A DNA stretch of 64,000 nucleotides, taken from contig NZ_CP034562.1 of assembly GCF_003970675.1 (NCBI RefSeq), forward strand, positions 1,054,001 to 1,118,000, in the 5' to 3' direction. The position numbers and the translations under genes were made by a program. The notes under the pieces were generated by a model. It did not search any database. It saw only the letters and a list, made by a program, of their open reading frames with translations, and was not told the origin of the DNA. Within the stretch, counting starts at the first letter, position 1, and the number at the start of each line of letters is the position of its first letter. Below, piece after piece: positions 1 to 64,000 of the stretch. This DNA comes from Flammeovirga pectinis (lineage in GTDB: Bacteria; Bacteroidota; Bacteroidia; Cytophagales; Flammeovirgaceae).

Positions 1-1499
1 AAGTGACAATAATTTCACCATTTCTTTTTCAATTACCTCACTGGGAATTTCAAGACAGAATCCCAACCATTTATAGTGAATATTTTGTAAAAATGATTCC
101 ATTTTATGGGTATGTATTTTCTGCACCTAATATTCTTCAATTTTCACAGCAGGTATCAAAAAAAGAAAGTGAAGATTATAGATGGGCAGGTATTACTTAT
201 AATTTAATGGGACATAAATATATAATGGAAGATGTTCCTGCTTTTAAAGATGAATCTTATATAACATCTGTGGACGATTACCTTATGCAGTTAGATTTTC
301 AGTTGAGTAAATATTATACTCTACAAGGAGCAGAAATTCAAGTTGTATCTACTTGGGCAAAGTTTAATAAGGATCTATTAAAAGATGATCAATTTGGTGG
401 TTTTATATCAAAAAGTGGTAATGATGGTAAAAAAATAATTGATGAATTATCGATAGATAGTCCATCTAAAGAAGAGTTAGCTAAAAGGATAATCAATTAT
501 GTAAAGAAGAATTTTAAATGGAATCAGCTTAAAGGAAAATATGCTCGACAAAAAGAAAAAGAATTTTATAAAAATAGAACAGGAAATTCTGCTGAGCTAA
601 ATTTATTTCTAATAGGACTACTTGATGAAGCAGAGATTGAAGTTTCACCAGTAATATTAAGCACAAGATCTAATGGTAAAATTCATACTGACTACCCTTA
701 TACTCATTATTATAATTATGTAATACCATATATTACTGTTAATGGTAAGAGTTTCGTTACTGATGCAACTGCAATTCATTTACCTTTTAATTATTTACCA
801 TTAAGGTGCTTTAATGATAAAGCAATGTTAGTAAATAGTAAAAACCCTCAATGGATCAATATAAGAAGTAAAGTTTACTCAGATGAAATCAATAAACTTT
901 CGATGGAAATAGATACTGATAAAAGCACAATAAATACTGTTTATTCCTCAATTACATCAAATTATGCTTCATATATAAAGAAAAATACATTTGAGAACGA
1001 TAGTGCTACTATTTCTAAAGATTTAAATGAGAATGGGTTTCAGGAAATAAAGAGATTAAAAACAAGGCACTATGATTCTCCAAATAGAAAATATACAATC
1101 ATTGCACAAGGAGAAAATACTCTTGAAAATATAGCTGGTAGAATTATAGTTAAGCCTTTTCTTAATTTTCCATTACAAGAAAATATGTTAAAACAAGATA
1201 AAAGAACATATCCTGTTGATTTCTTATTCTTGCTGAATACAAAATATGAAACTTTTATTAACATCCCTGATGGATATAATGTAGAAATAAACACAGAATC
1301 AAAAAAAGTGAGTAATGATATTTTAGATATGGATTTTACTACAATTAAAGAGAAAAACAGATTAAAAGTAACTGCAAATTATTCTTTTAAGAAAGATGTC
1401 TACCCTCCCTCTGATTATAAAAGGTTAAAGGAATTTATTGATATTCTTATTGATAATATTAATCAGCCATTAATTTTTGTTCCTATTGAGGAGCAATAA
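1..1499 (+). CDS. DUF3857 / degenerate transglutaminase-like protein, 5'-truncated by window edge
   Basis: This is the C-terminal part of a large periplasmic or outer-membrane-associated protein. The reading frame is open to the left edge, and the apparent GTG at base 3 is not a start: it aligns with about residue 155 of the complete paralogue that follows. The transglutaminase-like core is recognisable (GNSAELNLFLIGLLDEAEIE, then SPVILSTRSNGK, then TDAT). The usual catalytic Cys is Ser here (GNS), and the usual His in the N-H-V-I context is Tyr (NYVIPYI). Only the Asp of the triad remains. No transglutaminase or protease activity should be assumed. The stop lies 15 bases before the next ATG, so the two are probably co-transcribed. 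Function is unknown; such pairs are common in Bacteroidota. Confidence 0.85.
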   Translation, partial: VTIISPFLFQLPHWEFQDRIPTIYSEYFVKMIPFYGYVFSAPNILQFSQQVSKKESEDYRWAGITYNLMGHKYIMEDVPAFKDESYITSVDDYLMQLDFQLSKYYTLQGAEIQVVSTWAKFNKDLLKDDQFGGFISKSGNDGKKIIDELSIDSPSKEELAKRIINYVKKNFKWNQLKGKYARQKEKEFYKNRTGNSAELNLFLIGLLDEAEIEVSPVILSTRSNGKIHTDYPYTHYYNYVIPYITVNGKSFVTDATAIHLPFNYLPLRCFNDKAMLVNSKNPQWINIRSKVYSDEINKLSMEIDTDKSTINTVYSSITSNYASYIKKNTFENDSATISKDLNENGFQEIKRLKTRHYDSPNRKYTIIAQGENTLENIAGRIIVKPFLNFPLQENMLKQDKRTYPVDFLFLLNTKYETFINIPDGYNVEINTESKKVSNDILDMDFTTIKEKNRLKVTANYSFKKDVYPPSDYKRLKEFIDILIDNINQPLIFVPIEEQ

Positions 1500-1514
1500 A
1501 TAATCTTATTTATT

Positions 1515-3473
1515 ATGATTAAAATAACACCGATTCTTCTTATTACTTTAGTTCTTTTGACAAATATGACTCTTGCACAAAAGAAGCTATCAAGAACTTT
1601 TAAAAAAATCTCTAAGGTAGACATGGATTATCAATCAGATTCAGTAGTTGATGCTGTTATACTTTTTGATATTGGGGAAGTGGAGTTTATTGAAAATCAT
1701 TTACACACAGCTGATATACGTCTAATAAGAACCAAAAGGATAAAAATCTTGACGGAAGAAGGAGTCAAATATGCTCAAGCAGAATTAAGTTATTTTATTA
1801 ATGAAGATGGACGTAGCGAAGATATTAGTAGAATTGATGGCTTTGTTTATAATTATGAAGGGAAGAAAATTGTAACTACAAAACTAGATCGAAGTACTAT
1901 TTATGATAAGAAGGTTTCTAGAAATTTTGGTGTAAAAAAAGTAGTTTTTCCTAAGATCAAAGTTGGTAGTATTTTAGAATATAAATATACTCACTATTCT
2001 CCATTTTATTTTAGGTTACCTTCATGGACTTTTCAGGATATAATTCCCACTGTTTATAGTGAATATTTTGTGAAATTAATACCAAATATTACCTATTTAT
2101 TCTCAACCCAAAATATCAATAAATTTACATTTAAAGAATCAAAAGTGGTATTAAGAGACCGAAATTGGGGTGGAAAAGAAATGGGGCATAAGTTTATTCT
2201 TACTGATATTCCAGCATTTTCTTCTGAAGAATATATGACTAATTCGTCAGATTATTTAAAGAAAATAATTTTTCAATTAAATTCAGTTAATGTTAGAGGT
2301 AAAAAAGAGGTTGGAATTTTCTCATCATGGGGTCTTGTAAATAAAGTATTGGAAGAAGATGATAACTTTGGAGAGTATATAAATTTAAGCAAAGAATTAG
2401 GTGAAAGTATTCTGCCATCTTTAATCGAAAAAAAGGAGAATAAAAAAGAAATTGCAAAAATAATTATTGAATTTGTTAAGAATAATTACAAATGGAATGG
2501 CAGTTTAAGCAAATATACATCTCAATCTTTAGAGAGTTTTAATTTAACAAAAGCAGGAAATGTAGCTGATATTAATTTGTTCTTAATAGGTCTATTAAAA
2601 GCCGCTAATATAGAGGTTAGTCCAGTGTTATTAGGTACAAAAGGGAATGGGAAGATAATTACAAATTACCCCTATACACATTTGTATAATTATGTTATTC
2701 CATTTATTGAAATTAATGGAGAAATGATTTTATCAGATGCTTCTGAAAAGCTATTGCCATATAATATTTTACCAACAAGGTGTTTTAATGGCAAAGGAAT
2801 TGTAGTTAACCAAAAAGAAGATCAATGGATTGATATTAATGATAAATCAGTTTCAAAAATAATTAATAAGTACTCTTTTGCTCTCAATTTTGAAACACTA
2901 AATGCAAGAGTAAACTTAAATACAACTTTTAATAATTATTTTGCTCTTAATATGAGGAAATTATATGCTAATGATAGTATTTTAATTACCGAAGAAGCGT
3001 TAAATAATGGTTTTATAAGTATTGATAGATTTAAAACATATAATTATCATAAAAATGATAGGAGTTATAGAGTTTTAATTGAAGGTGATGTTGAAATCAA
3101 TAAAACTTCAAATTTATTTTCTTTTAAACCTTTTCTTAATTGTCCTATACAATTCCCTAAATTAACACTTAAAGATAGAGAATACCCAATTGATTTAGAC
3201 TTTGTAATTCAAGAACATTTTGAGGCTATTATTCCTATTAATGAAGGTTATAAAGTTATTTCTGAATTTTTTGAAAAAAAAGTAGATAATGATATAGGAA
3301 CATTTTCTTACAAAGTAGAAGAAAAAAATGGAGTTATGTGGTGTAAATTATTTTACCGTTTTAAAAGTAGTTATTATACAAAAAATCAGTATCTAAGATT
3401 AAAAATGTTTTATGATTTACTAAATGAATCCATTCAAGTTCCTTTAGTTTTTTCTAATAAAGAAAGTAATTAG
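1515..3473 (+). CDS. DUF3857 domain protein with transglutaminase-like fold, exported
   Basis: A 652-residue tandem paralogue of the preceding gene. It starts with a signal peptide (residues 1-21, ending in LAQ), followed by a beta-rich DUF3857 region (about 50-230), a transglutaminase-like domain (about 300-440) and a C-terminal DUF3858-like beta region. The catalytic Cys position is Val (GNVADINLFL) and the His position is Tyr (YNYVIPF), while the Asp is kept (SDAS). This is therefore a non-catalytic member, typical of a Bacteroidota subfamily. The ATG has no Shine-Dalgarno sequence but an A/T-rich leader, as is normal here. The role is unknown; a structural or binding role at the cell envelope is an inference. 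The two copies share the order of all blocks, pointing to gene duplication. Confidence 0.88.
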   Translation: MIKITPILLITLVLLTNMTLAQKKLSRTFKKISKVDMDYQSDSVVDAVILFDIGEVEFIENHLHTADIRLIRTKRIKILTEEGVKYAQAELSYFINEDGRSEDISRIDGFVYNYEGKKIVTTKLDRSTIYDKKVSRNFGVKKVVFPKIKVGSILEYKYTHYSPFYFRLPSWTFQDIIPTVYSEYFVKLIPNITYLFSTQNINKFTFKESKVVLRDRNWGGKEMGHKFILTDIPAFSSEEYMTNSSDYLKKIIFQLNSVNVRGKKEVGIFSSWGLVNKVLEEDDNFGEYINLSKELGESILPSLIEKKENKKEIAKIIIEFVKNNYKWNGSLSKYTSQSLESFNLTKAGNVADINLFLIGLLKAANIEVSPVLLGTKGNGKIITNYPYTHLYNYVIPFIEINGEMILSDASEKLLPYNILPTRCFNGKGIVVNQKEDQWIDINDKSVSKIINKYSFALNFETLNARVNLNTTFNNYFALNMRKLYANDSILITEEALNNGFISIDRFKTYNYHKNDRSYRVLIEGDVEINKTSNLFSFKPFLNCPIQFPKLTLKDREYPIDLDFVIQEHFEAIIPINEGYKVISEFFEKKVDNDIGTFSYKVEEKNGVMWCKLFYRFKSSYYTKNQYLRLKMFYDLLNESIQVPLVFSNKESN

Positions 3474-3525
3474 AGTTTTATTAATGAGGAATACTCCACA
3501 AAACCAAATCACCTAATTTATAAAC

Positions 3526-4440
3526 ATGGATATTTCAAAAACTATACTCTTAGATGGAGGTTTATCAAATGCTTTGGAAGCACAGAGCATAGATTTAAAT
3601 CACGAACTTTGGTCTGCAAAATTATTGAAAGAGGATGAAGATGCTATTGTTAAAGCTCATCTTGGATATTATATGGCAGGAGCAAGTTGTATAATTACAT
3701 CTAGTTATCAAGCAACAATAGAGGGATTAATGAAATATGGAAACTCACGAGAGGAGAGTATTGAATTAATAAAAAAAACGACGGCTTTAGGTATAAAAGC
3801 CAGAGAAGAAGCTTTGGAGAAGGGAATAAAACAAGAGCTTTTTGTAGCAGGAAGTATTGGCCCTTATGGTGCTTTTTTAGCAGATGGATCAGAATATAGA
3901 GGTGATTATGGAATTGATGTAGAAGAGTTAATAGCATTTCATAAAGAAAGATTATTGCTTATTGATACTACCGATATTGATGTACTTGCTTGTGAAACAA
4001 TGCCAAGTTTTGATGAAGTGAAAGCAATTGTAAACCTGTTAGATAACACAATACATGAGGGGTGGATTAGTTGTTCTTGTAAAGATGGAAAACATCTAAA
4101 TGATGGTACACCTATTCAAGAAGTAGCAGCCTATTTAAAAGGGAAGAAAAATGTGATTGCTTTCGGGGTGAATTGTACTAAACCTGAATACATTTCCTCA
4201 TTAATTGCAGAAATAAAAAAAGGTAATTCTGAAATAGATATCGTGGTTTATCCTAATTCTGGTCAGGTGTATCATGCGGATACAAAAACTTGGTCTGGAA
4301 TTTCAGATCCGTCCCATTGTGCATTAATGGCTCAAGAATGGAAAATGTTAGGAGCTAAGTTAATTGGAGGTTGTTGTATGATGGGAACAGAACATATTGA
4401 AGCCATGAAATTAGGATTATATGAACAATCAATTGATTAA
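3526..4440 (+). CDS. mmuM: Homocysteine S-methyltransferase
   Basis: Transfers a methyl group from a donor such as S-methylmethionine to homocysteine, giving methionine, in the cytoplasm. The 304 residues fit the short, cobalamin-independent family. The TIM-barrel start LLDGGLSNALE is typical. The three zinc-binding cysteines are present as GVNC (Cys217) and GGCC (Cys283 and Cys284). It starts 52 bases after the DUF3857 gene and could be read through from it, but shares no obvious function. No S-methylmethionine permease is adjacent. The methyl donor cannot be told from sequence; betaine or S-adenosylmethionine are alternatives used by relatives. Confidence 0.9.
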   Translation: MDISKTILLDGGLSNALEAQSIDLNHELWSAKLLKEDEDAIVKAHLGYYMAGASCIITSSYQATIEGLMKYGNSREESIELIKKTTALGIKAREEALEKGIKQELFVAGSIGPYGAFLADGSEYRGDYGIDVEELIAFHKERLLLIDTTDIDVLACETMPSFDEVKAIVNLLDNTIHEGWISCSCKDGKHLNDGTPIQEVAAYLKGKKNVIAFGVNCTKPEYISSLIAEIKKGNSEIDIVVYPNSGQVYHADTKTWSGISDPSHCALMAQEWKMLGAKLIGGCCMMGTEHIEAMKLGLYEQSID

Positions 4441-4590
4441 TTGATGTACGACAATGTGATTTACTGTCTATATGTTAATATTTATCCTTTAAATATTTGT
4501 TAATTAAAATATAAATATAGATTTTTCAGATCAGTACTCAAATACACATAATATAATTACTTTAAACATCACTCTTAATTCTAAACTACT

Positions 4591-6231
4591 ATGAGATTTA
4601 TATCAGTCTTGGATGCTTTCCAGAAATGGGAAAAAGAAACACCAAATCAACCTTTTCTTCATCAAAATATTAATGGCTCAAAAGTTACTTTATCTTATAA
4701 AGAAGCTGGAGATCAAATTAGAAAGATAGCTTCTGGATTGAAGTCTATTGGAATGGAACGAGGAGACCATGTAGCAATTTTATCAAAGAATTGTTCGCAT
4801 TGGATTATGGCTGATATAGCTATTTTAATGGCAGGGTGTGTAAGTATTCCTATTTATCCTACAACTGATAAAGAAACAATAAATCAGATTCTTAACCATT
4901 CAGAATCAAAAGCAATTTTTATTGGTAAGTTAGACGACTATGCTTCTCAGAAAGATGGGGTGACTGATATTCCTAAAATAGGAATAGAAATGCATGGCAT
5001 GAATGAAAAATTAGGTTGGGATGAATTAGTAGGAAAAAATGAACCACTTCAGGATATCTTTAAGCCTAAAAAGGAGGACTTAATGACAATCTTGTACACT
5101 TCTGGTACAACTGGAAATCCTAAAGGTGTAATGCATTCGTATGGTAGTGTTCAGTTTGCTGTAAGCGAATTTGAACATCATTTTGATTTACCTAAAAATC
5201 CAAGATTCTTTGCATTCTTATCTTTAGCACATATTGCAGAAAGAGCAGCTTATGAGTTTATCGGTTTATATTTAGGCGGAAGTATAGCCTTCCCAGAATC
5301 ATTAGAGTCTTTCCCTGCAAACCTTGCAGAAGCAAAACCTCATATGTTCTTTGCTGTTCCAAGGATTTTCCAGAAATTCCAAGAAAGTATTCTTAAAAAG
5401 ATGCCGCAAAATAAGTTGAACTTTTTATTAAAAGTACCATTTATTAATAATGTAATCAGAAAGAAAATTGTTTCTGCTTTAGGTTTACAAGAAGCTGTTT
5501 CTGTTATTTCTGGAGCAGCTCCAATCTCTCCAGATTTACAAGAATGGTTTAAAACTTTAGGTTTAGATGTAAACCAAGGTTACGGTATGTCAGAAGATGT
5601 ATGTGTATCTCATATGAACTTTCCTGGTATGAACAGAATAGGTTCAGTAGGTCAGAAATATGCACATATTCAAACTAAATTATCTGGAGAAGGAGAAGTT
5701 TGTTTAAAGAGTGATTGCCTAACTATGGGCTACTTTAAAGATGAAGTACAAACAACTGCTTTATTTGATGAAGATGGTTTCTTGAAAACAGGAGATTTAG
5801 GAGAATACGATCATGATGGTTATCTATCAATTGTTGGTAGAGTGAAAGATCAATTTAAAACTGATAAAGGGAAATATATTTCTCCAAATCATTTAGAATT
5901 GCCTTTATCTGATAATCCTAATATTGAACAAGTTTGTGTTGTTGGTACTGGTATCCCTCAACCTATTGCGTTGGTTATTCCTTCAGAAGGAGGAAAAGAT
6001 TTATCTCAAGATGCTTTAAAAGCATCTCTTAAAGAGTCGTTAGATACATTAAACCAGAAACTTCCTAATTACGAAAAAATAGCAAAAGTTATTGTAATGA
6101 AAGAAGATTGGACAATTGATAATGGTCTTTTAACGCCAACACTAAAGTTAAAACGAAATAATTTAGAAAAGATTCATACTCCATATTATGCTGAGTGGTT
6201 CAGTAAAAATGAAGTGATAATCTTTGAATAA
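4591..6231 (+). CDS. AMP-dependent long-chain fatty acid-CoA ligase
   Basis: A 546-residue ANL-superfamily adenylating enzyme that most likely activates fatty acids to acyl-CoA. The AMP-binding P-loop motif YTSGTTGNPKG is at residues 169-179. The downstream blocks GYGMSED and KTGDLGEYDHDGYLSIVGR, followed by KDQFKT, fit the long-chain acyl-CoA synthetase (FadD15/FAA) branch. It is somewhat shorter than the usual 590-600 residues, with a compact N-terminus and no signal or membrane segment. It is monocistronic: 150 A/T-rich bases precede it and a hairpin terminator follows 8 bases after the stop. Chain-length preference is not visible. Confidence 0.87.
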   Translation: MRFISVLDAFQKWEKETPNQPFLHQNINGSKVTLSYKEAGDQIRKIASGLKSIGMERGDHVAILSKNCSHWIMADIAILMAGCVSIPIYPTTDKETINQILNHSESKAIFIGKLDDYASQKDGVTDIPKIGIEMHGMNEKLGWDELVGKNEPLQDIFKPKKEDLMTILYTSGTTGNPKGVMHSYGSVQFAVSEFEHHFDLPKNPRFFAFLSLAHIAERAAYEFIGLYLGGSIAFPESLESFPANLAEAKPHMFFAVPRIFQKFQESILKKMPQNKLNFLLKVPFINNVIRKKIVSALGLQEAVSVISGAAPISPDLQEWFKTLGLDVNQGYGMSEDVCVSHMNFPGMNRIGSVGQKYAHIQTKLSGEGEVCLKSDCLTMGYFKDEVQTTALFDEDGFLKTGDLGEYDHDGYLSIVGRVKDQFKTDKGKYISPNHLELPLSDNPNIEQVCVVGTGIPQPIALVIPSEGGKDLSQDALKASLKESLDTLNQKLPNYEKIAKVIVMKEDWTIDNGLLTPTLKLKRNNLEKIHTPYYAEWFSKNEVIIFE

Positions 6232-6238
6232 TATAAAG

Positions 6239-6269
6239 AAGTCATCCATTTAAAAGTGGGTGACTTTTT
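6239..6269 (+). terminator. Intrinsic terminator of acyl-CoA ligase gene
   Basis: AAGTCATCCA (6239-6248) pairs with TGGGTGACTT (6257-6266) through an 8-base loop, with one G-T wobble. A T-tract follows at 6265-6269. Confidence 0.85.
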
Positions 6270-6311
6270 ACTTTTTAATACAAACAAATTTAAGCTAAAA
6301 GTAACTATATA

Positions 6312-7625
6312 ATGAGTGCTCCCCAATTAACTAAAACACTTACGCCATTAATGTTATGGGGTTTAGGTGTTGGGTATGTAATTTCTGGAATGTATTTCGG
6401 GTGGAATTTAGGATTAGCAGAAGGAGGAACATTAGGTTTGGCTATTGCTACATTCTTTGTAGTAATTATGTACGTAACCTTTACTTTCTCTTATACTGAA
6501 TTAGCATGTGCAATCCCTAAAGCAGGAGGCGCTTTTGAATATGCAAAAAGAGGATTAGGCCCCAAATTAGGGTTTCTTGGTGGCATGGCTCAAAATATAG
6601 AATTTATTTTTGCTCCACCAGCTATTGCTTCTGCAATTGGAGCATACCTTAACTTATTGTATCCATCTATTGATACAATTTATTTTGCAATAGCAGCTTA
6701 TTTTATATTTACTGCTATTAATATTTTAGGTGTGAAACTAGCTGCTACCTTCGAATTAATAATTACAGTATTAGCAGTTTTAGAATTATTGATTTTTTCT
6801 GGTGTAACATTACCACATTTTGAGTTTTCTAATTTGGAACGTAATGCTTTTCCGAATGGAATACCAGGTATTTTTGCTTCAATTCCATTTGCAATTTGGT
6901 TCTTTCTAGCTATTGAAGGAGTGGCCAATGTTGCAGAAGAAACTAAGAATCCATCAAAAAGTATTTTATTAGGGTTTGGTTCATCTATTTCCACATTAGT
7001 AATCTTATGTGTACTTACTTTTGTTTCTGCTGTTGGAGTAGGTGGTTGGGAAACTGTTGTTTATTTACCATCAAGTACTGTTCCATCGGATTCACCATTA
7101 CCTTTAGCATTGGGACAAGTAGTGTCAGAAGGTAATATTCTATATAAACTATTAATTGGAATTGGTTTATTAGGGCTCGTTGCTTCTTTTCATGGTATAA
7201 TTTTAGTAGCAGGGCGTTCAACTTTTGAATTTGGAAGAGAAGGTTATGCACCAAAATTTCTAAGTAAAATACATCCTAAATTTAAAACCCCTATTAGTGC
7301 TTTATTGGTAAATATGGTAATTGGTATAATTGCTTTGTTTACTGGTAAAACAGCAGAAATTATTACAATAGCCTGTTTTGGTGCATTGGTATTGTATATT
7401 ATCTCAATGCTTTCATTGTTTGCATTAAGGAAGAAAGAACCGAACTTAAATCGCCCTTTTAGCGTTCCATTTTATCCGTTATTTCCATTAATAGCATTAG
7501 TTATTGCAACAATCTCACTGTTAGCCATGACCTATTATAATCTCCATTTGGCTACTATTTTTACAGTAATAATGCTTGGTACATATACTTATTTTCTTTT
7601 TAATTTTAGAAAAAAAAGGACATAA
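6312..7625 (+). CDS. APC-family amine permease, probably ethanolamine permease
   Basis: A 437-residue inner-membrane transporter with about 12 hydrophobic segments. The N-terminal block (GVGYVISGMYFGWNLGLAEGG, residues 19-39 without its outer ends) is strongly reminiscent of the ethanolamine transporter (EAT) branch of the APC superfamily, as are AGGAFEYAKRGLGP and IEGVANVAEETKNPSK. I therefore prefer ethanolamine over an amino acid as substrate. The gene stands alone between two terminators, 7 kb upstream of an operon that could catabolise a gamma-glutamylated amino alcohol (14660-19285). No ethanolamine ammonia-lyase (eutBC) lies in the window. The family call is solid; the substrate is inferred from remembered family similarity. 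Confidence 0.8.
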   Translation: MSAPQLTKTLTPLMLWGLGVGYVISGMYFGWNLGLAEGGTLGLAIATFFVVIMYVTFTFSYTELACAIPKAGGAFEYAKRGLGPKLGFLGGMAQNIEFIFAPPAIASAIGAYLNLLYPSIDTIYFAIAAYFIFTAINILGVKLAATFELIITVLAVLELLIFSGVTLPHFEFSNLERNAFPNGIPGIFASIPFAIWFFLAIEGVANVAEETKNPSKSILLGFGSSISTLVILCVLTFVSAVGVGGWETVVYLPSSTVPSDSPLPLALGQVVSEGNILYKLLIGIGLLGLVASFHGIILVAGRSTFEFGREGYAPKFLSKIHPKFKTPISALLVNMVIGIIALFTGKTAEIITIACFGALVLYIISMLSLFALRKKEPNLNRPFSVPFYPLFPLIALVIATISLLAMTYYNLHLATIFTVIMLGTYTYFLFNFRKKRT

Positions 7626-7652
7626 AAAAGCCCAAAGGATTAACTTTGGGCT
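7624..7652 (-). terminator. Hairpin terminator shared by permease and yceI-like gene
   Basis: AGCCCAAAG (7629-7637) pairs perfectly with CTTTGGGCT (7644-7652), loop GATTAA. The A-run at 7624-7629 gives a U-tract on the minus strand, so it best terminates the yceI-like transcript; it may also act on the permease. Confidence 0.8.
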
Positions 7653-7671
7653 GCACTATATTTTTGCTTAC

Positions 7672-8238
7672 TTAGATAGTTTGCACTTTGAAATCAATTT
7701 CAAATTCATCTGCAATTGCTTTATCACCTAAGTTGTCAAAGAATGAATTAGAACCATATTTTAAACCAAATTTAGTTCTGTCAATCTTAATTTTACCTAC
7801 AAGTACATGGTTTTTATCTACTTTTTGAAGTTTAGAATCAAAAACTACTTCTTGTGTAATTCCTTTGATTGTTAAATCACCTTTTAGTTTGTGGTTGTCA
7901 CCTTCTTTTACTGCCTCTTTAAGTACAAAAGTTGCTGTAGGGTACTTTTCAACGTCAAAGAAATCAGCAGATTTTAAATGTCCGTCTAGTTTACCTTTCC
8001 ACTCACCTTCTAAATCAGTACTATTTAAAGTTGAAAGATCAATTACAATCTCACCTTCTTTTACTTCTCCTTTCTTAATCTTAAAAGAACCTTCTTTAAT
8101 TGCAATATCCCCAGTGTGAGATGATCCAACTACTTTATAAGCGGTCCAATTTACTTTAGAAACTTCTTGATCGATCTTTTGACCAAATGATGCAATACTT
8201 AATGCTACTGCTGCGATTGTGATAACTAATTTTTTCAT
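7672..8238 (-). CDS. YceI-family periplasmic lipocalin-like protein
   Basis: A 188-residue protein with a signal peptide ending in SFGQ (residues 1-20) and the YceI beta-barrel. Diagnostic blocks are VNWTAYKVVGSSHTG, FFDVEKYPTATF and LKGDLTIKGITQEV. Family members bind long polyisoprenoid or amphiphilic ligands in the periplasm; the ligand here is unknown. It is monocistronic, with a near-perfect Bacteroidota promoter 44 bases upstream (8282-8312) and a terminator behind it. Confidence 0.92.
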   Translation of the reverse strand: MKKLVITIAAVALSIASFGQKIDQEVSKVNWTAYKVVGSSHTGDIAIKEGSFKIKKGEVKEGEIVIDLSTLNSTDLEGEWKGKLDGHLKSADFFDVEKYPTATFVLKEAVKEGDNHKLKGDLTIKGITQEVVFDSKLQKVDKNHVLVGKIKIDRTKFGLKYGSNSFFDNLGDKAIADEFEIDFKVQTI

Positions 8239-8281
8239 AATGATTAATGTAATAGTGTTTTTATTTATTTTTTTGTTGATG

Positions 8282-8312
8282 CAAATATATGTATAGATAA
8301 TTGTTGTTCAAA
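8282..8312 (-). promoter_or_regulatory. Sigma-A-type promoter of yceI-like gene
   Basis: Read on the minus strand: TTTG (complement of 8309-8312), 19 bases, then TATATTTG (complement of 8282-8289). This is a perfect fit to the Bacteroidota TTTG...TAnnTTTG pattern. Transcription would start near 8275, leaving a leader of about 37 bases. Confidence 0.7.
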
Positions 8313-8532
8313 CAAATGTTATGTTTTTAACAATTTTTAGGTTTACGTGTTTCACCTTATTTTAGTAGTCGCAGCATTTACATTTGATCAAAATAAAGAG
8401 CAGAAACGAAGTGATAGTTTATGCTATAAAAACCGATTTAGGTACTTCAATTAAATCAGTAAGTTAATACTATAAGAGAGTATCAAATTTAAGATTTCAA
8501 AAGGGAAATAGTTTAAACTGATATTTTGTTAC

Positions 8533-8694
8533 TTAATCGTGATCTATAACTTCTTCTCCTTTGATAGAGAACAATACCTTCTTTTTTAAAGTAACATTTA
8601 CATCGCTATCAGAATTTTTCGCTTTTTGTTCTTCTTGGTATTCTTGATAACCCCAGCAATTTGGACAGTCTATTATTTGTTCTTGATTATTCAT
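8533..8694 (-). CDS. Small CxxC (zinc-knuckle-like) protein, 53 residues
   Basis: A short reading frame on the minus strand encodes 53 residues beginning MNNQEQIIDCPNCWGYQEYQ. Cys10 and Cys13 form a CPNCWG motif; a single CxxC pair suggests metal or redox binding, perhaps as a dimer. The remainder is charged (EEQKAK..., VTLKKKVLFS). The ATG is at 8692-8694 and the stop at 8533-8535. I have a general recollection of similar small CPNCWG proteins in Bacteroidota, which supports a real gene, but I cannot name a function. No promoter was clearly identified. Confidence 0.6.
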   Translation of the reverse strand: MNNQEQIIDCPNCWGYQEYQEEQKAKNSDSDVNVTLKKKVLFSIKGEEVIDHD

Positions 8695-9019
8695 ATTTCA
8701 ATAGATTAGGTTGATAATTATTTTACACTTCAAAGGTAAGATGATCAGTTGGTAATTGTAAATTGATATTTTCTATACCCGTATTGTAAATAGTTATATT
8801 TCATTTAATTAAAATGTTAGTAGTGAAATTAACTAATTAAAATTTATTTATAAAAACCAGTTAATCAATTATTAATTGTGTTAAATATAAAATATTGTTT
8901 GATATTAAATCAAATTAATTTATAATATTTGTATCAACAAAACGGTAGAAGGTTGATCAACTTCAACTGGTAAAAATGAGATAACTAGAATGTCTTTATA
9001 GACACAATACAAATTAGAA
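8695..9019. other. Intergenic region before sulfatase 1
   Basis: 325 very A/T-rich bases. The only signals I see are a promoter candidate at 8898-8931 and a leader of about 85 bases before the sulfatase ATG. No reading frame or RNA structure is convincing. Confidence 0.5.
8898..8931 (+). promoter_or_regulatory. Candidate promoter of sulfatase 1
   Basis: TTTG (8898-8901), 22 bases, then AATATTTG (8924-8931). The second element has one mismatch to TAnnTTTG. Start of transcription would be near 8938. Confidence 0.45.
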
Positions 9020-10582
9020 ATGAGAAATATTTTACTAACAATTTCAGTCTTATTAATGACTGCTGGAGCAATGTTCGCTCAGAAATCTAAGAAAAATAAA
9101 AAGCCAAATATTTTGGTAATTATGGGTGATGATGTTGGATATGGAAACGTCAGTATTTATAATAATAAAATGTTAGCATATCAAACACCAAATATTGATG
9201 GTATTGGTGAAAAAGGAGTAACATTAACTTCACAATATGCACAACAATCATGTACAGCAGGTAGAGCTGCTTTTATTACTGGACAATCTCCATTAAGAAC
9301 AGGTTTATCTACTATTGGAATGCCAGGTTCTAAAATTGGTATCCAAAAAGAAGATCCAACAATTGCAGAAGTTTTAAAACCACTAGGTTATACATCTGGT
9401 CAATTTGGTAAAAATCACTTAGGCGATAGAGATGAATTTTTACCAACAAACCATGGTTTTGATGAGTTCTTTGGTAATCTTTATCACTTAAATGCTGAAG
9501 AGGAGCCAGAAGATCCTGCTTACCCTACAGACCCTGAATTTAAGAAAAAATATGGTCCAAGAGGTGTTATTCATTCTTATGCAGACGGACGTATCTCTGA
9601 TACAGGTCCTTTAAATAAAAAGAGAATGGAAACTGTAGATGGCGAATTTATGAATGCCTCTATCAACTTCATGGAAAAAGCAGTTAACGAAGATAAGCCA
9701 TTCTTTGTATGGTTCAACTCAACTCGTATGCACGTATTTACTCACCTTACAGAAGAATCTAAGAAATTAGTGAACAAGTATGGCTTATATGGTGCAGGTA
9801 TGACAGAACTTGATAATCAAGTTGGTACGTTATTAAATAAATTAGAAGAATTAGGTGTTGCAGAAAATACTATTGTTATTTTCACTACAGATAATGGTGT
9901 TGAAAAAATGACATGGCCTGACGGTGGTATTTCTCCATTCCGTGGTGAAAAAGGATCTACTTGGGAAGGTGGTGTTCGTGTACCATTCGTAATAAAATAT
10001 CCTAACGGAATAAAAGATACAGGTCGTAAATTAAATGGTATTGTTTCTCATGAAGACATGATGCCTACACTATATGCTGCAGTAACTGGCAAAGATGATT
10101 TAAAGGAGACTTTAAAAACAAAAGGTTACAAAGGTGAAGAGCAAACTTATAAAGTACATTTAGATGGTTATAACCAATGGGATTACTTTACAGGGAAAGA
10201 AGAAAAATCGAGAAGAGATGCATTCTTCTATGTAGCAGATAATGGAATGATCCAAGCAATGCGTTGGGATGATTGGAAAATCCACTTTATTGTTCAAGAA
10301 GGTGAAGGTCCTGATATGTGGTTCTCTGGTCATAGATTTGCCCTTTCATGGCCAAAGATCTATAACTTAGCACAAGATCCTTATGAATCTGCTGATCATT
10401 CTGGAATGTACTTAAAATGGTACGGACAAAAAATGTGGTTATTTGTTCCAGCAAAAGAAAAATTAGGAGAATTCTTTATGAGCTTTAAAGAATTTCCTCC
10501 TCGCCAAAGACCAGAATTATTAAGTCCTGGTAAAATGCAAGAGATGTTATATCAAATGATGGATAGAACACCAAAGAACTAA
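9020..10582 (+). CDS. Secreted type I arylsulfatase (copy 1)
   Basis: Hydrolyses sulfate esters, probably on a polysaccharide or aryl substrate, outside the cytoplasm. The 520 residues start with a signal peptide (residues 1-21, MFAQ). Metal-binding Asp37 and Asp38 sit in ILVIMGDDVGYGN. The activation site is SCTAGRAAFITGQ, with Cys78 as the residue to become formylglycine and Arg82: a C-x-A-x-R form in place of the usual C-x-P-S-R. FTTDNG supplies further metal ligands. The dependence on a maturation enzyme is family knowledge; none is in the window. The second copy lies 345 bases downstream with its own terminator-separated transcript. The substrate is unknown, and no SusC/SusD pair is adjacent. 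Confidence 0.9.
   Translation: MRNILLTISVLLMTAGAMFAQKSKKNKKPNILVIMGDDVGYGNVSIYNNKMLAYQTPNIDGIGEKGVTLTSQYAQQSCTAGRAAFITGQSPLRTGLSTIGMPGSKIGIQKEDPTIAEVLKPLGYTSGQFGKNHLGDRDEFLPTNHGFDEFFGNLYHLNAEEEPEDPAYPTDPEFKKKYGPRGVIHSYADGRISDTGPLNKKRMETVDGEFMNASINFMEKAVNEDKPFFVWFNSTRMHVFTHLTEESKKLVNKYGLYGAGMTELDNQVGTLLNKLEELGVAENTIVIFTTDNGVEKMTWPDGGISPFRGEKGSTWEGGVRVPFVIKYPNGIKDTGRKLNGIVSHEDMMPTLYAAVTGKDDLKETLKTKGYKGEEQTYKVHLDGYNQWDYFTGKEEKSRRDAFFYVADNGMIQAMRWDDWKIHFIVQEGEGPDMWFSGHRFALSWPKIYNLAQDPYESADHSGMYLKWYGQKMWLFVPAKEKLGEFFMSFKEFPPRQRPELLSPGKMQEMLYQMMDRTPKN
9848..9984 (+). repeat. Near-identical tract shared by the two sulfatase genes
   Basis: These 137 bases match 11759-11895 with a single mismatch (position 9949), including all other synonymous sites. 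Most of the two genes differ at many third codon positions. A second identical block of about 38 bases starts near 9497. This patchiness suggests gene conversion. Confidence 0.8.
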
Positions 10583-10612
10583 TTTGAGTATTATTTAGAT
10601 AGTACAATTTGC

Positions 10613-10647
10613 AAACCCTTATATGTTTAACATATAAGGGTTTTTTT
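10613..10647 (+). terminator. Intrinsic terminator of sulfatase 1
   Basis: A perfect 13-base stem: AAACCCTTATATG (10613-10625) with CATATAAGGGTTT (10631-10643), 5-base loop, T-run 10641-10647. Confidence 0.92.
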
Positions 10648-10808
10648 ATGTTTGATATCAATCTATATTGATTTTAGTATTTTAAAAGTTCTCAAAAAAT
10701 AACTTTATTTCTTTACTTTTTAATTTTAAAGGACAATTAAATATCAAAAAGCGATTATCTGATATCATAAAAAGTCTAAATTTTTCTTTTCTGTTTTAAC
10801 AACTTTAA

Positions 10809-10836
10809 ATATTTAGTTTAATATGAAACTAAATAT
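10809..10836. repeat. Inverted repeat upstream of sulfatase 2
   Basis: ATATTTAGTTT (10809-10819) and AAACTAAATAT (10826-10836) are perfect complements around a 6-base centre, 92 bases before the ATG. No T-tract follows, so it looks more like an operator or leader hairpin than a terminator. Confidence 0.55.
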
Positions 10837-10927
10837 AGCCAGAGGCGTTTTTCTTTATATATCATTTATTTAAATGTACTATTAAATAAGTATTACATAT
10901 TAAATAAAACTTTATTAAAATTATATA

Positions 10928-12499
10928 ATGATGAACAAAAGGATACTTACAGTAGGGTTACTACTAATGACGTCAATTGGAGCGTTTGCTCAAAAAGGCA
11001 AAACAAAGGATAGACCAAATATATTAGTAATTATGGGTGATGACATTGGGTATGGGAACGTTAGTACCTACAATAATGGCATGCTTGCTTATCAAACTCC
11101 AAATATTGACGAAATAGGTAAAGAAGGTGTTGTTTTAACTTCAGAATATGGTCAACAATCTTGTACGGCAGGTAGAGCAGCTTTCATTACAGGCCAATCA
11201 CCATTAAGAACAGGTTTGTCAACTATAGGTATGCCAGGTTCTAAAATAGGTTTACAAGATGAAGATGCAACGATAGCAGAGTTATTAAAACCTTATGGTT
11301 ATGCAACTGGTCAATTTGGTAAAAATCACTTAGGTGATAGAGACGAATTCTTACCAACAAATCATGGTTTTGATGAATTTTATGGAAATCTTTACCATTT
11401 AAATGCAGAAGAGGAGCCAGAAGATCCTGCTTACCCTACAGACCCAGCATTTAAGAAAAAATACGGGCCTAGAGGGGTAATTCATTCTTATGCTGATGGA
11501 CGTATTTCTGATACGGGTCCTTTAACAAAAAAGCGAATGGAAGATGTAGATGAGGATTTCTTACAGGCTTCTGAAAGATTCATGACACAAGCAGTTAAAG
11601 AGGACAAACCTTTCTTTGTTTGGTTTAACTCTACTCGTATGCACGCATTTACGCACTTAAATGATAAATACAAACAGTACCTTCATGATTACGGTTTATA
11701 CGGTGCAGGCATGAAAGAACTTGATGATAATGTTGGTTTATTATTAAATAAATTAGAGGAATTAGGTGTTGCAGAAAATACTATTGTTATTTTCACTACA
11801 GATAATGGTGTTGAAAAAATGACATGGCCTGACGGTGGTATTTCTCCATTCCGTGGTGAGAAAGGATCTACTTGGGAAGGTGGTGTTCGTGTACCGTTTG
11901 TTATTAGATATCCAAAAGAAATCAAAAGCACAGGACGTAGATTAAACGGTATTGTTTCTCATGAAGATATGATGCCTACATTGTATGCAGCAGCAACTGG
12001 TGATACTAAGTTGGTTGAAAAAATGAAAGAAGGGATGACAGTTGGTGATAAAACATTCAAGTTACATTTAGATGGTTATAACCAATGGGATTACTTTACT
12101 GGCAAATCAGAAAAATCAGCTAGAGATACATTTTTCTATGTAGCTGATAATGGAATGATCCAAGCAATGCGTTGGAATGATTGGAAAATTCACTTTGTAA
12201 TCCAAGAAGGTGAAGGTCCAGATATGTGGTTCTCAGGTCACAGATTCGAAGTTTCATGGCCTAAGATTTACAATTTAGCTCAAGATCCATACGAAGCTGC
12301 AGATCATTCTGGGATGTACTTAAAATGGTACGGTCAAAAAATGTGGTTATTTGTTCCAGCAAAACAAATGTTAGGTCAGTTCTTTATGAGCTTTAAAGAC
12401 TTCCCTCCACGCCAGCGACCAGAAACACTATCTCCTGGTAAAATGCAAGAAATGTTATACCAAATGATGGATAAAGGAGCAGCGAAAGCAGGTCAATAA
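10928..12499 (+). CDS. Secreted type I arylsulfatase (copy 2)
   Basis: A 523-residue tandem paralogue of the preceding sulfatase, very similar over its whole length. It has a signal peptide (residues 1-22, GAFAQ), metal-binding Asp38 and Asp39, the activation motif SCTAGRAAF (Cys79, Arg83) and the same C-terminal block (PPRQRPE.LSPGKMQEMLYQMMD). It starts with ATGATG; either codon may be used. The most different stretch is the loop near residues 365-385, which could affect substrate fit. The two copies probably arose by duplication and are partly homogenised. Substrate unknown; sulfated marine glycans are an inference from lifestyle. Confidence 0.9.
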   Translation: MMNKRILTVGLLLMTSIGAFAQKGKTKDRPNILVIMGDDIGYGNVSTYNNGMLAYQTPNIDEIGKEGVVLTSEYGQQSCTAGRAAFITGQSPLRTGLSTIGMPGSKIGLQDEDATIAELLKPYGYATGQFGKNHLGDRDEFLPTNHGFDEFYGNLYHLNAEEEPEDPAYPTDPAFKKKYGPRGVIHSYADGRISDTGPLTKKRMEDVDEDFLQASERFMTQAVKEDKPFFVWFNSTRMHAFTHLNDKYKQYLHDYGLYGAGMKELDDNVGLLLNKLEELGVAENTIVIFTTDNGVEKMTWPDGGISPFRGEKGSTWEGGVRVPFVIRYPKEIKSTGRRLNGIVSHEDMMPTLYAAATGDTKLVEKMKEGMTVGDKTFKLHLDGYNQWDYFTGKSEKSARDTFFYVADNGMIQAMRWNDWKIHFVIQEGEGPDMWFSGHRFEVSWPKIYNLAQDPYEAADHSGMYLKWYGQKMWLFVPAKQMLGQFFMSFKDFPPRQRPETLSPGKMQEMLYQMMDKGAAKAGQ

Positions 12500-12530
12500 T
12501 CCAGATCATACATTAGTTAATAATAGAGAG

Positions 12531-12563
12531 TCTCTTTTTCAGAAATGAAAGAGAGATTTTTTT
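12531..12563 (+). terminator. Terminator of sulfatase 2
   Basis: TCTCTTT (12531-12537) pairs with AAAGAGA (12548-12554), followed by seven T at 12557-12563. Confidence 0.75.
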
Positions 12564-12706
12564 ATGTATTTAATCTTACACCTTTATCAATGTGTAGTAT
12601 TTACGCTTATAATTATATGTTTTGATGTTTCTTATTACGTAAGGGTGTATTTTATAAGAAAATATGTTATTTTGAGTCTTAAGTTATTCAAAAATCAGGG
12701 GCTTTT

Positions 12707-12913
12707 ATGAGTAAAACAAAAATCTATTACATCGCATTTTTTATATCACTAATAGGAGTGATACTTTTTTCGTATGTTCTTACGCCCAATTACCCAAATT
12801 TAGAAAAGTTGAATATTTTTATTCAATTTATTTTTATAAGTAACTGCTTTATTCTCCCCTTTAAAATCTACCAGCAAAATAGAAATGAAGAAGATTCAAA
12901 TTATGAATTTTAG
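12707..12913 (+). CDS. Small membrane protein, 68 residues
   Basis: I do not recognise this protein. It has two hydrophobic segments (about residues 7-25 and 37-53) and a charged C-terminal tail (QQNRNEEDSNYEF), suggesting a hairpin in the inner membrane with both ends in the cytoplasm. It starts at an ATG preceded by GGGGCTTTT, one of few purine-rich leaders here. It stands alone between the sulfatase terminator and the TetR operon promoter. Confidence 0.5.
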   Translation: MSKTKIYYIAFFISLIGVILFSYVLTPNYPNLEKLNIFIQFIFISNCFILPFKIYQQNRNEEDSNYEF

Positions 12914-12937
12914 AATGATAAAGTGATTTTAAACCAA

Positions 12938-12979
12938 TCGGTCAAAAATAGTTTAATTTATATTTGACTTGTCGGTCAA
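12938..12979. promoter_or_regulatory. TetR-type operator sites
   Basis: TTGAC (12964-12968) and GTCAA (12975-12979) form an inverted repeat around TTGTCG, lying between the two promoter elements. The octamer TCGGTCAA at its right end also occurs at 12938-12945, exactly 34 bases upstream. The following regulator gene most likely binds here and represses itself. Confidence 0.6.
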
Positions 12980-12993
12980 TAATGTTACTTTTG
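12963..12993 (+). promoter_or_regulatory. Promoter of tetR-DUF417-ahpD-like operon
   Basis: TTTG (12963-12966), 19 bases, then TACTTTTG (12986-12993) is a perfect Bacteroidota sigma-A match. Transcription would start near 13000, which rules out translation from an in-frame start at 12969. Confidence 0.75.
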
Positions 12994-13022
12994 TCATATC
13001 ATTAGCATTTATAATTTTTGAT

Positions 13023-13604
13023 ATGGCAGGTAGACCAAAGATTTTTAAGCAAGAAGAAGTATTAGATAAAACAATTCAATTGTTTTGGGAAAATGGCTAC
13101 GAAGCTACAAGTACAAACGATTTACTAAAAGAAGTAAACCTTAATAAGGGCAGTCTTTATAATAGTTTTAAAAGTAAAAGAGAACTATTTAAAGCAGGTT
13201 TGCATGCATTAGAAGGGAAAGCACTCGATAATTTTGAGAAAACATTAGCAGAAAGTGATGATCCCATACAAATTATAAAAAATATGTTTTTGGGTATTGC
13301 CGATGCTTCTTATCTATCAAATTGCAAAGGGTGTATTTTAGGTAATACGATTATCGAATTTATTGGTAAAGATGAGGAGATCAAAGATATTGCTGTCGAT
13401 TACTTACTAAAATTGGAAAACATTTTTGTGAGATACATCAAAAAAGCTGAATTAGAAGGTAAATTAAATACTACCCAAAGCCCAGAATTTCTAGCCAAGC
13501 ATCTGATTAATTTTTGGAACGGAATTAACGTTACAAGAAGGGTTCATCAGAATAAAAAAGACCTATTAGAAATAATTAATTATAACCTAAACTTTATAAA
13601 ATAG
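13023..13604 (+). CDS. TetR/AcrR-family transcriptional regulator
   Basis: A 193-residue one-component repressor. The N-terminal helix-turn-helix is clear (MAGRPKIFKQEEVLDKTIQL..., GYEATSTNDLLKEVNLNKGS, LYNSFKSKREL). The C-terminal ligand domain carries a CKGCILGNT block like YxaF/LmrA or AcuR-type members; two Cys there (SNCKGC) might sense electrophiles, which is inference. The ATG at 13023 is chosen because the frame's earlier start at 12969 lies inside the promoter. It is the first gene of an operon with a DUF417 protein and an AhpD-like protein. Confidence 0.9.
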   Translation: MAGRPKIFKQEEVLDKTIQLFWENGYEATSTNDLLKEVNLNKGSLYNSFKSKRELFKAGLHALEGKALDNFEKTLAESDDPIQIIKNMFLGIADASYLSNCKGCILGNTIIEFIGKDEEIKDIAVDYLLKLENIFVRYIKKAELEGKLNTTQSPEFLAKHLINFWNGINVTRRVHQNKKDLLEIINYNLNFIK

Positions 13605-13651
13605 CCGTTCATAAGTAGTGCTTATGTCTGTTATTAAAACAATCACTTATC

Positions 13652-14116
13652 ATGGATAATCAATCATCAATACTTCAAAAAATTGGAGAAAACATCAGTA
13701 GATATGGCTTGGTACTTATATTACTTTGGTATGGCGTATTTAAATTTACTCCTACTGAAGCTGAAGCGATAAAACCATTAATAGAAAATAGCCCATTTTT
13801 TAATTGGATGCTTTCTATTATGACACTTCAACAGGTGTCTAATTTTATTGGTATTACAGAAATAATAACAGCAATAGCAATAGCTTTACGACCTATTTCT
13901 CCAAAAATAGCTGCACTAGGGAGTGCGTTAGCAGTTGTTACATTTGTGGGTACATTATCATTCTTATTTACCACTCCAGGTATGTTTAAAATAGTAGAAT
14001 GGTTGTACGTTCCTAATGGGTTTGTATTAAAAGATTTACTCCTTTTAGGCTTTAGTTTTTGGAGTTTGGGCGAAGCACTTTCTGCAATAAAAAATCAGGA
14101 AAATACTTTGACATAA
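13652..14116 (+). CDS. DUF417 (YkgB/RclC-like) membrane protein
   Basis: A 154-residue inner-membrane protein with four hydrophobic segments and the DUF417 blocks RYGLVLILLWYGVFKFTP and PNGFVLKDLLLLG. The Escherichia coli member, RclC (YkgB), belongs to a regulon that resists reactive chlorine; the molecular role is not known. It lies 47 bases behind the TetR gene and 51 bases before the AhpD-like gene, consistent with a stress-induced operon. Confidence 0.85.
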   Translation: MDNQSSILQKIGENISRYGLVLILLWYGVFKFTPTEAEAIKPLIENSPFFNWMLSIMTLQQVSNFIGITEIITAIAIALRPISPKIAALGSALAVVTFVGTLSFLFTTPGMFKIVEWLYVPNGFVLKDLLLLGFSFWSLGEALSAIKNQENTLT

Positions 14117-14167
14117 AAAAATATTCATCAAAATTAGCAATCATAAACACCTACTAATTTTACCATT

Positions 14168-14524
14168 ATGGATTTATTAAACGAATACAGAGAAAGAAGA
14201 GCCGATCAGAATAAGAAAGTAATAGACAATGCAGATAAAGTAATTAAAAGAATTTACAGTCTTGATACTATAACTTATACTGAGGGTGCTTTAGACGAAA
14301 AAACAAAAGAAATCATAGGTTTAACAACATCACTTGTTTTACGTTGTGATGATTGTGTAAAATATCATTTAGAAAAATGTGTAGAGTTAGGGTACTCTAA
14401 GGCTCAAATTATAGAAGGTATGGGTGTTGCCAATGTTGTTGGTGGTACTATAGTAATTCCTCATTTAAGAAGAGCAGTAGAATATTTAGAGGCTTTATCT
14501 CAAGAAATAGAAGAGGAGAAATAA
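14168..14524 (+). CDS. AhpD-like carboxymuconolactone decarboxylase-family protein
   Basis: A 118-residue all-helical protein with the AhpD redox motif C-x-x-C-x-x-x-H (Cys60, Cys63, His67 in RCDDCVKYH). Such proteins act as small thiol-dependent peroxidase or oxidoreductase partners in the cytoplasm. The operon context (TetR regulator, RclC-like membrane protein) points to oxidant or electrophile defence. It is the last gene before a strong terminator. Decarboxylase activity is unlikely because the redox pair is intact. Confidence 0.87.
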   Translation: MDLLNEYRERRADQNKKVIDNADKVIKRIYSLDTITYTEGALDEKTKEIIGLTTSLVLRCDDCVKYHLEKCVELGYSKAQIIEGMGVANVVGGTIVIPHLRRAVEYLEALSQEIEEEK

Positions 14525-14546
14525 GTTGTATTTTTTCTGACAAATG

Positions 14547-14577
14547 GCCTACAATTTTTGGATTGTAGGCTTTTTTT
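14547..14577 (+). terminator. Terminator of TetR operon
   Basis: GCCTACAAT (14547-14555) pairs perfectly with ATTGTAGGC (14562-14570), loop TTTTGG, followed by seven T. Confidence 0.92.
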
Positions 14578-14659
14578 ACGTCTTCTATTTCCGTTTTACA
14601 GCAAAAAACTCTAATTTATATAGGTAAACTCTCTTATTGTTCTAGACGACTAACCTTAT

Positions 14660-16018
14660 ATGACCAAACAAGAAATTATTGATCTACTCGAAGATAGTAG
14701 ACATACAAAAGTAAAAGTAGCTATTGTAGATATTGACGGCGTCCTCCGTGGAAAATACATGCACATCGATAAATTTATATCTTCTTTAGATAGTGGATTT
14801 GGGTTTTGTGATGTTGTTTTTGGTTGGGATATGGCCGACGAGTCGTACGATAATGTTAAAGTAACGGGTTGGCACACAGGTTATCCAGATGCACCAGCTA
14901 GGATAGATGTAAACACATTTAGACAAGTGCCGTGGGAAGATGATGTTCCTTTTTTCTTAGCTGATTTTAGTAGAGATAATAAAAAAGATGAGACAGTAGG
15001 GCCAAGAGCTTTACTAAAAAGAATAAATAGTAAAGCAAATGATTTAGGTTTTGCTCCACTATTTTCTCAAGAATTTGAGTGGTTTAATTTTAAGCAAACA
15101 ACAACAGAATTACACGAAAAAGACTTTAATAATATAAAACCTTTAACAGAAGGAATGTTTGGGTACTCTATTTTAAGAGCATCCGAAAATAGCGACTTCT
15201 TCCATGCATTGTTTGATATGATGGAGGATTTTAAAGTTCCTCTAGAAGGGTTACACACAGAAACAGGGCCCGGAGTATATGAAGCTGCAATTCAATACAG
15301 TGATATTGTTGAAGCTGCTGATAGAGCTACATTGTTTAAATCTTCTGCAAAAGAAATTGGATACAAACATGGTATAATAGCTAGTTTTATGGCAAAGCAA
15401 AACATGAAACTACCAGGTTGTAGTGGTCATGTGCATCAAAGTTTATGGAATATTGATAAAACAAAAAACCTGTTTTATGATCCAGAAAAAGAAGATAATA
15501 TAAGTGATGTAATGCAATCATATATTGCAGGACAGTTGCATTGCTTACCATATATGTTGCCTATGTTAGCACCTACAATTAACAGCTATAAAAGATTAGT
15601 AGAAGGGGCTTGGGCGCCAACCACATTAACATGGGCGGTTGATAACAGAACAACGGCTTTAAGAGTTTTACCACATGGCGAAAAATCTGCACGATTAGAA
15701 ACAAGAGTGGTAGGTTCTGATGTGAATCCATATTTAGCAATGTCAGCATGTTTGGCCGCTGGATTATATGGAATAGAAAACAAATTAACATTAGATACCC
15801 CTAAGACAATTGGCAACGGTTATGAAGATTTTAAAAATGGAACTCTGCCTTCTAATCTTTGGGATGCAACACAGAATATGAAAAATTCTTCGTTAATGAA
15901 GGATTTATTTGGTGAAGAATTCGTAGAACATTTCACTTTAACAAGAGAATGGGAATGGAAACAATTTATGAACCATGTAACTGATTGGGAAACGAAAAGA
16001 TATTTTGAAATAATATAA
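14660..16018 (+). CDS. Glutamine-synthetase-like gamma-glutamyl-amine ligase
   Basis: A 452-residue ATP-dependent ligase of the glutamine synthetase superfamily. Superfamily blocks are present: QEFEWF (metal Glu residues), TGPGVYEAAI, SGHVHQSLW, then YKRLVEGAWAP, then DNRTTALRV, then LETRVVGSDVNPYLAMSACL. The changed spacing and sequence compared with ordinary GlnA, plus the gene order, suggest it joins glutamate to an amine (as PuuA, IpuC or Streptomyces GlnA4 do) instead of making glutamine. It is the first gene of a tight operon: the stop is 3 bases before the alcohol dehydrogenase ATG. No tyrosine adenylylation loop is obvious. Substrate inference: ethanolamine or another amino alcohol. 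Confidence 0.85.
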   Translation: MTKQEIIDLLEDSRHTKVKVAIVDIDGVLRGKYMHIDKFISSLDSGFGFCDVVFGWDMADESYDNVKVTGWHTGYPDAPARIDVNTFRQVPWEDDVPFFLADFSRDNKKDETVGPRALLKRINSKANDLGFAPLFSQEFEWFNFKQTTTELHEKDFNNIKPLTEGMFGYSILRASENSDFFHALFDMMEDFKVPLEGLHTETGPGVYEAAIQYSDIVEAADRATLFKSSAKEIGYKHGIIASFMAKQNMKLPGCSGHVHQSLWNIDKTKNLFYDPEKEDNISDVMQSYIAGQLHCLPYMLPMLAPTINSYKRLVEGAWAPTTLTWAVDNRTTALRVLPHGEKSARLETRVVGSDVNPYLAMSACLAAGLYGIENKLTLDTPKTIGNGYEDFKNGTLPSNLWDATQNMKNSSLMKDLFGEEFVEHFTLTREWEWKQFMNHVTDWETKRYFEII

Positions 16019-16021
16019 GAT

Positions 16022-17173
16022 ATGTTAGACATTCACGCTACCTACACCTATAATTTTCCTACAACGATACGTTTTGGTATTGGAGTAATCAAAGAATTAG
16101 GGCCATACCTTAAAGAACATAATTTATCTAGGCCTTTGCTTGTTACAGATGAACTTGTGTTTGGATTGCCTTTCTTTAAAACTATTATTGCCGATTTAGA
16201 GAAGGTAGGGATATCGCCTGCAGTCTTTTATGATATGCATAAAAATCCTCTTAAATCTGATGTTTTAAAAGGGGGAGATGCCTACCATGGGCATGAATGT
16301 GACTCTATTGTTGGAATTGGTGGAGGAGTAGCAATGGATGTTGCTAGATCGATTGTTTTGCGCGTAAATCATACAAGAGACCTTTTTGATTATGATGATT
16401 TAATTGGTGGAGATAAATATGTAACAGAAGAAGTCCCTCATTTTATAACTGTACCAACCACTTCTGGTACAGGGAGTGAAGTAGGTAGAAGTGCTATTAT
16501 TTCAGATGATGAAACAAGGCAAAAGAAAATATTATTTTCACCTAAATTGTTGGCTAAAATTGTGTTTGCAGACCCAATGTTAACACTTGATTTACCTTCT
16601 TTTGTTACTGCGGCAACAGGCATGGACGCATTAACGCATAACATGGAAGCCTTTTTATCAAAAGGTTTTAACCCCATGTGTGATGGTATTGCAATATCTG
16701 GAATGAGGTTAATTGGTACTTCAATTGTGCAAGCCACAAAAGAACCAAATATGTTTTCTCGTTCAAAGATGATGATTGGCTCCTTAATGGGAGCTGTGGC
16801 TTTTCAGAAAGGCTTGGGTATTGTTCATAGTTTGGCACACCCATTATCTTCTCTTTTAGATACTCACCATGGCTTAGCAAACGCTATTTGTTTACCACAT
16901 GGTTTAAAATATAATTATCAAGGGTTTGAAGATAAGTACAATTTTATGGCATATTCAATGAACCTTGGTACGAACCAAGGGAAGATTTTAGTAGATCATA
17001 TTGAAATTTTAAATCAGCAATTAGGCTTGCCAGATTCGTTGTCTCAAATCGGAGTTAAGGAAGAACATATAAAACCTCTTGCAGCATTGGCTGTAAAAGA
17101 TTTTTGTCTACCTAGTAATCCTAAAATAGTGACCGAAGAGGAGTTTGAACAAATCTACAGAAACGCATTATAA
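16022..17173 (+). CDS. Iron-containing (type III) alcohol dehydrogenase
   Basis: A 383-residue NAD(P)-dependent group III alcohol dehydrogenase. The nucleotide motif GIGGGVAMD starts at residue 98, and PTTSGTGSE follows at 145-153. All four metal ligands have the spacing of E. coli FucO: Asp202, His206, His269 and His283. In this operon it would oxidise the alcohol end of a gamma-glutamylated amino alcohol to an aldehyde. That step is done by an amine oxidase (PuuB) in putrescine pathways, and PuuB is missing here. The ATG follows the ligase stop by 3 bases and the next ATG follows its own stop by 1 base. Confidence 0.9.
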   Translation: MLDIHATYTYNFPTTIRFGIGVIKELGPYLKEHNLSRPLLVTDELVFGLPFFKTIIADLEKVGISPAVFYDMHKNPLKSDVLKGGDAYHGHECDSIVGIGGGVAMDVARSIVLRVNHTRDLFDYDDLIGGDKYVTEEVPHFITVPTTSGTGSEVGRSAIISDDETRQKKILFSPKLLAKIVFADPMLTLDLPSFVTAATGMDALTHNMEAFLSKGFNPMCDGIAISGMRLIGTSIVQATKEPNMFSRSKMMIGSLMGAVAFQKGLGIVHSLAHPLSSLLDTHHGLANAICLPHGLKYNYQGFEDKYNFMAYSMNLGTNQGKILVDHIEILNQQLGLPDSLSQIGVKEEHIKPLAALAVKDFCLPSNPKIVTEEEFEQIYRNAL

Positions 17174-17174
17174 G

Positions 17175-17912
17175 ATGATAAAAATTGGAATTACTCCAAG
17201 CTTCATGTATCCCGATAGTAGTAGAACGGTTTATGGTCCGAAATCGTTGACTTATGTGGAAAACGATATGATGACTTATATTGCTAGAAAAGGAGTGTTG
17301 CCTGTTCTTCTTCCTGATATTGAGAAACCATTGTTAGCTGATATTCTTAATGAAATGCAAGGTTTTATTCTACAAGGAGGTGTTGATTTAGCACCAGAAT
17401 CTTACGGAGAGAAACCTATAGGAGAATGGAAAGGAGATAAATATAGAGACGATTATGAACTAGAAATAATTGATTATGCCATTAAAAATGATAAACCAAT
17501 ATTTGGAATATGTAGGGGCTTTCAGTTGATGAACGTTTACTTTGGAGGGACATTATATCAAGATACGGTTACACAAAAAGAGGGTGTAAATAACCATCGT
17601 TCTGCAAAGTTATATGATACAATAAAGCATCCACTAGTTATTAAAGAACCTTCTTTTTTAGCTTCATTGTATCCAAATAATTCCAATCCATATGTAAATA
17701 CAATTCATCATCAGGCTGTAAAAGACCTAGGAAAAGATTTAGAAGTTTGGGCAACATCAGACGATGGGCTTGTAGAAGCATTTGGTTACAAAGGTAAATC
17801 AGAAGGAAAGGTAATGGCTGTGCAGTGGCACCCAGAATTTTCAAGAACTTTAGGTACGCAAATTTTAGATCCAAACCCACTTTACGATATTTTCTTATCA
17901 CACATAAAATAA
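17175..17912 (+). CDS. Class I glutamine amidotransferase-like gamma-glutamyl hydrolase (PuuD-like)
   Basis: A 245-residue peptidase C26 family hydrolase that would release free acid and glutamate from a gamma-glutamylated product. The nucleophile is Cys113 in GICRGFQLMNV and the His/Glu pair lies in QWHPEF. PuuD of E. coli, which cleaves gamma-glutamyl-GABA, is the best studied relative. The ATG at 17175 is preferred over the frame's earlier start at 17145 because it sits one base after the upstream stop and directly precedes the typical MIKIGITPSF start. It is followed 5 bases later by the aldehyde dehydrogenase. Confidence 0.88.
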   Translation: MIKIGITPSFMYPDSSRTVYGPKSLTYVENDMMTYIARKGVLPVLLPDIEKPLLADILNEMQGFILQGGVDLAPESYGEKPIGEWKGDKYRDDYELEIIDYAIKNDKPIFGICRGFQLMNVYFGGTLYQDTVTQKEGVNNHRSAKLYDTIKHPLVIKEPSFLASLYPNNSNPYVNTIHHQAVKDLGKDLEVWATSDDGLVEAFGYKGKSEGKVMAVQWHPEFSRTLGTQILDPNPLYDIFLSHIK

Positions 17913-17917
17913 CATCT

Positions 17918-19285
17918 ATGGACATTATTAACCCTGCAAATGATTCAATAATAACCTCAATTAAAGAAGACTCGATAGAAGTACTATCAGATAAAATAGA
18001 TCACCTTCGTTTTGGTCAAAAAGAATGGGCAAAGCAAACCGTAGCACACAGATTAAAATGCATTGTCCGATTTGGCGAATTGGTTCTTGAAAATGTAAAT
18101 GAATTAGCTACTATCTTATCTGAAGAAACAGGTAAGCCTATTCAGCAATCAATCAATGAAATAAAAGGGGCTCAGAATAGAATAGAGCATCTAAAACTTA
18201 ATGCTGAGAAATGGTTAGCAGAAGAAGTTATTGAAGGTTTAGAAACAACTTATGAGAAAATTACATACGAACCTTTAGGTGTGATTTGTAATATATCGGC
18301 ATGGAATTTCCCCTATAATGTAGGGTACAATGTATTCTTATATGCATTAGTTGCAGGAAATGCAGTAGCTTATAAACCCTCCGAATTTGCTACTTTAACA
18401 GGGTTGCAGTTTCAGAAATTACTATATGAGGCTGGTGTTCCAGAAAACGTTTTTCATTGTATTATAGGTGGTGCTGAAGTTGGAGAATATCTATTAGAAA
18501 GTGATTTTGATGGCTATTTCTTTACGGGTTCTCATAAAACAGGACAGTACATTGCTAAAAAGGTAGCACATAAATTAGTGCCTGTTCAATTAGAGCTAGG
18601 CGGGAAAGACCCTTTGTATGTAATGGAAGATGTTGCAGATGTTAAAATTGCAGCTATCAACGCTGCAGAAGGTGCTTTTTATAATAATGGACAAAGTTGT
18701 TGTGCTCTCGAACGGATTTATGTCCACGCTGCTATTTACGATGAGTTTGTAAAAGAACTAGTAAAAGAAGTAAATAATTATAAAATGGGCGATCCTTTAA
18801 ATAAAGAAACATTTATTGGGCCTTTAACTAGAAAAGCTCAATTACCAATTTTACAATATCAAGTGGAAGATGCTTTAGCCAAAGGTGGAGTTTTAATGAC
18901 GGGTGGGACTGAGGTGAATAACAGTGGAAATTATTTTGAGCCTACAGTTTTTAAAGATGTCAATCATGAAATGAAGCTGATGCAAGAAGAATCTTTCGGA
19001 CCGATAATAGGTATTCAAAAAGTGAATAATGACGAACAGGCGATAGATTTGATGAAAGACTCAGATTATGGCTTAACTTCGGCAGTGTTTTCAACAAGTA
19101 AAGAGAGAGCAGACCACGTATTTGATCAAATGAACTCAGGTACAGTGTATTGGAACTGCTGTGATAGAGTTAGCCCAAATGTACCTTGGTCTGGTCGTAA
19201 AAATTCTGGACTTGGTGCTACATTATCAGTACAAGGAATTAGAGCATTTACGCTCCCTAAAGCGTATCATTGGAGAGAAGTATAA
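17918..19285 (+). CDS. NAD-dependent aldehyde dehydrogenase
   Basis: A 455-residue ALDH-superfamily enzyme oxidising an aldehyde to the acid. The Rossmann segment, Glu226 (ELGGKDP) and catalytic Cys261 (NNGQSCCAL) are intact; a second Cys follows directly. The ATG at 17918, beginning MDIINPANDS, is 5 bases after the hydrolase stop; the longer frame from 17825 would overlap that gene and is rejected. In the operon it would oxidise the gamma-glutamyl aldehyde made by the iron alcohol dehydrogenase. Annotation engines may call it succinate-semialdehyde dehydrogenase, which the context does not exclude. Confidence 0.9.
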   Translation: MDIINPANDSIITSIKEDSIEVLSDKIDHLRFGQKEWAKQTVAHRLKCIVRFGELVLENVNELATILSEETGKPIQQSINEIKGAQNRIEHLKLNAEKWLAEEVIEGLETTYEKITYEPLGVICNISAWNFPYNVGYNVFLYALVAGNAVAYKPSEFATLTGLQFQKLLYEAGVPENVFHCIIGGAEVGEYLLESDFDGYFFTGSHKTGQYIAKKVAHKLVPVQLELGGKDPLYVMEDVADVKIAAINAAEGAFYNNGQSCCALERIYVHAAIYDEFVKELVKEVNNYKMGDPLNKETFIGPLTRKAQLPILQYQVEDALAKGGVLMTGGTEVNNSGNYFEPTVFKDVNHEMKLMQEESFGPIIGIQKVNNDEQAIDLMKDSDYGLTSAVFSTSKERADHVFDQMNSGTVYWNCCDRVSPNVPWSGRKNSGLGATLSVQGIRAFTLPKAYHWREV

Positions 19286-19296
19286 ATAAACCTATT

Positions 19297-20478
19297 ATGT
19301 CATTTTCAATTATAAATTTTAAGAACAATCAAGGCGATGTTTTAGTAGCCTCATTGTCATTACCCGCAGATGAAAAACCACATGCATATGCATTATTTGC
19401 ACATTGCTTCTTTTCATCTTTAGAAGAAACTACTGTAGTAAATAGTATTGTAAGAGAGTTAAACCAGAAAGGAATTGCTGTGTTTAGTTTAGATATTACA
19501 GGCTTTTCTCAACAAAACCCTGGTTATGCAGCTAGTATAGAAGATATTCTATCTGCTTCTGATTATATGGCTGAAAACCTAAAATCGCCACAATTATTAA
19601 TAGGACATTCTCTAGCAGGAAGTGCTGCAATTTTATTAGCAAACAGAATTGCTTCTGTAGATGCTATTGTAACTATTAGTGCTTTTTCTAAGGTGAAAAG
19701 TATTGAAAAAGTTGCAGATGTAGAAGGAGATTACGCAAATGTTCATCTTTTAGCAAAAGAATTTAAAGTGAAATCTAGTTTTATAAATCAAATATCATCG
19801 CCCAATTATGCGGATATTATTCATAAAATTAAATTACCGTTACTGATTTTTCACTCTCCATTTGATGCTGTCGTTGACATTAAAAATGCAGAGAAAATTT
19901 ATAAAAATGCTTTTCACCCAAAGAGCTTTATTTCTTTAGATGATGCGAATCATTTCTTATCAACACCTAGAAATGGTCAGTATGTAGGAAATATGATCGG
20001 TAGCTGGGCAGAAAGATATGTGGAAATGGAATTAGAAGATCCATTAGAAACGCAATACCAGACAGCGGTAAGAATAGGAACTACAAAATATGTTACAGAA
20101 GTAAAAGCTGGAGTACATCATCAGATTGCAGATGAACCTTTAAAAGATGGTGGAAAAGATTTAGGTCCTAATCCATATCAATTTTTATTGGCAGGACTTG
20201 GTGCTTGTACAGCAATGACGTTGAGAATGTATGCAAACCATAAAAAGTGGAATTTAGAAGAAGTAACTGTTCATTTAAATCATGAAAATGAATATCTAAA
20301 GGATGCTGAGAATGCAAACAAGCGTACGGCTAAAATAGATAATTTATACCGTCATATTCAGATTAAAGGTGATTTAACAGAGAAACAAAGAGGACGTTTA
20401 CTAGAGATAGCAAACAAATGCCCGGTACATAGAACATTAGAAAATAATCCAGTTATTCATACAGATTTACTTGATTAA
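19297..20478 (+). CDS. Alpha/beta hydrolase-OsmC fusion protein
   Basis: A 393-residue two-domain protein. Residues 1-245 form an alpha/beta hydrolase with nucleophile elbow GHSLAGS (Ser105). Residues 250-393 form an OsmC peroxiredoxin-like domain with the two conserved cysteines Cys304 (LGACTAM) and Cys375 (KCPVHRT). The fusion is a known architecture, but its substrate is not established; OsmC relatives reduce organic hydroperoxides. It starts 11 bases after the aldehyde dehydrogenase stop (ATG at 19297, not the overlapping 19270 frame) and ends the operon. It may protect against reactive aldehydes or peroxides; this is inference. Confidence 0.88.
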   Translation: MSFSIINFKNNQGDVLVASLSLPADEKPHAYALFAHCFFSSLEETTVVNSIVRELNQKGIAVFSLDITGFSQQNPGYAASIEDILSASDYMAENLKSPQLLIGHSLAGSAAILLANRIASVDAIVTISAFSKVKSIEKVADVEGDYANVHLLAKEFKVKSSFINQISSPNYADIIHKIKLPLLIFHSPFDAVVDIKNAEKIYKNAFHPKSFISLDDANHFLSTPRNGQYVGNMIGSWAERYVEMELEDPLETQYQTAVRIGTTKYVTEVKAGVHHQIADEPLKDGGKDLGPNPYQFLLAGLGACTAMTLRMYANHKKWNLEEVTVHLNHENEYLKDAENANKRTAKIDNLYRHIQIKGDLTEKQRGRLLEIANKCPVHRTLENNPVIHTDLLD

Positions 20479-20498
20479 TAATCTAAGTTTAGATATAA

Positions 20499-20535
20499 AA
20501 AAGAGGTTGATTATAATGCATAATCAACCTCTTTT
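20499..20535. terminator. Bidirectional terminator between OsmC fusion and nitroreductase
   Basis: A perfect 16-base stem, AAAAGAGGTTGATTAT (20499-20514) with its complement at 20520-20535, loop AATGC. T-runs arise on both strands. Confidence 0.93.
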
Positions 20536-20550
20536 CTATTAAACCGAAAC

Positions 20551-21180
20551 TTATAGTTTTACAACTACTTCGCTTAGTGGTTTACGGTATTTTACTAAAT
20601 GTTGGTAGCCATCATCTTCTGCTCTATAACCGATTGGTAAGATTACTGTGCTTTTTAAGCCAAGTTTATCAAAACCTAAAACTTCATCATATTTTTCTGC
20701 TACAAAACCTTCCATTGGTGTACTATCAACTTTTAAGTCTGCACAAGCAGCTAAAAGAGATCCTAATACAATGTAGGCTTGTTTTGAATTCCATATATCT
20801 TTTACTTCATCAGGAAGAGAATTAACTGTATTCAACATCATTCCTCTATAATCTGCAATAGCTTCTTCTGGTAAGTTTCTAGCTTCTTTAATGTTATCCG
20901 CAAAAGTATTTACATGGTCTGCTGTTAAAGTAGCTTCGCGAGCAATTACGATTAAATGCGATGCATCTAAAACTTGTCTTTGTCCCCATGAATGAGCAAA
21001 TAACTCCTCACGTAATGCTTTTGTTTCTACAACAACTAATTTCCAAGGTTGTAAACCATAAGATGATGCTGATAAATTACCTGCTTCTAAAATTGAATTT
21101 AGAGTAGCTTCATCTAGCTTTTTTGATGCATCAAATTTCTTTGTTGCATATCTCCATTTAAGTGAATCTAATAATGCCAT
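20551..21180 (-). CDS. NAD(P)H-dependent nitroreductase-family flavoprotein
   Basis: A 209-residue FMN oxidoreductase of the NfsB/NfnB type. Typical blocks are KWRYATKKFD near the N-terminus (FMN phosphate contact), SSYGLQPWKLVVV, and GFVAEKYDEVLG with LPIGYRAEDD near the C-terminus. It would reduce nitro or quinone compounds with NAD(P)H in the cytoplasm; the natural substrate is unknown. It is monocistronic, with a perfect promoter (21209-21239) and a strong terminator. Confidence 0.92.
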   Translation of the reverse strand: MALLDSLKWRYATKKFDASKKLDEATLNSILEAGNLSASSYGLQPWKLVVVETKALREELFAHSWGQRQVLDASHLIVIAREATLTADHVNTFADNIKEARNLPEEAIADYRGMMLNTVNSLPDEVKDIWNSKQAYIVLGSLLAACADLKVDSTPMEGFVAEKYDEVLGFDKLGLKSTVILPIGYRAEDDGYQHLVKYRKPLSEVVVKL

Positions 21181-21208
21181 TTCAATATATGTTTAAACAA
21201 ATTATGTT

Positions 21209-21239
21209 CAAATGTATAAATATCTAATTAAACATCAAA
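21209..21239 (-). promoter_or_regulatory. Sigma-A-type promoter of nitroreductase gene
   Basis: On the minus strand TTTG (complement of 21236-21239), 19 bases, then TACATTTG (complement of 21209-21216): a perfect match to the Bacteroidota pattern. Confidence 0.72.
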
Positions 21240-21271
21240 TGTTTTTAAAGGTTTCTGAAAAAAAATATTTT

Positions 21272-22390
21272 TTATAAATAAATTATCCAAAGTGAAAGTG
21301 CTTTACCTATAATAATACCCCAATAGTTTGCAATTGCATAACCTAATGTACCCGCAGTCATTCCTGATAGAATTGCTTTTTTGTTATTAATCGCTTTAGC
21401 AATTGGGCCTACAAATGCAGGTCCGTAAAGACAGGCTGTAGATGTTATTAAAAAGGTATCTACATCAATTTTAAATAGTTTACAAAGGAGTAAATGAATA
21501 AATATACCAGTAAACATTACAATCGTTACAAAGCCAATATATAGTGTTCCTGAATCTAATAAACTTTCAAAGTTAGACATACTTCCTAAACCAATACAGA
21601 ATAAGAGTACAAAATATTCTCCCACTAAAAAACTACCTTTTATAGTTCTAATAGAAGAGTTTAAAGAAGCAACTAAACTTAAAGTTGTTACACCTAATAT
21701 AATAAATATTTCATTCATTGTGCCAAATGATAGCAGGGAAATGCCAACGCAAAGACCTAGTATTAATAGCGTAATGCCAATACTTGTTCCTATAGATTTT
21801 AATGTAGGTCCTTCTAATGCTTTTATTTTTAGATCATCGTCACTTATTGAATTTGTATCAGTAATTGGTAATACGTAACCGAATATCTTTTTAGCAACTG
21901 TAAGAAGAACTATCATCCATATTCCCCCAATAATCATATCGGCTGTATTCATTAAAATAAAAGCTTCATCTTTTACATCTAATGCCAGTCCAATTGCAGA
22001 CATGTTTGGCGTTCCTCCTGTATATAATCCAATTGACATGCCTGCCAAATATGGAGAACTAGGAAGTACATCATTAAATAATAGGAAAGCGAAAATAGCA
22101 CCTATTGTAACTGCAAATAAGCACAGAAAGAAAGATAAGATTGTTTTTTGTGCACTTTTAATCCATTGCTTAATATTCGATGACAATAAAAGTAATCCTA
22201 TTGAAAGCGGTACTGCAGCTTCTACTATTGTTTTAGAAACATTCGTATCTATTATGAGAGAACCATTTCCTAAAAAAATGCCTAATCCATAAGCTAGGAT
22301 TACGGTGCCGATGTTTTCGATCCATGAAAATCTTTTTGCACCCCAAGTTAGAAGTAGAGGTGCTAATATCATTACAAATGCTTGCAGCAT
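21272..22390 (-). CDS. DUF819-family integral membrane protein
   Basis: A 372-residue inner-membrane protein with about ten hydrophobic segments and the DUF819 (YjcL) signature GLYTGGTPNMSAIGLAL. The family resembles sodium-coupled carriers, but its substrate is unknown. I place the start at the ATG at 22388-22390 (MLQAFVMILAPLLLTWG): the frame's upstream start is TTG, only 2 bases from a good -7 element (TATTTTTG, complement of 22413-22420), which would put it before the transcript start. It is divergent from the Gre-like gene. Confidence 0.85.
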   Translation of the reverse strand: MLQAFVMILAPLLLTWGAKRFSWIENIGTVILAYGLGIFLGNGSLIIDTNVSKTIVEAAVPLSIGLLLLSSNIKQWIKSAQKTILSFFLCLFAVTIGAIFAFLLFNDVLPSSPYLAGMSIGLYTGGTPNMSAIGLALDVKDEAFILMNTADMIIGGIWMIVLLTVAKKIFGYVLPITDTNSISDDDLKIKALEGPTLKSIGTSIGITLLILGLCVGISLLSFGTMNEIFIILGVTTLSLVASLNSSIRTIKGSFLVGEYFVLLFCIGLGSMSNFESLLDSGTLYIGFVTIVMFTGIFIHLLLCKLFKIDVDTFLITSTACLYGPAFVGPIAKAINNKKAILSGMTAGTLGYAIANYWGIIIGKALSLWIIYL

Positions 22391-22513
22391 ATTAATTTGT
22401 TTTAAGTTCAAACAAAAATAGTTATTCTATAATTGTTTAAAGTTGATTTTGTCTTTAAATCTATCTTCAAAGGTACTAGTTAAGGAACTAATATGCTATC
22501 AGAATATAAATTG

Positions 22514-22595
22514 TACAAAAAGAGCTTTTTGTAAGATAGAGCAATGATCTTTTATGAAAGTCTTTACAATTGAGTATAAAATGATGATCTTTTAT
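22514..22595. promoter_or_regulatory. Palindrome and 40-base-spaced direct repeat in divergent region
   Basis: TACAAAAAG (22514-22522) and CTTTTTGTA (22525-22533) form a perfect inverted repeat with a 2-base centre. Just downstream, ATGATCTTTTAT occurs at 22544-22555 and again at 22584-22595, exactly 40 bases apart. They lie between the DUF819 gene and the Gre-like gene and may bind a regulator of either. Confidence 0.4.
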
Positions 22596-22629
22596 TTATT
22601 AAATTAATTTGTTTAACGCACACAACACT

Positions 22630-23079
22630 ATGGCATCGAGTAGATCTGATATTTTAAAATTTACAATCTCTACATTACAAAAATCAATTGATGATATTCA
22701 GTTGCATGAGGAAAGCTCCTTAAAGTCATCTAGCTCGGATAATGATACCAAATTATACGAAGACAATGTAGAAGAAGAGGTGACCAATATTACGGTTGGT
22801 AGTTACAGCTTAGATCGATTGGCTGATTCAATCCAAACACTTCATAAATTTGTAGAAGTAGAAGATTCTATGAATGATATTAGGATGGGGACTGTTTTTG
22901 AAACTGATAAATTGATCTTAATAATGGGATGTAATTTCCCTCCAATCATTTATAATGGAAAACAAATAGTGGGTATAGCTAAAGATGCTCCAATCTACAA
23001 ATTCCTAACAGGTAAAAAAGAAGGAGAAGTAGTAAGAGTAGGACCTACATTAACCAAAATTAAATTATTGCATAAATAA
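22630..23079 (+). CDS. Protein with GreA/GreB C-terminal-like domain
   Basis: A 149-residue protein. Residues 1-85 are helical and Ser/acid-rich, with a heptad-like stretch (ILKFTISTLQKSIDDIQLHE) and a low-complexity ESSLKSSSSDND segment. Residues 88-149 resemble the FKBP-like C-terminal domain of Gre factors: MGTVFETDKLILIMG, then GIAKDAPIYKFLTGKKEGEV. Bacteroidota encode short Gre-like proteins that replace the coiled-coil tip by other helices; this is likely one. The acidic tip residues of true Gre factors are not identifiable, so RNA-cleavage stimulation is not claimed. The ATG at 22630 (MASSRSD) is preferred over 22609 because it follows the usual A/T-rich leader; the choice is uncertain. 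Confidence 0.6.
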   Translation: MASSRSDILKFTISTLQKSIDDIQLHEESSLKSSSSDNDTKLYEDNVEEEVTNITVGSYSLDRLADSIQTLHKFVEVEDSMNDIRMGTVFETDKLILIMGCNFPPIIYNGKQIVGIAKDAPIYKFLTGKKEGEVVRVGPTLTKIKLLHK

Positions 23080-23080
23080 C

Positions 23081-23109
23081 AAAAACCCACCTTATAAAGG
23101 TGGGTTTTT
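23081..23109. terminator. Bidirectional terminator between Gre-like gene and chitinase
   Basis: AAAAACCCACCTT (23081-23093) and AAGGTGGGTTTTT (23097-23109) pair perfectly around a 3-base loop; both strands end in T-runs. Confidence 0.9.
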
Positions 23110-23132
23110 AGATTTATTGTGTGTTATTCTAC

Positions 23133-25979
23133 TTATTTTTTGATCACTCTAAAAACTTTTTGCTCGCTATTAGTGTGAACTTTAATGAGATATATACCGC
23201 TAGTTAGTTGTTGAGTTGGAACTGTGAATTTTTGTTGACCGTTAATTAAAGCTGTGTTGTGATGTTTACCGATCAAGGTTCCATTTGTGTTATATATATA
23301 AGCATCAACATCTTCGTCTACTTTTAAACTGATAGAGATATTGAACGAATTTTCGAAAGGGTTAGGGTAGACTTGCCCAATTTCACTTTTCAACTCTTCC
23401 TCAAGGTCAATGCCTATTAATCTTGCATTTGATCCATTAAAGAAAGTATCATAACTTTCTGCATATTCATAAGCAGTGGTTTTATCCCAATTGATTGACC
23501 ATGTCATCATTCCTCTTAAATCTGGGTAGCCATTACTATTAATAAGTGTATAAACTCCTCCGAAAGGGATACCGTTAACAAGATAATTTAATGCTTTTTG
23601 AACTTCAGTTGGTGTAGTGTAACCTCCTGCAGGAGCTGCTGGTCTATTAGCAGGTAAACCTAATGCAACTTGATTTTCTCTAAAAGCAGGGAAAAATCCG
23701 GCAGTACTTTTAGTTTCAAAACCTTGTAATAACATTTCAGTCATAGCAACAATAAAATCTGCAGACCCTTGCGTGTATGCTTTTCCATCTAAAGCACCAA
23801 GACTACCAGTATTATAAAGCTGAACATGTACATAGTCTAGTTGCTCTCTTAATGAGTGTAGAATAGGAAGATATCCGCCCCATGCACCACCATAAGCAGT
23901 TTGACCACCTTGAACATAAGCTGTTTCAGGAGCAGAGGTTAATAAAAAAGAAGGGCCGAAGTGTGCTTTAATTTCTTTCATTCCTTGAATGAAATTTAAT
24001 ATTCTCGGTGTAGTCGGATTTGTGAAATCTGTATCACCTGCATTTAAGGTTAATGAAGAACCTTCTAAATCAATATCTACCCCATCAAAACCATAAGTCT
24101 CGCAAAGAGTAATCATTGAGTTGACAAATTTTTGCTGCTCTTCATCGTTATCTAAATGTACTACACCATTTGCTCCACCAAGAGACAGAATTACTTTTTT
24201 ACCTTGACTTTGTAATAAAGCAACATCGTCTTTAAACTCTTGTCTAGATTTATCTGTAGGTTCATTTTGGAAATTATAAATGTCTACGGGGTCAAAAATC
24301 ATTGTATTGTCAACATCTCTAATTTTTGGTTCCGCAAAAGCAATACAAACAACATTGTATCTATCATCTACATCTTTTAATCTAATATAAGGACAGCTAG
24401 ATAGATTCCAGTTATGCCAATAACCCACTAATACTTTATCTGTAAATGCTAAATTTTCTATTATTGATATAGATGATGTAGCAGAAGTTTCTAATCCTTC
24501 ATTATCCGTAACTGTAGCTGTAATGGTATAATTACCAAAAGAAGTTGGTGTCCAATTAGCGGTATTTGATGAGAAACTCACACCGCCCACTTCGATTAAA
24601 GTAGAAACAACTGTACCATCTATATCCGAAGCATTAACCACAATTTCAACAGCTGATAAACTAGCTTGTTTTATTGTAGTGCCATTAGCTGGTGTAAATG
24701 ATGTAATAACTGGGTTTTGTGGCCCTGTTGGTTCTTCTACTGTTAATAAATAATCCGAAGAGTTTACTTTTCCTTTATCATCAACTGCTTGAATTGAAAC
24801 GGTATAGGTGCCATAAGTAGAAGGTGTCCATGATGTTGTGTAGATATCATTCACACCTACTGCTTCTAGAGTATTTCCATCAACAGAAAAAGATGCCGTA
24901 ATATTGTCACCTTCAGCATCAATAATAGTAGCCGTTAATGTTTGTGGTATAAGTCCTATAACTGTAGTGTTGACTGTAGAAATTGAAGGAGCTGTATTTG
25001 TATCAACACAAGGTCCTAATGCTTTCCAAAAGTGATCTGCTTCACCAGGAATAACATTGTATAAATTATCTACTTGAGCTTCGTAAAGGTCCCCGTTATG
25101 TACAACAACATCTGTTGAGTTATAAACATTTGGGTAAGGTCCGTATTCTGGAGAAGAACATCCACTATCAACTTTTTCTTCTATTGTTACAGAAGATGTT
25201 GTAGTAGCCGTTAGTCCATCATTGTCCATTACAGTAACAGTAATTTCAAAAGTTCCGAATGCAGAAGGAGTCCAATTAGCAGTTGTAGAAGTAAATGATT
25301 TTCCATCTACTTCTATTAATATAGACTCTATTGTTCCATCAGTATCAGAGCTTGTAGTAATGATATTTACTACTTGTAATGAAGTTTGTTGAATTACTTC
25401 GTTATTAGATGGTGATGTAACTTGAACAGTAGGAGGGATCGGTTCGTTAGAGGTGATAGTAATACTTCTTGATGAACTAGAAGTTGCCCCTTTATCATCA
25501 GTTGCTGTAGCTGTAATGGTAAAATTACCCGCTGAAGTTGGTGTCCAATTAGCAGTTGTTGATGTGAACGAATTGCCATCTACTTCAATTGTTGTATTCT
25601 CTACTGTTCCATCATCATCAGAAGCTACAATTGAGATTGTAATCGCTCCTGTCTCCTCTAAGATATAACTTGCATTGTTTTCTGGAGCAGTAAAAGAAAC
25701 TGTTGGAGATAAGTTGGCGTCACATTCTCCGAGAGCTTCCCAAGGGCCCCATTGTGTTTCAGGATTTTCTCCTTTCGTCCACCATTTATTACGGTAAAGT
25801 ATACCATTATAGGTTACTTTGGTTCCGTTAGTACCATAGGTAGTTGTAGAATTCCATTCAGGAATGCCATCACAAGAGGAAGTGGCATAAGAAGTAGAAG
25901 TGTACTCCAAAGCTTGTGTGTTACTTACAGAAAGTAAGTATACGCACAGTAATAAAGGTAGTAGTTGTACAATTTTCAT
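23133..25979 (-). CDS. Multidomain GH18 chitinase secreted by type IX secretion
   Basis: A 948-residue endochitinase. Order: signal peptide (1-23); CBM5/12 chitin-binding module (about 35-90, with the WNSTTTYGTNGTKVTYNG start and aromatic NKWW); two Ig-like/PKD-like domains (about 92-270); a second CBM5/12-like module (about 274-325); two more Ig-like domains (about 328-505); GH18 TIM barrel (about 515-845); T9SS sorting domain (about 865-948, VYPNPFENSF...GIYLIKV). The catalytic motif DGVDIDLE spans 632-639 with Glu639 as acid. Cleaves chitin outside the cell. The Ig-like modules repeat TANWTP...FG. It is monocistronic; three GGGGTACA direct repeats lie upstream. Pairs functionally with the GH20 enzyme at 41746. 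Confidence 0.93.
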   Translation of the reverse strand: MKIVQLLPLLLCVYLLSVSNTQALEYTSTSYATSSCDGIPEWNSTTTYGTNGTKVTYNGILYRNKWWTKGENPETQWGPWEALGECDANLSPTVSFTAPENNASYILEETGAITISIVASDDDGTVENTTIEVDGNSFTSTTANWTPTSAGNFTITATATDDKGATSSSSRSITITSNEPIPPTVQVTSPSNNEVIQQTSLQVVNIITTSSDTDGTIESILIEVDGKSFTSTTANWTPSAFGTFEITVTVMDNDGLTATTTSSVTIEEKVDSGCSSPEYGPYPNVYNSTDVVVHNGDLYEAQVDNLYNVIPGEADHFWKALGPCVDTNTAPSISTVNTTVIGLIPQTLTATIIDAEGDNITASFSVDGNTLEAVGVNDIYTTSWTPSTYGTYTVSIQAVDDKGKVNSSDYLLTVEEPTGPQNPVITSFTPANGTTIKQASLSAVEIVVNASDIDGTVVSTLIEVGGVSFSSNTANWTPTSFGNYTITATVTDNEGLETSATSSISIIENLAFTDKVLVGYWHNWNLSSCPYIRLKDVDDRYNVVCIAFAEPKIRDVDNTMIFDPVDIYNFQNEPTDKSRQEFKDDVALLQSQGKKVILSLGGANGVVHLDNDEEQQKFVNSMITLCETYGFDGVDIDLEGSSLTLNAGDTDFTNPTTPRILNFIQGMKEIKAHFGPSFLLTSAPETAYVQGGQTAYGGAWGGYLPILHSLREQLDYVHVQLYNTGSLGALDGKAYTQGSADFIVAMTEMLLQGFETKSTAGFFPAFRENQVALGLPANRPAAPAGGYTTPTEVQKALNYLVNGIPFGGVYTLINSNGYPDLRGMMTWSINWDKTTAYEYAESYDTFFNGSNARLIGIDLEEELKSEIGQVYPNPFENSFNISISLKVDEDVDAYIYNTNGTLIGKHHNTALINGQQKFTVPTQQLTSGIYLIKVHTNSEQKVFRVIKK

Positions 25980-26097
25980 AAGTGTAGTAGTGCTGTTTAA
26001 AATGTCTTCATATACTATCGTTTAAAAAAACGGAATGAAGGTTGATTTCACTAAACAAAGAAAAATTGTAATGATTTCAATTCAATAAAGGGGAGCA

Positions 26098-26220
26098 AAA
26101 TGTGGTACAGACTTGTACAAATAGGGGTACATAAAAACCTCTATCAAAAGAGAATTGGGGTACAAAAGTTTGTTGTAATTGGTCGTTTTGTCTTTAAATC
26201 AAAGAATGAATAGGGGTACA
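26098..26220. repeat. Phased direct repeats upstream of chitinase
   Basis: AATAGGGGTACA occurs at 26120-26131 and 26209-26220, and AATTGGGGTACA at 26153-26164. A weaker copy, AAATGTGGTACA, is at 26098-26109. Start-to-start distances are 22, 33 and 56 bases, close to whole helical turns. They lie 119-241 bases upstream of the chitinase ATG and behind the small coiled-coil gene. Direct repeats of this kind fit a response-regulator binding array. Confidence 0.6.
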
Positions 26221-26222
26221 GT

Positions 26223-26408
26223 TTACGATTTCTTTAGTTTTCTAGATTGATAAGTCAATGCTCGTAAAGCAGCTATTTTATCATGTAAATGCATATACTC
26301 TTGATCTAAAAGATGCAATTCATTCTCTAAAGATTTACTCTCGGATAAATTCTTTTTAATTTTTGATACTAGAATGTCTATCTGATTAGATTCAGTATAA
26401 TTTTCCAT
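26223..26408 (-). CDS. Small coiled-coil protein, 61 residues
   Basis: I do not recognise this protein. The 61 residues are highly charged and helical, with a heptad-like central part (SLENELHLLDQEYMHLHDKI) and a basic end (QSRKLKKS). The ATG at 26406-26408 is preceded by an A/T-rich leader. It is divergent from the LpxR gene and upstream of the chitinase; the third GGGGTACA repeat ends 2 bases beyond its stop. It could be an accessory of the chitinase control region or a chance frame; coiled-coil codon use favours a real gene. Confidence 0.5.
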   Translation of the reverse strand: MENYTESNQIDILVSKIKKNLSESKSLENELHLLDQEYMHLHDKIAALRALTYQSRKLKKS

Positions 26409-26558
26409 ATATAAACAGTATTAATTATGTACTTGACTACCAAGTAGTGAACAATAATGAAACAACTGAAGTAGATGATTAATTACTGTATCTCGTTTAA
26501 TATCTGTTAAATTGTGTGTGAATAGATTCAAACTTGAATTTAATCTAAAAACGAGTAT

Positions 26559-27638
26559 ATGTATAAGATCTTCTTTCTACTTCTATTTATTTTTATATCG
26601 GTTAATTGTAGAGCACAAGACACTTTACTTCAAAAAGAGCAGAGTGAATATGTATCTATATCATCTCAAAACGATTTTTATCAGTATTGGTTGCAATCAG
26701 ATAGAAATTTTACAAATGGAATTCATATTACTTGGGCTAGTAATGTATTTAATAATAAGGTAGCAGATTGGCTTTTAATAGGTATGAAGAGTTCTACTCA
26801 AAAAGAGTTTAGCCTTACAATAGGACAAGATATGCATACCCCTCAAAATGCAGAACTTTATGAAGTAGACTCAACAGATAGACCGTATGCTGGCTTATTG
26901 TATGCAACATATAAAAAAGTAACCTCCAATTATTGGAATACACTACGTATTGAATCAAATTTATATTTAGGTGTACAAGGACCAGCGGCAGGAGGAGGGC
27001 CAACACAGAATTTTATGCATAGTCTTTTTTTAGAAAATAAAGATTTTAACGGTTGGGACAATCAGATTGGAAATGGTCTAGTACTTGATATGGATGTCAC
27101 TGTACATAAAATGTTGCCGTTGGTAGGTAAACTCTATGAGACAAATGTATTTGCTAAAGCACATATTGGTACAATCTATAACTATGCTCTTACTGGTATT
27201 CAGTTTAAGTTTGGTAAATACAACGATACGTATTATAGTAAAAGTGGGGTTAAACAAAAAAGACCTCCAAAGCTATCAGAACAGTCTAGAATGAGTAAGG
27301 CAAGAAGGAGAATAAATGAGAAAAGAAACTTAGGTAATTCATTTAGTGATTTACTATATAGTTTAAATCAAGTAAAGCAGATCTACTTTTTTACAGAATT
27401 TCAGATAGGAGGGTTATTGTATGATGGTACTGCACAGGGAAGTTTAATTCAGTTTCAAAAAAGTCCTTATGTTTTAACAAGCGATCAAGTAGATCCATTG
27501 ATTTTAAACTGGGTTTATGGCCTAAATTTTAATCTAAACAGATGGATGTTCCGTTATTATCGAGTAGTTGAAAATGACAATTTTAAGAATAAGGATTTAT
27601 TTGGTTGGGGTGAAATTTCAATTTATTATGGCTTATAA
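26559..27638 (+). CDS. lpxR: LpxR-family lipid A 3'-O-deacylase (DUF2219)
   Basis: A 359-residue predicted outer-membrane beta-barrel. The signal peptide ends near residue 20 (CRAQ). The LpxR active-site block is clear: Asn38-Asp39 and Asp48 in QNDFYQYWLQSDRNFTNG, followed by DRPYAGLLYAT. The Salmonella enzyme removes the 3'-acyloxyacyl group of lipid A using calcium. The block GPAAGGGPTQNFMHSLF matches the family's conserved G-x-x-TQ...H segment. It is monocistronic and convergent with the tRNA synthetase operon. A homologue acting on Bacteroidota lipid A is likely, but the exact bond cut is not testable here. Confidence 0.85.
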   Translation: MYKIFFLLLFIFISVNCRAQDTLLQKEQSEYVSISSQNDFYQYWLQSDRNFTNGIHITWASNVFNNKVADWLLIGMKSSTQKEFSLTIGQDMHTPQNAELYEVDSTDRPYAGLLYATYKKVTSNYWNTLRIESNLYLGVQGPAAGGGPTQNFMHSLFLENKDFNGWDNQIGNGLVLDMDVTVHKMLPLVGKLYETNVFAKAHIGTIYNYALTGIQFKFGKYNDTYYSKSGVKQKRPPKLSEQSRMSKARRRINEKRNLGNSFSDLLYSLNQVKQIYFFTEFQIGGLLYDGTAQGSLIQFQKSPYVLTSDQVDPLILNWVYGLNFNLNRWMFRYYRVVENDNFKNKDLFGWGEISIYYGL

Positions 27639-27673
27639 AAAAATGGAGACCCTACAATTGTAAAGCCTCCATT
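27637..27673 (-). terminator. Terminator of gltX-glnS operon
   Basis: AATGGAG (27642-27648) pairs with CTCCATT (27667-27673). The A-run at 27637-27643 becomes a U-tract on the minus strand, 30-65 bases beyond the glnS stop. Confidence 0.7.
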
Positions 27674-27701
27674 AGTTCTATTTCCTTTTTTTAAAAGAAA
27701 T

Positions 27702-29393
27702 TTATTTCTTCTTTGCCCAAGAATCTTTCAATCCAACAGTCTTATTAAAAATCATGTTTTCAGGAGTAGATTCCTTATCTAAGATAAAGTAACCTAAACG
27801 TTGGAATTGGAAATTATCTCCAGCTGTATTGTCTAATAAAGATGGTTCAACTTTACAACCTTCAATCATTTCTAATGAGTTCGGGTTTAAAAATTCTTTA
27901 AAATCTTTTTCTTTATCAGCATCAGGAGCTTCATCAGAGAATAAACGGTCATAAAGGTTTACTTTAGCGTCTACTGCATGTGCAGCTGAAACCCAGTGTA
28001 ATGTACCTTTAACTTTACGTTTAGATTCTTCAGTACCACTGCCAGAACGAGAAAGAGGATCATATGTACAGTGGATTTCTGTAATATTTCCATCTTCATC
28101 TTTCACACAGCTTTCCCCCTTAATAATATAAGCGTTTTTTAAACGAACCTCTTTACCAAGCGTTAAACGGAAAAATTTACGGTTTGCTTCTTCTTTAAAG
28201 TCATCTTTTTCGATATATAAAACTTTAGAGAAAGGAACTTTGCGAGAACCAGAATTTTCATCCTCAGGATTATTTTCTGCTTCTAACCATTCTTCTGCAC
28301 CTTCTTCGTAATTATCAATTACTAATTTGATAGGGTCAAGAACAGCCATTACACGAGGAGCTGTTTTATTTAGGTCCTGACGTACAGCAAATTCTAATAA
28401 TGAAACATCAATTACATTATCACGCTTAGTTATACCAACAGTTTCAGCAAAATTTCTGATAGATGTAGGAGTATAACCTCTTCTTCTTAATCCAGAAACA
28501 GTAGGCATACGTGGATCATCCCATCCGTTTACAACCCCTTCTTCAACTAATTGTAATAGTTTACGCTTAGACATAACTGTATAGTTAAGGTTTAAGCGAG
28601 AGAATTCTGTTTGTTCTGGACGAACTTTATCTTTATCAGCAACTTGATCTAAGAACCAATTGTACAAAGGTCTATGTACTTCAAATTCAGTTGTACATAA
28701 AGAATTTGTAATACCTTCAATATAATCAGATTGTCCATGTGCCCAATCATACATTGGATAAATACTCCAAGTAGTTCCTGTTCTATGGTGTGCTTTTTTT
28801 ATAATTCTGTATAAGAAAGGGTCACGAAGGTGCATGTTTGCATTCGCCATATCAATTTTGGCTCTTAATACACGGGTACCTTCATCAAATTTCCCCTCTT
28901 TCATTCCTTCGAACAACTCTAGACTCTCCTCAATAGAACGTTCTCTAAAAGGGGAATTTGTACCAGGAGTTGTTGGAGTTCCTTTTTGAGAAGCAATAGT
29001 GTTAGCATCTTGATCGTCTACATAAGCTTTACCTTCTTTAATAAGTTGTACAGCCCAAGCATACAATTGATCAAAATAATCGGAAGTAAATTTAGGTTCA
29101 CCAACCCAATTAAATCCTAACCATTCAATGTCTTCTTTAATTGCATCTACATATTCTTGATCTTCCTTTGTAGGGTTAGTATCATCAAAACGAAGGTTAG
29201 TACCTGCATTTTCAAATTCTTGTGATAACCCAAAGTTCAAGCAAATTGATTTTGCATGACCAATATGTAAATAACCATTTGGTTCTGGTGGGAAACGGAA
29301 TAATAGTTTACCGCCATTTTTGTCAGATTTTACTTCTTCAGTGATTTTCTCACGAATAAAATCCATTCTTTTTTCTATATTTTTCTCTTCCAT
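27702..29393 (-). CDS. glnS: Glutaminyl-tRNA synthetase
   Basis: A 563-residue class I synthetase attaching glutamine to tRNA-Gln. Signature motifs are HIGH (His43-His46) and MSKRK (274-278, the KMSKS equivalent). The C-terminal anticodon-binding beta-barrels are present and the length fits the family. The frame's upstream start is a TTG, so I use the ATG at 29391-29393 (MEEKNIEKRMDF). It follows gltX by 44 bases and shares its promoter. Its presence means tRNA-Gln is charged directly, so the adjacent GluRS is expected to be discriminating. Confidence 0.95.
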   Translation of the reverse strand: MEEKNIEKRMDFIREKITEEVKSDKNGGKLLFRFPPEPNGYLHIGHAKSICLNFGLSQEFENAGTNLRFDDTNPTKEDQEYVDAIKEDIEWLGFNWVGEPKFTSDYFDQLYAWAVQLIKEGKAYVDDQDANTIASQKGTPTTPGTNSPFRERSIEESLELFEGMKEGKFDEGTRVLRAKIDMANANMHLRDPFLYRIIKKAHHRTGTTWSIYPMYDWAHGQSDYIEGITNSLCTTEFEVHRPLYNWFLDQVADKDKVRPEQTEFSRLNLNYTVMSKRKLLQLVEEGVVNGWDDPRMPTVSGLRRRGYTPTSIRNFAETVGITKRDNVIDVSLLEFAVRQDLNKTAPRVMAVLDPIKLVIDNYEEGAEEWLEAENNPEDENSGSRKVPFSKVLYIEKDDFKEEANRKFFRLTLGKEVRLKNAYIIKGESCVKDEDGNITEIHCTYDPLSRSGSGTEESKRKVKGTLHWVSAAHAVDAKVNLYDRLFSDEAPDADKEKDFKEFLNPNSLEMIEGCKVEPSLLDNTAGDNFQFQRLGYFILDKESTPENMIFNKTVGLKDSWAKKK

Positions 29394-29437
29394 TGTAATC
29401 AATTAGATCATTTGATTTAACATCAAACCTTGTGGAA

Positions 29438-30982
29438 TTAATTTTCTTCTTTTAATTTATTGATCTCTTCAATAGCGACCTTGATTCTGCTAGCAACTTC
29501 CTCTTTTCCTAAGATTTCTTGCATAATCATTAAATCAGGACCTCCACCTTTACCAGAGATTGCAACTCTTAATGCAGGCATTACATGACCAATTTTCATT
29601 TCATGTTGTTCTAAAATACCCATGAAAATTGATTTAGCATCATCCGCAGTAAAGCTATCAGCACTTTCTATAGCTGCAGCATAATCTGTTAAAACAGCAA
29701 CACCTTCTGGCTTCCATTTTTTCTTAACAGTTTTAGCATCGTAAGAAGTTGGAGCTTCATAGAAGAAACGGCCATCTCTCCAAATTTCTTGAGGGAAAGT
29801 AACACGTTCTTTCAATTGGTTGCAAACTAATGCTGCTTTTTCAGGAGTAGAAGTAACACCTTCTTTTTCCATGTCAGCTAAAAGGTATTTAGCCAATTCA
29901 GCATCTGGTTTTTCTTTAAGGTATTGTTGGTTAAACCATTTAGCCTTATCAATATCGAATTTAGTACCAGCCTTAGTGACACGTTCCATCGTAAATTCAG
30001 CAATCAATTCTTCTAATGTAAAGAATTCACGCTCATCACCTGGGTTCCAACCTAAGAAAGATAAGAAATTGATAAATGCATCTGCTAAGAAACCATCTTC
30101 TTTAAAACCTCTAGAAATATCGCCTGTTGCAGGGTCTTTCCATTCAATAGGGAATACAGCAAATCCCATTTTATCGCCATCACGCTTACTTAATTTACCA
30201 TTACCATCAGGCTTTAATAAAAGTGGTAAGTGAGCAAAACGAGGCATAGAATCTTCCCAACCTAAATATCTATATAGTAACACATGAAGCGGTGCAGAAG
30301 GTAACCATTCCTCACCTCTAATAACGTGAGTGATTCCCATTAAATGGTCGTCAACAACGTTAGCAAGGTGGTATGTAGGCATACCGTCAGACTTCATTAA
30401 AATTTTATCATCAATAGTGTGTGAGTGAACCATAACCCAACCACGAACCATATCATTTAGTCTAATTTCTTCTTTACGAGGAACTTTTAGACGGATAACA
30501 TAAGGATCACCATTGTCTAAACGTTTTTGTACTTCTTCTGCAGATAACGTTAACGAGTTCGTCATTTGCATACGTGTCATAGAATTATATTGAGGGGTAT
30601 TTACACGTGCTTGCTTTAAGCGTTCGCGCATTTCCTCTAATTCTTCAGTAGTATCAAAAGCGTAGTAAGCAAGGTCGTTTTTAACTAACTTGTCAGCATA
30701 TTCTTTGTATATATCTTTTCTTTCAGACTGTCGGTAAGGACCACAGTCGCCAGGGTTCCAAGGCGCTTCATCTGCAACGATTCCTGCCCATTCTAAACTC
30801 TGCTTAATATATTCTTCTGCACCCTCAACAAAACGGTTTTGGTCTGTATCCTCAATACGAACAAGGAATTCGCCACCATTATGTTTGGCAAATAGATAAT
30901 TGAATAATGCTGTACGCACTCCACCAATGTGAAGTGGTCCTGTTGGACTAGGAGCAAAACGTACTCTTACTTTATTTTCCAT
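29438..30982 (-). CDS. gltX: Glutamyl-tRNA synthetase
   Basis: A 514-residue class I synthetase charging tRNA-Glu. HIGG at 18-21 (the HIGH equivalent) and KLSKR at 263-267 (KMSKS equivalent) are intact. The N-terminal block RVRFAPSPTGPLHIGGVRTA is diagnostic. It is the first gene of a gltX-glnS operon. A good -7 element, TAGCTTTG (complement of 31022-31029), lies 40 bases upstream, though the -33 element is weak. Confidence 0.95.
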   Translation of the reverse strand: MENKVRVRFAPSPTGPLHIGGVRTALFNYLFAKHNGGEFLVRIEDTDQNRFVEGAEEYIKQSLEWAGIVADEAPWNPGDCGPYRQSERKDIYKEYADKLVKNDLAYYAFDTTEELEEMRERLKQARVNTPQYNSMTRMQMTNSLTLSAEEVQKRLDNGDPYVIRLKVPRKEEIRLNDMVRGWVMVHSHTIDDKILMKSDGMPTYHLANVVDDHLMGITHVIRGEEWLPSAPLHVLLYRYLGWEDSMPRFAHLPLLLKPDGNGKLSKRDGDKMGFAVFPIEWKDPATGDISRGFKEDGFLADAFINFLSFLGWNPGDEREFFTLEELIAEFTMERVTKAGTKFDIDKAKWFNQQYLKEKPDAELAKYLLADMEKEGVTSTPEKAALVCNQLKERVTFPQEIWRDGRFFYEAPTSYDAKTVKKKWKPEGVAVLTDYAAAIESADSFTADDAKSIFMGILEQHEMKIGHVMPALRVAISGKGGGPDLMIMQEILGKEEVASRIKVAIEEINKLKEEN

Positions 30983-31234
30983 CTTTTATATGTGTATGAT
31001 ATCAATATCTTTTTCAGTCTGCAAAGCTAATCAAATACTTGCATAAAAGTTTAGATAATAACGTTTAAAATTTAAGAATTTGAATGGTTTTAGATAACAT
31101 TAGGCTTTCTTTTCTGATTATTATATAAAAAATGTGTTTTTCTACATTTCAATAATTATTTCTTGTGATAAGATTATAATAACTGAATTTTTAGATCTAA
31201 TTTCATTGTATAATTAAATAATAACCCAAACAAA

Positions 31235-31254
31235 AAACCTAGTATAGTAGGTTT
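31235..31254 (+). promoter_or_regulatory. Leader hairpin just before membrane-protein gene
   Basis: AAACCTA (31235-31241) pairs with TAGGTTT (31248-31254), ending 11 bases before the ATG. It is too close to be a useful terminator and might affect translation start. Confidence 0.3.
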
Positions 31255-31265
31255 ATTAGCAGTAT

Positions 31266-32426
31266 ATGAAAAAACACGATTTTTCTTTCACCGGTGGAGG
31301 AGTTAATGGCTTAATAAATAAAATGTTTAAAGCGAAAGACTATTCTTCAAGATTCTCAATTCGGTTGTCCGTTTTTCTTGTTTTAGCAGTTTTTCCAATA
31401 GTATTATTTAATGGAATTGACGGGACACTTTTTGGAGGAGATGATACAGTAGCTTTGTTTGATGATATTGAAATAATGAGCCGTCTGTTTATTGTTATTC
31501 CTTTCTTAATTTACATTGAACAGTATTTTGAAACTCCATTTAATAATTACATCAGTTATACTAAATTACTGATAAATGAAGAGGACAGGTCTTCATTAAA
31601 TAAAGATCTTGATAAATTTTCTAATGTAGTGAGTTCTTATATACCAGAATTAATATTGCTATTGTTATTGGTACTAGCAACGGCATTTTGGGCAAATGTA
31701 AGTGATTCTCAAGAGTCGTCTTGGCTGTATCAACACAATCAATTAGGAGCTTTAAAACTAAGTAAAAGTGGTTGGTGGTTTGTATTTGTATCTATTCCAT
31801 TATATCAATTTTTATTTATTAGATGGCTTTGGAGATGGCTTTTATGGATAACATCTTTAGTTATCTTTAATAGATACAGATGGAATATTCATGCAATGCA
31901 TGGCGATAAATTAGCGGGTTTAGAGTATTTAAATTTTGTTCCTTTCTTTTTTGGTATATGTTCCGTAGCTATTGGTATAAATTTATCATCAATAATGTAC
32001 AGTGAGATTATTGAAGGTTTGAAAGGTTTAATGGATTATAAATTCATCATAATTGCATTTGCTGTTTGTGTACCTTTAATCTGTTTTTCTCCTTTATTAA
32101 TATTAGCTCCAAAGATCTCTAAATTGCGTTCCGATACTATTTATAAGTTTGGAATGTTAATTCAGAATCACCATAAATTCTTTGAACAAAAATGGTTTGG
32201 GAAACCTGAAGAAGAAGTAAAAGAACTTGTGGGGAGTGCAGACCCATCATCAATGTGTGATATTAATGGAAGTTATGAATTTGTGAAAGGAATGAGCATT
32301 GTACCTATAGATACACGTTTACTAATTGTATTAGCAACAATCTTACTAGTGCCTTTCTTGCCTCTTTTAAGTACAATGTATTCTGTAAAAGAGTTGTTCC
32401 AATTAGTAGTTAAATCGATGATGTAA
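31266..32426 (+). CDS. Integral membrane protein of unknown function
   Basis: A 386-residue protein with six or seven hydrophobic segments: about 35-52, 75-88, 130-148, 172-190, 228-246, 262-285 and 350-370. The centre holds RYRWNIHAMHGDKLAGLEYL, which recalls the HPD-x-x-GGL block of an uncharacterised bacterial membrane family in which a hydrophilic loop follows a transmembrane pair. A cytoplasmic loop near 290-340 carries KISKLRSDTIYKFG and SMCDINGSYEFVKGM. I cannot assign a function. It stands alone, with A/T-rich DNA on both sides and no clear terminator. Confidence 0.75.
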   Translation: MKKHDFSFTGGGVNGLINKMFKAKDYSSRFSIRLSVFLVLAVFPIVLFNGIDGTLFGGDDTVALFDDIEIMSRLFIVIPFLIYIEQYFETPFNNYISYTKLLINEEDRSSLNKDLDKFSNVVSSYIPELILLLLLVLATAFWANVSDSQESSWLYQHNQLGALKLSKSGWWFVFVSIPLYQFLFIRWLWRWLLWITSLVIFNRYRWNIHAMHGDKLAGLEYLNFVPFFFGICSVAIGINLSSIMYSEIIEGLKGLMDYKFIIIAFAVCVPLICFSPLLILAPKISKLRSDTIYKFGMLIQNHHKFFEQKWFGKPEEEVKELVGSADPSSMCDINGSYEFVKGMSIVPIDTRLLIVLATILLVPFLPLLSTMYSVKELFQLVVKSMM

Positions 32427-32492
32427 ATTTTGTAGGTAAATTTAAAAGGGTAATTATAAAATAAATATTTTTAGAATGATTACTTCAATAAA

Positions 32493-33386
32493 TTATAACT
32501 TATCTGTATTACCAATTACAGTTAACTTATCGTTAGATTTTAGACTGAATTCTAGAGGGAGATGCCATATTTCTGGCTCTCCATCTTTATGCCCGTAAAT
32601 ATCTCCACTCTCGGTAGGGACATCAATTTTAATTGTTTCTGTTTGTAGCGTTTTAACTTTGTCGTGCTCATGTATTTTTTTAGTAAATAAGCGTATGGAA
32701 AAGTTGATAGCATCAAAGAATGAAGGTTTAGGCAATAAAGTAACTTCTAATAGGCCATCATTAATTTTTGCTTTGGGAGCAATAAAGGCATTGTTACCAT
32801 ATTGTGCTGCATTTGCTACAGTAATAACAAAAGCATCTTGAGATTTGTTATTTTCCCCTAAAGATAAAGAGTACTTTTTTGAGTGGTATTTAAAGTATTC
32901 AAATACTGTAGCTTTAATGTAATTAGTAAGTCCTCTGCCTTTCATTTTAGCAAAAGAATGACTTACCTGCGCATCAAAACCCACGCCTGCAGTACAAAAG
33001 AAATACTCATTATTTATTTTTGGAGCATCAATTTTTACAATTTTCTCCCTGTACAAGCATTTTATTGCACTTTTTAAATTCATAGGAATTTTAAGATGTC
33101 TAGCTAAACCATTACCAGAACCAGTAGGTATAATTCCTAAAATAGCAGTAGAATTTACTAATGCAGAGGCAATTTCATTTACTGTTCCATCTCCACCGAT
33201 AGCAACAATGATATCAAATTCAGTTATAAAATTTTTTGCTAATTGACTAGCGTGACCAGCGTATTGGGTATAAGAAATATGAATATTGAGTCCTTTTGCT
33301 GCTAATGTTTGTTGTGTAATTTCTGCAGCTTTAATTGATTTGCCATTCCCAGACACTGGATTGGCAATTAATACGATATTTTTCAT
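32493..33386 (-). CDS. Diacylglycerol kinase-family lipid kinase (YegS-like)
   Basis: A 297-residue soluble lipid kinase fold (DAGK_cat). The nucleotide motif GGDGTVNEI is at 64-72, PTGSGNGLARHL follows, and the C-terminal domain holds GHKDGEPE. The family phosphorylates lipids such as diacylglycerol or phosphatidylglycerol at the inner membrane face. Its own substrate is not visible. It follows fabH on the same strand but is separated from it by a strong terminator, so the link is loose. Confidence 0.9.
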   Translation of the reverse strand: MKNIVLIANPVSGNGKSIKAAEITQQTLAAKGLNIHISYTQYAGHASQLAKNFITEFDIIVAIGGDGTVNEIASALVNSTAILGIIPTGSGNGLARHLKIPMNLKSAIKCLYREKIVKIDAPKINNEYFFCTAGVGFDAQVSHSFAKMKGRGLTNYIKATVFEYFKYHSKKYSLSLGENNKSQDAFVITVANAAQYGNNAFIAPKAKINDGLLEVTLLPKPSFFDAINFSIRLFTKKIHEHDKVKTLQTETIKIDVPTESGDIYGHKDGEPEIWHLPLEFSLKSNDKLTVIGNTDKL

Positions 33387-33461
33387 TAATAAATTCTAGA
33401 TGCAAGTAAAAGAGTAACATTTGTTGTTTTAGTCGCCTTAAAAGTAGTAAACTATTAACAT

Positions 33462-33508
33462 AAAAAAAATAGGAGTCTATTTTATAAGTGATAAAACAGA
33501 CTCCTATT
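33462..33508 (-). terminator. Terminator of fabH-like gene
   Basis: An 18-base stem with one mismatch, 33468-33485 with 33491-33508, loop AAGTG. The A-run at 33462-33469 provides the U-tract on the minus strand. Confidence 0.92.
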
Positions 33509-33533
33509 AAAAATATCTTGAAAATTATGTTGA

Positions 33534-34523
33534 TTACTCAGAATCGTAAGCCCATTTTAAATAAATAGACCCCCAAGTAAAGCCACCTCCAAAAGCAGCA
33601 AAAACTAAGTTATCACCTTTCTTGAATTGTTTTTCAAAGTCCCAAAGGCACAATGGAATTGTAGCACCTGTTGTATTTCCATATTTTTCTATGTTAATAC
33701 AGACACGGTCTTTACCAACACCCATTCTCTTGGCTGTGGCATCTATAATTCTTAAGTTGGCTTGATGAGGAATTAAGTAAGCAATGTCATCAGATGATAA
33801 TTCATTTCTCTTCATTATACTTTCTGCAGCAGAAGCCATATTAGTTACAGCATGCTTAAAAACAGATTTACCGTCTTGGTAAAAATAATGTTCCTCTTCA
33901 GCGAGTTGTTCTAAGCTTATTGGATAGGCAGACCCCCTTTTTACATGTAATAAATCTTTGCCAGAACCATCAGAATGCATTACGGCATCAATTAGACCAT
34001 ATTCTTCATTTGGTTCTATAAGTACAGCACCTGCACCATCACCAAATAAAATACATGTATTTCTATCGCTGTAATCCATCACAGACGACATTTTGTCTGC
34101 TCCAACAACAACTATTTTCTTGTAGTTTCCGGATTTAATGAAGTTAGATGCCATTTCTAATCCATATACAAAACCTGAACAAGCGGCTGATATGTCAAAA
34201 CTCATAGCGTTAGAGTTAATAGCCTCGCAAACAATATTTGCGGTTGAGATAAATCCCATATCAGGAGTAGAAGTTGCACAAATAACAAGGTCTACTTCAC
34301 TCCCTTTGAGATTTTTTTTCTCAAGAAGTGCAGAGACTGCATTTATTGCAAGAGTCGAAGTTCCAAGATTTTCACCTTTTAAAATTCGTCGTTCTTTAAT
34401 ACCTGTGCGAGAGGTAATCCACTCGTCGCTAGTTTCCACTAATTTTTCTAAATCGTGGTTTGTGAGTTTGTCCTCAGGAACCCAACCTGCTACAGCGGTA
34501 ATTGCAGCGTACAATGGACTCAT
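33534..34523 (-). CDS. 3-oxoacyl-ACP synthase III (FabH family)
   Basis: A 329-residue thiolase-fold condensing enzyme that joins an acyl-CoA to malonyl-ACP. The triad is complete: Cys115 (SAACSGF), His in HQANLRI, and Asn in GNTTGAT. It is not linked to plsX or other fab genes, so it could be a second FabH or one dedicated to another product such as branched starters or signalling molecules. Single gene, flanked by its own terminator. FabH activity is likely; a housekeeping role is uncertain, so no symbol is given. Confidence 0.88.
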   Translation of the reverse strand: MSPLYAAITAVAGWVPEDKLTNHDLEKLVETSDEWITSRTGIKERRILKGENLGTSTLAINAVSALLEKKNLKGSEVDLVICATSTPDMGFISTANIVCEAINSNAMSFDISAACSGFVYGLEMASNFIKSGNYKKIVVVGADKMSSVMDYSDRNTCILFGDGAGAVLIEPNEEYGLIDAVMHSDGSGKDLLHVKRGSAYPISLEQLAEEEHYFYQDGKSVFKHAVTNMASAAESIMKRNELSSDDIAYLIPHQANLRIIDATAKRMGVGKDRVCINIEKYGNTTGATIPLCLWDFEKQFKKGDNLVFAAFGGGFTWGSIYLKWAYDSE

Positions 34524-34732
34524 ATCTTGGTTACTTTTAATGTGATTGTGTGTTAATCAATTGATATTACCATAAAACGGTGATATTAATCAATATTGAT
34601 GCAAAAAAAAGAAATAAAATTGATTAACGGAAAAGAACGTTAGTTAAAGGTGTTTTTTTTAAGAAAAAAATTCTTAATGTCTCATAATTAAGAATCAATA
34701 CCTTGATTTTACATTGTTTTTAATAATAAGCA

Positions 34733-34767
34733 AAAGAGCTATATCAATGTACTTGATATAGCTCTTT
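34733..34767 (-). terminator. Terminator of lon
   Basis: A perfect 15-base stem, AAAGAGCTATATCAA (34733-34747) with TTGATATAGCTCTTT (34753-34767), loop TGTAC, followed on the minus strand by TTTTG. Confidence 0.88.
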
Positions 34768-34792
34768 ATAAATATATCCTATTTAGGAAAGA

Positions 34793-37255
34793 TTATTTTT
34801 CCTTTGGGAATTCAAAATTGATAGGGTCATCTACTTTAGTTTTCATTAAAGCAATTTCTAAAACTTCTTTTGCATCTTTTACAAAATTCAGTTTTAAACC
34901 ATCAGTGTATTTTTCTGGAATATCTTTCACATCTCTTTGATTTCTTTCAGAGAAAATGATTTCCTTAATTCCAGCTCTTTTTGCAGCTAATAATTTTTCT
35001 TTAATTCCACCTACAGGTAAAACTTTACCTCTTAAAGTAATCTCTCCAGTCATTGCTAACTTAGATTTGATTTTTCTTTGTGTGTAAGTAGAAACCATAG
35101 AAGTTAACATTGTGATACCTGCTGAAGGACCATCCTTAGGAACAGCACCAGCAGGAACGTGAATGTGTAAATCGTATGTTTCAAATACTCTATGGTCAAT
35201 TCCATATTTTTCTGCATTAGCTTTTAGCCAAGAAAGAGCTGTAGTAGCAGATTCTTTCATAACATCACCAAGTTGTCCGGAAAGGGTTAATCTACCTTTT
35301 CCTCTGTTTAATGAGCTTTCAATAAATAAAATCTCACCACCAACTTGCGTCCAAGCTAATCCAGTAACAACACCAGCATATTCGTTATCTTGGTATGTTT
35401 CTCTTTCAAAAATTGGAGCTCCTAAGTATTTTATTACCTCGTCTGGTCCAATAGACTTTTTGTACTCCTCTTCCATAGCAATAGATTTTGCTATTTTTCT
35501 AATAACAGAACCAATAGTTCTTTCAAGACCACGTACACCAGATTCTCTTGTGTAGTTTTCTATTAAGAATTTAAGTCCTTTAGCAGAGATTGTAAAGTCT
35601 TTAGCTTTTAAACCATGCTCAGTTCTTTGTTTCGGAATTAAATGCTTTTTAGCAATTTCTTCTTTTTCTTCGAACGTGTAACCCGTAATTTCAATAATTT
35701 CCATTCTATCGCGTAATGCAGGTTGAATGGTATCTAATGAATTTGCAGTAGCAATAAATAACACCTTAGATAAGTCGTATTCTACTTCAAGGTAATTATC
35801 TGTAAATGCATTGTTTTGTTCTGGATCAAGAACCTCTAAAAATGCAGAAGAAGGATCTCCTCTAAAGTTGTTTCCGATTTTATCTATTTCATCAAGAATA
35901 AAAACAGGGTTAGAAACACCAGATTTTTTTATGCTTTGCATAATCTTACCAGGCATAGCACCTACATAAGTTTTACGGTGACCTCTGATTTCTGTTTCAT
36001 CGTGTAAACCACCTAATGAAATACGGTTATATTCTCTACCTAATGCTTTTGCAATTGATCTACCTAAAGATGTTTTACCAACACCAGGAGGGCCATATAA
36101 ACAAAGAATAGGTCCTTTAATATCATTTTTAAGCTTAAGAACAGCAAGGTATTCTAAAATACGTTCTTTTACTTTTTCTAAACCTTGGTGGTCTTTATCA
36201 AGAATCTTTTGAGCATTTTTCAAGTCGAAAGAATCCTCTGTAATTTTATTCCAAGGCAAGTCCAACATAAACTCACAGTAATTCATAGATACTGCAAAGT
36301 CTGCTGCGGCAGGGTTTGAACGTAAAAGTTTAGCGAGTTCTTTGTAAAAATGTTCTTTTATATTTTCTGGCCAATCTTTACTCTCTGCACGTTCTTTTAA
36401 AGCTGCAATTTCTTCATCGGGTCCTTCTGCACCAAGTTCCGTTTGAAGCACCTTCATTTGTTGACGTAAATAATAATCACGTTGTTGTTGATCAATATCT
36501 ACGTTAGTCTTCCCTGCTATTTCATTTTTAATTTCTAACAAGTTAACCTCTTTGTTCATCAGCTTTAATAGCCTCTCAACCTTAACTTTTCCATCAGAAA
36601 TTCTTAATATTTTTTGCTTATCATTAACTTCAGCATTAATGTTTGTAGCAATAAAATTAGCCAAGAAATCTAAACCTTTAATATTCTCTAAAGCCAAAGA
36701 AGCTTCTTGAGGGATATCTCTATTTAAACTTAGAATTTCATAAGCAACATCTCTTAAAGAAGACTCTAAAGCTTTCTCTTCTGTTTTCTTAATCTTAGAA
36801 AAATCTTCTTCATGAACAACTACTTTCCCAGAAAGGTAAGGTTCTTCAGAAGTTAATTCTTTTAATTCTATTTTTTTACGTCCCTGCGCAATGATTGTAC
36901 TATTACCGTCAGGAAGTTTTAATATTTTTATAATCTGCACTAATGTTCCAAACTGGTGTAAATCCTTTTTTCCAGGATCTTCAACAGAGGCATCTCTTTG
37001 TGCAACAACGGCTATGAATTTTTTATTAGAATATGCATACTCCACTAATTTATTCGACTTCTCTCTACCAATTGTGATAGGGATAAGTACATTAGGGAAT
37101 AAAACCATATTTCTTAGAGGTAATATGGGTACTTCTAATTCTTCAATATCATCTAAATTATAACTTTCAGTTTCGTCTTCTGCTATAACAGAAATAATAG
37201 CGTCGTTATTTATATTGGATAGGAGCCCTTGGGCTAATGTATCTTTACTTCTCAT
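34793..37255 (-). CDS. lon: ATP-dependent endopeptidase La (Lon)
   Basis: An 820-residue cytoplasmic AAA+ protease degrading misfolded and regulatory proteins. Order: N-terminal LON substrate-binding domain (about 40-235; LPLRNMVLFPNVLIP), central coiled coil, AAA+ ATPase with Walker A GPPGVGKTS (Lys394), and a C-terminal protease with Ser711 (KDGPSAGIT) and the GGIKEK lysines 752/754. The frame opens with a TTG at 37288; I prefer the ATG at 37253-37255 (MRSKDTL). A 14-base palindrome lies about 100 bases upstream. Single gene with a strong terminator. Confidence 0.95.
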   Translation of the reverse strand: MRSKDTLAQGLLSNINNDAIISVIAEDETESYNLDDIEELEVPILPLRNMVLFPNVLIPITIGREKSNKLVEYAYSNKKFIAVVAQRDASVEDPGKKDLHQFGTLVQIIKILKLPDGNSTIIAQGRKKIELKELTSEEPYLSGKVVVHEEDFSKIKKTEEKALESSLRDVAYEILSLNRDIPQEASLALENIKGLDFLANFIATNINAEVNDKQKILRISDGKVKVERLLKLMNKEVNLLEIKNEIAGKTNVDIDQQQRDYYLRQQMKVLQTELGAEGPDEEIAALKERAESKDWPENIKEHFYKELAKLLRSNPAAADFAVSMNYCEFMLDLPWNKITEDSFDLKNAQKILDKDHQGLEKVKERILEYLAVLKLKNDIKGPILCLYGPPGVGKTSLGRSIAKALGREYNRISLGGLHDETEIRGHRKTYVGAMPGKIMQSIKKSGVSNPVFILDEIDKIGNNFRGDPSSAFLEVLDPEQNNAFTDNYLEVEYDLSKVLFIATANSLDTIQPALRDRMEIIEITGYTFEEKEEIAKKHLIPKQRTEHGLKAKDFTISAKGLKFLIENYTRESGVRGLERTIGSVIRKIAKSIAMEEEYKKSIGPDEVIKYLGAPIFERETYQDNEYAGVVTGLAWTQVGGEILFIESSLNRGKGRLTLSGQLGDVMKESATTALSWLKANAEKYGIDHRVFETYDLHIHVPAGAVPKDGPSAGITMLTSMVSTYTQRKIKSKLAMTGEITLRGKVLPVGGIKEKLLAAKRAGIKEIIFSERNQRDVKDIPEKYTDGLKLNFVKDAKEVLEIALMKTKVDDPINFEFPKEK

Positions 37256-37615
37256 GCTGAGGTTTGTCTGATCTTTTATGAATGCCAAATCGACAATTCA
37301 TTTACTTATTTTATACATAATTGTACCTAATTGGTAAATACTGACATATTTTCAGTTTAAACTGACAAATGTGGCACAACTATGGAAGTGTATATTTCTT
37401 GATATTAAGTTCAAGGCCCACAAAGGTACTGAAAATACTTTTTTATCGTTAATAAAATATCAACTTCAATTTAACGAATGTGAGATTAATTAAGAGATTA
37501 AATTTAAATAGGAATATTTAGGTAAATGATACTTAATTTTTCGTTAAATTATGGAGTTAATTATAATAAAAGAACAAGTTGCAGTTACTATTTTAGTGCT
37601 GTAAGCCTATAAACT
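37256..37615. other. Divergent region between lon and PorE-like gene
   Basis: 360 A/T-rich bases. The notable element is a 14-base palindrome at 37352-37365. I see no convincing reading frame or second hairpin. Confidence 0.5.
37352..37365. repeat. Perfect palindrome upstream of lon
   Basis: TCAGTTTAAACTGA is self-complementary. CTGACA also occurs at 37341-37346 and 37362-37367, 21 bases apart (two helical turns). The arrangement suits a dimeric repressor or activator. Confidence 0.5.
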
Positions 37616-39709
37616 ATGAGAAGCATCTTCACAAGAAGCGGATTTATACTCTTTATACTAATTATTGCAGTTTTTTCTAACCCAACTTTCTCCCAAAAGA
37701 AAAGAAAGAAAAAAAAGGAAGCAGAGAAAAAAGAGCAACAAGATAGTGGATTGAAAATCTCGGAATTTGAACCTACCAAAATAAATAAGGTGGTTAAATT
37801 ACCTGGTTTGAAATTCCCTAATATTAATGTTAGACCATATTATAGAAACGATCAGCAACTGGCTTTAATTGCTAGACTTGAACGTAATAAGCAATGGGAT
37901 GAATACAGAGAACAATTATATATATATGTAACTTCTTTTGGTATAAATAATTTTATGGTGAAGGAGGATATGGATTTACTTTGGCGCTTAGCGAATGTAT
38001 CTGAATACCTTGGCGATAGAGTTTTAGCAAAAGAAACATATCGATTAATTCTAAGACATTATAGAGGTGATTTTAGTAGAGCTTTAAAGCATTATGAATC
38101 ACTTACTTTATTTGAAAAGCCTTTGTATGCAAACCTCGAAGATTATTACAGGCTTGTTGATAAAAGAGCATTAATAGATACATTAACTCCCCCGGAAGAT
38201 GTATTGGTTGATATGGGTGACCAGGTGAATTCACAGTTTTCTGATTATGGAATGACCTTAGGTGGAGAAAATCAAAATAGATTATTGTTTACAAGTAATA
38301 GAAGTGGTAGAGACACTTCGGCTTTTAACCAACAATTTAATCCGAAAAATGCAAACGAAGATATTTATATAAGTGAAAAAACGGAGTTTGATATGTGGGG
38401 AGAAGCGGTGGCTTTTGAAGCAATAAACTCGAATTATAATGAGGGTTCTCCATATTTATCAAAAGATGGTAAAACACTTTATTTTATTAGATGTATGGCT
38501 CCCGGAGGGTTAGGAGATTGTGATATCTATTATTCAAATAGAGTAGGTGACTCTACATGGAGTGAGCCTGTAAATTTGGGACCTAATATAAACTCTTATG
38601 CATGGGATTCTCACCCGTCATTATCTATGACTGAAGATACGTTGTTTTTTGCCTCCGATAGAAAAGGGGGGTTTGGTAATAGCGATATCTACATGAGTAT
38701 TAAATCAGAAAAAGGAGCGTGGGGTAAAGCAAAGAATGTTGGTCCTTTTATTAATTCTAGAGGAAGCGAGTTAAGCCCATACCCACATGTAAAATTCCCT
38801 GTTTTGTATTTTAGCTCATCTTTAGGAGTAGTAAATTTTGGTGGCTTTGATATTTATAAATCATTCATTGTAGATGGAAGATTTAGTGAACCAAAGAATG
38901 TTGGCCCGTTAGTAAACGGTGGAGGTGATGAATATTACTTTGCAATAGATGCAGATGCTAAGCAATTGTACTACGCAAAATCTAAAGTAAAAGGAGACCC
39001 AAATTTAGACCTTCAATCGTTTCCATTACCTATGGAAGCTAAACCTAATAATACAGTTCGTTTTTCTGGTAGAGTTACAGAACAATCTACCGGAGAAGTT
39101 TTTAAGGGTGTTGTTACAGTCATCGATTTATCGGATAGGGTAGAAGTTGCTCCAAAATCTATTAGAGAAGATGGGTCTTTTGATTTTGAATTAATAAATG
39201 ATAAGAAGTACCTGTTGGTAATTGAAGGAGATAACTTTTTTCAGATAGAAGAAATATTTTTTGTTGAAGGAGATAAACACGTTCAGATTCCAGCAATTTC
39301 AGTAAATAGTTCATTGTCTTTTGCATCAATTGATTTTGATCCAGGGAGTGCGAAATTAAAACCAGAAATGGAAAACAACTTGCACTTAGTCGTTGATTTC
39401 TTAGTGAAACATACAAACTACAGACTAATTGTAACTGGACATACTGATGCTGATGGTAATTCTGAAGCAAATGTCAAATTATCGAAAGAAAGAGCCGAGT
39501 CTATAAAAGAATTTATTGTTAATTACGGAGAGTTAGAAAGCAATAGAGTTATAGCAGATGGTAAGGGAGACAATGATCCAATTATTGTTCAACCTTCTAA
39601 CGAAGAAGAAAAAAGGCTAAATAGAAGAGTAGAATTTAAGATCTTTTTGGATGAATATAGAATTTCCGTACCCGTGTCTGATGATGATGTAGATTGGGGA
39701 GAAGATTGA
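37616..39709 (+). CDS. PorE-like TPR-PD40-OmpA envelope protein
   Basis: A 697-residue exported protein. Order: signal peptide (1-26, FSQ), a very basic stretch (KKRKKKKEAEKKE), helical TPR-like repeats (about 75-165), a PD40/WD40-like beta-propeller (about 200-460; repeated SxDGKTLYF / DIY motifs), a carboxypeptidase-regulatory-like domain (about 475-555) and an OmpA-like peptidoglycan-binding domain (about 575-690; TGHTDADGNSEAN, LSKERAESIKEFI, LNRRVEF). This matches PorE, a type IX secretion accessory that anchors to peptidoglycan, but PD40-OmpA paralogues are numerous in Bacteroidota, so orthology is not sure. The chitinase in this window is a T9SS client. Confidence 0.85.
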   Translation: MRSIFTRSGFILFILIIAVFSNPTFSQKKRKKKKEAEKKEQQDSGLKISEFEPTKINKVVKLPGLKFPNINVRPYYRNDQQLALIARLERNKQWDEYREQLYIYVTSFGINNFMVKEDMDLLWRLANVSEYLGDRVLAKETYRLILRHYRGDFSRALKHYESLTLFEKPLYANLEDYYRLVDKRALIDTLTPPEDVLVDMGDQVNSQFSDYGMTLGGENQNRLLFTSNRSGRDTSAFNQQFNPKNANEDIYISEKTEFDMWGEAVAFEAINSNYNEGSPYLSKDGKTLYFIRCMAPGGLGDCDIYYSNRVGDSTWSEPVNLGPNINSYAWDSHPSLSMTEDTLFFASDRKGGFGNSDIYMSIKSEKGAWGKAKNVGPFINSRGSELSPYPHVKFPVLYFSSSLGVVNFGGFDIYKSFIVDGRFSEPKNVGPLVNGGGDEYYFAIDADAKQLYYAKSKVKGDPNLDLQSFPLPMEAKPNNTVRFSGRVTEQSTGEVFKGVVTVIDLSDRVEVAPKSIREDGSFDFELINDKKYLLVIEGDNFFQIEEIFFVEGDKHVQIPAISVNSSLSFASIDFDPGSAKLKPEMENNLHLVVDFLVKHTNYRLIVTGHTDADGNSEANVKLSKERAESIKEFIVNYGELESNRVIADGKGDNDPIIVQPSNEEEKRLNRRVEFKIFLDEYRISVPVSDDDVDWGED

Positions 39710-39713
39710 TTAG

Positions 39714-39745
39714 TTTGGAAAGTAGAAACATATATTTCATATTTG
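39714..39745 (+). promoter_or_regulatory. Candidate promoter of rocD
   Basis: TTTG (39714-39717), 20 bases, then CATATTTG (39738-39745), one mismatch from TAnnTTTG. Transcription start near 39752 gives a leader of about 43 bases. Confidence 0.5.
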
Positions 39746-39794
39746 AGAAACTATAATATATAAACATACACACGCACATACTAATCTTACTATT

Positions 39795-41036
39795 ATGGAA
39801 AATGTAATGACTATCTCATCGAAAGAAGCGATCGAACTAGAAAAAAAATACGGGGCTAATAATTATGCTCCGTTACCAGTAGTTCTAGAGAGAGGAGAAG
39901 GAGTTTTCGTTTGGGATGTAGAAGGAAACAAATACTACGATTTTTTATCTGCATACAGTGCAGTAAATCAAGGGCATGTTCATCCAAGAATTTTGGATGT
40001 AATGATTAAACAAGCATCTAAGCTTACCCTAACATCTAGAGCATTTTACTCTGATCAATTGGGCTTAGCAGAGAAAATGCTCTGTGAAACTTTTGGCTTT
40101 GAGCGTGCTATTTTAATGAATACAGGTGCAGAAGGTAATGAAACAGCAATTAAGCTTGCACGTAAGTGGGGATACGAGAAAAAAGGTATACCAGCAAACG
40201 AAGCAGTGATTATTGGTGTTGAAAAGAATTTTCATGGTAGAACAACTACCATTATTTCTGCATCAACAGATCCGGTAGCAACAACAAATTTTGGCCCATT
40301 TATGCCAGGTTTCGAAATTGTACCTTATAATGATCTATCAGCTTTAGAAGAAGCATTAAAGAATCCAAATGTTGCAGGACTTTGGTTAGAGCCAATTCAA
40401 GGAGAAGCTGGTGTTTATGTACCGCAAGATGGTTACTTAAAAGCAGCACAAGAGTTATGCACCAAACACAATGTACTCTTCATGGTAGATGAAGTACAGA
40501 CAGGTGTTGGAAGAACGGGTAAATTATTGGCATCTGATTACGATGAAATAAAACCCGATATGGTAATTCTTGGAAAAGCAATCTCAGGTGGTTTTTATCC
40601 TGTTTCTTGTGTTCTTACATCTTCTGAAGTAATGGATGTATTTAATCCTGGTGAGCATGGTTCTACATACGGTGGTAACCCTCTGGGGTGTGCTGTAATG
40701 ATGGAAGCACTTACAGTTTTGAAGGAAGAAAAGATGACGGAAAATGCCTTCCGTTTGGGAGAGGTTTTCAGAGCAAGAATGGAAGAATTATCTGCTAAGA
40801 CAGATTTATTGTTAGGCGTAAGAGGTAAAGGACTTTTGAATGCTTTATTAGTAAATGATTCTGAGGATAGTAAAACAGCAACTAATATCTGTTATAAATT
40901 AATGGATAAAGGATTGTTAGCGAAGCCAACACATGGTAATATTATTCGTTTTGCACCTCCATTGGTAATTACAGAAGAGCAATTAGAAGATTGTATCACT
41001 ATTATTACTGATGTTGTTATGAACTTTGAAAAGTAA
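39795..41036 (+). CDS. rocD: Ornithine aminotransferase
   Basis: A 413-residue PLP enzyme converting ornithine and 2-oxoglutarate to glutamate-semialdehyde and glutamate, in arginine/proline metabolism. The N-terminal block KYGANNYAPLPVVLERGEG and DFLSAYSAVNQGHVHP are characteristic of ornithine aminotransferases within class III. The PLP lysine is Lys261 (ILGKAISGG), and DEVQTGVGRTG supplies the cofactor Asp. Single gene between its own promoter and terminator. The start could also be Met5. Confidence 0.93.
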   Translation: MENVMTISSKEAIELEKKYGANNYAPLPVVLERGEGVFVWDVEGNKYYDFLSAYSAVNQGHVHPRILDVMIKQASKLTLTSRAFYSDQLGLAEKMLCETFGFERAILMNTGAEGNETAIKLARKWGYEKKGIPANEAVIIGVEKNFHGRTTTIISASTDPVATTNFGPFMPGFEIVPYNDLSALEEALKNPNVAGLWLEPIQGEAGVYVPQDGYLKAAQELCTKHNVLFMVDEVQTGVGRTGKLLASDYDEIKPDMVILGKAISGGFYPVSCVLTSSEVMDVFNPGEHGSTYGGNPLGCAVMMEALTVLKEEKMTENAFRLGEVFRARMEELSAKTDLLLGVRGKGLLNALLVNDSEDSKTATNICYKLMDKGLLAKPTHGNIIRFAPPLVITEEQLEDCITIITDVVMNFEK

Positions 41037-41054
41037 ATACTACTATAAAAATAG

Positions 41055-41094
41055 AAAGGGATTGATGTTCAGCTGAATATCAATCCCTTTTTTT
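41055..41094 (+). terminator. Terminator of rocD
   Basis: A 16-base stem with one G-T pair (41055-41070 with 41075-41090), loop AGCT, T-run to 41094. Confidence 0.93.
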
Positions 41095-41142
41095 GATGCA
41101 AAAATATTGATCATGAATTTAATTTATGATCAAAAATTATTG

Positions 41143-41541
41143 CTATAGAATTTCGTTTCCGTCTTCATCAAGAGGATAAGGAATGTAGACAAAGTTTACA
41201 AACTCATCATCAATTACAAATAAACAGCAAAATTCATCTGGATTCTTGTATGATTTTTTAAACTCCTCAAATCTATCAGCTAAAATTAATTCTTTCTGTA
41301 AAAATTCTTCAGCAAAAGAAACGCCATAGTTCCATTCTAAAAACTCTTTTTGATCTGGTCCTACTAGATGTTGGCCAATACTTAGTGATGTTTTAGAAAC
41401 AGGAAAAATAGGGTATTTAGAAAAATTTCTCTTTCTAACTTGATAAGAAGCTTCTTGTAAAACAGAGTATACTTTGATAAAATCTTTAGTGATTGTACCT
41501 AAGTATTTCCCTTGACTATTTAATTCTGGTGTGTTTTCCAT
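41143..41541 (-). CDS. Conserved hypothetical protein, 132 residues
   Basis: Function unknown. It is an acidic soluble protein with no signal or membrane segment. Blocks that look conserved are SYQVRKRNFSKYPIFPVSK, GQHLVGP, and the Cys pair in PDEFCCLFVIDDEFVNF followed by VYIPYPLDEDG. The ATG at 41539-41541 (MENTPELNSQ) is chosen because the frame's earlier start is TTG. I recall similar proteins in Cytophagales, which supports reality. It is not linked to its neighbours by strand or spacing. Confidence 0.7.
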   Translation of the reverse strand: MENTPELNSQGKYLGTITKDFIKVYSVLQEASYQVRKRNFSKYPIFPVSKTSLSIGQHLVGPDQKEFLEWNYGVSFAEEFLQKELILADRFEEFKKSYKNPDEFCCLFVIDDEFVNFVYIPYPLDEDGNEIL

Positions 41542-41745
41542 ATCTATAAATTTTTGCAAAGTTCATAAGATCATTTGATAAACCAAAATCTAAACTCAAT
41601 TTCATCACTTTTATAGGTTAACAAAAAAGAATAATAGTGATTTTGTCTTAAAAATAAAGTTTTCTAAACGAAAAAGGTTGCTTTAAAGTTTCCTCTAAAA
41701 CAACCTTTAAATTGAAGTTATTTGTTTGTGCTAGTTATAGTATAA

Positions 41746-44262
41746 TTATATCGATTTCTTAGAAGACGAAATGATCTGAATTCTACCTTTATTCCCGTAT
41801 TTATCAAATGCGGCCAACTGTAATGATTCTGTTAAAGGAATTGCAGTTGTATATATTTTAGAATTCTCATCAAGTGTATCAGAAGTTGTTGTGTACCTTA
41901 CTGTTAAACCAGGGAAGCCAATATTTGCTTCTACTTTTCCATCTTTAACAATAGCACCAACTGGAGGTATTCTGTAATGTCTATTCCATGACGCTAAACG
42001 ATTAAACTCCCTTTGGCCAATTGCATTTGCAAAAGTATTCCAATCTTGGTTTATACGATTTTCAATTTTTGTTTTTGAATCACCCGCTTTAACCACAGAT
42101 GTAGACCATGCTCTTTCTGCAAGCGCTAACATTTTAGGATATAATAAGTACTCAGCATCTTGTTGGCCTTTAAGTGTTTCCGACCATAGTGCTCCTTGAA
42201 TACCTTTTATATGTTTTAAACCTTTTGCCGTTAACGTCTCTTTCTTGCTTAATTCTTCTTTAGTTATTATACCACCTAATTTTAATTTGTGATCTGTACT
42301 AAATAAGTGCGTCGGAAGATAGTTAAATATGTTTCTTGTGTTATTGTAATCTCCCCAGTAAAAACCAGGTTCATCTACTTCTTTTGTATAAGCCATATCA
42401 AAATACAGGCTAGATACAGAAGTCATAATTACATTGTATCCTTCATTGGCACGTTTGTAACCAAAGTCTTCAGTACCTGCACCCCAAGTATTATCCCATG
42501 CATTTAACGTAAGGTTATCTGGAGACATTCCTTTTGCATGATGAAGAATATCATCCCATAACTGTAGTTTTACATTGTTCTTTTTTGCAATTTTCGCAAT
42601 ACGTAAAGCGTAGTATCCTTTTAGAGCTTCAATATCTTCAAGATTGTTCTCTTTCATAAATTCTTTACATGAAGGAGAGTTTTCCCAAACACCATGTGCA
42701 ACTTCATCACCACCTAGGTGCATCGTTTCTAAAGGAACACCAGCAGCAGTGTAAATATCATTAAACTCACCAATTAAAGCATCGATAAAGTTATATGATG
42801 AATTTTCGCAAGGACAAATTGTGTTGTCGTTAAAACCTTGTACAGAAGAATATTCAGAAACATCTTCCGGGTCGTCTAAAGTAAACTCATTTGCTTCTTT
42901 TACTTTTTCTTGAGTTTTTAATCTATCTGAACGCAAACGCATAGCATTAATTGCAATTCTTGCATGGCCAGGTACATCTACTTCTGGAATTACTTCAATA
43001 TTTCTTGCTTTTGCATATTGAAGAATCTCTATATAATCGGCTCTAGTGTAGTAACCATTAGATATTCCTTCTGTACCTCTAGGACCTGAACCATAAGAAG
43101 GGATTGTTGAGAATTTATCAGTTGGGTGTTTTCTAGAACTACCAACCTCAACTAACTCAGGGAATTTTTTTAGATCAATTCTCCAACCTTCATCATCTGT
43201 TAAATGAAAATGTAACTTATTCATTTTATAGAATCCCATTACATCTAACAGGTTTAAAACAGATTTTTTTGTTTGGAAGTTTCTAGCAACATCCAACATA
43301 AAACCTCTATACTCAAAACGTGGTTGGTCAACAATTTTTGCACATTGAATAGAATTGTCTTCACCTTTTAAGGGTAATAAACCTCTTAAGGTTTGAATAC
43401 CATAAACAAGACCTTTATCGCTACCTATAATTTTAATGCCATTAGCTTGTATTGTTAGTGAGTAAGCTTCTGTATTTGCATTAACTTCTTTATTGATTAA
43501 TTGAATAGCAACAGCAGAAGAAACTTTGTCTACTATAGTTACTTCTTGATGAAGAGTTGATTTAATATATTCTTGAAGAAGCTTTGCTTGAGGTTGAGTA
43601 TTTTTATCAGCAACGATTTCTTTTACATTCGATACATCAAACTGTCCTTTAGTTTCTGTTACACTAAGTGGAGTAGGTATAATTTTATCTTCTGTAGAAA
43701 GAGTGATTTTACTTAACTGCTTATTTTCTTCGTATCTAATCTCATTTGTCTCTACAACGTAAGTATCTGATGTAGACATTTGAGCCATTTCTGGAGATAA
43801 AGAACCATAGGAATAGGCAGGCTCATAGAATTCTTCTTTTCCATTTTTATCAAATACAAAGTAGAAGCCAAGAGCTCTGTCTGTGTATTTAATAACAGGA
43901 CTATTCGTATATAGAGAAACGACGATACTATCACCGCTATTTAGACCTTTAAAAGATTTTTTAGGTGTTATTTTAAAGAAATCACCATTAATTCGTTCAA
44001 TCGAAACATCTGCCCCAACTTTTGCAACATCTAGTTGAGTACAAGGTTTATTATTAAAATAAAGAGCCCAATTAGATTTGTTTAATTGAGTTGATCCGAC
44101 GTTCTTAATTGTTAACTCAGCAAATGATTCATGTTTGTCATTAACATCATTTGCTTGTTGTTTCCAATGGATAGTAATGTCTTTTTTATTGCTTTCCTTT
44201 GTTCCTACGCAAGATGCAAGGGAAATTAATAACAAGTAGAAGAAAATAAATTGAGTTTTCAT
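41746..44262 (-). CDS. GH20 beta-N-acetylhexosaminidase, lipoprotein
   Basis: An 838-residue exo-enzyme releasing N-acetylglucosamine from chitooligosaccharides. A lipobox LASC places lipid attachment at Cys18, so it is probably anchored in the outer membrane. Order: CHB_HEX N-terminal carbohydrate-binding domain (about 25-180), GH20b domain (about 190-320), GH20 barrel (about 325-720) and a C-terminal chitobiase Ig-like domain (about 765-835). The catalytic pair is Asp519-Glu520 in HLGGDEVAHGVW; HFHLTDDEGWR is also typical. Complements the secreted GH18 chitinase at 23133. It appears monocistronic. Confidence 0.93.
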   Translation of the reverse strand: MKTQFIFFYLLLISLASCVGTKESNKKDITIHWKQQANDVNDKHESFAELTIKNVGSTQLNKSNWALYFNNKPCTQLDVAKVGADVSIERINGDFFKITPKKSFKGLNSGDSIVVSLYTNSPVIKYTDRALGFYFVFDKNGKEEFYEPAYSYGSLSPEMAQMSTSDTYVVETNEIRYEENKQLSKITLSTEDKIIPTPLSVTETKGQFDVSNVKEIVADKNTQPQAKLLQEYIKSTLHQEVTIVDKVSSAVAIQLINKEVNANTEAYSLTIQANGIKIIGSDKGLVYGIQTLRGLLPLKGEDNSIQCAKIVDQPRFEYRGFMLDVARNFQTKKSVLNLLDVMGFYKMNKLHFHLTDDEGWRIDLKKFPELVEVGSSRKHPTDKFSTIPSYGSGPRGTEGISNGYYTRADYIEILQYAKARNIEVIPEVDVPGHARIAINAMRLRSDRLKTQEKVKEANEFTLDDPEDVSEYSSVQGFNDNTICPCENSSYNFIDALIGEFNDIYTAAGVPLETMHLGGDEVAHGVWENSPSCKEFMKENNLEDIEALKGYYALRIAKIAKKNNVKLQLWDDILHHAKGMSPDNLTLNAWDNTWGAGTEDFGYKRANEGYNVIMTSVSSLYFDMAYTKEVDEPGFYWGDYNNTRNIFNYLPTHLFSTDHKLKLGGIITKEELSKKETLTAKGLKHIKGIQGALWSETLKGQQDAEYLLYPKMLALAERAWSTSVVKAGDSKTKIENRINQDWNTFANAIGQREFNRLASWNRHYRIPPVGAIVKDGKVEANIGFPGLTVRYTTTSDTLDENSKIYTTAIPLTESLQLAAFDKYGNKGRIQIISSSKKSI

Positions 44263-44289
44263 AAATGTCGTATATGTATTTCGGCTTCC

Positions 44290-44320
44290 CGATAGTTTGT
44301 TTCAATCTAAATAACTATCG
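44290..44320 (-). promoter_or_regulatory. Inverted repeat upstream of GH20 gene
   Basis: CGATAGTT (44290-44297) and AACTATCG (44313-44320) are perfect complements, 28-58 bases before the GH20 ATG. It could be an operator or a leader hairpin in the mRNA. Confidence 0.4.
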
Positions 44321-44421
44321 CAAAGTACTTCTTATGATTTTCAACAAGAAAAGTTTTAGCTAAGAGGCATTATTTTGAGGTTAAACGACATTAATTTTAT
44401 GATAAATGTACAATTAACATT

Positions 44422-44461
44422 AAAAAAGGTTGAATAGCATTCATTTGTGCTATTCAACCTT
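44422..44461 (-). terminator. Terminator of outer-membrane protein gene
   Basis: AAGGTTGAATAGCA (44426-44439) pairs with TGCTATTCAACCTT (44448-44461). The A-run at 44422-44427 gives the minus-strand U-tract. Confidence 0.9.
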
Positions 44462-44492
44462 AATTTAAAAGTATACTATTTAAAGAGGACTT

Positions 44493-45326
44493 TTATAATT
44501 TCTTATTGCCTAATGGAATGTTAGCTCCTAAGACAAAATTATATTGTGTATAAAAAAACGTTTGATCTGCTCTGTCAGAAGGATTGGGAGTAGTATAAAT
44601 ATTTGGCATATTAACATAACCGCCTTTTAAATCTCCTTCAATAAAGAAGTAATTAAAGAACGTAATGTTTAAACCTATGTTGGCGTCAAAGCCAAAACCA
44701 GATACCCTGAACTCATCAAATCTATCGTTGCCCAATAACTTTGAATTTGTTTTAGGGTAGTACATACCACCACTAATTCCTTCAGTAAGGTTAATGGCAA
44801 TGTTGGCAAAATTTATTTTTTCAAAGTTGAAAAGTTCATCAAACCTATTAGCACCTAAATAAATATAATTTAAACCATCGGTATGTTCAAAAGTTAGAAA
44901 ATCATTAGTTAATTGAATTGTAGCATTGTTGTACTGACCGTCGTAAGGGCCGCCAGTATTTATGGTCCCATCAATTGTTACATATTGATTTTGATTCATC
45001 ACATATTTCATATGATCTACACCAAAAGAAAAATTCCAATTATCTGTTAAGAAATAGGCTAATTTAAAATTATATTGTGGTGTGGTGAAATGAACTACAT
45101 AAGTATTCATATCAAATGTTGAAGGTCTATCTGAAGCTTTCACGTCACGAATTGTAAAATCATGACCTTCTCCCTTAAAATGTATATCTGAAGGTGTATA
45201 AGCACTCCAATTCCATCCCCAAGTAACAGATAAAGTACCTTTTTTTGGTAATTTTGAGGAATTATTTTGGGCAAAATTTGTGTGTGATAATAGAATTAAA
45301 ACAACAAATAAAAATAGATTTTTCAT
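44493..45326 (-). CDS. Putative outer-membrane beta-barrel protein
   Basis: A 277-residue protein with a signal peptide (1-20, NFAQ) and alternating amphipathic strands ending in a hydrophobic/aromatic strand (FFYTQYNFVLGANIPLG), typical of outer-membrane porin-like barrels. Blocks such as WGWNWSAYTPSDIHFKGEGH and NWNFSFGVDHMKYVMNQ recur in Bacteroidota proteins of unknown role. Precise function is unknown. It has its own terminator and 116 bases separate it from the next upstream gene. Confidence 0.7.
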   Translation of the reverse strand: MKNLFLFVVLILLSHTNFAQNNSSKLPKKGTLSVTWGWNWSAYTPSDIHFKGEGHDFTIRDVKASDRPSTFDMNTYVVHFTTPQYNFKLAYFLTDNWNFSFGVDHMKYVMNQNQYVTIDGTINTGGPYDGQYNNATIQLTNDFLTFEHTDGLNYIYLGANRFDELFNFEKINFANIAINLTEGISGGMYYPKTNSKLLGNDRFDEFRVSGFGFDANIGLNITFFNYFFIEGDLKGGYVNMPNIYTTPNPSDRADQTFFYTQYNFVLGANIPLGNKKL

Positions 45327-45442
45327 TCAGTAATATAAGAGTTATGTAAATCAGCAGTAAAACTAATGATCTCCATTTTGAACATAACTATCCGTTGTTA
45401 AATATTTTAAAATAAGTTAAAAACTTAACAAATATTTAGTGA

Positions 45443-45817
45443 TTAATCTAATTCAAGAAGGTAATTAAGAAGGTATATTAAATACCGAACAGGGTAAACC
45501 ATAAAAATAACTATTGCAGAAAATATAATATAAAACAGGCGTTCATTTACTGGGTGTCTTCTATTTGGTGGTTCAGATTCAGATTCGAAAGAAATTATTG
45601 CAGAACCTATAGTTGGTGAACTATGAGTGCTAATTAAAACTTCATCATTAATTAGTTCGCCTTCGTCTACTGAATGTTGAATGATAGGAGGGGTGATTTT
45701 AAAACTCCCCGTCATAAATGGAATACTACCAATAACTAAAAACAATACAGTAATAAAAAGGTACTGTTGTTCTCTTATTAGAAGGTTTCGATATTTTATT
45801 GTATTGATTTTTTCCAT
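45443..45817 (-). CDS. Small two-helix membrane protein, 124 residues
   Basis: I do not recognise this protein. It has hydrophobic segments near residues 19-37 and 94-117, separated by an acidic, probably periplasmic loop (VDEGELINDEVLIS, ESESEPPNRRHPVNER). The layout suggests an inner-membrane protein with an exposed middle. It may be co-oriented with the outer-membrane protein downstream, but the 116-base gap argues against tight coupling. Confidence 0.6.
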   Translation of the reverse strand: MEKINTIKYRNLLIREQQYLFITVLFLVIGSIPFMTGSFKITPPIIQHSVDEGELINDEVLISTHSSPTIGSAIISFESESEPPNRRHPVNERLFYIIFSAIVIFMVYPVRYLIYLLNYLLELD

Positions 45818-45956
45818 TGTCTTATGACGTTTTTATCATAGTATAATCAACGGCAATACACTTATTTGGTTGGAAGGGTGGACAATATTTTCACATAAGT
45901 TTTTTTATTATAATACTTTTTTTAATCATTCTCCTTTAACAAGGGGAAATACTCTT

Positions 45957-45999
45957 AAAAAAAGAAAAACCGTATTAAAGTATTTTAACTCTAATACGG
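45957..45999 (-). terminator. Terminator of phosphohexomutase gene
   Basis: CCGTATTA (45970-45977) pairs with TAATACGG (45992-45999), with extra pairs inside. A-runs at 45957-45969 give the minus-strand U-tract. Confidence 0.8.
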
Positions 46000-46031
46000 C
46001 TTCTCAATTTATTATAATCTGAAATGAACGA

Positions 46032-47756
46032 TTAGTTCAACTTCATATCTTCAATAATCTTAGCAACTTTAGTTTCAAGAACTTCATCGGCTGCATCATA
46101 TTCATCAGCAGAACTTAAAGAAGTATTTACACTAAAGTAGAATTTGATTTTAGGTTCCGTACCAGAAGGTCTAGCAGAAATCTTAGTACCATCCTCTAAG
46201 AAGAATTGTAACACGTTAGATTTTGGTAGATCAATTACAGTTTCTACTTTAGATTGTAAATCTGTAGCAATAGAAGATTGGTAATCTCTCATTTCTAAAA
46301 CCTTCGAACCATTAATAGTGGCAGGAGGGTTAGCACGAAGATCCTTCATCATCTGAGCAATCTCGTCTGCACCACTCATTCCTTTCTTAGTAATAGAAAT
46401 AAGCTTTTCTTTAAAGTAACCATGTTCAGCATAAATATCAATAAGCTGATCGAACATAGATTTACCTTCATTTTTATAGAAAGCAGCCATTTCACAGATC
46501 ATTGCAGAAGCTGCAATTGCATCTTTATCACGAACGGCGTCACCAATTAAGTAACCGTATGATTCTTCACCACCAACGATAAAGTTTTCTTTACCTTCTT
46601 TTTCTTTAATTACTTCTGCAATAAATTTAAACCCAGTTAATACGTTATAACAAGGCATGTTATGTGCAGCAGCAAAACGGTCGATTAGGTCTGTTGTAAC
46701 AATTGTTTTACAAACAAAATCATTGTCTTTATTTAAACCAGCTTTCTTACGAGCAGAAATCACATAGTTAAATAAAAGAGCGGCAGTTTGATTACCGTTT
46801 AAAAGAGTCCACTCGCCTTTATGGTTTTTGATAGCGATACCAACACGGTCAGCATCAGGATCAGTACCTAATAGGATATCAGCATCAATTTCTTTTGCTT
46901 TTGCAAGCGCCATACTTAATGCTTCTGCTTCTTCTGGGTTAGGGTAAACTACAGTAGGGAAATTTCCATCTGTAACTTTTTGCTCCTCAATAATATGTAC
47001 ATTCTCAAAACCTAAACGTTCTAAGATTGGTGGTACCATAGTAATACCTGTACCATGAATAGAAGTAAAAACAATTTTTAAATCTTTCTGAGCTTTAATT
47101 GCATCTGGAGAAATACAAAGTCCCTCAAGCATTTTTAAATAAGGCTCATCAACTTCTTTATTGATTTTAATTACAGAACCTTCTCCACCTTCCCAGTTAA
47201 CATCGTCGATAGATTCGATTTTACGAACTTCAGTTACAATGTTTGTATCGTGAGGAGCTACAACTTGCCCACCGTCAGACCAGTATGCTTTAAAACCGTT
47301 GTATTCTCTAGGGTTATGAGATGCTGTAATTACAATACCCGTGTGGCATCCTAATTCTCTAATTGCAAAAGATAATTCTGGAGTAGGGCGTAAAGCATCA
47401 AATAAGTATACTGTAAATCCTGTAGCAGCTAATACGTTTGCCGCTACTTCTGCAAAATATGCACTGTTATTTCTACAGTCATATGCAATTGCAGCTTTAG
47501 GAGTACCTTCAACTTCTTGTTTTACATAATTAGCAAGACCTTGAGTGGCCATACCAACTGTGTATTTGTTCATTCTGTTAGTACCAACTCCCATAATACC
47601 ACGTAGACCACCTGTTCCAAAATCAAGAGATTTATAGAAACTTTCTTTTAGTTCGTGAGTGTCTTCTGCTTGTAGGCGTTTAATTTCTTGTTTTGTCGCA
47701 TCGTCGAAAGGTCCTTCCAACCATGCAGCAACATTTTGGTTTATTATTTGATCCAT
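46032..47756 (-). CDS. Phospho-sugar mutase (phosphoglucomutase/phosphomannomutase)
   Basis: A 574-residue alpha-D-phosphohexomutase. The phosphoserine is Ser146 in TASHNPREYNGFK, the metal loop is DPDADRVG, the sugar-binding loop is GGEESYGYL and the phosphate loop is RPSGTEPKIKFY. The length and GTGGLRG start place it with the PgcA/PGM2-like group, which interconverts glucose-1- and glucose-6-phosphate or pentose and mannose equivalents. Single gene; an 18-base palindrome lies 23-40 bases before the ATG. Confidence 0.92.
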   Translation of the reverse strand: MDQIINQNVAAWLEGPFDDATKQEIKRLQAEDTHELKESFYKSLDFGTGGLRGIMGVGTNRMNKYTVGMATQGLANYVKQEVEGTPKAAIAYDCRNNSAYFAEVAANVLAATGFTVYLFDALRPTPELSFAIRELGCHTGIVITASHNPREYNGFKAYWSDGGQVVAPHDTNIVTEVRKIESIDDVNWEGGEGSVIKINKEVDEPYLKMLEGLCISPDAIKAQKDLKIVFTSIHGTGITMVPPILERLGFENVHIIEEQKVTDGNFPTVVYPNPEEAEALSMALAKAKEIDADILLGTDPDADRVGIAIKNHKGEWTLLNGNQTAALLFNYVISARKKAGLNKDNDFVCKTIVTTDLIDRFAAAHNMPCYNVLTGFKFIAEVIKEKEGKENFIVGGEESYGYLIGDAVRDKDAIAASAMICEMAAFYKNEGKSMFDQLIDIYAEHGYFKEKLISITKKGMSGADEIAQMMKDLRANPPATINGSKVLEMRDYQSSIATDLQSKVETVIDLPKSNVLQFFLEDGTKISARPSGTEPKIKFYFSVNTSLSSADEYDAADEVLETKVAKIIEDMKLN

Positions 47757-47778
47757 CTTGATAATATTTTAAGAAGTT

Positions 47779-47796
47779 TTTCTTTGCGCAAAGAAA
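47779..47796. repeat. 18-base perfect palindrome before phosphohexomutase gene
   Basis: TTTCTTTGCGCAAAGAAA is fully self-complementary, 23-40 bases upstream of the ATG. With no T-tract and no loop it is better explained as an operator than as a terminator. Confidence 0.55.
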
Positions 47797-47965
47797 CACA
47801 AAAGATCATCAAGAATAAACTGATTTATATCAATTAATGACAATAATTATCCAAATTATGTTTTTATATACTTTGTTTTAGATTGATTAGTTAAATTATA
47901 AAGAAAGTGTTCCTCTTAAACAATTTCAATCGGTATAGGCTTTATTATAATTAAAGAAGTTTTTT

Positions 47966-49150
47966 ATGTTTTCTTATTACGAAATACTGGAAATAAACAC
48001 TACTGCTTCTCCTTCAGAAATCAAGAAGGCTTATAAAACGATGGCCAAGAAATATCATCCCGATAGAAATAAAAATAGCCCAAAATCTGAAGAATATTTT
48101 AAACTAATTGCTACAGCTTATCAAAATCTTTCAGACCCTTACCAGAGGTTAATGTATGATGAATGGCTAAAATATTCTCAATTAGAAAAGGAACAGGAAG
48201 AAGTGAATTTCCAGAAAAGATCCGATTTATTAAAAAATTACAAGCCAGCATATTCTAAATCAGACAAAGAAAAGGAAGATAAAGAAGTTATTAAATGGGG
48301 AGTAGGTACTACAATTGTTTTAATTGGGATTGTATTCTTATTTGTAGTATCGCATAATTATCTAGAGAATCAAAAAGTTGAAGAAAGAGTTCTTGTTGAA
48401 GAAAAGGAAATCGAAGAGGTACTGCAATTATCTGAAAATGGAAATTTTGGAATGGCTTTACGAAAAGCAGATTCACTTCATTTTAAATTAACTTATTTAT
48501 CCGAACAAAGTGATATTATTTACGATAGCCTATTGTCTGAAGTTGAAGCCTATTCTTTATTGCTTTTTGAGGAGAGAGAATTTGATAAGGTAATTGAAAT
48601 TGTTGGTGATGTTCAGAACGAATTGAAAGAAGATACTTCTGTAGAAATGCTATGGCAATTGGCAATTGCTCAGTTTAATAGAGGGAATTATAAAGGTGCA
48701 GAGGTTACCTTCAATTATTTGATTCAGAAGAACAAGTATGATTTATCTATCTATCCAGCTTTTTCTGAGGTATATGCTACTGGCTTTAATGATTCAGAAC
48801 GAGCTATCGAAATTCTAACTAGAGGGGTAGGCATTACCGTAGAATATTATAAGGATTTTTATGGGGATGCATACGCATTAGTTTTAGAAGGACAAGAAAT
48901 ACCATACACACACCTGTCTATTTATATTCTTCGTGCACGTTTACATATGGAAAGAGGTGAATACGAAAATGTAATTAGAGATTGTAAATGGTCGTTGAGG
49001 TTAAAACCTGACGATCCAAAATTAAATTATCTATTGGGTTTGGCTTTTCAGAAAAACGGAGATAATTCTGCTGCGTGTATAGCAATGCGTAGAGCAACCA
49101 ATTTAGGTCATTTACAAGCTACAAATTGGCTATCAGAAAATTGCCAATAA
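47966..49150 (+). CDS. Membrane-anchored DnaJ-domain protein with TPR-like repeats
   Basis: A 394-residue single-pass protein. An N-terminal J domain (residues 1-68) keeps the HPD motif at 31-33 and would recruit DnaK. A charged linker follows, then one transmembrane helix (about 111-129, TTIVLIGIVFLFVV), then a helical region with TPR-like repeats (about 200-390; NRGNYKGAEVTFNYLI, LKPDDPKLNYLLGLAFQKNGD). The J domain would be cytoplasmic and the TPR part outside the inner membrane. No zinc-finger or client domain of DnaJ is present. Role unknown; it may couple Hsp70 to an envelope process. Confidence 0.85.
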   Translation: MFSYYEILEINTTASPSEIKKAYKTMAKKYHPDRNKNSPKSEEYFKLIATAYQNLSDPYQRLMYDEWLKYSQLEKEQEEVNFQKRSDLLKNYKPAYSKSDKEKEDKEVIKWGVGTTIVLIGIVFLFVVSHNYLENQKVEERVLVEEKEIEEVLQLSENGNFGMALRKADSLHFKLTYLSEQSDIIYDSLLSEVEAYSLLLFEEREFDKVIEIVGDVQNELKEDTSVEMLWQLAIAQFNRGNYKGAEVTFNYLIQKNKYDLSIYPAFSEVYATGFNDSERAIEILTRGVGITVEYYKDFYGDAYALVLEGQEIPYTHLSIYILRARLHMERGEYENVIRDCKWSLRLKPDDPKLNYLLGLAFQKNGDNSAACIAMRRATNLGHLQATNWLSENCQ

Positions 49151-49189
49151 AAAAGCACCTTTTCCAAATATTATGAAAAAGGTGCTTTT
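49151..49189. terminator. Bidirectional terminator between DnaJ-TPR gene and small lipoprotein
   Basis: AAAAGCACCTTTT (49151-49163) pairs perfectly with AAAAGGTGCTTTT (49177-49189). Confidence 0.85.
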
Positions 49190-49206
49190 ATGTAAAGAAT
49201 TATTTC

Positions 49207-49437
49207 CTAATTAGGATATAATTTATTACGAATGTCTTCAACTCTCATTAAAAGTTCAGAATCAGCTTTTGGATATTGATTTTCCAATTGCTCCGGAGCA
49301 GCTGCTCTGCTTGGTCCGTAAATTCTTTTACTGTTTAAATGAACACCCGGATTAGGAGCGTGGTTGTGTTGGCCAAAACACGAAGTTAGTGTTGCTAAAA
49401 GAGCAAGAACACTGCTATAGATAAAAAACTTTTTCAT
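49207..49437 (-). CDS. Small lipoprotein, 76 residues
   Basis: A 76-residue lipoprotein with a type II signal (lipobox LTSC, Cys20). The mature part is polar, starting FGQHNHAPNPG and ending in a helical tail (ADSELLMRVEDIRNKL). Function unknown. It has its own promoter, whose spacer is almost filled by a 16-base palindrome (49494-49509), and a shared terminator, so it is probably tightly regulated. Confidence 0.7.
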   Translation of the reverse strand: MKKFFIYSSVLALLATLTSCFGQHNHAPNPGVHLNSKRIYGPSRAAAPEQLENQYPKADSELLMRVEDIRNKLYPN

Positions 49438-49785
49438 AAACTCTTTAAATAGTGTTTGTTTGACTGATTGCGCATAGTCAACACAAAATTAGGGTTTCAA
49501 ACTTGAAACACAAGAATTCTTTTCTATTAATATAATAAACTTTAATGTAAGACGTCAATTTGTGCTGTTATTCAATTAAAAATAACTGATTTTATTTTTT
49601 GTAGTATAAAATTTTAAAACCTAAAAATGTAGAGTAATTGGTGTAAGAATGGGGTTGTAATAACGAGAAAGTAACAAAAAGAAGATAATCTTTACTATTA
49701 TTTAAGAACAGTGTAAACTTTTTTTTAGATTTGACTCCTACGCACTATATTAGTATTAAATATTCCCTTGGACCATACTTTTAAT
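49438..49785. other. Divergent region between small lipoprotein and acidic protein
   Basis: 348 bases. The left part holds the lipoprotein promoter and its palindrome. The rest is A/T-rich with no frame or hairpin that I can support. Confidence 0.5.
49484..49514 (-). promoter_or_regulatory. Promoter of small lipoprotein gene with embedded palindrome
   Basis: On the minus strand CTTG (complement of 49511-49514), 19 bases, then TAATTTTG (complement of 49484-49491). The spacer holds GTTTCAAACTTGAAAC (49494-49509), a perfect 7-base inverted repeat with a 2-base centre, placed where a repressor would block polymerase. Confidence 0.65.
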
Positions 49786-51198
49786 ATGAGCAATAAACCA
49801 AATCTAGCTGCAATAGATATTTATTCTGAAAAATTTGCAGACGCTATTTGTGATGATTTCTTCTCAAAACATGATTATATAACAGGAATTCAAATAACAA
49901 ATTTGACAGCTATAGAAAGTGTCAATTTATTTGTTTTAAAGAGAATATTTGAAACCTGGCAAAAAGAAGCCGTTCGTATTCAAAGTCCTTATTTTGATTA
50001 TTCAGCGGAATCTGTTCGTACCTCTTTAGGGCATTTAATGAATGCTCTTTCTAAAAATATACATATATCACGCATACATTTCTTGCCACTTTTACAAAAA
50101 GCTGTTAGAGATGTACTCGTTCTTACATTTGCTCCAGAAATTTTTTATGAAGAATTTTTTGGGATGCAAGGCATGAAAATTCCTTTAAAGAATTACTTAG
50201 TGCCAATGTTTGGATACATAAAAATACATCCAAATCTTTCTGCTCAAGTTCTTGCTGCTTTAGAAGAAGAAGCATCGGTTAATATTAGTAGAATTGATGC
50301 AATTAACATTGCAAGGAATACTATTTCTCATCATCCAGAGCTAATTGATGATCCTAAAAATATAGTCGCATTATTTAATGAAATATTACCAGTCGGGTTA
50401 TTTGAATTGCACCCGGGATATCTAGATCAGCCTCCAGTTCAGGAGAAAACAATTGATTTAGATTCAGAAGAGGCATCAATTGATATTGAAAAACTATCTG
50501 AAGATATTATCAGTTTTGACTTTGAGGCTGAAAAAGAAATTGAAGAAGAAAAAGAAGAGGAAGTAATTGCAAGTATAGAAGAAAAAGAGGAAGAGAATTT
50601 AGAAGAACTAGCTTCAGAAATTGAACCTGTAGTAGTAGAATTAGAAGAAGTTAATTTAGAAGATATCGTTACTGAATCAATTTCTCATGAAGATAAACCT
50701 GAAGAGGAAGAAGAAGTACAGGAAACGGAGGATTCCTCTTTCGAAAATGCGTTAGAGTCTTCTTTAGAAAGTTTAGTATCATCTGAGCCAGAAGTTTCTG
50801 TAATTACTTTTGGAGAAGAGAAAGAGGTTGAGGAGGTTATTAATGAAGTATCAGAAACTCCTATTGAAGAAGCTGATGACACAAAAGATGTTCTAGAATC
50901 ATTAAATGATGGACAAGAGGAAGAGGGGCAGACATTATTAGATAAATTAAGGGGGGCATCTTCAAATGATGCTGGTATTAAAGCTACTATTAGTATTAAT
51001 CAGAAGTTTGTTTTCCAAAAAGAGTTATTTGATAATAATGCAGATGTGATGAATCTAGCATTAGAAAAATTAGAGAACTGTAACGATTATACTGAAGCAA
51101 TTGGATTAATTAAATCTGACTATGCTCAACAGTACGAATGGGATTTCACTACAGATGCTGTAATGGATTTTATTAATATTGTAGATAATAAGTTCTAG
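49786..51198 (+). CDS. Acidic protein with conserved terminal domains and Glu-rich linker
   Basis: A 470-residue cytoplasmic protein of unknown function. Residues 1-215 form a mostly helical domain (SNKPNLAAIDIYSEKFADA, VRTSLGHLMNALSKNIHISR). Residues about 220-395 are a low-complexity Glu/Asp/Ser linker. The C-terminal 70 residues (ISINQKFVFQKELFDNN...YEWDFTTDAVMDFINIVDNKF) match a short module I recall at the C-terminus of many Bacteroidota hypothetical proteins (INDRF.F..ELF pattern). The ATG at 49786 is chosen over an in-frame TTG at 49768. A strong terminator follows. The layout suggests a scaffold or tethered interaction module. Confidence 0.75.
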   Translation: MSNKPNLAAIDIYSEKFADAICDDFFSKHDYITGIQITNLTAIESVNLFVLKRIFETWQKEAVRIQSPYFDYSAESVRTSLGHLMNALSKNIHISRIHFLPLLQKAVRDVLVLTFAPEIFYEEFFGMQGMKIPLKNYLVPMFGYIKIHPNLSAQVLAALEEEASVNISRIDAINIARNTISHHPELIDDPKNIVALFNEILPVGLFELHPGYLDQPPVQEKTIDLDSEEASIDIEKLSEDIISFDFEAEKEIEEEKEEEVIASIEEKEEENLEELASEIEPVVVELEEVNLEDIVTESISHEDKPEEEEEVQETEDSSFENALESSLESLVSSEPEVSVITFGEEKEVEEVINEVSETPIEEADDTKDVLESLNDGQEEEGQTLLDKLRGASSNDAGIKATISINQKFVFQKELFDNNADVMNLALEKLENCNDYTEAIGLIKSDYAQQYEWDFTTDAVMDFINIVDNKF

Positions 51199-51225
51199 TA
51201 AACTACTAGTAATTATAAATAAGAG

Positions 51226-51260
51226 ACACTCAATAATTTAAACTATTGAGTGTTTTTTTT
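51226..51260 (+). terminator. Terminator of acidic-protein gene
   Basis: ACACTCAATA (51226-51235) pairs perfectly with TATTGAGTGT (51244-51253), then eight T. The stem overlaps the stop codon of the convergent ABC gene. Confidence 0.9.
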
Positions 51261-53066
51261 GTGCATCATTTTTCTTTTAATCATATTCTTTCTAATCTGA
51301 CTAAAGTCTGCACTAGGTATTGCTTCAATAAGTTTTTTAGTAACCTCAGATTTTGGTGATTGGTACATGTCATAAGACAATCCCCATTCTTTAATTTCAC
51401 CTTTATCCATTACAATAATTCGATCAGAAATGAATTTCACCACTGCTAAATCATGTGATATGAAGATATAAGTAAGATTAAATTCTTCTTTTAGATCACA
51501 CAATAAATTTAAGACCATTGCTTGCACCGAAACGTCTAAAGCAGAAACGGACTCATCACAAATAATAAATTTTGGTTTGGTAGAAAGAGCTCTCGCTATA
51601 CAAATTCGCTGACGTTGTCCTCCAGAGAATTCATGAGGATACCTATTCATATATGCACTACTTAAACCTACAGTTTCTAATAAACGAATTGCTTCTCGCT
51701 TCATCGTTTTTTCATCAGAATAGATTTTATGTACTTTCATTGGTTCAATAATAGCTTGACCAATTGTACTTCTAGGGTTTAATGATGTATATGGGTTTTG
51801 AAAAATGATTTGAATATCCCTTCTTAATTTATTTAGTTCTCTTTTTTTCATTGTAGAGAGGTCTCTACCTTCAAAAAGGACTTTACCAGATGTTGGTTCG
51901 ATTAATCTTAAAATACTTCTACCAAGTGTTGTTTTTCCACATCCAGAACGGCCAACAAGACCTAAAGTTTCACCTTCATTTACTTGGAAAGTAACATTAT
52001 CTACAGCAGTAAATGTTTTGGTTACTTTTCCCCAAATGTTTTTTCGAACAGGATAGATTGTCGATAAATTTGAAACTTCAAGAATAGGAGGTTTATCAAG
52101 TATTTGTTTTTGAGTTTCTCTTACAGCGTCTTCGTCTTGTGCATTTAAAATAAGTGCTTGACCAACTGACATGAAACGAGCTTTTGCCTTACCAGTTCTG
52201 TTTTTATCTTCAATAAAATCATTAAGGGTTGGCAAACGTTTTAATATAATATCAATACGAGGTCTACAAGCAAGTAAACCTTTTGTGTAGGGATGTTGAG
52301 GATTTGTAAAAACATCAAAAACAGTCCCGTATTCTACAACTCTGCCTTTTCTCATTACTGCAATTTTATCTGCCATCTGAGCAACAATTGCCAAATCATG
52401 AGAGATAAACATACATGCAGTATTCATTGTATCACGAAATTGATTAAACAATTCTAGGATCCCTTTTTGAGAGGTTACATCTAAGGCTGTAGTAGGCTCA
52501 TCTGCAATTAATAAACTAGGATTACAGGCAAGAGCAATACTGATTATAACTCTTTGTTTTTGTCCTCCAGAAATTTGATGTGGATAAGAATGAAAAACCT
52601 TTTTTGGATTCTTGAGCTGTGCTAATTCAAAAGTTTCTAATGCTTTCTTTTTAGCATCACGATTACTTATTTTTTCATGAATTTTTATAGTCTCAATCAA
52701 TTGGTAGCCACAAGTAAGTGCAGGGTTTAAAGAACTCATAGGATCCTGAAATATCATTCCAATTTCTCTACCTCTATATTTTCTTATTTGTTGTCTATTT
52801 AATTTTAATAGATCAACTTTTCCTTCTTTACTATTAAATATAGCTTCCCCAGAAATATTAACTCCTGCTTTTGGAAGAAGTTGTAATAATGATAAAGCGG
52901 TAACAGATTTACCTGAGCCAGATTCACCAACAATTCCCAATGTCTCTCCTTTGTTTAAAACAAAGTTTACATTATCAACAGCCACATTGTGCCCTCTTTC
53001 TTCATGATTAAAAGAAATAGATAAGTCTTTAATTTCTAAGAGAATTTCTGGAGTGTTCTGGTCCAT
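51243..53066 (-). CDS. Peptide/nickel-type ABC transporter, fused double ATPase
   Basis: A 607-residue protein with two complete ABC ATPase domains. The first (about 8-270) has Walker A GESGSGKS (47-54) and signature SGGQKQR. The second (about 330-595) has GRSGCGKT and SGGQRQR. Each is followed by an oligopeptide-transporter C-terminal segment (ATKGLLACRPR-like; QSPKSEVTKKLIEAIP). It is a fused OppD-OppF/YejF-type energiser of a dipeptide, oligopeptide or nickel importer. No permease or binding protein is adjacent, so these subunits are encoded elsewhere. Confidence 0.92.
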   Translation of the reverse strand: MDQNTPEILLEIKDLSISFNHEERGHNVAVDNVNFVLNKGETLGIVGESGSGKSVTALSLLQLLPKAGVNISGEAIFNSKEGKVDLLKLNRQQIRKYRGREIGMIFQDPMSSLNPALTCGYQLIETIKIHEKISNRDAKKKALETFELAQLKNPKKVFHSYPHQISGGQKQRVIISIALACNPSLLIADEPTTALDVTSQKGILELFNQFRDTMNTACMFISHDLAIVAQMADKIAVMRKGRVVEYGTVFDVFTNPQHPYTKGLLACRPRIDIILKRLPTLNDFIEDKNRTGKAKARFMSVGQALILNAQDEDAVRETQKQILDKPPILEVSNLSTIYPVRKNIWGKVTKTFTAVDNVTFQVNEGETLGLVGRSGCGKTTLGRSILRLIEPTSGKVLFEGRDLSTMKKRELNKLRRDIQIIFQNPYTSLNPRSTIGQAIIEPMKVHKIYSDEKTMKREAIRLLETVGLSSAYMNRYPHEFSGGQRQRICIARALSTKPKFIICDESVSALDVSVQAMVLNLLCDLKEEFNLTYIFISHDLAVVKFISDRIIVMDKGEIKEWGLSYDMYQSPKSEVTKKLIEAIPSADFSQIRKNMIKRKMMHKKNTQ

Positions 53067-53215
53067 ATAAAAATTTAAAAAGTCGCTTTAAGTCTGTAAA
53101 TTAGTAAGAAAATTCCAATCGTAAATCAATTCTCTCATCTATCTATAAAAAATAGTCGATAACTATACCAATTAATCATTTTAGAAGATAGAATACTACC
53201 TAAGATGTCAATTAA

Positions 53216-54751
53216 TTAGACTTCTATTCCAATAAAAGTAATGTCATCTCGTTGCGGAACTGTTCCTTGATGTACATCCAAAGCTGCTTCTAATAAATCG
53301 CCTAAATCTTTTAATGGCTGATCCATATTATTTTTGACATACCTTTCAAAATACTTTCTTCCAAGTTTTTCATTTTCTAGATTATTCTGATCTAAAATAC
53401 CATCTGTAATTAATAGTAAAAGATCTCCATAATTTATCTTGATTTGTTGTGTCTGAAAAACCTTGCTATTTTTTATAGTGCCACCAATTGACGCTCTATT
53501 ACCTCTATACCTTTCTAAAGATTGTTCTTTTTTATTGACAACGTATAAGTCACTTTTTGCACCTGCAAAATAGAGTAAAGGCGTGTGGTTTTCTTCTTCT
53601 TGTTCTACAAATTTACAGATGGCCAATTCCATACCATCGTTGACTGTATTTTCCTGCTGACGCAAATAGGCTATCACTCGTTCATCAAGTATTTTAAGAA
53701 TTGTAGCAGGATCTCTAGACATATTTTTATCTATTATTTCTTGTAAAATACTTTTCCCAATCATAGACATTAGTGCTCCTGGTACACCATGCCCCGTGCA
53801 ATCTACGAGAGCAAAAAATTTAATTAAAAGTCCCTCTTTGTTTCGTGTTTCAGCGTACCAATAAAAATCGCCACTAACAATATCTTTAGGTCTATAAATT
53901 GAAAAGAAACTTGAGAATTTACTTTTTAATAGTTCAACAGGAGGGAGTATTGCAGATTGAATAGTATGGGCAGCCCTTAAACTATTAGTAATTTTAATAT
54001 TCTGATTGTTCACTTGAGTCATTGCAGAATCGAGTTCATTCTTTACACTTTCAACCTTTTTTCTTTGAATGTAAGAGCGTCTAATCACAGCAATTAATCC
54101 AATACTTAGTAAAAGTAGAGTTAAGGTAGATAATATATAAATGAGTGTTTCTTTCTGTAACCTGTAATCTTTCACTTCATTTTCTTTCCTAAAGTTATCT
54201 AGTAATACCTTCTTTTTTGTGAGTTGATCTTGTAATGCAGTGATAAAGAAAAGTACTATTTTATCTTGTTCAGATAAAAGTTGTTGTTTAGGGAAGCTAA
54301 TTTTTGCTAAACTTTTTTTATATCGATCAATGTCTTTTTTATTGATCAAGTTTTCATTTTCTATTTCAGCATAGATAGTTAAAAACTGATGCTCTTCTTG
54401 TGATGGTTTTAATTTTAGACATTTGATTTTAAATAGTCCTTCTTTTCCATCATAAATAATTTCTTTAATATCATAAGAAAGCACGCACAACCCAGATTCC
54501 GTATTTAATTTTAAATCAGACTCCATCTCTAAATATCCTCTTAAATTAGAATGAGAGATATGGTTGTCAAATAAGACCAAAGCATCAGAAATTGGTTTAT
54601 CATCTACATCCATTAAACTCAAAGAAATTCTTCGTCCTTTTTGCACTATTAATGCATTGGTCTCCTTATTTGCTTTAGCTTCTATGGTATTAATATTCAG
54701 ACCTATAATTATTAATAAAAGGAAAACAATATGTTTACAAAGGATCTGCAT
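53216..54751 (-). CDS. Membrane-bound SpoIIE/PP2C-type serine phosphatase
   Basis: A 511-residue signalling phosphatase. Signal peptide or anchor (1-25), an extracytoplasmic domain (about 30-195) with a beta-sandwich-like start (GRRISLSLMDVDDKPISDALV), a transmembrane helix (about 203-222), a coiled coil (about 225-260), then a PP2C-like SpoIIE domain (about 280-510). Metal-binding motifs are present: VSGDFYWY, VDCTGHGVPGALMSMIG, ITDGILDQ and DDITFIGIEV. It would dephosphorylate an anti-sigma antagonist-type protein after sensing an envelope signal. No partner kinase or STAS protein is adjacent. This architecture is common in Cytophagales. Confidence 0.88.
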   Translation of the reverse strand: MQILCKHIVFLLLIIIGLNINTIEAKANKETNALIVQKGRRISLSLMDVDDKPISDALVLFDNHISHSNLRGYLEMESDLKLNTESGLCVLSYDIKEIIYDGKEGLFKIKCLKLKPSQEEHQFLTIYAEIENENLINKKDIDRYKKSLAKISFPKQQLLSEQDKIVLFFITALQDQLTKKKVLLDNFRKENEVKDYRLQKETLIYILSTLTLLLLSIGLIAVIRRSYIQRKKVESVKNELDSAMTQVNNQNIKITNSLRAAHTIQSAILPPVELLKSKFSSFFSIYRPKDIVSGDFYWYAETRNKEGLLIKFFALVDCTGHGVPGALMSMIGKSILQEIIDKNMSRDPATILKILDERVIAYLRQQENTVNDGMELAICKFVEQEEENHTPLLYFAGAKSDLYVVNKKEQSLERYRGNRASIGGTIKNSKVFQTQQIKINYGDLLLLITDGILDQNNLENEKLGRKYFERYVKNNMDQPLKDLGDLLEAALDVHQGTVPQRDDITFIGIEV

Positions 54752-54938
54752 TTGGTGGGGAAGATGGGTATTTTAAAAGTTTAATAAATTATTTCAGTGA
54801 TAGAGTGGTGTACCTATAGTAGTAAATTAGCCATAATTTAGTCAACATTCAATATAATGATGGAATATTAAGAAGAGAAACATAAATCGAAAATGAAATA
54901 CGCTTTATTTTGAAACGAAAAAAGTGAGACGCTATTGT

Positions 54939-57152
54939 TTATTTTGTATTACTAACTAGAGCTGCGGTACAATTTTCTAAATAATTGATGTTTTTTCCTA
55001 AACGTTTAAGTTGATTAGTAATTAATACATAATCAGATAATGTTTTAATAAGCAGCGATTCTTTAATCCCTTCTTTAATCTCTTTCTCCCTATCTATCTC
55101 TAATGTTTCGAGTTCTTGATTGAATTCAGATAATAGATCATTAAAACTAATCTCTTTCACTATAATTTTATTCTTGTTAATACCTAAAATAATGTGTTCA
55201 AATTGAGCCTGAACGGTAGTTATAAAAGGCATGAGATCTGGGAATTTATATTTTTTAGAAAGGCGTTCAACATTTGCAGAGAGTGTTGCTGTATGGGCAA
55301 ATATCATTCTACTCGCAGCAATAAATTCATACAAATCTGATGTTGTTAATTGTCTGTTTTTAGGATCATTAAGCATGTTTTGAAAACTCATAGCAAGGTT
55401 TGCATTTGCCAATTGTGCTGCTTTTCTAGCAAGACGATAATTATTAGGGTCTACATTATGTTGGCCTGTGTAGCCAATGCTTACTTCTGTAAAATAGGTA
55501 CAATTGGCCCTGGTGGCAGCAATTAATTTACCCTTAATATTTTTTACTTCAAATTCTGGAAAAAGTAAGAAACTTACCGCAAAGGCAATAAGGCCGCCTA
55601 AAGCAGTGTCTGCCACTCTGTAAAGTGCTAAGTTTGTTTCAAATTGTGTTGATGTAGCAATGATCAACAAAATAAATGGAGTTAAGAATGTCATTCCAAC
55701 TCTATAATTTTTAGTTAGTGTGCCAAACGTGAGAATACCTAAGGGTACCAAGAAAAGTAGGTACAAATAAGTGTTTTCTGTTATGTAAACTAATGCACTG
55801 GCAATAATTATCCCTAAGGTTGTACCTATTGTTCTTGCAATCATTCTTTGCTTAGTAATAGAAAATGAGGGTTTCATAATTACAGAAATCGAGAGCCAAA
55901 CCCAATATCCTCTGTCTAATCCAAGAAAGAGACTGCATAAGTAACCAATAAGCATAGCAACACAAACTCTAATTGCATGCCTAAAATGAGCAGATTGTAA
56001 GTTAAGATTATCTGCAAAAGTACCTTGGTCAGATTTTGTAATAAAAGAAGGTAGTTTTAACCCATCGGTATAACTTTTTTCTTTAATATTATTCCAATCT
56101 GTAAAAGATGCTGCTTCTCTAGAATACCGATCAATTCTATTAAAATTTCTAATAATATTTTTTACTTCAGCAAATTGTGAAATAGGAAGTGTTCGATCTT
56201 TATTATCTCTTAATTTTTCGAAGGTGAATTGTAATTTATCAAAAGCTTTTTTATAAGAGGGGAGGTCTTCAATTTTATCTCTTGATTTAATTGTTGATCC
56301 AATCTCGGTTAAGTTTTTTCCTAGATCAATAAATAAATCAGATAGCTGTTTTGGAAGTGATGTACCCTTAAAACTATGATGAAGATCGTTATAAGAAATG
56401 TGTGTTGCAGAAGCTCTTTCAAAAATATCAATTGATATTCTCATGAGTAAAATTAAAGAACGCCCATGTGGTGTCGCACCTTGTAAAGCAGAACGTTGTC
56501 TTAACAATAGGTTTCTAACTTCTTCTTGTTTATGATCAATCTTTGTCTGTAGTGAAAAAACTTTCTTCTCAATTTCTTTTTTAGATGGGTTTATAAAAAG
56601 AATAGCTTTAAACTGAAGATATTGCCCCATGAGTTCGTAACATTCTCCTAAAACTTTTTCTATACTTGCATAGGGGCGTATTTGCCATAAAACTAACGAA
56701 AGAATACTGTACCATAAACCTCCACCTAACATCCATAATGCACTTTCTAATAATACAGGAATTGTAGCACCGAAAGCGATGCCTAAACTGATGGAAATCA
56801 GTATGCTATTTCCTATTAATGTAGATCTGTTACCAAATATAGAAAGTAAGGCAGCTACAAATGAAATTATAGTTAGAAAGAGTGCTCCAAGCCATGGCCA
56901 GTTAATCATAAAGGCCATACCTATTGCGGTTAAAGGATAAATAAATGCACCACCAATTAAACCTTTAGCTTTTTCAGACCAAGTTCCTGGAGAGTCTGAA
57001 AGTCCTACACAAAGTGCTCCTAATGCTACAGATGTACCAGCATATATGTCTCCAAATAACAAACCAATTGTTAGTGGTGTAACAATTGAAAATGTCATTC
57101 GTAATCCATTAGATAAATGAATGGATTTATAAAAATCTATTAATACTTTCAT
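54939..57152 (-). CDS. FUSC/YccS-family inner-membrane protein
   Basis: A 737-residue protein with two blocks of about five or six transmembrane helices (about 15-160 and 395-525), separated by a large soluble part (about 165-390), and a C-terminal soluble domain. The N-terminal GTSVALGALCVGLSDSPGTW and the second-block DRGYWVWLSISVIMKPSFS are family hallmarks of the YccS/YhfK-type fusaric acid resistance superfamily. These are thought to be aromatic-acid efflux or envelope proteins; the substrate is unknown. Monocistronic. Confidence 0.88.
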   Translation of the reverse strand: MKVLIDFYKSIHLSNGLRMTFSIVTPLTIGLLFGDIYAGTSVALGALCVGLSDSPGTWSEKAKGLIGGAFIYPLTAIGMAFMINWPWLGALFLTIISFVAALLSIFGNRSTLIGNSILISISLGIAFGATIPVLLESALWMLGGGLWYSILSLVLWQIRPYASIEKVLGECYELMGQYLQFKAILFINPSKKEIEKKVFSLQTKIDHKQEEVRNLLLRQRSALQGATPHGRSLILLMRISIDIFERASATHISYNDLHHSFKGTSLPKQLSDLFIDLGKNLTEIGSTIKSRDKIEDLPSYKKAFDKLQFTFEKLRDNKDRTLPISQFAEVKNIIRNFNRIDRYSREAASFTDWNNIKEKSYTDGLKLPSFITKSDQGTFADNLNLQSAHFRHAIRVCVAMLIGYLCSLFLGLDRGYWVWLSISVIMKPSFSITKQRMIARTIGTTLGIIIASALVYITENTYLYLLFLVPLGILTFGTLTKNYRVGMTFLTPFILLIIATSTQFETNLALYRVADTALGGLIAFAVSFLLFPEFEVKNIKGKLIAATRANCTYFTEVSIGYTGQHNVDPNNYRLARKAAQLANANLAMSFQNMLNDPKNRQLTTSDLYEFIAASRMIFAHTATLSANVERLSKKYKFPDLMPFITTVQAQFEHIILGINKNKIIVKEISFNDLLSEFNQELETLEIDREKEIKEGIKESLLIKTLSDYVLITNQLKRLGKNINYLENCTAALVSNTK

Positions 57153-57356
57153 GTAGTTTATGCCTCACTATTTTTATTTAAACCCTCTCTTTATTTTGAA
57201 TAGGTGATAAAGAGTAGTACTTTATAAATACAAAAATACGAATTGTTTTCCCTAGGATCATTAATAAGTCTAAAGTGAACATTTATTTTGAATGATCACT
57301 TTTATTTTCAAATTATCTTTAGTTACTTGCGACAGTATTGCAAAAACATCAAGAAT

Positions 57357-57914
57357 ATGAAAAAGTATATCGCATTTATCTCCTTTTTATTAATCGGTTT
57401 TGTATCGTGTAACAATGAAACTGAAAAAGGACCTGCTCCTGAAATAAAAAACTACACTGTATCACCTTTAGAACATGACCATGCAAGAAAAGCTAATGAC
57501 GATGATCACGATCATGACGAAGTTGCTGCAATTGTAATTGTGGGTGAAGAAGCTAGAATTGAGGCAGATCTTTCAGCACAACAAGGCTTATCTTATGTTC
57601 GTCTAAATATTCACTTTGGTGATGACGACCACCATGATCACGCACGTGTAATGGCAACAGATTCAGTTTTATGGACAATGAATCAAACTTGGGAGTTTGG
57701 TAAAGAAGGTGGACTTACTGGAGCAGGAGATTATCCTACAACATACCATTTTGATGAGGAAATTGATATTCCTACAGACATAGATGGTAAACCTTTAAAA
57801 GAAGGACACTATCATTTTATGTTACAATTAGGAGCTAGAATAGATGACTCTTCTGATAACGAAGCACAACAAGTTTTAACTGTAGAAGTTACTTCTGAAG
57901 AGCACGAACACTAA
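57357..57914 (+). CDS. His-rich DUF4625 lipoprotein
   Basis: A 185-residue envelope lipoprotein. The lipobox GFVSC places lipidation at Cys18. The mature part has many His/Asp clusters (EHDHARKANDDDHDHDE, GDDDHHDHARV, EEHEH at the end), which should bind metal such as copper or zinc. Around these is the DUF4625 core: ARIEADLSAQQGLSYVRLNIH and LKEGHYHFMLQLGA. The ATG at 57357 is chosen because the signal peptide begins there; the frame's start at 57288 would add a long non-signal extension. It is convergent with the mbnH-mbnP genes, ending 66 bases from mbnH, and plausibly belongs to the same metal-handling set. Confidence 0.8.
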   Translation: MKKYIAFISFLLIGFVSCNNETEKGPAPEIKNYTVSPLEHDHARKANDDDHDHDEVAAIVIVGEEARIEADLSAQQGLSYVRLNIHFGDDDHHDHARVMATDSVLWTMNQTWEFGKEGGLTGAGDYPTTYHFDEEIDIPTDIDGKPLKEGHYHFMLQLGARIDDSSDNEAQQVLTVEVTSEEHEH

Positions 57915-57947
57915 AAGTATAATTGCTAAGTTTAATTGGCATTTAAG

Positions 57948-57981
57948 AAGGCTTTAAGATTCATTTCTTAAGGCCTTTTTT
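57948..57981. terminator. Bidirectional terminator between DUF4625 gene and mbnH-like gene
   Basis: AAGGCTTTAAGA (57948-57959) pairs with TCTTAAGGCCTT (57966-57977) with one G-T pair; a T-run follows to 57981. It reaches the stop codon of the mbnH-like gene. Confidence 0.85.
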
Positions 57982-58990
57982 ATATTTCAGAGTTAGGCTG
58001 ATCTAAAGTGTGAAGAAATTCTTTTAACATCATTCGGTCTTCTTCTGTAAGTACTATATTTTGCTTTAGTAGGCTGTCAAGGGTTGCACTTTTTTGAATA
58101 GTATTGGAATAATGATCAAAAACTTCATCAAGCGTGGCAAATCTTCCATCGTGCATATACGGAGAAGAAGTATTTAAATGTCTTAATGTAGGGGTTTTAT
58201 ATTTTCCATTGTCTTTTGTAGTTCTCGTAATCCGCCCTCTACCTTTGTTCATTCCTTCATTTTTATCAGTAAAGAAGTCGTCTTTGTTTAGTCCATTATT
58301 ATGGTAGTTAAAATCAGTAAAGAATGGAGGGGTATGGCATTGCTGACAGTTGCGGTTAAATATTTCAAAACCTCTTTGTTCATTTTTAGAAAATTGATAT
58401 TTCCCTTTTAAATGAGCATCATATTTTGTTTGATTTGATAATAATGATCTAACATATTGTGCTAAAGCTCTTGCTAAATGGGCACTTTGTATTTCATCAA
58501 CATCAAATACTTCTTTAAATGTAGTACTATAAATAGGTGTTTGATTTAACCTTTGGAGTATTTCTTTCAGATCAGCATTCATTTCATCTTCGTGGGTTAG
58601 AGGACCAAAAATCAGTGATTCAATATTTTTAGCTCCACCATCCCAAAACCACCCTTTTGCCCATGCTACGTTTATAAGTGCAGGAGAATTTCTTTGTAAT
58701 TTTTTATGAGATACTCCTTTTGTACTTAATGCTACATTTTCTCCGTTTGCATATTGTGGTTCGTGACAGTGTACACAAGCAATAGAAGAATCTTGAGATA
58801 AAATAGTTTCGTGAAAAAGCATTTTTCCTAAAGCTACTTTTTCAACATCCATTGTATTACGTTCTGGAGTCGGAATATTTTGATATGAAATGACAAAAGC
58901 TTGTGTTTCCTCTTTTATAGGGGAATCACAAGCTTCTAAATATATACTACAAATGAGTAGTGAAATTACTGACCAATAATGTCTTTCCAT
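57980..58990 (-). CDS. mbnH: MbnH-like di-heme cytochrome c peroxidase/MauG-family enzyme
   Basis: A 336-residue exported lipoprotein (LEAC, Cys21). Two c-type haem sites are present: CVHCH (72-76) and CQQCH (215-219). FWDGGAKNIESLIFGP and the C-terminal SPYMHDGRFATLDEV (Met279-His280) are typical of the MauG/CcpA superfamily, and the gene is fused in an operon to mbnP. In methanotrophs MbnH oxidises a tryptophan of MbnP to kynurenine, enabling copper binding. The start overlaps the end of mbnP by 25 bases, so translation is coupled. A plain peroxide-scavenging cytochrome c peroxidase is the alternative. Confidence 0.82.
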   Translation of the reverse strand: MERHYWSVISLLICSIYLEACDSPIKEETQAFVISYQNIPTPERNTMDVEKVALGKMLFHETILSQDSSIACVHCHEPQYANGENVALSTKGVSHKKLQRNSPALINVAWAKGWFWDGGAKNIESLIFGPLTHEDEMNADLKEILQRLNQTPIYSTTFKEVFDVDEIQSAHLARALAQYVRSLLSNQTKYDAHLKGKYQFSKNEQRGFEIFNRNCQQCHTPPFFTDFNYHNNGLNKDDFFTDKNEGMNKGRGRITRTTKDNGKYKTPTLRHLNTSSPYMHDGRFATLDEVFDHYSNTIQKSATLDSLLKQNIVLTEEDRMMLKEFLHTLDQPNSEI

Positions 58991-59754
58991 GCGAACATTT
59001 GTGCGTAATTATCGGCAATTTTTTGAGTATTAGGACCAAACATTGTATCCTGATCAGTATTGTCGTTTAGATCAATGAAATTCGTTTTTCTTTGCTCTTC
59101 TGGTAAACCAAATTCAGATTTATCACCAAAAATATAATCTACATTTACATCAAGTTCTATATACATAGTAGGTGTATTTACTAGATTTATTTCTTGCTCA
59201 CTAAACTTAACCACTCTATAGTTAGCATCTCCTCCAATATGATAAACTAAGCCTCTTGTAGAAATAGAATCAACTAATTGAAGTCCTTCTACTAGCATGA
59301 ATTTATAACCAGTATCCCAATTCCAAGCCATGCCATTTGCGGGGTCTAAATCACCAACTTGGTCTGTATTATAATTGGCTGCATTATCTACGCCTACAGA
59401 AAATTGTAATTCAGAAAAAGCCTTGTTAGGTAACCCCGTAATAACAATAGAAGTATCACTTTCATTAATTATTTCTAATAAATGATAACTGTCTTCTACT
59501 TTGTAAAAGTTTGTACCAGAGGTATCTCTCAATGTAATATTAGAAAGATACATTCTAAAATCACTAAGTGTGTAACTCTGTCCTAGGGCGTTGATATATT
59601 GTCTGTTGTACTCTAAAGGAGCTCTATCATGTAAAAAATTGAATTTTATTGTAATAGACCCTGTACCATCAACATCAAAATTTTCCTTATAGCTATCGCA
59701 AGAAAAAAGTGAAATTAAAGAAATTGTAAAGAGTAAAGTAAGTAGTTTCTTCAT
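58966..59754 (-). CDS. mbnP: MbnP-family copper-binding lipoprotein
   Basis: A 262-residue lipoprotein (LFSC, Cys19). Family blocks: SITIKFNFLHDRAPL, YTLSDFRMYLSNI, and GMAWNWDTGYKFMLVEG with Trp144 and Trp146. The M-x-W-x-W segment is where the oxidised tryptophan (kynurenine) of characterised MbnP proteins lies; which of the two is modified here is not known. VYHIGGDANYRVV supplies His172. It starts one base after the dcd stop and overlaps mbnH. It likely binds copper in the periplasm after activation by MbnH. Confidence 0.82.
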   Translation of the reverse strand: MKKLLTLLFTISLISLFSCDSYKENFDVDGTGSITIKFNFLHDRAPLEYNRQYINALGQSYTLSDFRMYLSNITLRDTSGTNFYKVEDSYHLLEIINESDTSIVITGLPNKAFSELQFSVGVDNAANYNTDQVGDLDPANGMAWNWDTGYKFMLVEGLQLVDSISTRGLVYHIGGDANYRVVKFSEQEINLVNTPTMYIELDVNVDYIFGDKSEFGLPEEQRKTNFIDLNDNTDQDTMFGPNTQKIADNYAQMFAWKDIIGQ

Positions 59755-59755
59755 T

Positions 59756-60292
59756 TTAAAATTTGTTTTTATACATCATAGATTCTACAGGTTTCATAGA
59801 TCTATTTATATATTTTGCATCTTTTTTAACATGGTAATAATTACTGATATCTCCTTCAACAGTAAGGTAGAATAACTGTCCGATAGGCATACCTTTGTAA
59901 ATTTTTACAGGTTGAGCCACCGTTATTTCTAGTGTCCATGTATTACAAAAGCCAACGTCACCAGCTCTAGAATTTGCATTAATGCTAATTCCTAAACGGC
60001 CAACGCTAGAAAGGCCTTCTAGAAAAGCAACATGCTCTAATGTTTCTGTATACTCTTTTGTTACACCAAGATAAATTTTACCAGGGTGCAATACAACACC
60101 ATCATCTGGAATTTCAAACGTATCTATTTCATTATGTTGTTTGGCATCTAAAACTTCATTTTTGTATAAAGCAATATGTCTACCTAAGTGAACATCATAA
60201 GAATTCGTTCCTAGTGCATCAGGATCGAAAGGTTCAATAAGAATTGAGCCTTTTTCAATTTCCTCTAATATTTTTGTATCTGAAAGAACCAT
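59756..60292 (-). CDS. dcd: dCTP deaminase
   Basis: A 178-residue homotrimeric-type dUTPase-fold enzyme that deaminates dCTP to dUTP. SSVGRLG (95-101) and the catalytic Glu122 (WTLEITVAQP) are present, and GMPIGQLFYL is typical. The length is usual for Bacteroidota. It is the first gene of an unusual operon with mbnP and mbnH; the stop is one base before the mbnP ATG. A small hairpin lies upstream (60415-60436). Confidence 0.93.
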   Translation of the reverse strand: MVLSDTKILEEIEKGSILIEPFDPDALGTNSYDVHLGRHIALYKNEVLDAKQHNEIDTFEIPDDGVVLHPGKIYLGVTKEYTETLEHVAFLEGLSSVGRLGISINANSRAGDVGFCNTWTLEITVAQPVKIYKGMPIGQLFYLTVEGDISNYYHVKKDAKYINRSMKPVESMMYKNKF

Positions 60293-60414
60293 TTCAAATA
60301 TTAAGCTAAATTTTTGAGAAGGAGTGCGTACGTTTTTAAACTGATTTTAATGATGTAGTCACTCAAAAATTCATCAATTAAAATTGATTAAATACGAAAG
60401 AATGTATCACTTCA

Positions 60415-60436
60415 TGCTATCCAAGATAGGATAGCA
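60415..60436. promoter_or_regulatory. Hairpin between rlmI-like gene and dcd
   Basis: TGCTATCC (60415-60422) pairs perfectly with GGATAGCA (60429-60436), loop AAGATA. No T-tract follows on either strand, so it may be a weak terminator of the rlmI-like transcript or part of the dcd control region. Confidence 0.4.
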
Positions 60437-60539
60437 CGAAATTACAATTAATTAAGTCCCAAATCAAAATAATATATACGATCTTTTCAGTTTGTTTTAC
60501 AACGTACACTGCGCGTAAATTTTGATAGGGAATAGGTGT

Positions 60540-61727
60540 TTACTCTACAAATAGAACTAATCCTTTTAAATATTCATTCTCTGGGTAGAAAATGTTTATT
60601 GGATGACAGTTTGGTTGAGTAGTTTGATGTAAAATTCTTACATTTCTATGTGCTTCAGCAGCAGCTTGGAATACAATTTTTCTAAACAAATCCTTGTCAA
60701 TTTTTTGAGAACAAGAGAATGTAAATATAATTCCACCTGGCTTTATTTTTCTTAAAGCTTTAAGGTTTAATTGCTTGTAGCCTCTTGCAGCAGCTGTAAC
60801 AGCTTTAGCAGATTTGGCAAATGCAGGGGGATCAAGAATTACAACATCATAATCGTTAGATTCCATTTTTGTCAAATGTTCAAAAACATCAGCACAATAA
60901 CCTTCATGTTCTCCATTATCGAAGCCATTTATTACTGCATTCTCATTACACAAATCAATTGCAGGTTGAGAGGCATCTACAGAATGTACTAATTTAGCAC
61001 CTGCTTTTAATGCATACATACTAAATCCGCCACTATAACTAAATGTATTTAATACACGAGCATCTTTAGAATATTTAGCTACTAAGGCACGAGCATCTCT
61101 TTGGTCTAAGAAGAAACCAGTTTTTTGTCCTGTTTCAACGTCAACCATAAATTTTACACCATTTTCAAGCACTTCTACTTTTGGCGATCCCGCTTTTTCA
61201 GTCAACCATCCTTTGGGAGTCTCAACGTTTTCAAGGCGTTTAGAAATTTCCTTACTCTTGTTGTAAATACGCTCAAAACCAATTTCTTGGAATGCCTTAA
61301 TAATCATTGGAGCAATTTTGTCTACTCCTTTAATTAGTATCTGAACAGAAACAAGATCATTATAAACATCGGCGATTAAACCAGGGAAGAAATCTCCTTC
61401 TCCATGAATTAATCTAAAGCAGTTGGTATCTTCAGAAAGTACATGGGCTTTACGCATAGCATAAGCTTTTGCAATTTTAGCAGACCAATATTCTTGTGTT
61501 GTTGGGTCTATTGGTTTGCGTGTATATTCAAAAACACGACAAACAATTTGGTTACCTGGAGCGTAAAATCCATACCCAATTAATTTATCTTGCCCGTGTA
61601 CAAGCTCAACAATATCACCATCTTCTATATTTTCTGGCATTTTTGCAACAGCACCAGAGTAAACCCAAGGGTGTCTATTGTCTAAAGCTTTTAACTTATT
61701 TCCTTTAATGTATATTTTTTCTAACAT
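60540..61727 (-). CDS. Class I SAM-dependent 23S rRNA methyltransferase (RlmI-like)
   Basis: A 395-residue cytoplasmic enzyme. An N-terminal PUA domain (about 1-75; RHPWVYSGAVAKM) is followed by a Rossmann methyltransferase (about 170-395) with the motifs LNTFSYSGGFSMYALKAGA, DASQPAID and VVILDPPAFAKS. This order and the DPPAF motif are typical of RlmI (m5C1962 in 23S rRNA in E. coli). The motif TFSCSQKIDKDLF near the end holds a Cys consistent with m5C chemistry. Target position is inferred by family. Confidence 0.9.
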   Translation of the reverse strand: MLEKIYIKGNKLKALDNRHPWVYSGAVAKMPENIEDGDIVELVHGQDKLIGYGFYAPGNQIVCRVFEYTRKPIDPTTQEYWSAKIAKAYAMRKAHVLSEDTNCFRLIHGEGDFFPGLIADVYNDLVSVQILIKGVDKIAPMIIKAFQEIGFERIYNKSKEISKRLENVETPKGWLTEKAGSPKVEVLENGVKFMVDVETGQKTGFFLDQRDARALVAKYSKDARVLNTFSYSGGFSMYALKAGAKLVHSVDASQPAIDLCNENAVINGFDNGEHEGYCADVFEHLTKMESNDYDVVILDPPAFAKSAKAVTAAARGYKQLNLKALRKIKPGGIIFTFSCSQKIDKDLFRKIVFQAAAEAHRNVRILHQTTQPNCHPINIFYPENEYLKGLVLFVE

Positions 61728-61762
61728 AATCTGTTTGTTTCAATTTTGATGTTGTAGACAAG

Positions 61763-62557
61763 CTACTTTAAATTTTTACCTGTCATTTTATTTTTGAGTT
61801 TCATGAGTAACTCAAAACTTTTAGCCCCAAGTAAATTTCTTGGGATATTGACAAGCTTCTCGTATCGAATAAGTTTACTGTAATAGTTATCAACCTCTTT
61901 TGTATTGATTTTTTCTTTTACAATAGACCATGTCTCGATTTTAGAAGGAACAGAACTAACTTCTGATAATCCTCCTGCTGCAAATTTTGCAATAAATACA
62001 GGTACATGCTGAAATTTACATCCCTCTTGCCATCTGTTAAAGATGAAATGAAAGTCTGCAGAAATCTTCCAATTTTTCCATTCAAAAGGATGAGAAAGTA
62101 AGAGATTTCTTTTTACAAATAATGCTTGATGACTACAAATCATCCCTTTCCATAAATTTTCAGCAGGAATACCACTCTTTATTTTAGTCAAATGATCGTA
62201 AACAACTTCATGATCACCATAAAGTAATTGAGTGTCTTTATCTGCTTTATTCATTATAGAAGAAATTGCTTTCTCATTATAAAAAGTATCTCCAGCATTC
62301 ATAAAAATAACCCAATCTCCAGATGCTTTTTGCACACCTTTGTTCATTGCATCATAAATTCCTTTGTCAGCTTCAGAAACCAATACATCAATATTATTTT
62401 TGTAGCGTGAAATAATGTCAAAAGTTGTATCTTTTGATGCACCATCAATCACTACAAACTCAATAGCTATGTAGTCTTGAGCAATAACACTTTTTAGTGT
62501 CGGCTCTATTTCTGATTCACAATTGTAAGAAATTGTAATGACGCTCACTTTTTGCAT
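61763..62557 (-). CDS. Family 2 glycosyltransferase
   Basis: A 264-residue GT-A glycosyltransferase. The nucleotide-sugar region VSVITISYNCESEIEPT leads to IDGASKDTT, and MNAGDTFYN holds the metal/acceptor motif. The relatives act in polysaccharide or lipopolysaccharide assembly and use UDP-sugars; donor and acceptor are unknown. It lacks membrane helices. It lies 35 bases upstream of the rlmI-like gene and may be co-transcribed with it. Confidence 0.88.
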   Translation of the reverse strand: MQKVSVITISYNCESEIEPTLKSVIAQDYIAIEFVVIDGASKDTTFDIISRYKNNIDVLVSEADKGIYDAMNKGVQKASGDWVIFMNAGDTFYNEKAISSIMNKADKDTQLLYGDHEVVYDHLTKIKSGIPAENLWKGMICSHQALFVKRNLLLSHPFEWKNWKISADFHFIFNRWQEGCKFQHVPVFIAKFAAGGLSEVSSVPSKIETWSIVKEKINTKEVDNYYSKLIRYEKLVNIPRNLLGAKSFELLMKLKNKMTGKNLK

Positions 62558-62858
62558 AGCCGCAAAGATACTAACTGATTGAAGAACTACTTCAAAAAAA
62601 TGAAATGATTTAAAACCATTAGCGAATAGGCAATGTATTCTAAGAATTCCTGTATCGAAAATGCGAATCTAGAAGTCTAACATAACTATAACAGGACATT
62701 ATTGCAACGTGGAGTAAACGGAGTGATTTTAAAAAATAGAATTTAAATCAAATAAATATTAACAGAGCTGTTCGTTTCTTCCTTATTTACCGTAACCTAT
62801 GTTAGAACAAATGTTGTGTTCTTATTCAATTTTATATTTCATCTATCTACTATTCATC
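62558..62858. other. Divergent region before small membrane-protein gene
   Basis: 301 A/T-rich bases between the GT2 gene and the small gene starting at 62859. I see no convincing promoter or RNA structure. Confidence 0.5.
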
Positions 62859-63038
62859 ATGAAAAAAATATTCCTTTTTTTCTCATTACTATCAATGTTA
62901 TTTGTGGCATCAGAAGCGGCTTATTTTGCCACAGTTGCAGAAGATAACATAGAGTTAACTTTTTCTATTTTGGTATTTGTGTCAGTAATAGTTGCAACTA
63001 TTTTGGTCTATCCGATAGCTCTTGAGCATAATCGCTAA
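62859..63038 (+). CDS. Small membrane protein, 59 residues
   Basis: A 59-residue protein with two hydrophobic segments: residues 1-21 (MKKIFLFFSLLSMLFVASEA) and 33-52, separated by YFATVAEDNIELT. The first segment could be a signal peptide or an anchor. The ATG at 62859 is chosen over 62799, because MKKIF begins a typical signal. Function unknown. Confidence 0.5.
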   Translation: MKKIFLFFSLLSMLFVASEAAYFATVAEDNIELTFSILVFVSVIVATILVYPIALEHNR

Positions 63039-63076
63039 TAAAAATCAAAAAAGATAGAACTATTAAGGATGTTGTT

Positions 63077-63106
63077 TTTGACTTTAGATGCAAAGAACTA
63101 ATTTTG
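63077..63106 (+). promoter_or_regulatory. Promoter of argS
   Basis: TTTG (63077-63080), 18 bases, then TAATTTTG (63099-63106), which is a perfect match. Transcription would start near 63113, leaving a leader of about 39 bases. Confidence 0.65.
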
Positions 63107-63151
63107 CAGACTGAATTGTCGGAAGACAACTTATTTTACATAAAAAAGAAA

Positions 63152-64000
63152 ATGGAGCAACAAATCATAAACGGTATTGCAGAAGCGGTAAAAGAACTCT
63201 ACGGAATTGAATTACCAACTTCTAGAATTACTTTACAGCCTACAAAAAAAGAATTTGACGGTGCATTAACGTTCGTCACTTTTTCTCTTACAAAACAGTT
63301 AGGTAAAAACCCTGTGCAAATTGGAGAAGAAATTGGTGCGTATTTAAAAGAAAATAATGCAGCTGTTTCTGATTTTAATGTTGTGAAAGGTTTCTTAAAC
63401 TTAGTAATCAGTAATACTGTTTGGGTAGAGACTTTAGCAGAAATTTCTAAAGATACTGCTTATGGTCGTGTTGCTAGAAATGGAGAAAAAGTAATGGTCG
63501 AATATTCTTCGCCAAATACAAATAAACCATTACACTTAGGTCACCTTAGAAATAACTTTTTAGGACACTCCGTCTCATTAATTTTAGATGCGGCTGGTTA
63601 TGATGTTCAAAAAGTGAATCTAGTAAACGACCGTGGTATCCATATTTGTAAGTCGATGTTGGCTTACACAAAGTTTGGAAAAGGTGAAACTCCTAGCGAA
63701 ACTTTAAAAGGTGATAAGTTAGTAGGGAACTATTACGTAGCTTTTGATAAACACTATAAAGTGGAAGTCAAAAACTTGATAGAAGAGAAAAAAAGCGATT
63801 ACCCTTCTTTAGCTAATGTAGAAGATCTTAAAGCACTAAAAGCAGAGATTGAAGCAAAAGGGGCGTCAAAGAAAAATAAAATTCCTTTAACGGATGATGA
63901 GAAAGTTCAGATAAAAGATATCAAGGCTTTATTTGAATATGCGGAGAAAAACGCACCTCTATTAGTAGAAGCGCAAGAAATGTTGCGTAAATGGGAAGCT
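63152..64000 (+). CDS. argS: Arginyl-tRNA synthetase, 3' truncated by window edge
   Basis: The first 283 residues of a class I synthetase, open to the right edge. The N-terminal additional domain (FVTFSLTKQLGKNPVQIGEE) precedes the catalytic block NTNKPLHLGHLRNNFLG, in which HLGH is the HIGH signature, and VNLVNDRGIHICKSM is characteristic of ArgRS. A segment rich in Lys and Glu follows (LKALKAEIEAKGASKKNK), as in the Bacteroidota-type insertion. ATG at 63152, 39 bases behind its predicted transcript start. Confidence 0.95.
   Translation, partial: MEQQIINGIAEAVKELYGIELPTSRITLQPTKKEFDGALTFVTFSLTKQLGKNPVQIGEEIGAYLKENNAAVSDFNVVKGFLNLVISNTVWVETLAEISKDTAYGRVARNGEKVMVEYSSPNTNKPLHLGHLRNNFLGHSVSLILDAAGYDVQKVNLVNDRGIHICKSMLAYTKFGKGETPSETLKGDKLVGNYYVAFDKHYKVEVKNLIEEKKSDYPSLANVEDLKALKAEIEAKGASKKNKIPLTDDEKVQIKDIKALFEYAEKNAPLLVEAQEMLRKWEA

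Follow-up and report, generated by a model that had tools for sequence, protein, structure and literature searches.

Four close-packed genes in the genome of Flammeovirga pectinis probably encode a cobalamin-independent route for ethanolamine that runs through gamma-glutamyl intermediates (estimated probability about 0.85). This route had been proposed in a first-pass annotation of the same DNA, a stretch of 64,000 nucleotides that is referred to here as the window, and comparative genomics now lends it support. The evidence comprises the genes, their families and catalytic motifs, a conserved gene order, co-occurrence with a permease and the absence of eutBC. All substrates and reactions are predicted from these features, and ethanolamine is suggested as the substrate by the co-occurrence with the permease.

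Ethanolamine would be brought into the cell by an APC-family permease and then joined, with ATP, to the gamma-carboxyl of glutamate by a glutamine synthetase (GS)-like ligase, a step that would yield gamma-glutamylethanolamide and thereby protect the amine. An iron-containing alcohol dehydrogenase (Fe-ADH) would convert the alcohol to gamma-glutamyl-aminoacetaldehyde, which in turn would be converted to gamma-glutamylglycine by an aldehyde dehydrogenase (ALDH). A C26-family hydrolase would finally release glycine, with glutamate being recycled. Ethanolamine derived from phosphatidylethanolamine represents a large pool of reduced nitrogen, and the ammonia lyase EutBC, which generates acetaldehyde and ammonia from it, requires cobalamin. 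Provided that the function is as proposed, many Bacteroidota can use ethanolamine without this cofactor, and the generic labels now in use ('glutamine synthetase', 'iron-containing alcohol dehydrogenase') could give way to testable names.

The gene cluster and its surroundings

The features of the region, with families from Pfam unless otherwise indicated, are the following; the coordinates of the C26 and ALDH genes assume ATG start codons at 17175 and 17918.

6312-7625, + strand: APC-family permease, putative ethanolamine importer (TIGR00908, 465 bits, cut-off 381.75)
13023-13604, + strand: TetR-family regulator (PF00440), present at this position in 7 of the 8 congeneric genomes
13652-14116, + strand: DUF417 membrane protein (PF04224), upstream, shared with 2 of the 8 congeneric genomes
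14168-14524, + strand: AhpD/CMD-like protein (PF02627), upstream, shared with 7 of the 8 congeneric genomes
14660-16018, + strand: GS-like ligase (PF00120, 2e-94), predicted gamma-glutamylethanolamide synthetase
16022-17173, + strand: Fe-ADH (PF00465 with PF25137), predicted gamma-glutamylethanolamide dehydrogenase
17175-17912, + strand: C26-family (PuuD-like) hydrolase (PF07722, 1.5e-53), predicted gamma-glutamylglycine hydrolase
17918-19285, + strand: ALDH (PF00171, 4.4e-125), predicted gamma-glutamyl-aminoacetaldehyde dehydrogenase
19297-20478, + strand: alpha/beta-hydrolase/OsmC fusion (PF12146 and PF02566), last cluster gene in the genus

The open reading frames and Pfam matches agree with the earlier description of four close-packed genes with gaps of 1-5 bases, as the GS, Fe-ADH, C26 and ALDH genes all lie on the + strand with gaps of 3, 1 and 5 bp. 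The Fe-ADH also keeps all four metal ligands, as had been claimed: D202, H206, H269 and H283 are assigned from the motifs TGMDALTH, HSLAH and THHG and their spacing, rather than from FucO residue numbering, which was off by one residue. In the hydrolase, the triad C113, H219 and E221 aligns with C114, H222 and E224 of PuuD; the two best PDB matches by sequence are Lin1909 and a PuuD, and the score on the PuuD model is 95.7 bits against a cut-off of 266. The ALDH carries the motifs ELGGK at 226 and GQSC at 258. Among the 30 plasmid matches listed for the Fe-ADH (1689 others), the seven with the top bit scores are all found at loci of GS-like genes, five of them being Shinella copies; several plasmid relatives of the ALDH, among the matches listed, likewise adjoin GS-like genes.

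In the genus, the four genes and the OsmC fusion are contiguous in all 8 other genomes examined, which makes the cluster more than a chance arrangement; one of these genomes (G005) has a stop inside the GS frame. The fusion, a fifth gene that begins 11 bp past the ALDH, is absent from the first-pass annotation. Across 80 named loci, the best of 565 confirmed, no such fusion follows the ALDH at 45% identity or more, and no match to the TetR regulator lies near the GS gene. The TetR-family protein may possibly regulate the cluster in this genus only, while the DUF417 protein is probably unrelated to the cluster and the AhpD/CMD-like protein to the pathway. Between positions 6000 and 20600 of the window no Rfam family reached its gathering score, and a known structured RNA leader was therefore rejected.

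The permease and its partners across Bacteroidota

The permease at 6312, which had been called ethanolamine-type, exceeds the cut-off of the ethanolamine permease model (TIGR00908, 2A0305), as do permeases in 20 of 395 Bacteroidota genomes sampled independently of the GS gene. Eight of these 20 genomes have the window-type operon, eight have EutB and four have a GS of the wider clade of the known ethanolamine ligases, so that all 20 fall under one of these three types (p 3.9e-26, kinship ignored); since the sampled genomes are related, p values are only indicative. GS matches at 32-36% identity (11 of 52) were handled as a separate type. In the EutB genomes, the permease adjoins eutB in 7 of 8 (within 130 bp in six and at 0.7 kb in one), and in 2 more genomes a permease of this family shares an operon with a GS from the wider clade around the known type.

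Gene order shows the association with the operon as well. The GS gene is directly preceded by the permease gene in 7/7 operon genomes of the sample, F. pectinis not counted, and in 52 of the 80 named loci, where the next upstream frame was counted if it had at least 150 aa, or a family match, on the same strand; as the best 80 of 565, these loci lean towards the window type. The Bacteroidota search that had been suggested as a check thus finds the operon beside the permease. All 32 aligned permeases (the window's and 31 GS-upstream relatives) match TIGR00908 at 1e-20 or better, the comparison with the cut-off being given for the window's only. The order GS-ADH-C26-ALDH is kept across families in the named loci; in the 55 with an ADH, the C26 gene is near the GS in 41 and the ALDH in 49, several loci being cut by contig ends. 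The named records with the operon belong to Pedobacter, Chitinophaga and other Chitinophagaceae, Cyclobacterium, Emticicia and Saprospiraceae, besides the genus of the window. The arrangement can also be looser: in two genomes (G011 and G016) the GS and permease genes are paired and the ADH and C26 genes lie elsewhere in the genome. In the window, the operon of ligase, ADH, ALDH and gamma-glutamyl hydrolase has its putative ethanolamine transporter 7 kb away, and the permease stands outside the operon in this genus.

The first-pass annotation had seen no eutBC in the window, and a search of the whole F. pectinis genome finds neither EutB nor EutC. It had also held that operon genomes containing eutBC and lacking the permease would speak against the route. 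EutB is found in none of 20 operon genomes, in line with the proposal, but 5 of the 20 (3 of these in the window's genus) give no permease match over the TIGR00908 cut-off. The EutBC system and the window-type operon have the permease family and the putative substrate in common, and they seem to replace each other across Bacteroidota.

The ligase and its possible substrates

The ligase falls short of the cut-off in each of the four NCBIfam models it hits, scoring 222 bits with both the type I GS model (cut-off 429.15) and the type III model (cut-off 469.6), and 195 bits with the one for gamma-glutamylputrescine synthetase (cut-off 650). Its Gln-synt_C domain is full-length and most glutamate, ATP and metal residues are kept, as would be expected if the gene encoded an ordinary glutamine synthetase with unrelated neighbours. 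Upon alignment with GlnA, E327, S53 and Y179 fall on W (W318 for E327), K and F, and D50, an ammonium-site residue, falls on D64 of the ligase in a gappy region. As D50 is matched by an Asp, these residues make a mixed and indirect case against ammonia. A canonical glutamine synthetase was nevertheless rejected on the basis of the model scores, the change of E327 to W and the fact that the genome encodes two further GS-domain proteins, in frames of 734 and 720 aa; the conservation across families of the arrangement with the ADH, C26 and ALDH genes also opposes it, making it extremely improbable.

Compared to E. coli GlnA, the ligase has a 14-residue N-terminal insertion, also present in PuuA, IpuC and the ethanolamine-type sequences. 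In PMC11335346, most gamma-glutamyl organic-amine synthetases (GoaS) are described as carrying an extra N-terminal motif that is missing in type I GS. The insertion in the ligase would correspond to motif 15 of that paper, and in this trait the ligase agrees with the GoaS group. For the group's other trait, that no glutamine is made from ammonia, the residue evidence is the mixed picture given above.

The E. coli PuuABCD pathway resembles the proposed one in that an amine is glutamylated, oxidised and then freed by C26 cleavage. Puu counterparts exist for the ligase, ALDH and hydrolase, the alignment with PuuD keeps the triad, and two plasmid relatives of the ligase (44% identical) have aminotransferase and spermidine/putrescine-type ABC genes nearby. 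A Puu-type putrescine or polyamine pathway was rejected, and is very unlikely, because the operon contains no PuuB-type oxidase or aminotransferase gene, with the Fe-ADH standing in place of PuuB, and the ligase, the ALDH (240 bits against a PuuC cut-off of 850) and the hydrolase are all far below the Puu cut-offs; the permease, moreover, exceeds that for ethanolamine. The same chemistry could instead act on another primary amino alcohol (3-aminopropanol, alaninol or serinol) to produce beta-alanine, alanine or serine, as the ligase, Fe-ADH and ALDH suit any such compound. Plasmid relatives of the ligase at 39-48% include neighbours of aminotransferase and PotABC-type genes and a gene annotated ipuC, so that the amine varies in this group. 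IpuC of Paenarthrobacter aurescens TC1, annotated as gamma-glutamylisopropylamide synthetase, is a GS-like small-amine ligase 39% identical to the window's, and the isopropylamine pathway leads through glutamylated intermediates to L-alaninol; the neighbours of ipuC include cytochrome P450, ferredoxin and ferredoxin reductase genes, with no Fe-ADH annotated in the stretch seen. Against another amino alcohol, which we regard as unlikely, the family of the permease partner adjoins eutB in 7 genomes, and the 20 operon genomes never combine the operon with EutB.

Relation to known ethanolamine systems

Earlier publications describe the gamma-glutamyl ethanolamine pathway for Chromohalobacter, Agrobacterium, Streptomyces and marine Phaeobacter, and the route is less new than the first-pass annotation implied; the Bacteroidota operon is therefore a variant with another ligase clade and a C26 final hydrolase. 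As described in PMC10132767, the Phaeobacter operon is ETAGA-GAADDH-GETADH-GGAH with EtoVWX, and the operons of Phaeobacter, Chromohalobacter and Agrobacterium share with the window a ligase, Fe-ADH, ALDH, gamma-glutamylglycine hydrolase, ethanolamine transporter and the putative chemistry. Ruegeria sp. B32 has the order RpiR-FGase-TRAP-GS-ALDH-FeADH, which matches the Phaeobacter order given there. The window differs from this alphaproteobacterial type in its ligase, which is about 34% identical and belongs to another GS clade, in its C26 hydrolase (PF07722) where Ruegeria has an N-formylglutamate amidohydrolase (PF05013), and in an APC permease instead of TRAP, with no RpiR gene adjoining. 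Neither the ligase clade nor the N-formylglutamate amidohydrolase of the ETAGA type is found in the window operon, and its Fe-ADH and ALDH are 35% and 36% identical to the copies of Paracoccus pantotrophus. The Streptomyces coelicolor GlnA4 cluster (SCO1611-1615) likewise combines a GS-like gamma-glutamylethanolamide synthetase with predicted dehydrogenases and a hydrolase (PMC6529630); unlike the window, it has EpuRI as its regulator and a hydrolase for which membership of the formylglutamate amidohydrolase family is predicted. The GS tree was built from rows other than GlnA4.

In this quick tree (SH-aLRT only, 120 of 160 rows), PDB entries 5dm3 and 11zs lie with the Paracoccus and Salipiger genes in a 15-row clade (SH-aLRT 100) without the window ligase, which falls in a separate Bacteroidota clade apart from the known ethanolamine type. 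Thinning reduced the window-genus copies and one family of 'B' rows and took out every second of the named 'A' rows; the split G005 copy, shorter than 425 aa, and Paracoccus versutus L216, which had an over-long start, had been set aside beforehand. In the ALDH tree, Bacteroidota and proteobacterial GS-operon enzymes fall in separate clades, and in the ADH tree they are neither grouped nor separated (one-clade test p 0.45).

Other protein families fill the same putative roles elsewhere, as in Ruegeria sp. B32, in two genomes with GS-SDR-ALDH-GATase-permease (G193 and G100; Pfam run on the G193 genes) and in Thermomicrobium roseum with GS-SDR-eat, whose permease is over the TIGR00908 cut-off. 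On balance, we lean slightly towards a pathway of the Bacteroidota's own, with a ligase that came from an older Bacteroidota module of GS-like ligase, divergent kinase-like protein and HAD phosphatase instead of the published ethanolamine ligases, and with eutBC replaced behind the same permease family. If so, it would be one of several four-step assemblies from exchangeable parts (Fe-ADH or SDR; APC permease or TRAP; C26, class-I GATase or formylglutamate amidohydrolase), and related clades would hold a further, unexplained gamma-glutamyl pathway. In an ocean survey (PMC10132767), about 94% of hits to EtoX, the TRAP binding protein, were assigned to Alphaproteobacteria; with its other transporter and ligase clade, the Bacteroidota operon would be missed by an EtoX-keyed search.

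The module in question is seen with the ligases closest to the window's in the tree, present in 33 of 395 genomes, which adjoin a kinase-like gene and mostly also a HAD phosphatase. Of 24 members of the kinase-like protein (347 aa), only 3 match APH, and weakly so (E 0.0081 at best). Against PDB sequences, one alignment found no match up to E 1 and another only a short unrelated match (E 2), and profile comparison with E. coli SrkA and an Arthrobacter choline-kinase-family protein was not significant. In the Arthrobacter alignment, itself not significant, STNH and DWNIGN fall on what we take to be the N-lobe GLTN and Brenner-like motifs.

The operon and its ligase

The four genes form a real operon, as the first-pass annotation had it: coordinates, shared strand and intergenic gaps of 3, 1 and 5 bp agree, as do the Pfam families, which match the four gene names, and the catalytic motifs present in the translations.

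Genes in the window (open reading frames with Pfam matches; permease by score on TIGR00908, the ethanolamine permease model)
6312-7625: permease
14660-16018, + strand: glutamine synthetase (GS)-like ligase
16022-17173, + strand: iron alcohol dehydrogenase (Fe-ADH)
17175-17912, + strand: C26 hydrolase
17918-19285, + strand: aldehyde dehydrogenase (ALDH)

An alpha/beta-hydrolase/OsmC fusion follows as fifth gene, 11 bp past the ALDH, and the run of five is contiguous in 8/8 other genomes examined of the window's genus. In G005, of this genus, the GS gene (L027:4637-5995) contains an in-frame stop, reflecting either a pseudogene or an assembly error. The permease, with 465 bits on TIGR00908 (cut-off 381.75), lies 7 kb upstream of the operon, with two sulfatase genes (9020-12499) among the intervening genes. 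Since permease and operon adjoin in many other genomes, this linkage may have been loosened in the window's genus.

Judged from its sequence, the ligase is probably not a glutamine synthetase. Its scores amount to about half the NCBIfam cut-offs for type I and type III GS, and to a third of the PuuA cut-off. When aligned with E. coli GlnA, it retains E129, E131, E212, E220, G265, H269, R321, R339, R344, E357 and R359, while E327 is matched by W318, and S53, Y179 and N264 by K, F and P, respectively. GlnA D50 pairs with D64 in a gappy region of the alignment, a match that is not what an amine ligase would need to show. Relative to GlnA, the ligase has an N-terminal insertion of 14 residues common to PuuA, IpuC and the ethanolamine-type sequences; PMC11335346 describes an additional motif near the N-terminus in most organic-amine ligases. 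Two other GS-domain genes (frames of 734 and 720 aa) are present in the source genome.

Permease, EutB and the predicted substrate

The prediction that the operon encodes an ethanolamine pathway, which would run through gamma-glutamylethanolamide, gamma-glutamyl-aminoacetaldehyde and gamma-glutamylglycine to glycine and glutamate, is well supported. The Fe-ADH is a local hint for an alcohol-bearing substrate. The permease family ties together three kinds of locus: type A, with the ligase beside an Fe-ADH as in the window; EutB, part of the cobalamin-dependent ethanolamine ammonia lyase; and GS at 32-36% identity to the window ligase. Among 395 evenly drawn Bacteroidota genomes, 20 match TIGR00908 over its cut-off, namely 8 type A, 8 EutB and 4 with the 32-36% GS, with none left over (hypergeometric p 3.9e-26 for 20/20, kinship ignored). 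In the GS tree, the 32-36% GS of the 4 permease genomes fall in the 15-row clade that includes the known ethanolamine type, 3 of them in the branch sister to that type. Permease and eutB lie side by side on the same strand in 7/8 EutB genomes (6 within 130 bp, one at 0.7 kb) and on separate contigs in the eighth.

Genomes with the operon had been expected to carry the permease rather than eutBC. The second part held, as EutB occurs in 0/20 type A genomes versus 7/34 type B genomes, in which the ligase adjoins a kinase-like gene (Fisher p 0.038). The first held in 15/20 type A genomes, versus 0/27 type B genomes without EutB; a permease over cut-off is missing in 5/20, 3 of them of the window's genus, which counts against the ethanolamine reading.

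The same permease type occurs with other gene sets. In genomes G193 and G100 the operon comprises GS, a 258-aa SDR, ALDH, a 220-aa class-I GATase and, last, the permease (Pfam on the G193 genes).

Coordinates of loci with this permease type
L203:7973-13491: GS (published ligases' wider clade), SDR, ALDH, class-I GATase, permease (Pfam on this locus only)
L205:7800-13401: same order
L317:4977-8728, Thermomicrobium roseum plasmid: GS-like gene, SDR, TIGR00908 permease annotated eat, consecutive

At the Bacteroidota loci L203 and L205, the places of Fe-ADH and C26 are taken by SDR and GATase. The GS of T. roseum, an organism outside Bacteroidota, is 34% identical to the window ligase.

Distribution and relation to the published pathway

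At a ligase threshold of 1e-60, 52/395 genomes match, 41 (own included) at at least 53% identity and 11 at 32-36%. Own genome aside, 7/40 strong-match genomes are type A and 33/40 type B, with a kinase-like gene of ~347 aa adjoining. The search for the same genes with the permease of the window's type bore out their association: among the best 80 of 565 loci from named genomes, the permease is directly upstream of GS in 52, the complete order permease-GS-ADH-C26-ALDH occurs in 36, and 12 are type B. Among the 55 named loci with the ADH, 41 also show C26 and 49 also show ALDH; contig ends truncate several of these loci. Type A carriers include Pedobacter, Chitinophaga, Flavihumibacter, Cyclobacterium, Emticicia, Larkinella, Membranihabitans and Solitalea.

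Gamma-glutamylation of ethanolamine is already published, and the pathway predicted for the window differs in parts, not in kind. The Streptomyces work assayed GlnA4 and predicted the steps after it (PMC6529630), a route repeated in a review (PMC9397018); in Phaeobacter, the operon proteins go up on phosphorylethanolamine and EtoX binds ethanolamine, with Chromohalobacter and Agrobacterium also cited (PMC10132767). The gene order of Ruegeria sp. B32 equals that published for Phaeobacter. As last enzyme, the window has a C26 hydrolase and Ruegeria an N-formylglutamate amidohydrolase, two different families. In a quick GS tree, the 5dm3, 11zs, Paracoccus and Salipiger ligases belong to the 15-row clade (SH-aLRT 100), while the window ligase lies outside it. 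All 44 type A rows fall in a separate 60-row clade (SH-aLRT 98), nested among type B lineages, along with 6 permease-only rows and 10 in other contexts. The ADH and ALDH trees leave shared descent of these enzymes between operon types undecided. Among the open-access papers listed by literature searches, none on this route in Bacteroidota was found, which is weak evidence of absence.

The contexts of relatives indicate that the amine varies within the ligase group. Among the nearest plasmid relatives outside Bacteroidota (44-48% identity) are clusters of Legionella lytica and Photobacterium in which GS occurs with ALDH, Fe-ADH and a GATase, as well as loci with aminotransferase and spermidine/putrescine-type ABC genes; an ipuC-annotated gene is 39% identical. 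Of 30 listed plasmid matches to the window Fe-ADH, the seven with the highest bit scores sit in loci with a GS-like gene; 5 are Shinella copies, and for 3 of these 5 the link comes from GS and ADH coordinates only.

On an Arthrobacter sp. U41 plasmid, L318 and L320 carry GS-like, gamma-glutamyl-GABA-hydrolase-family, ALDH and reductase genes; an inositol-monophosphatase-family gene precedes them and a choline-kinase-family gene is nearby. In Paracoccus pantotrophus (L223:9710-14074), an ethanolamine operon of the published type is directly followed by bhcB, bhcC and bhcD (glyoxylate metabolism), which may provide a way onward for the glycine produced. In Emticicia (L259:6730-10696, by Pfam; L289:6742-10726, judged by equal ORF sizes), a ligase of the window's clade has an ATP-grasp-like protein on one side and a GntP-type permease on the other, a further gene context that perhaps reflects a further substrate.

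The type B module

The least explained part of the picture is the type B module, whose ligase is 53-62% identical to the window's (33/395 Bacteroidota genomes).

Examples of the GS-like/kinase-like/HAD phosphatase trio, among others
L166:6540-9805
L293:7953-11439
L194:8252-11627

The kinase-like protein (~347 aa) is divergent; its DWNIGN motif is invariant, and it has almost no Pfam match (a weak APH match in 3/24 members). It is followed by the HAD phosphatase gene in 32/33 type B genomes, and the one phosphatase searched is related to PDB 2hx1 and pyridoxal phosphatases. Upstream in L293, the one Mucilaginibacter locus scored, past a small reverse ORF, lies a GlnII-like gene (412 bits versus a cut-off of 500), and a 336-aa ORF occupies the corresponding place at five more loci, Mucilaginibacter or so labelled.
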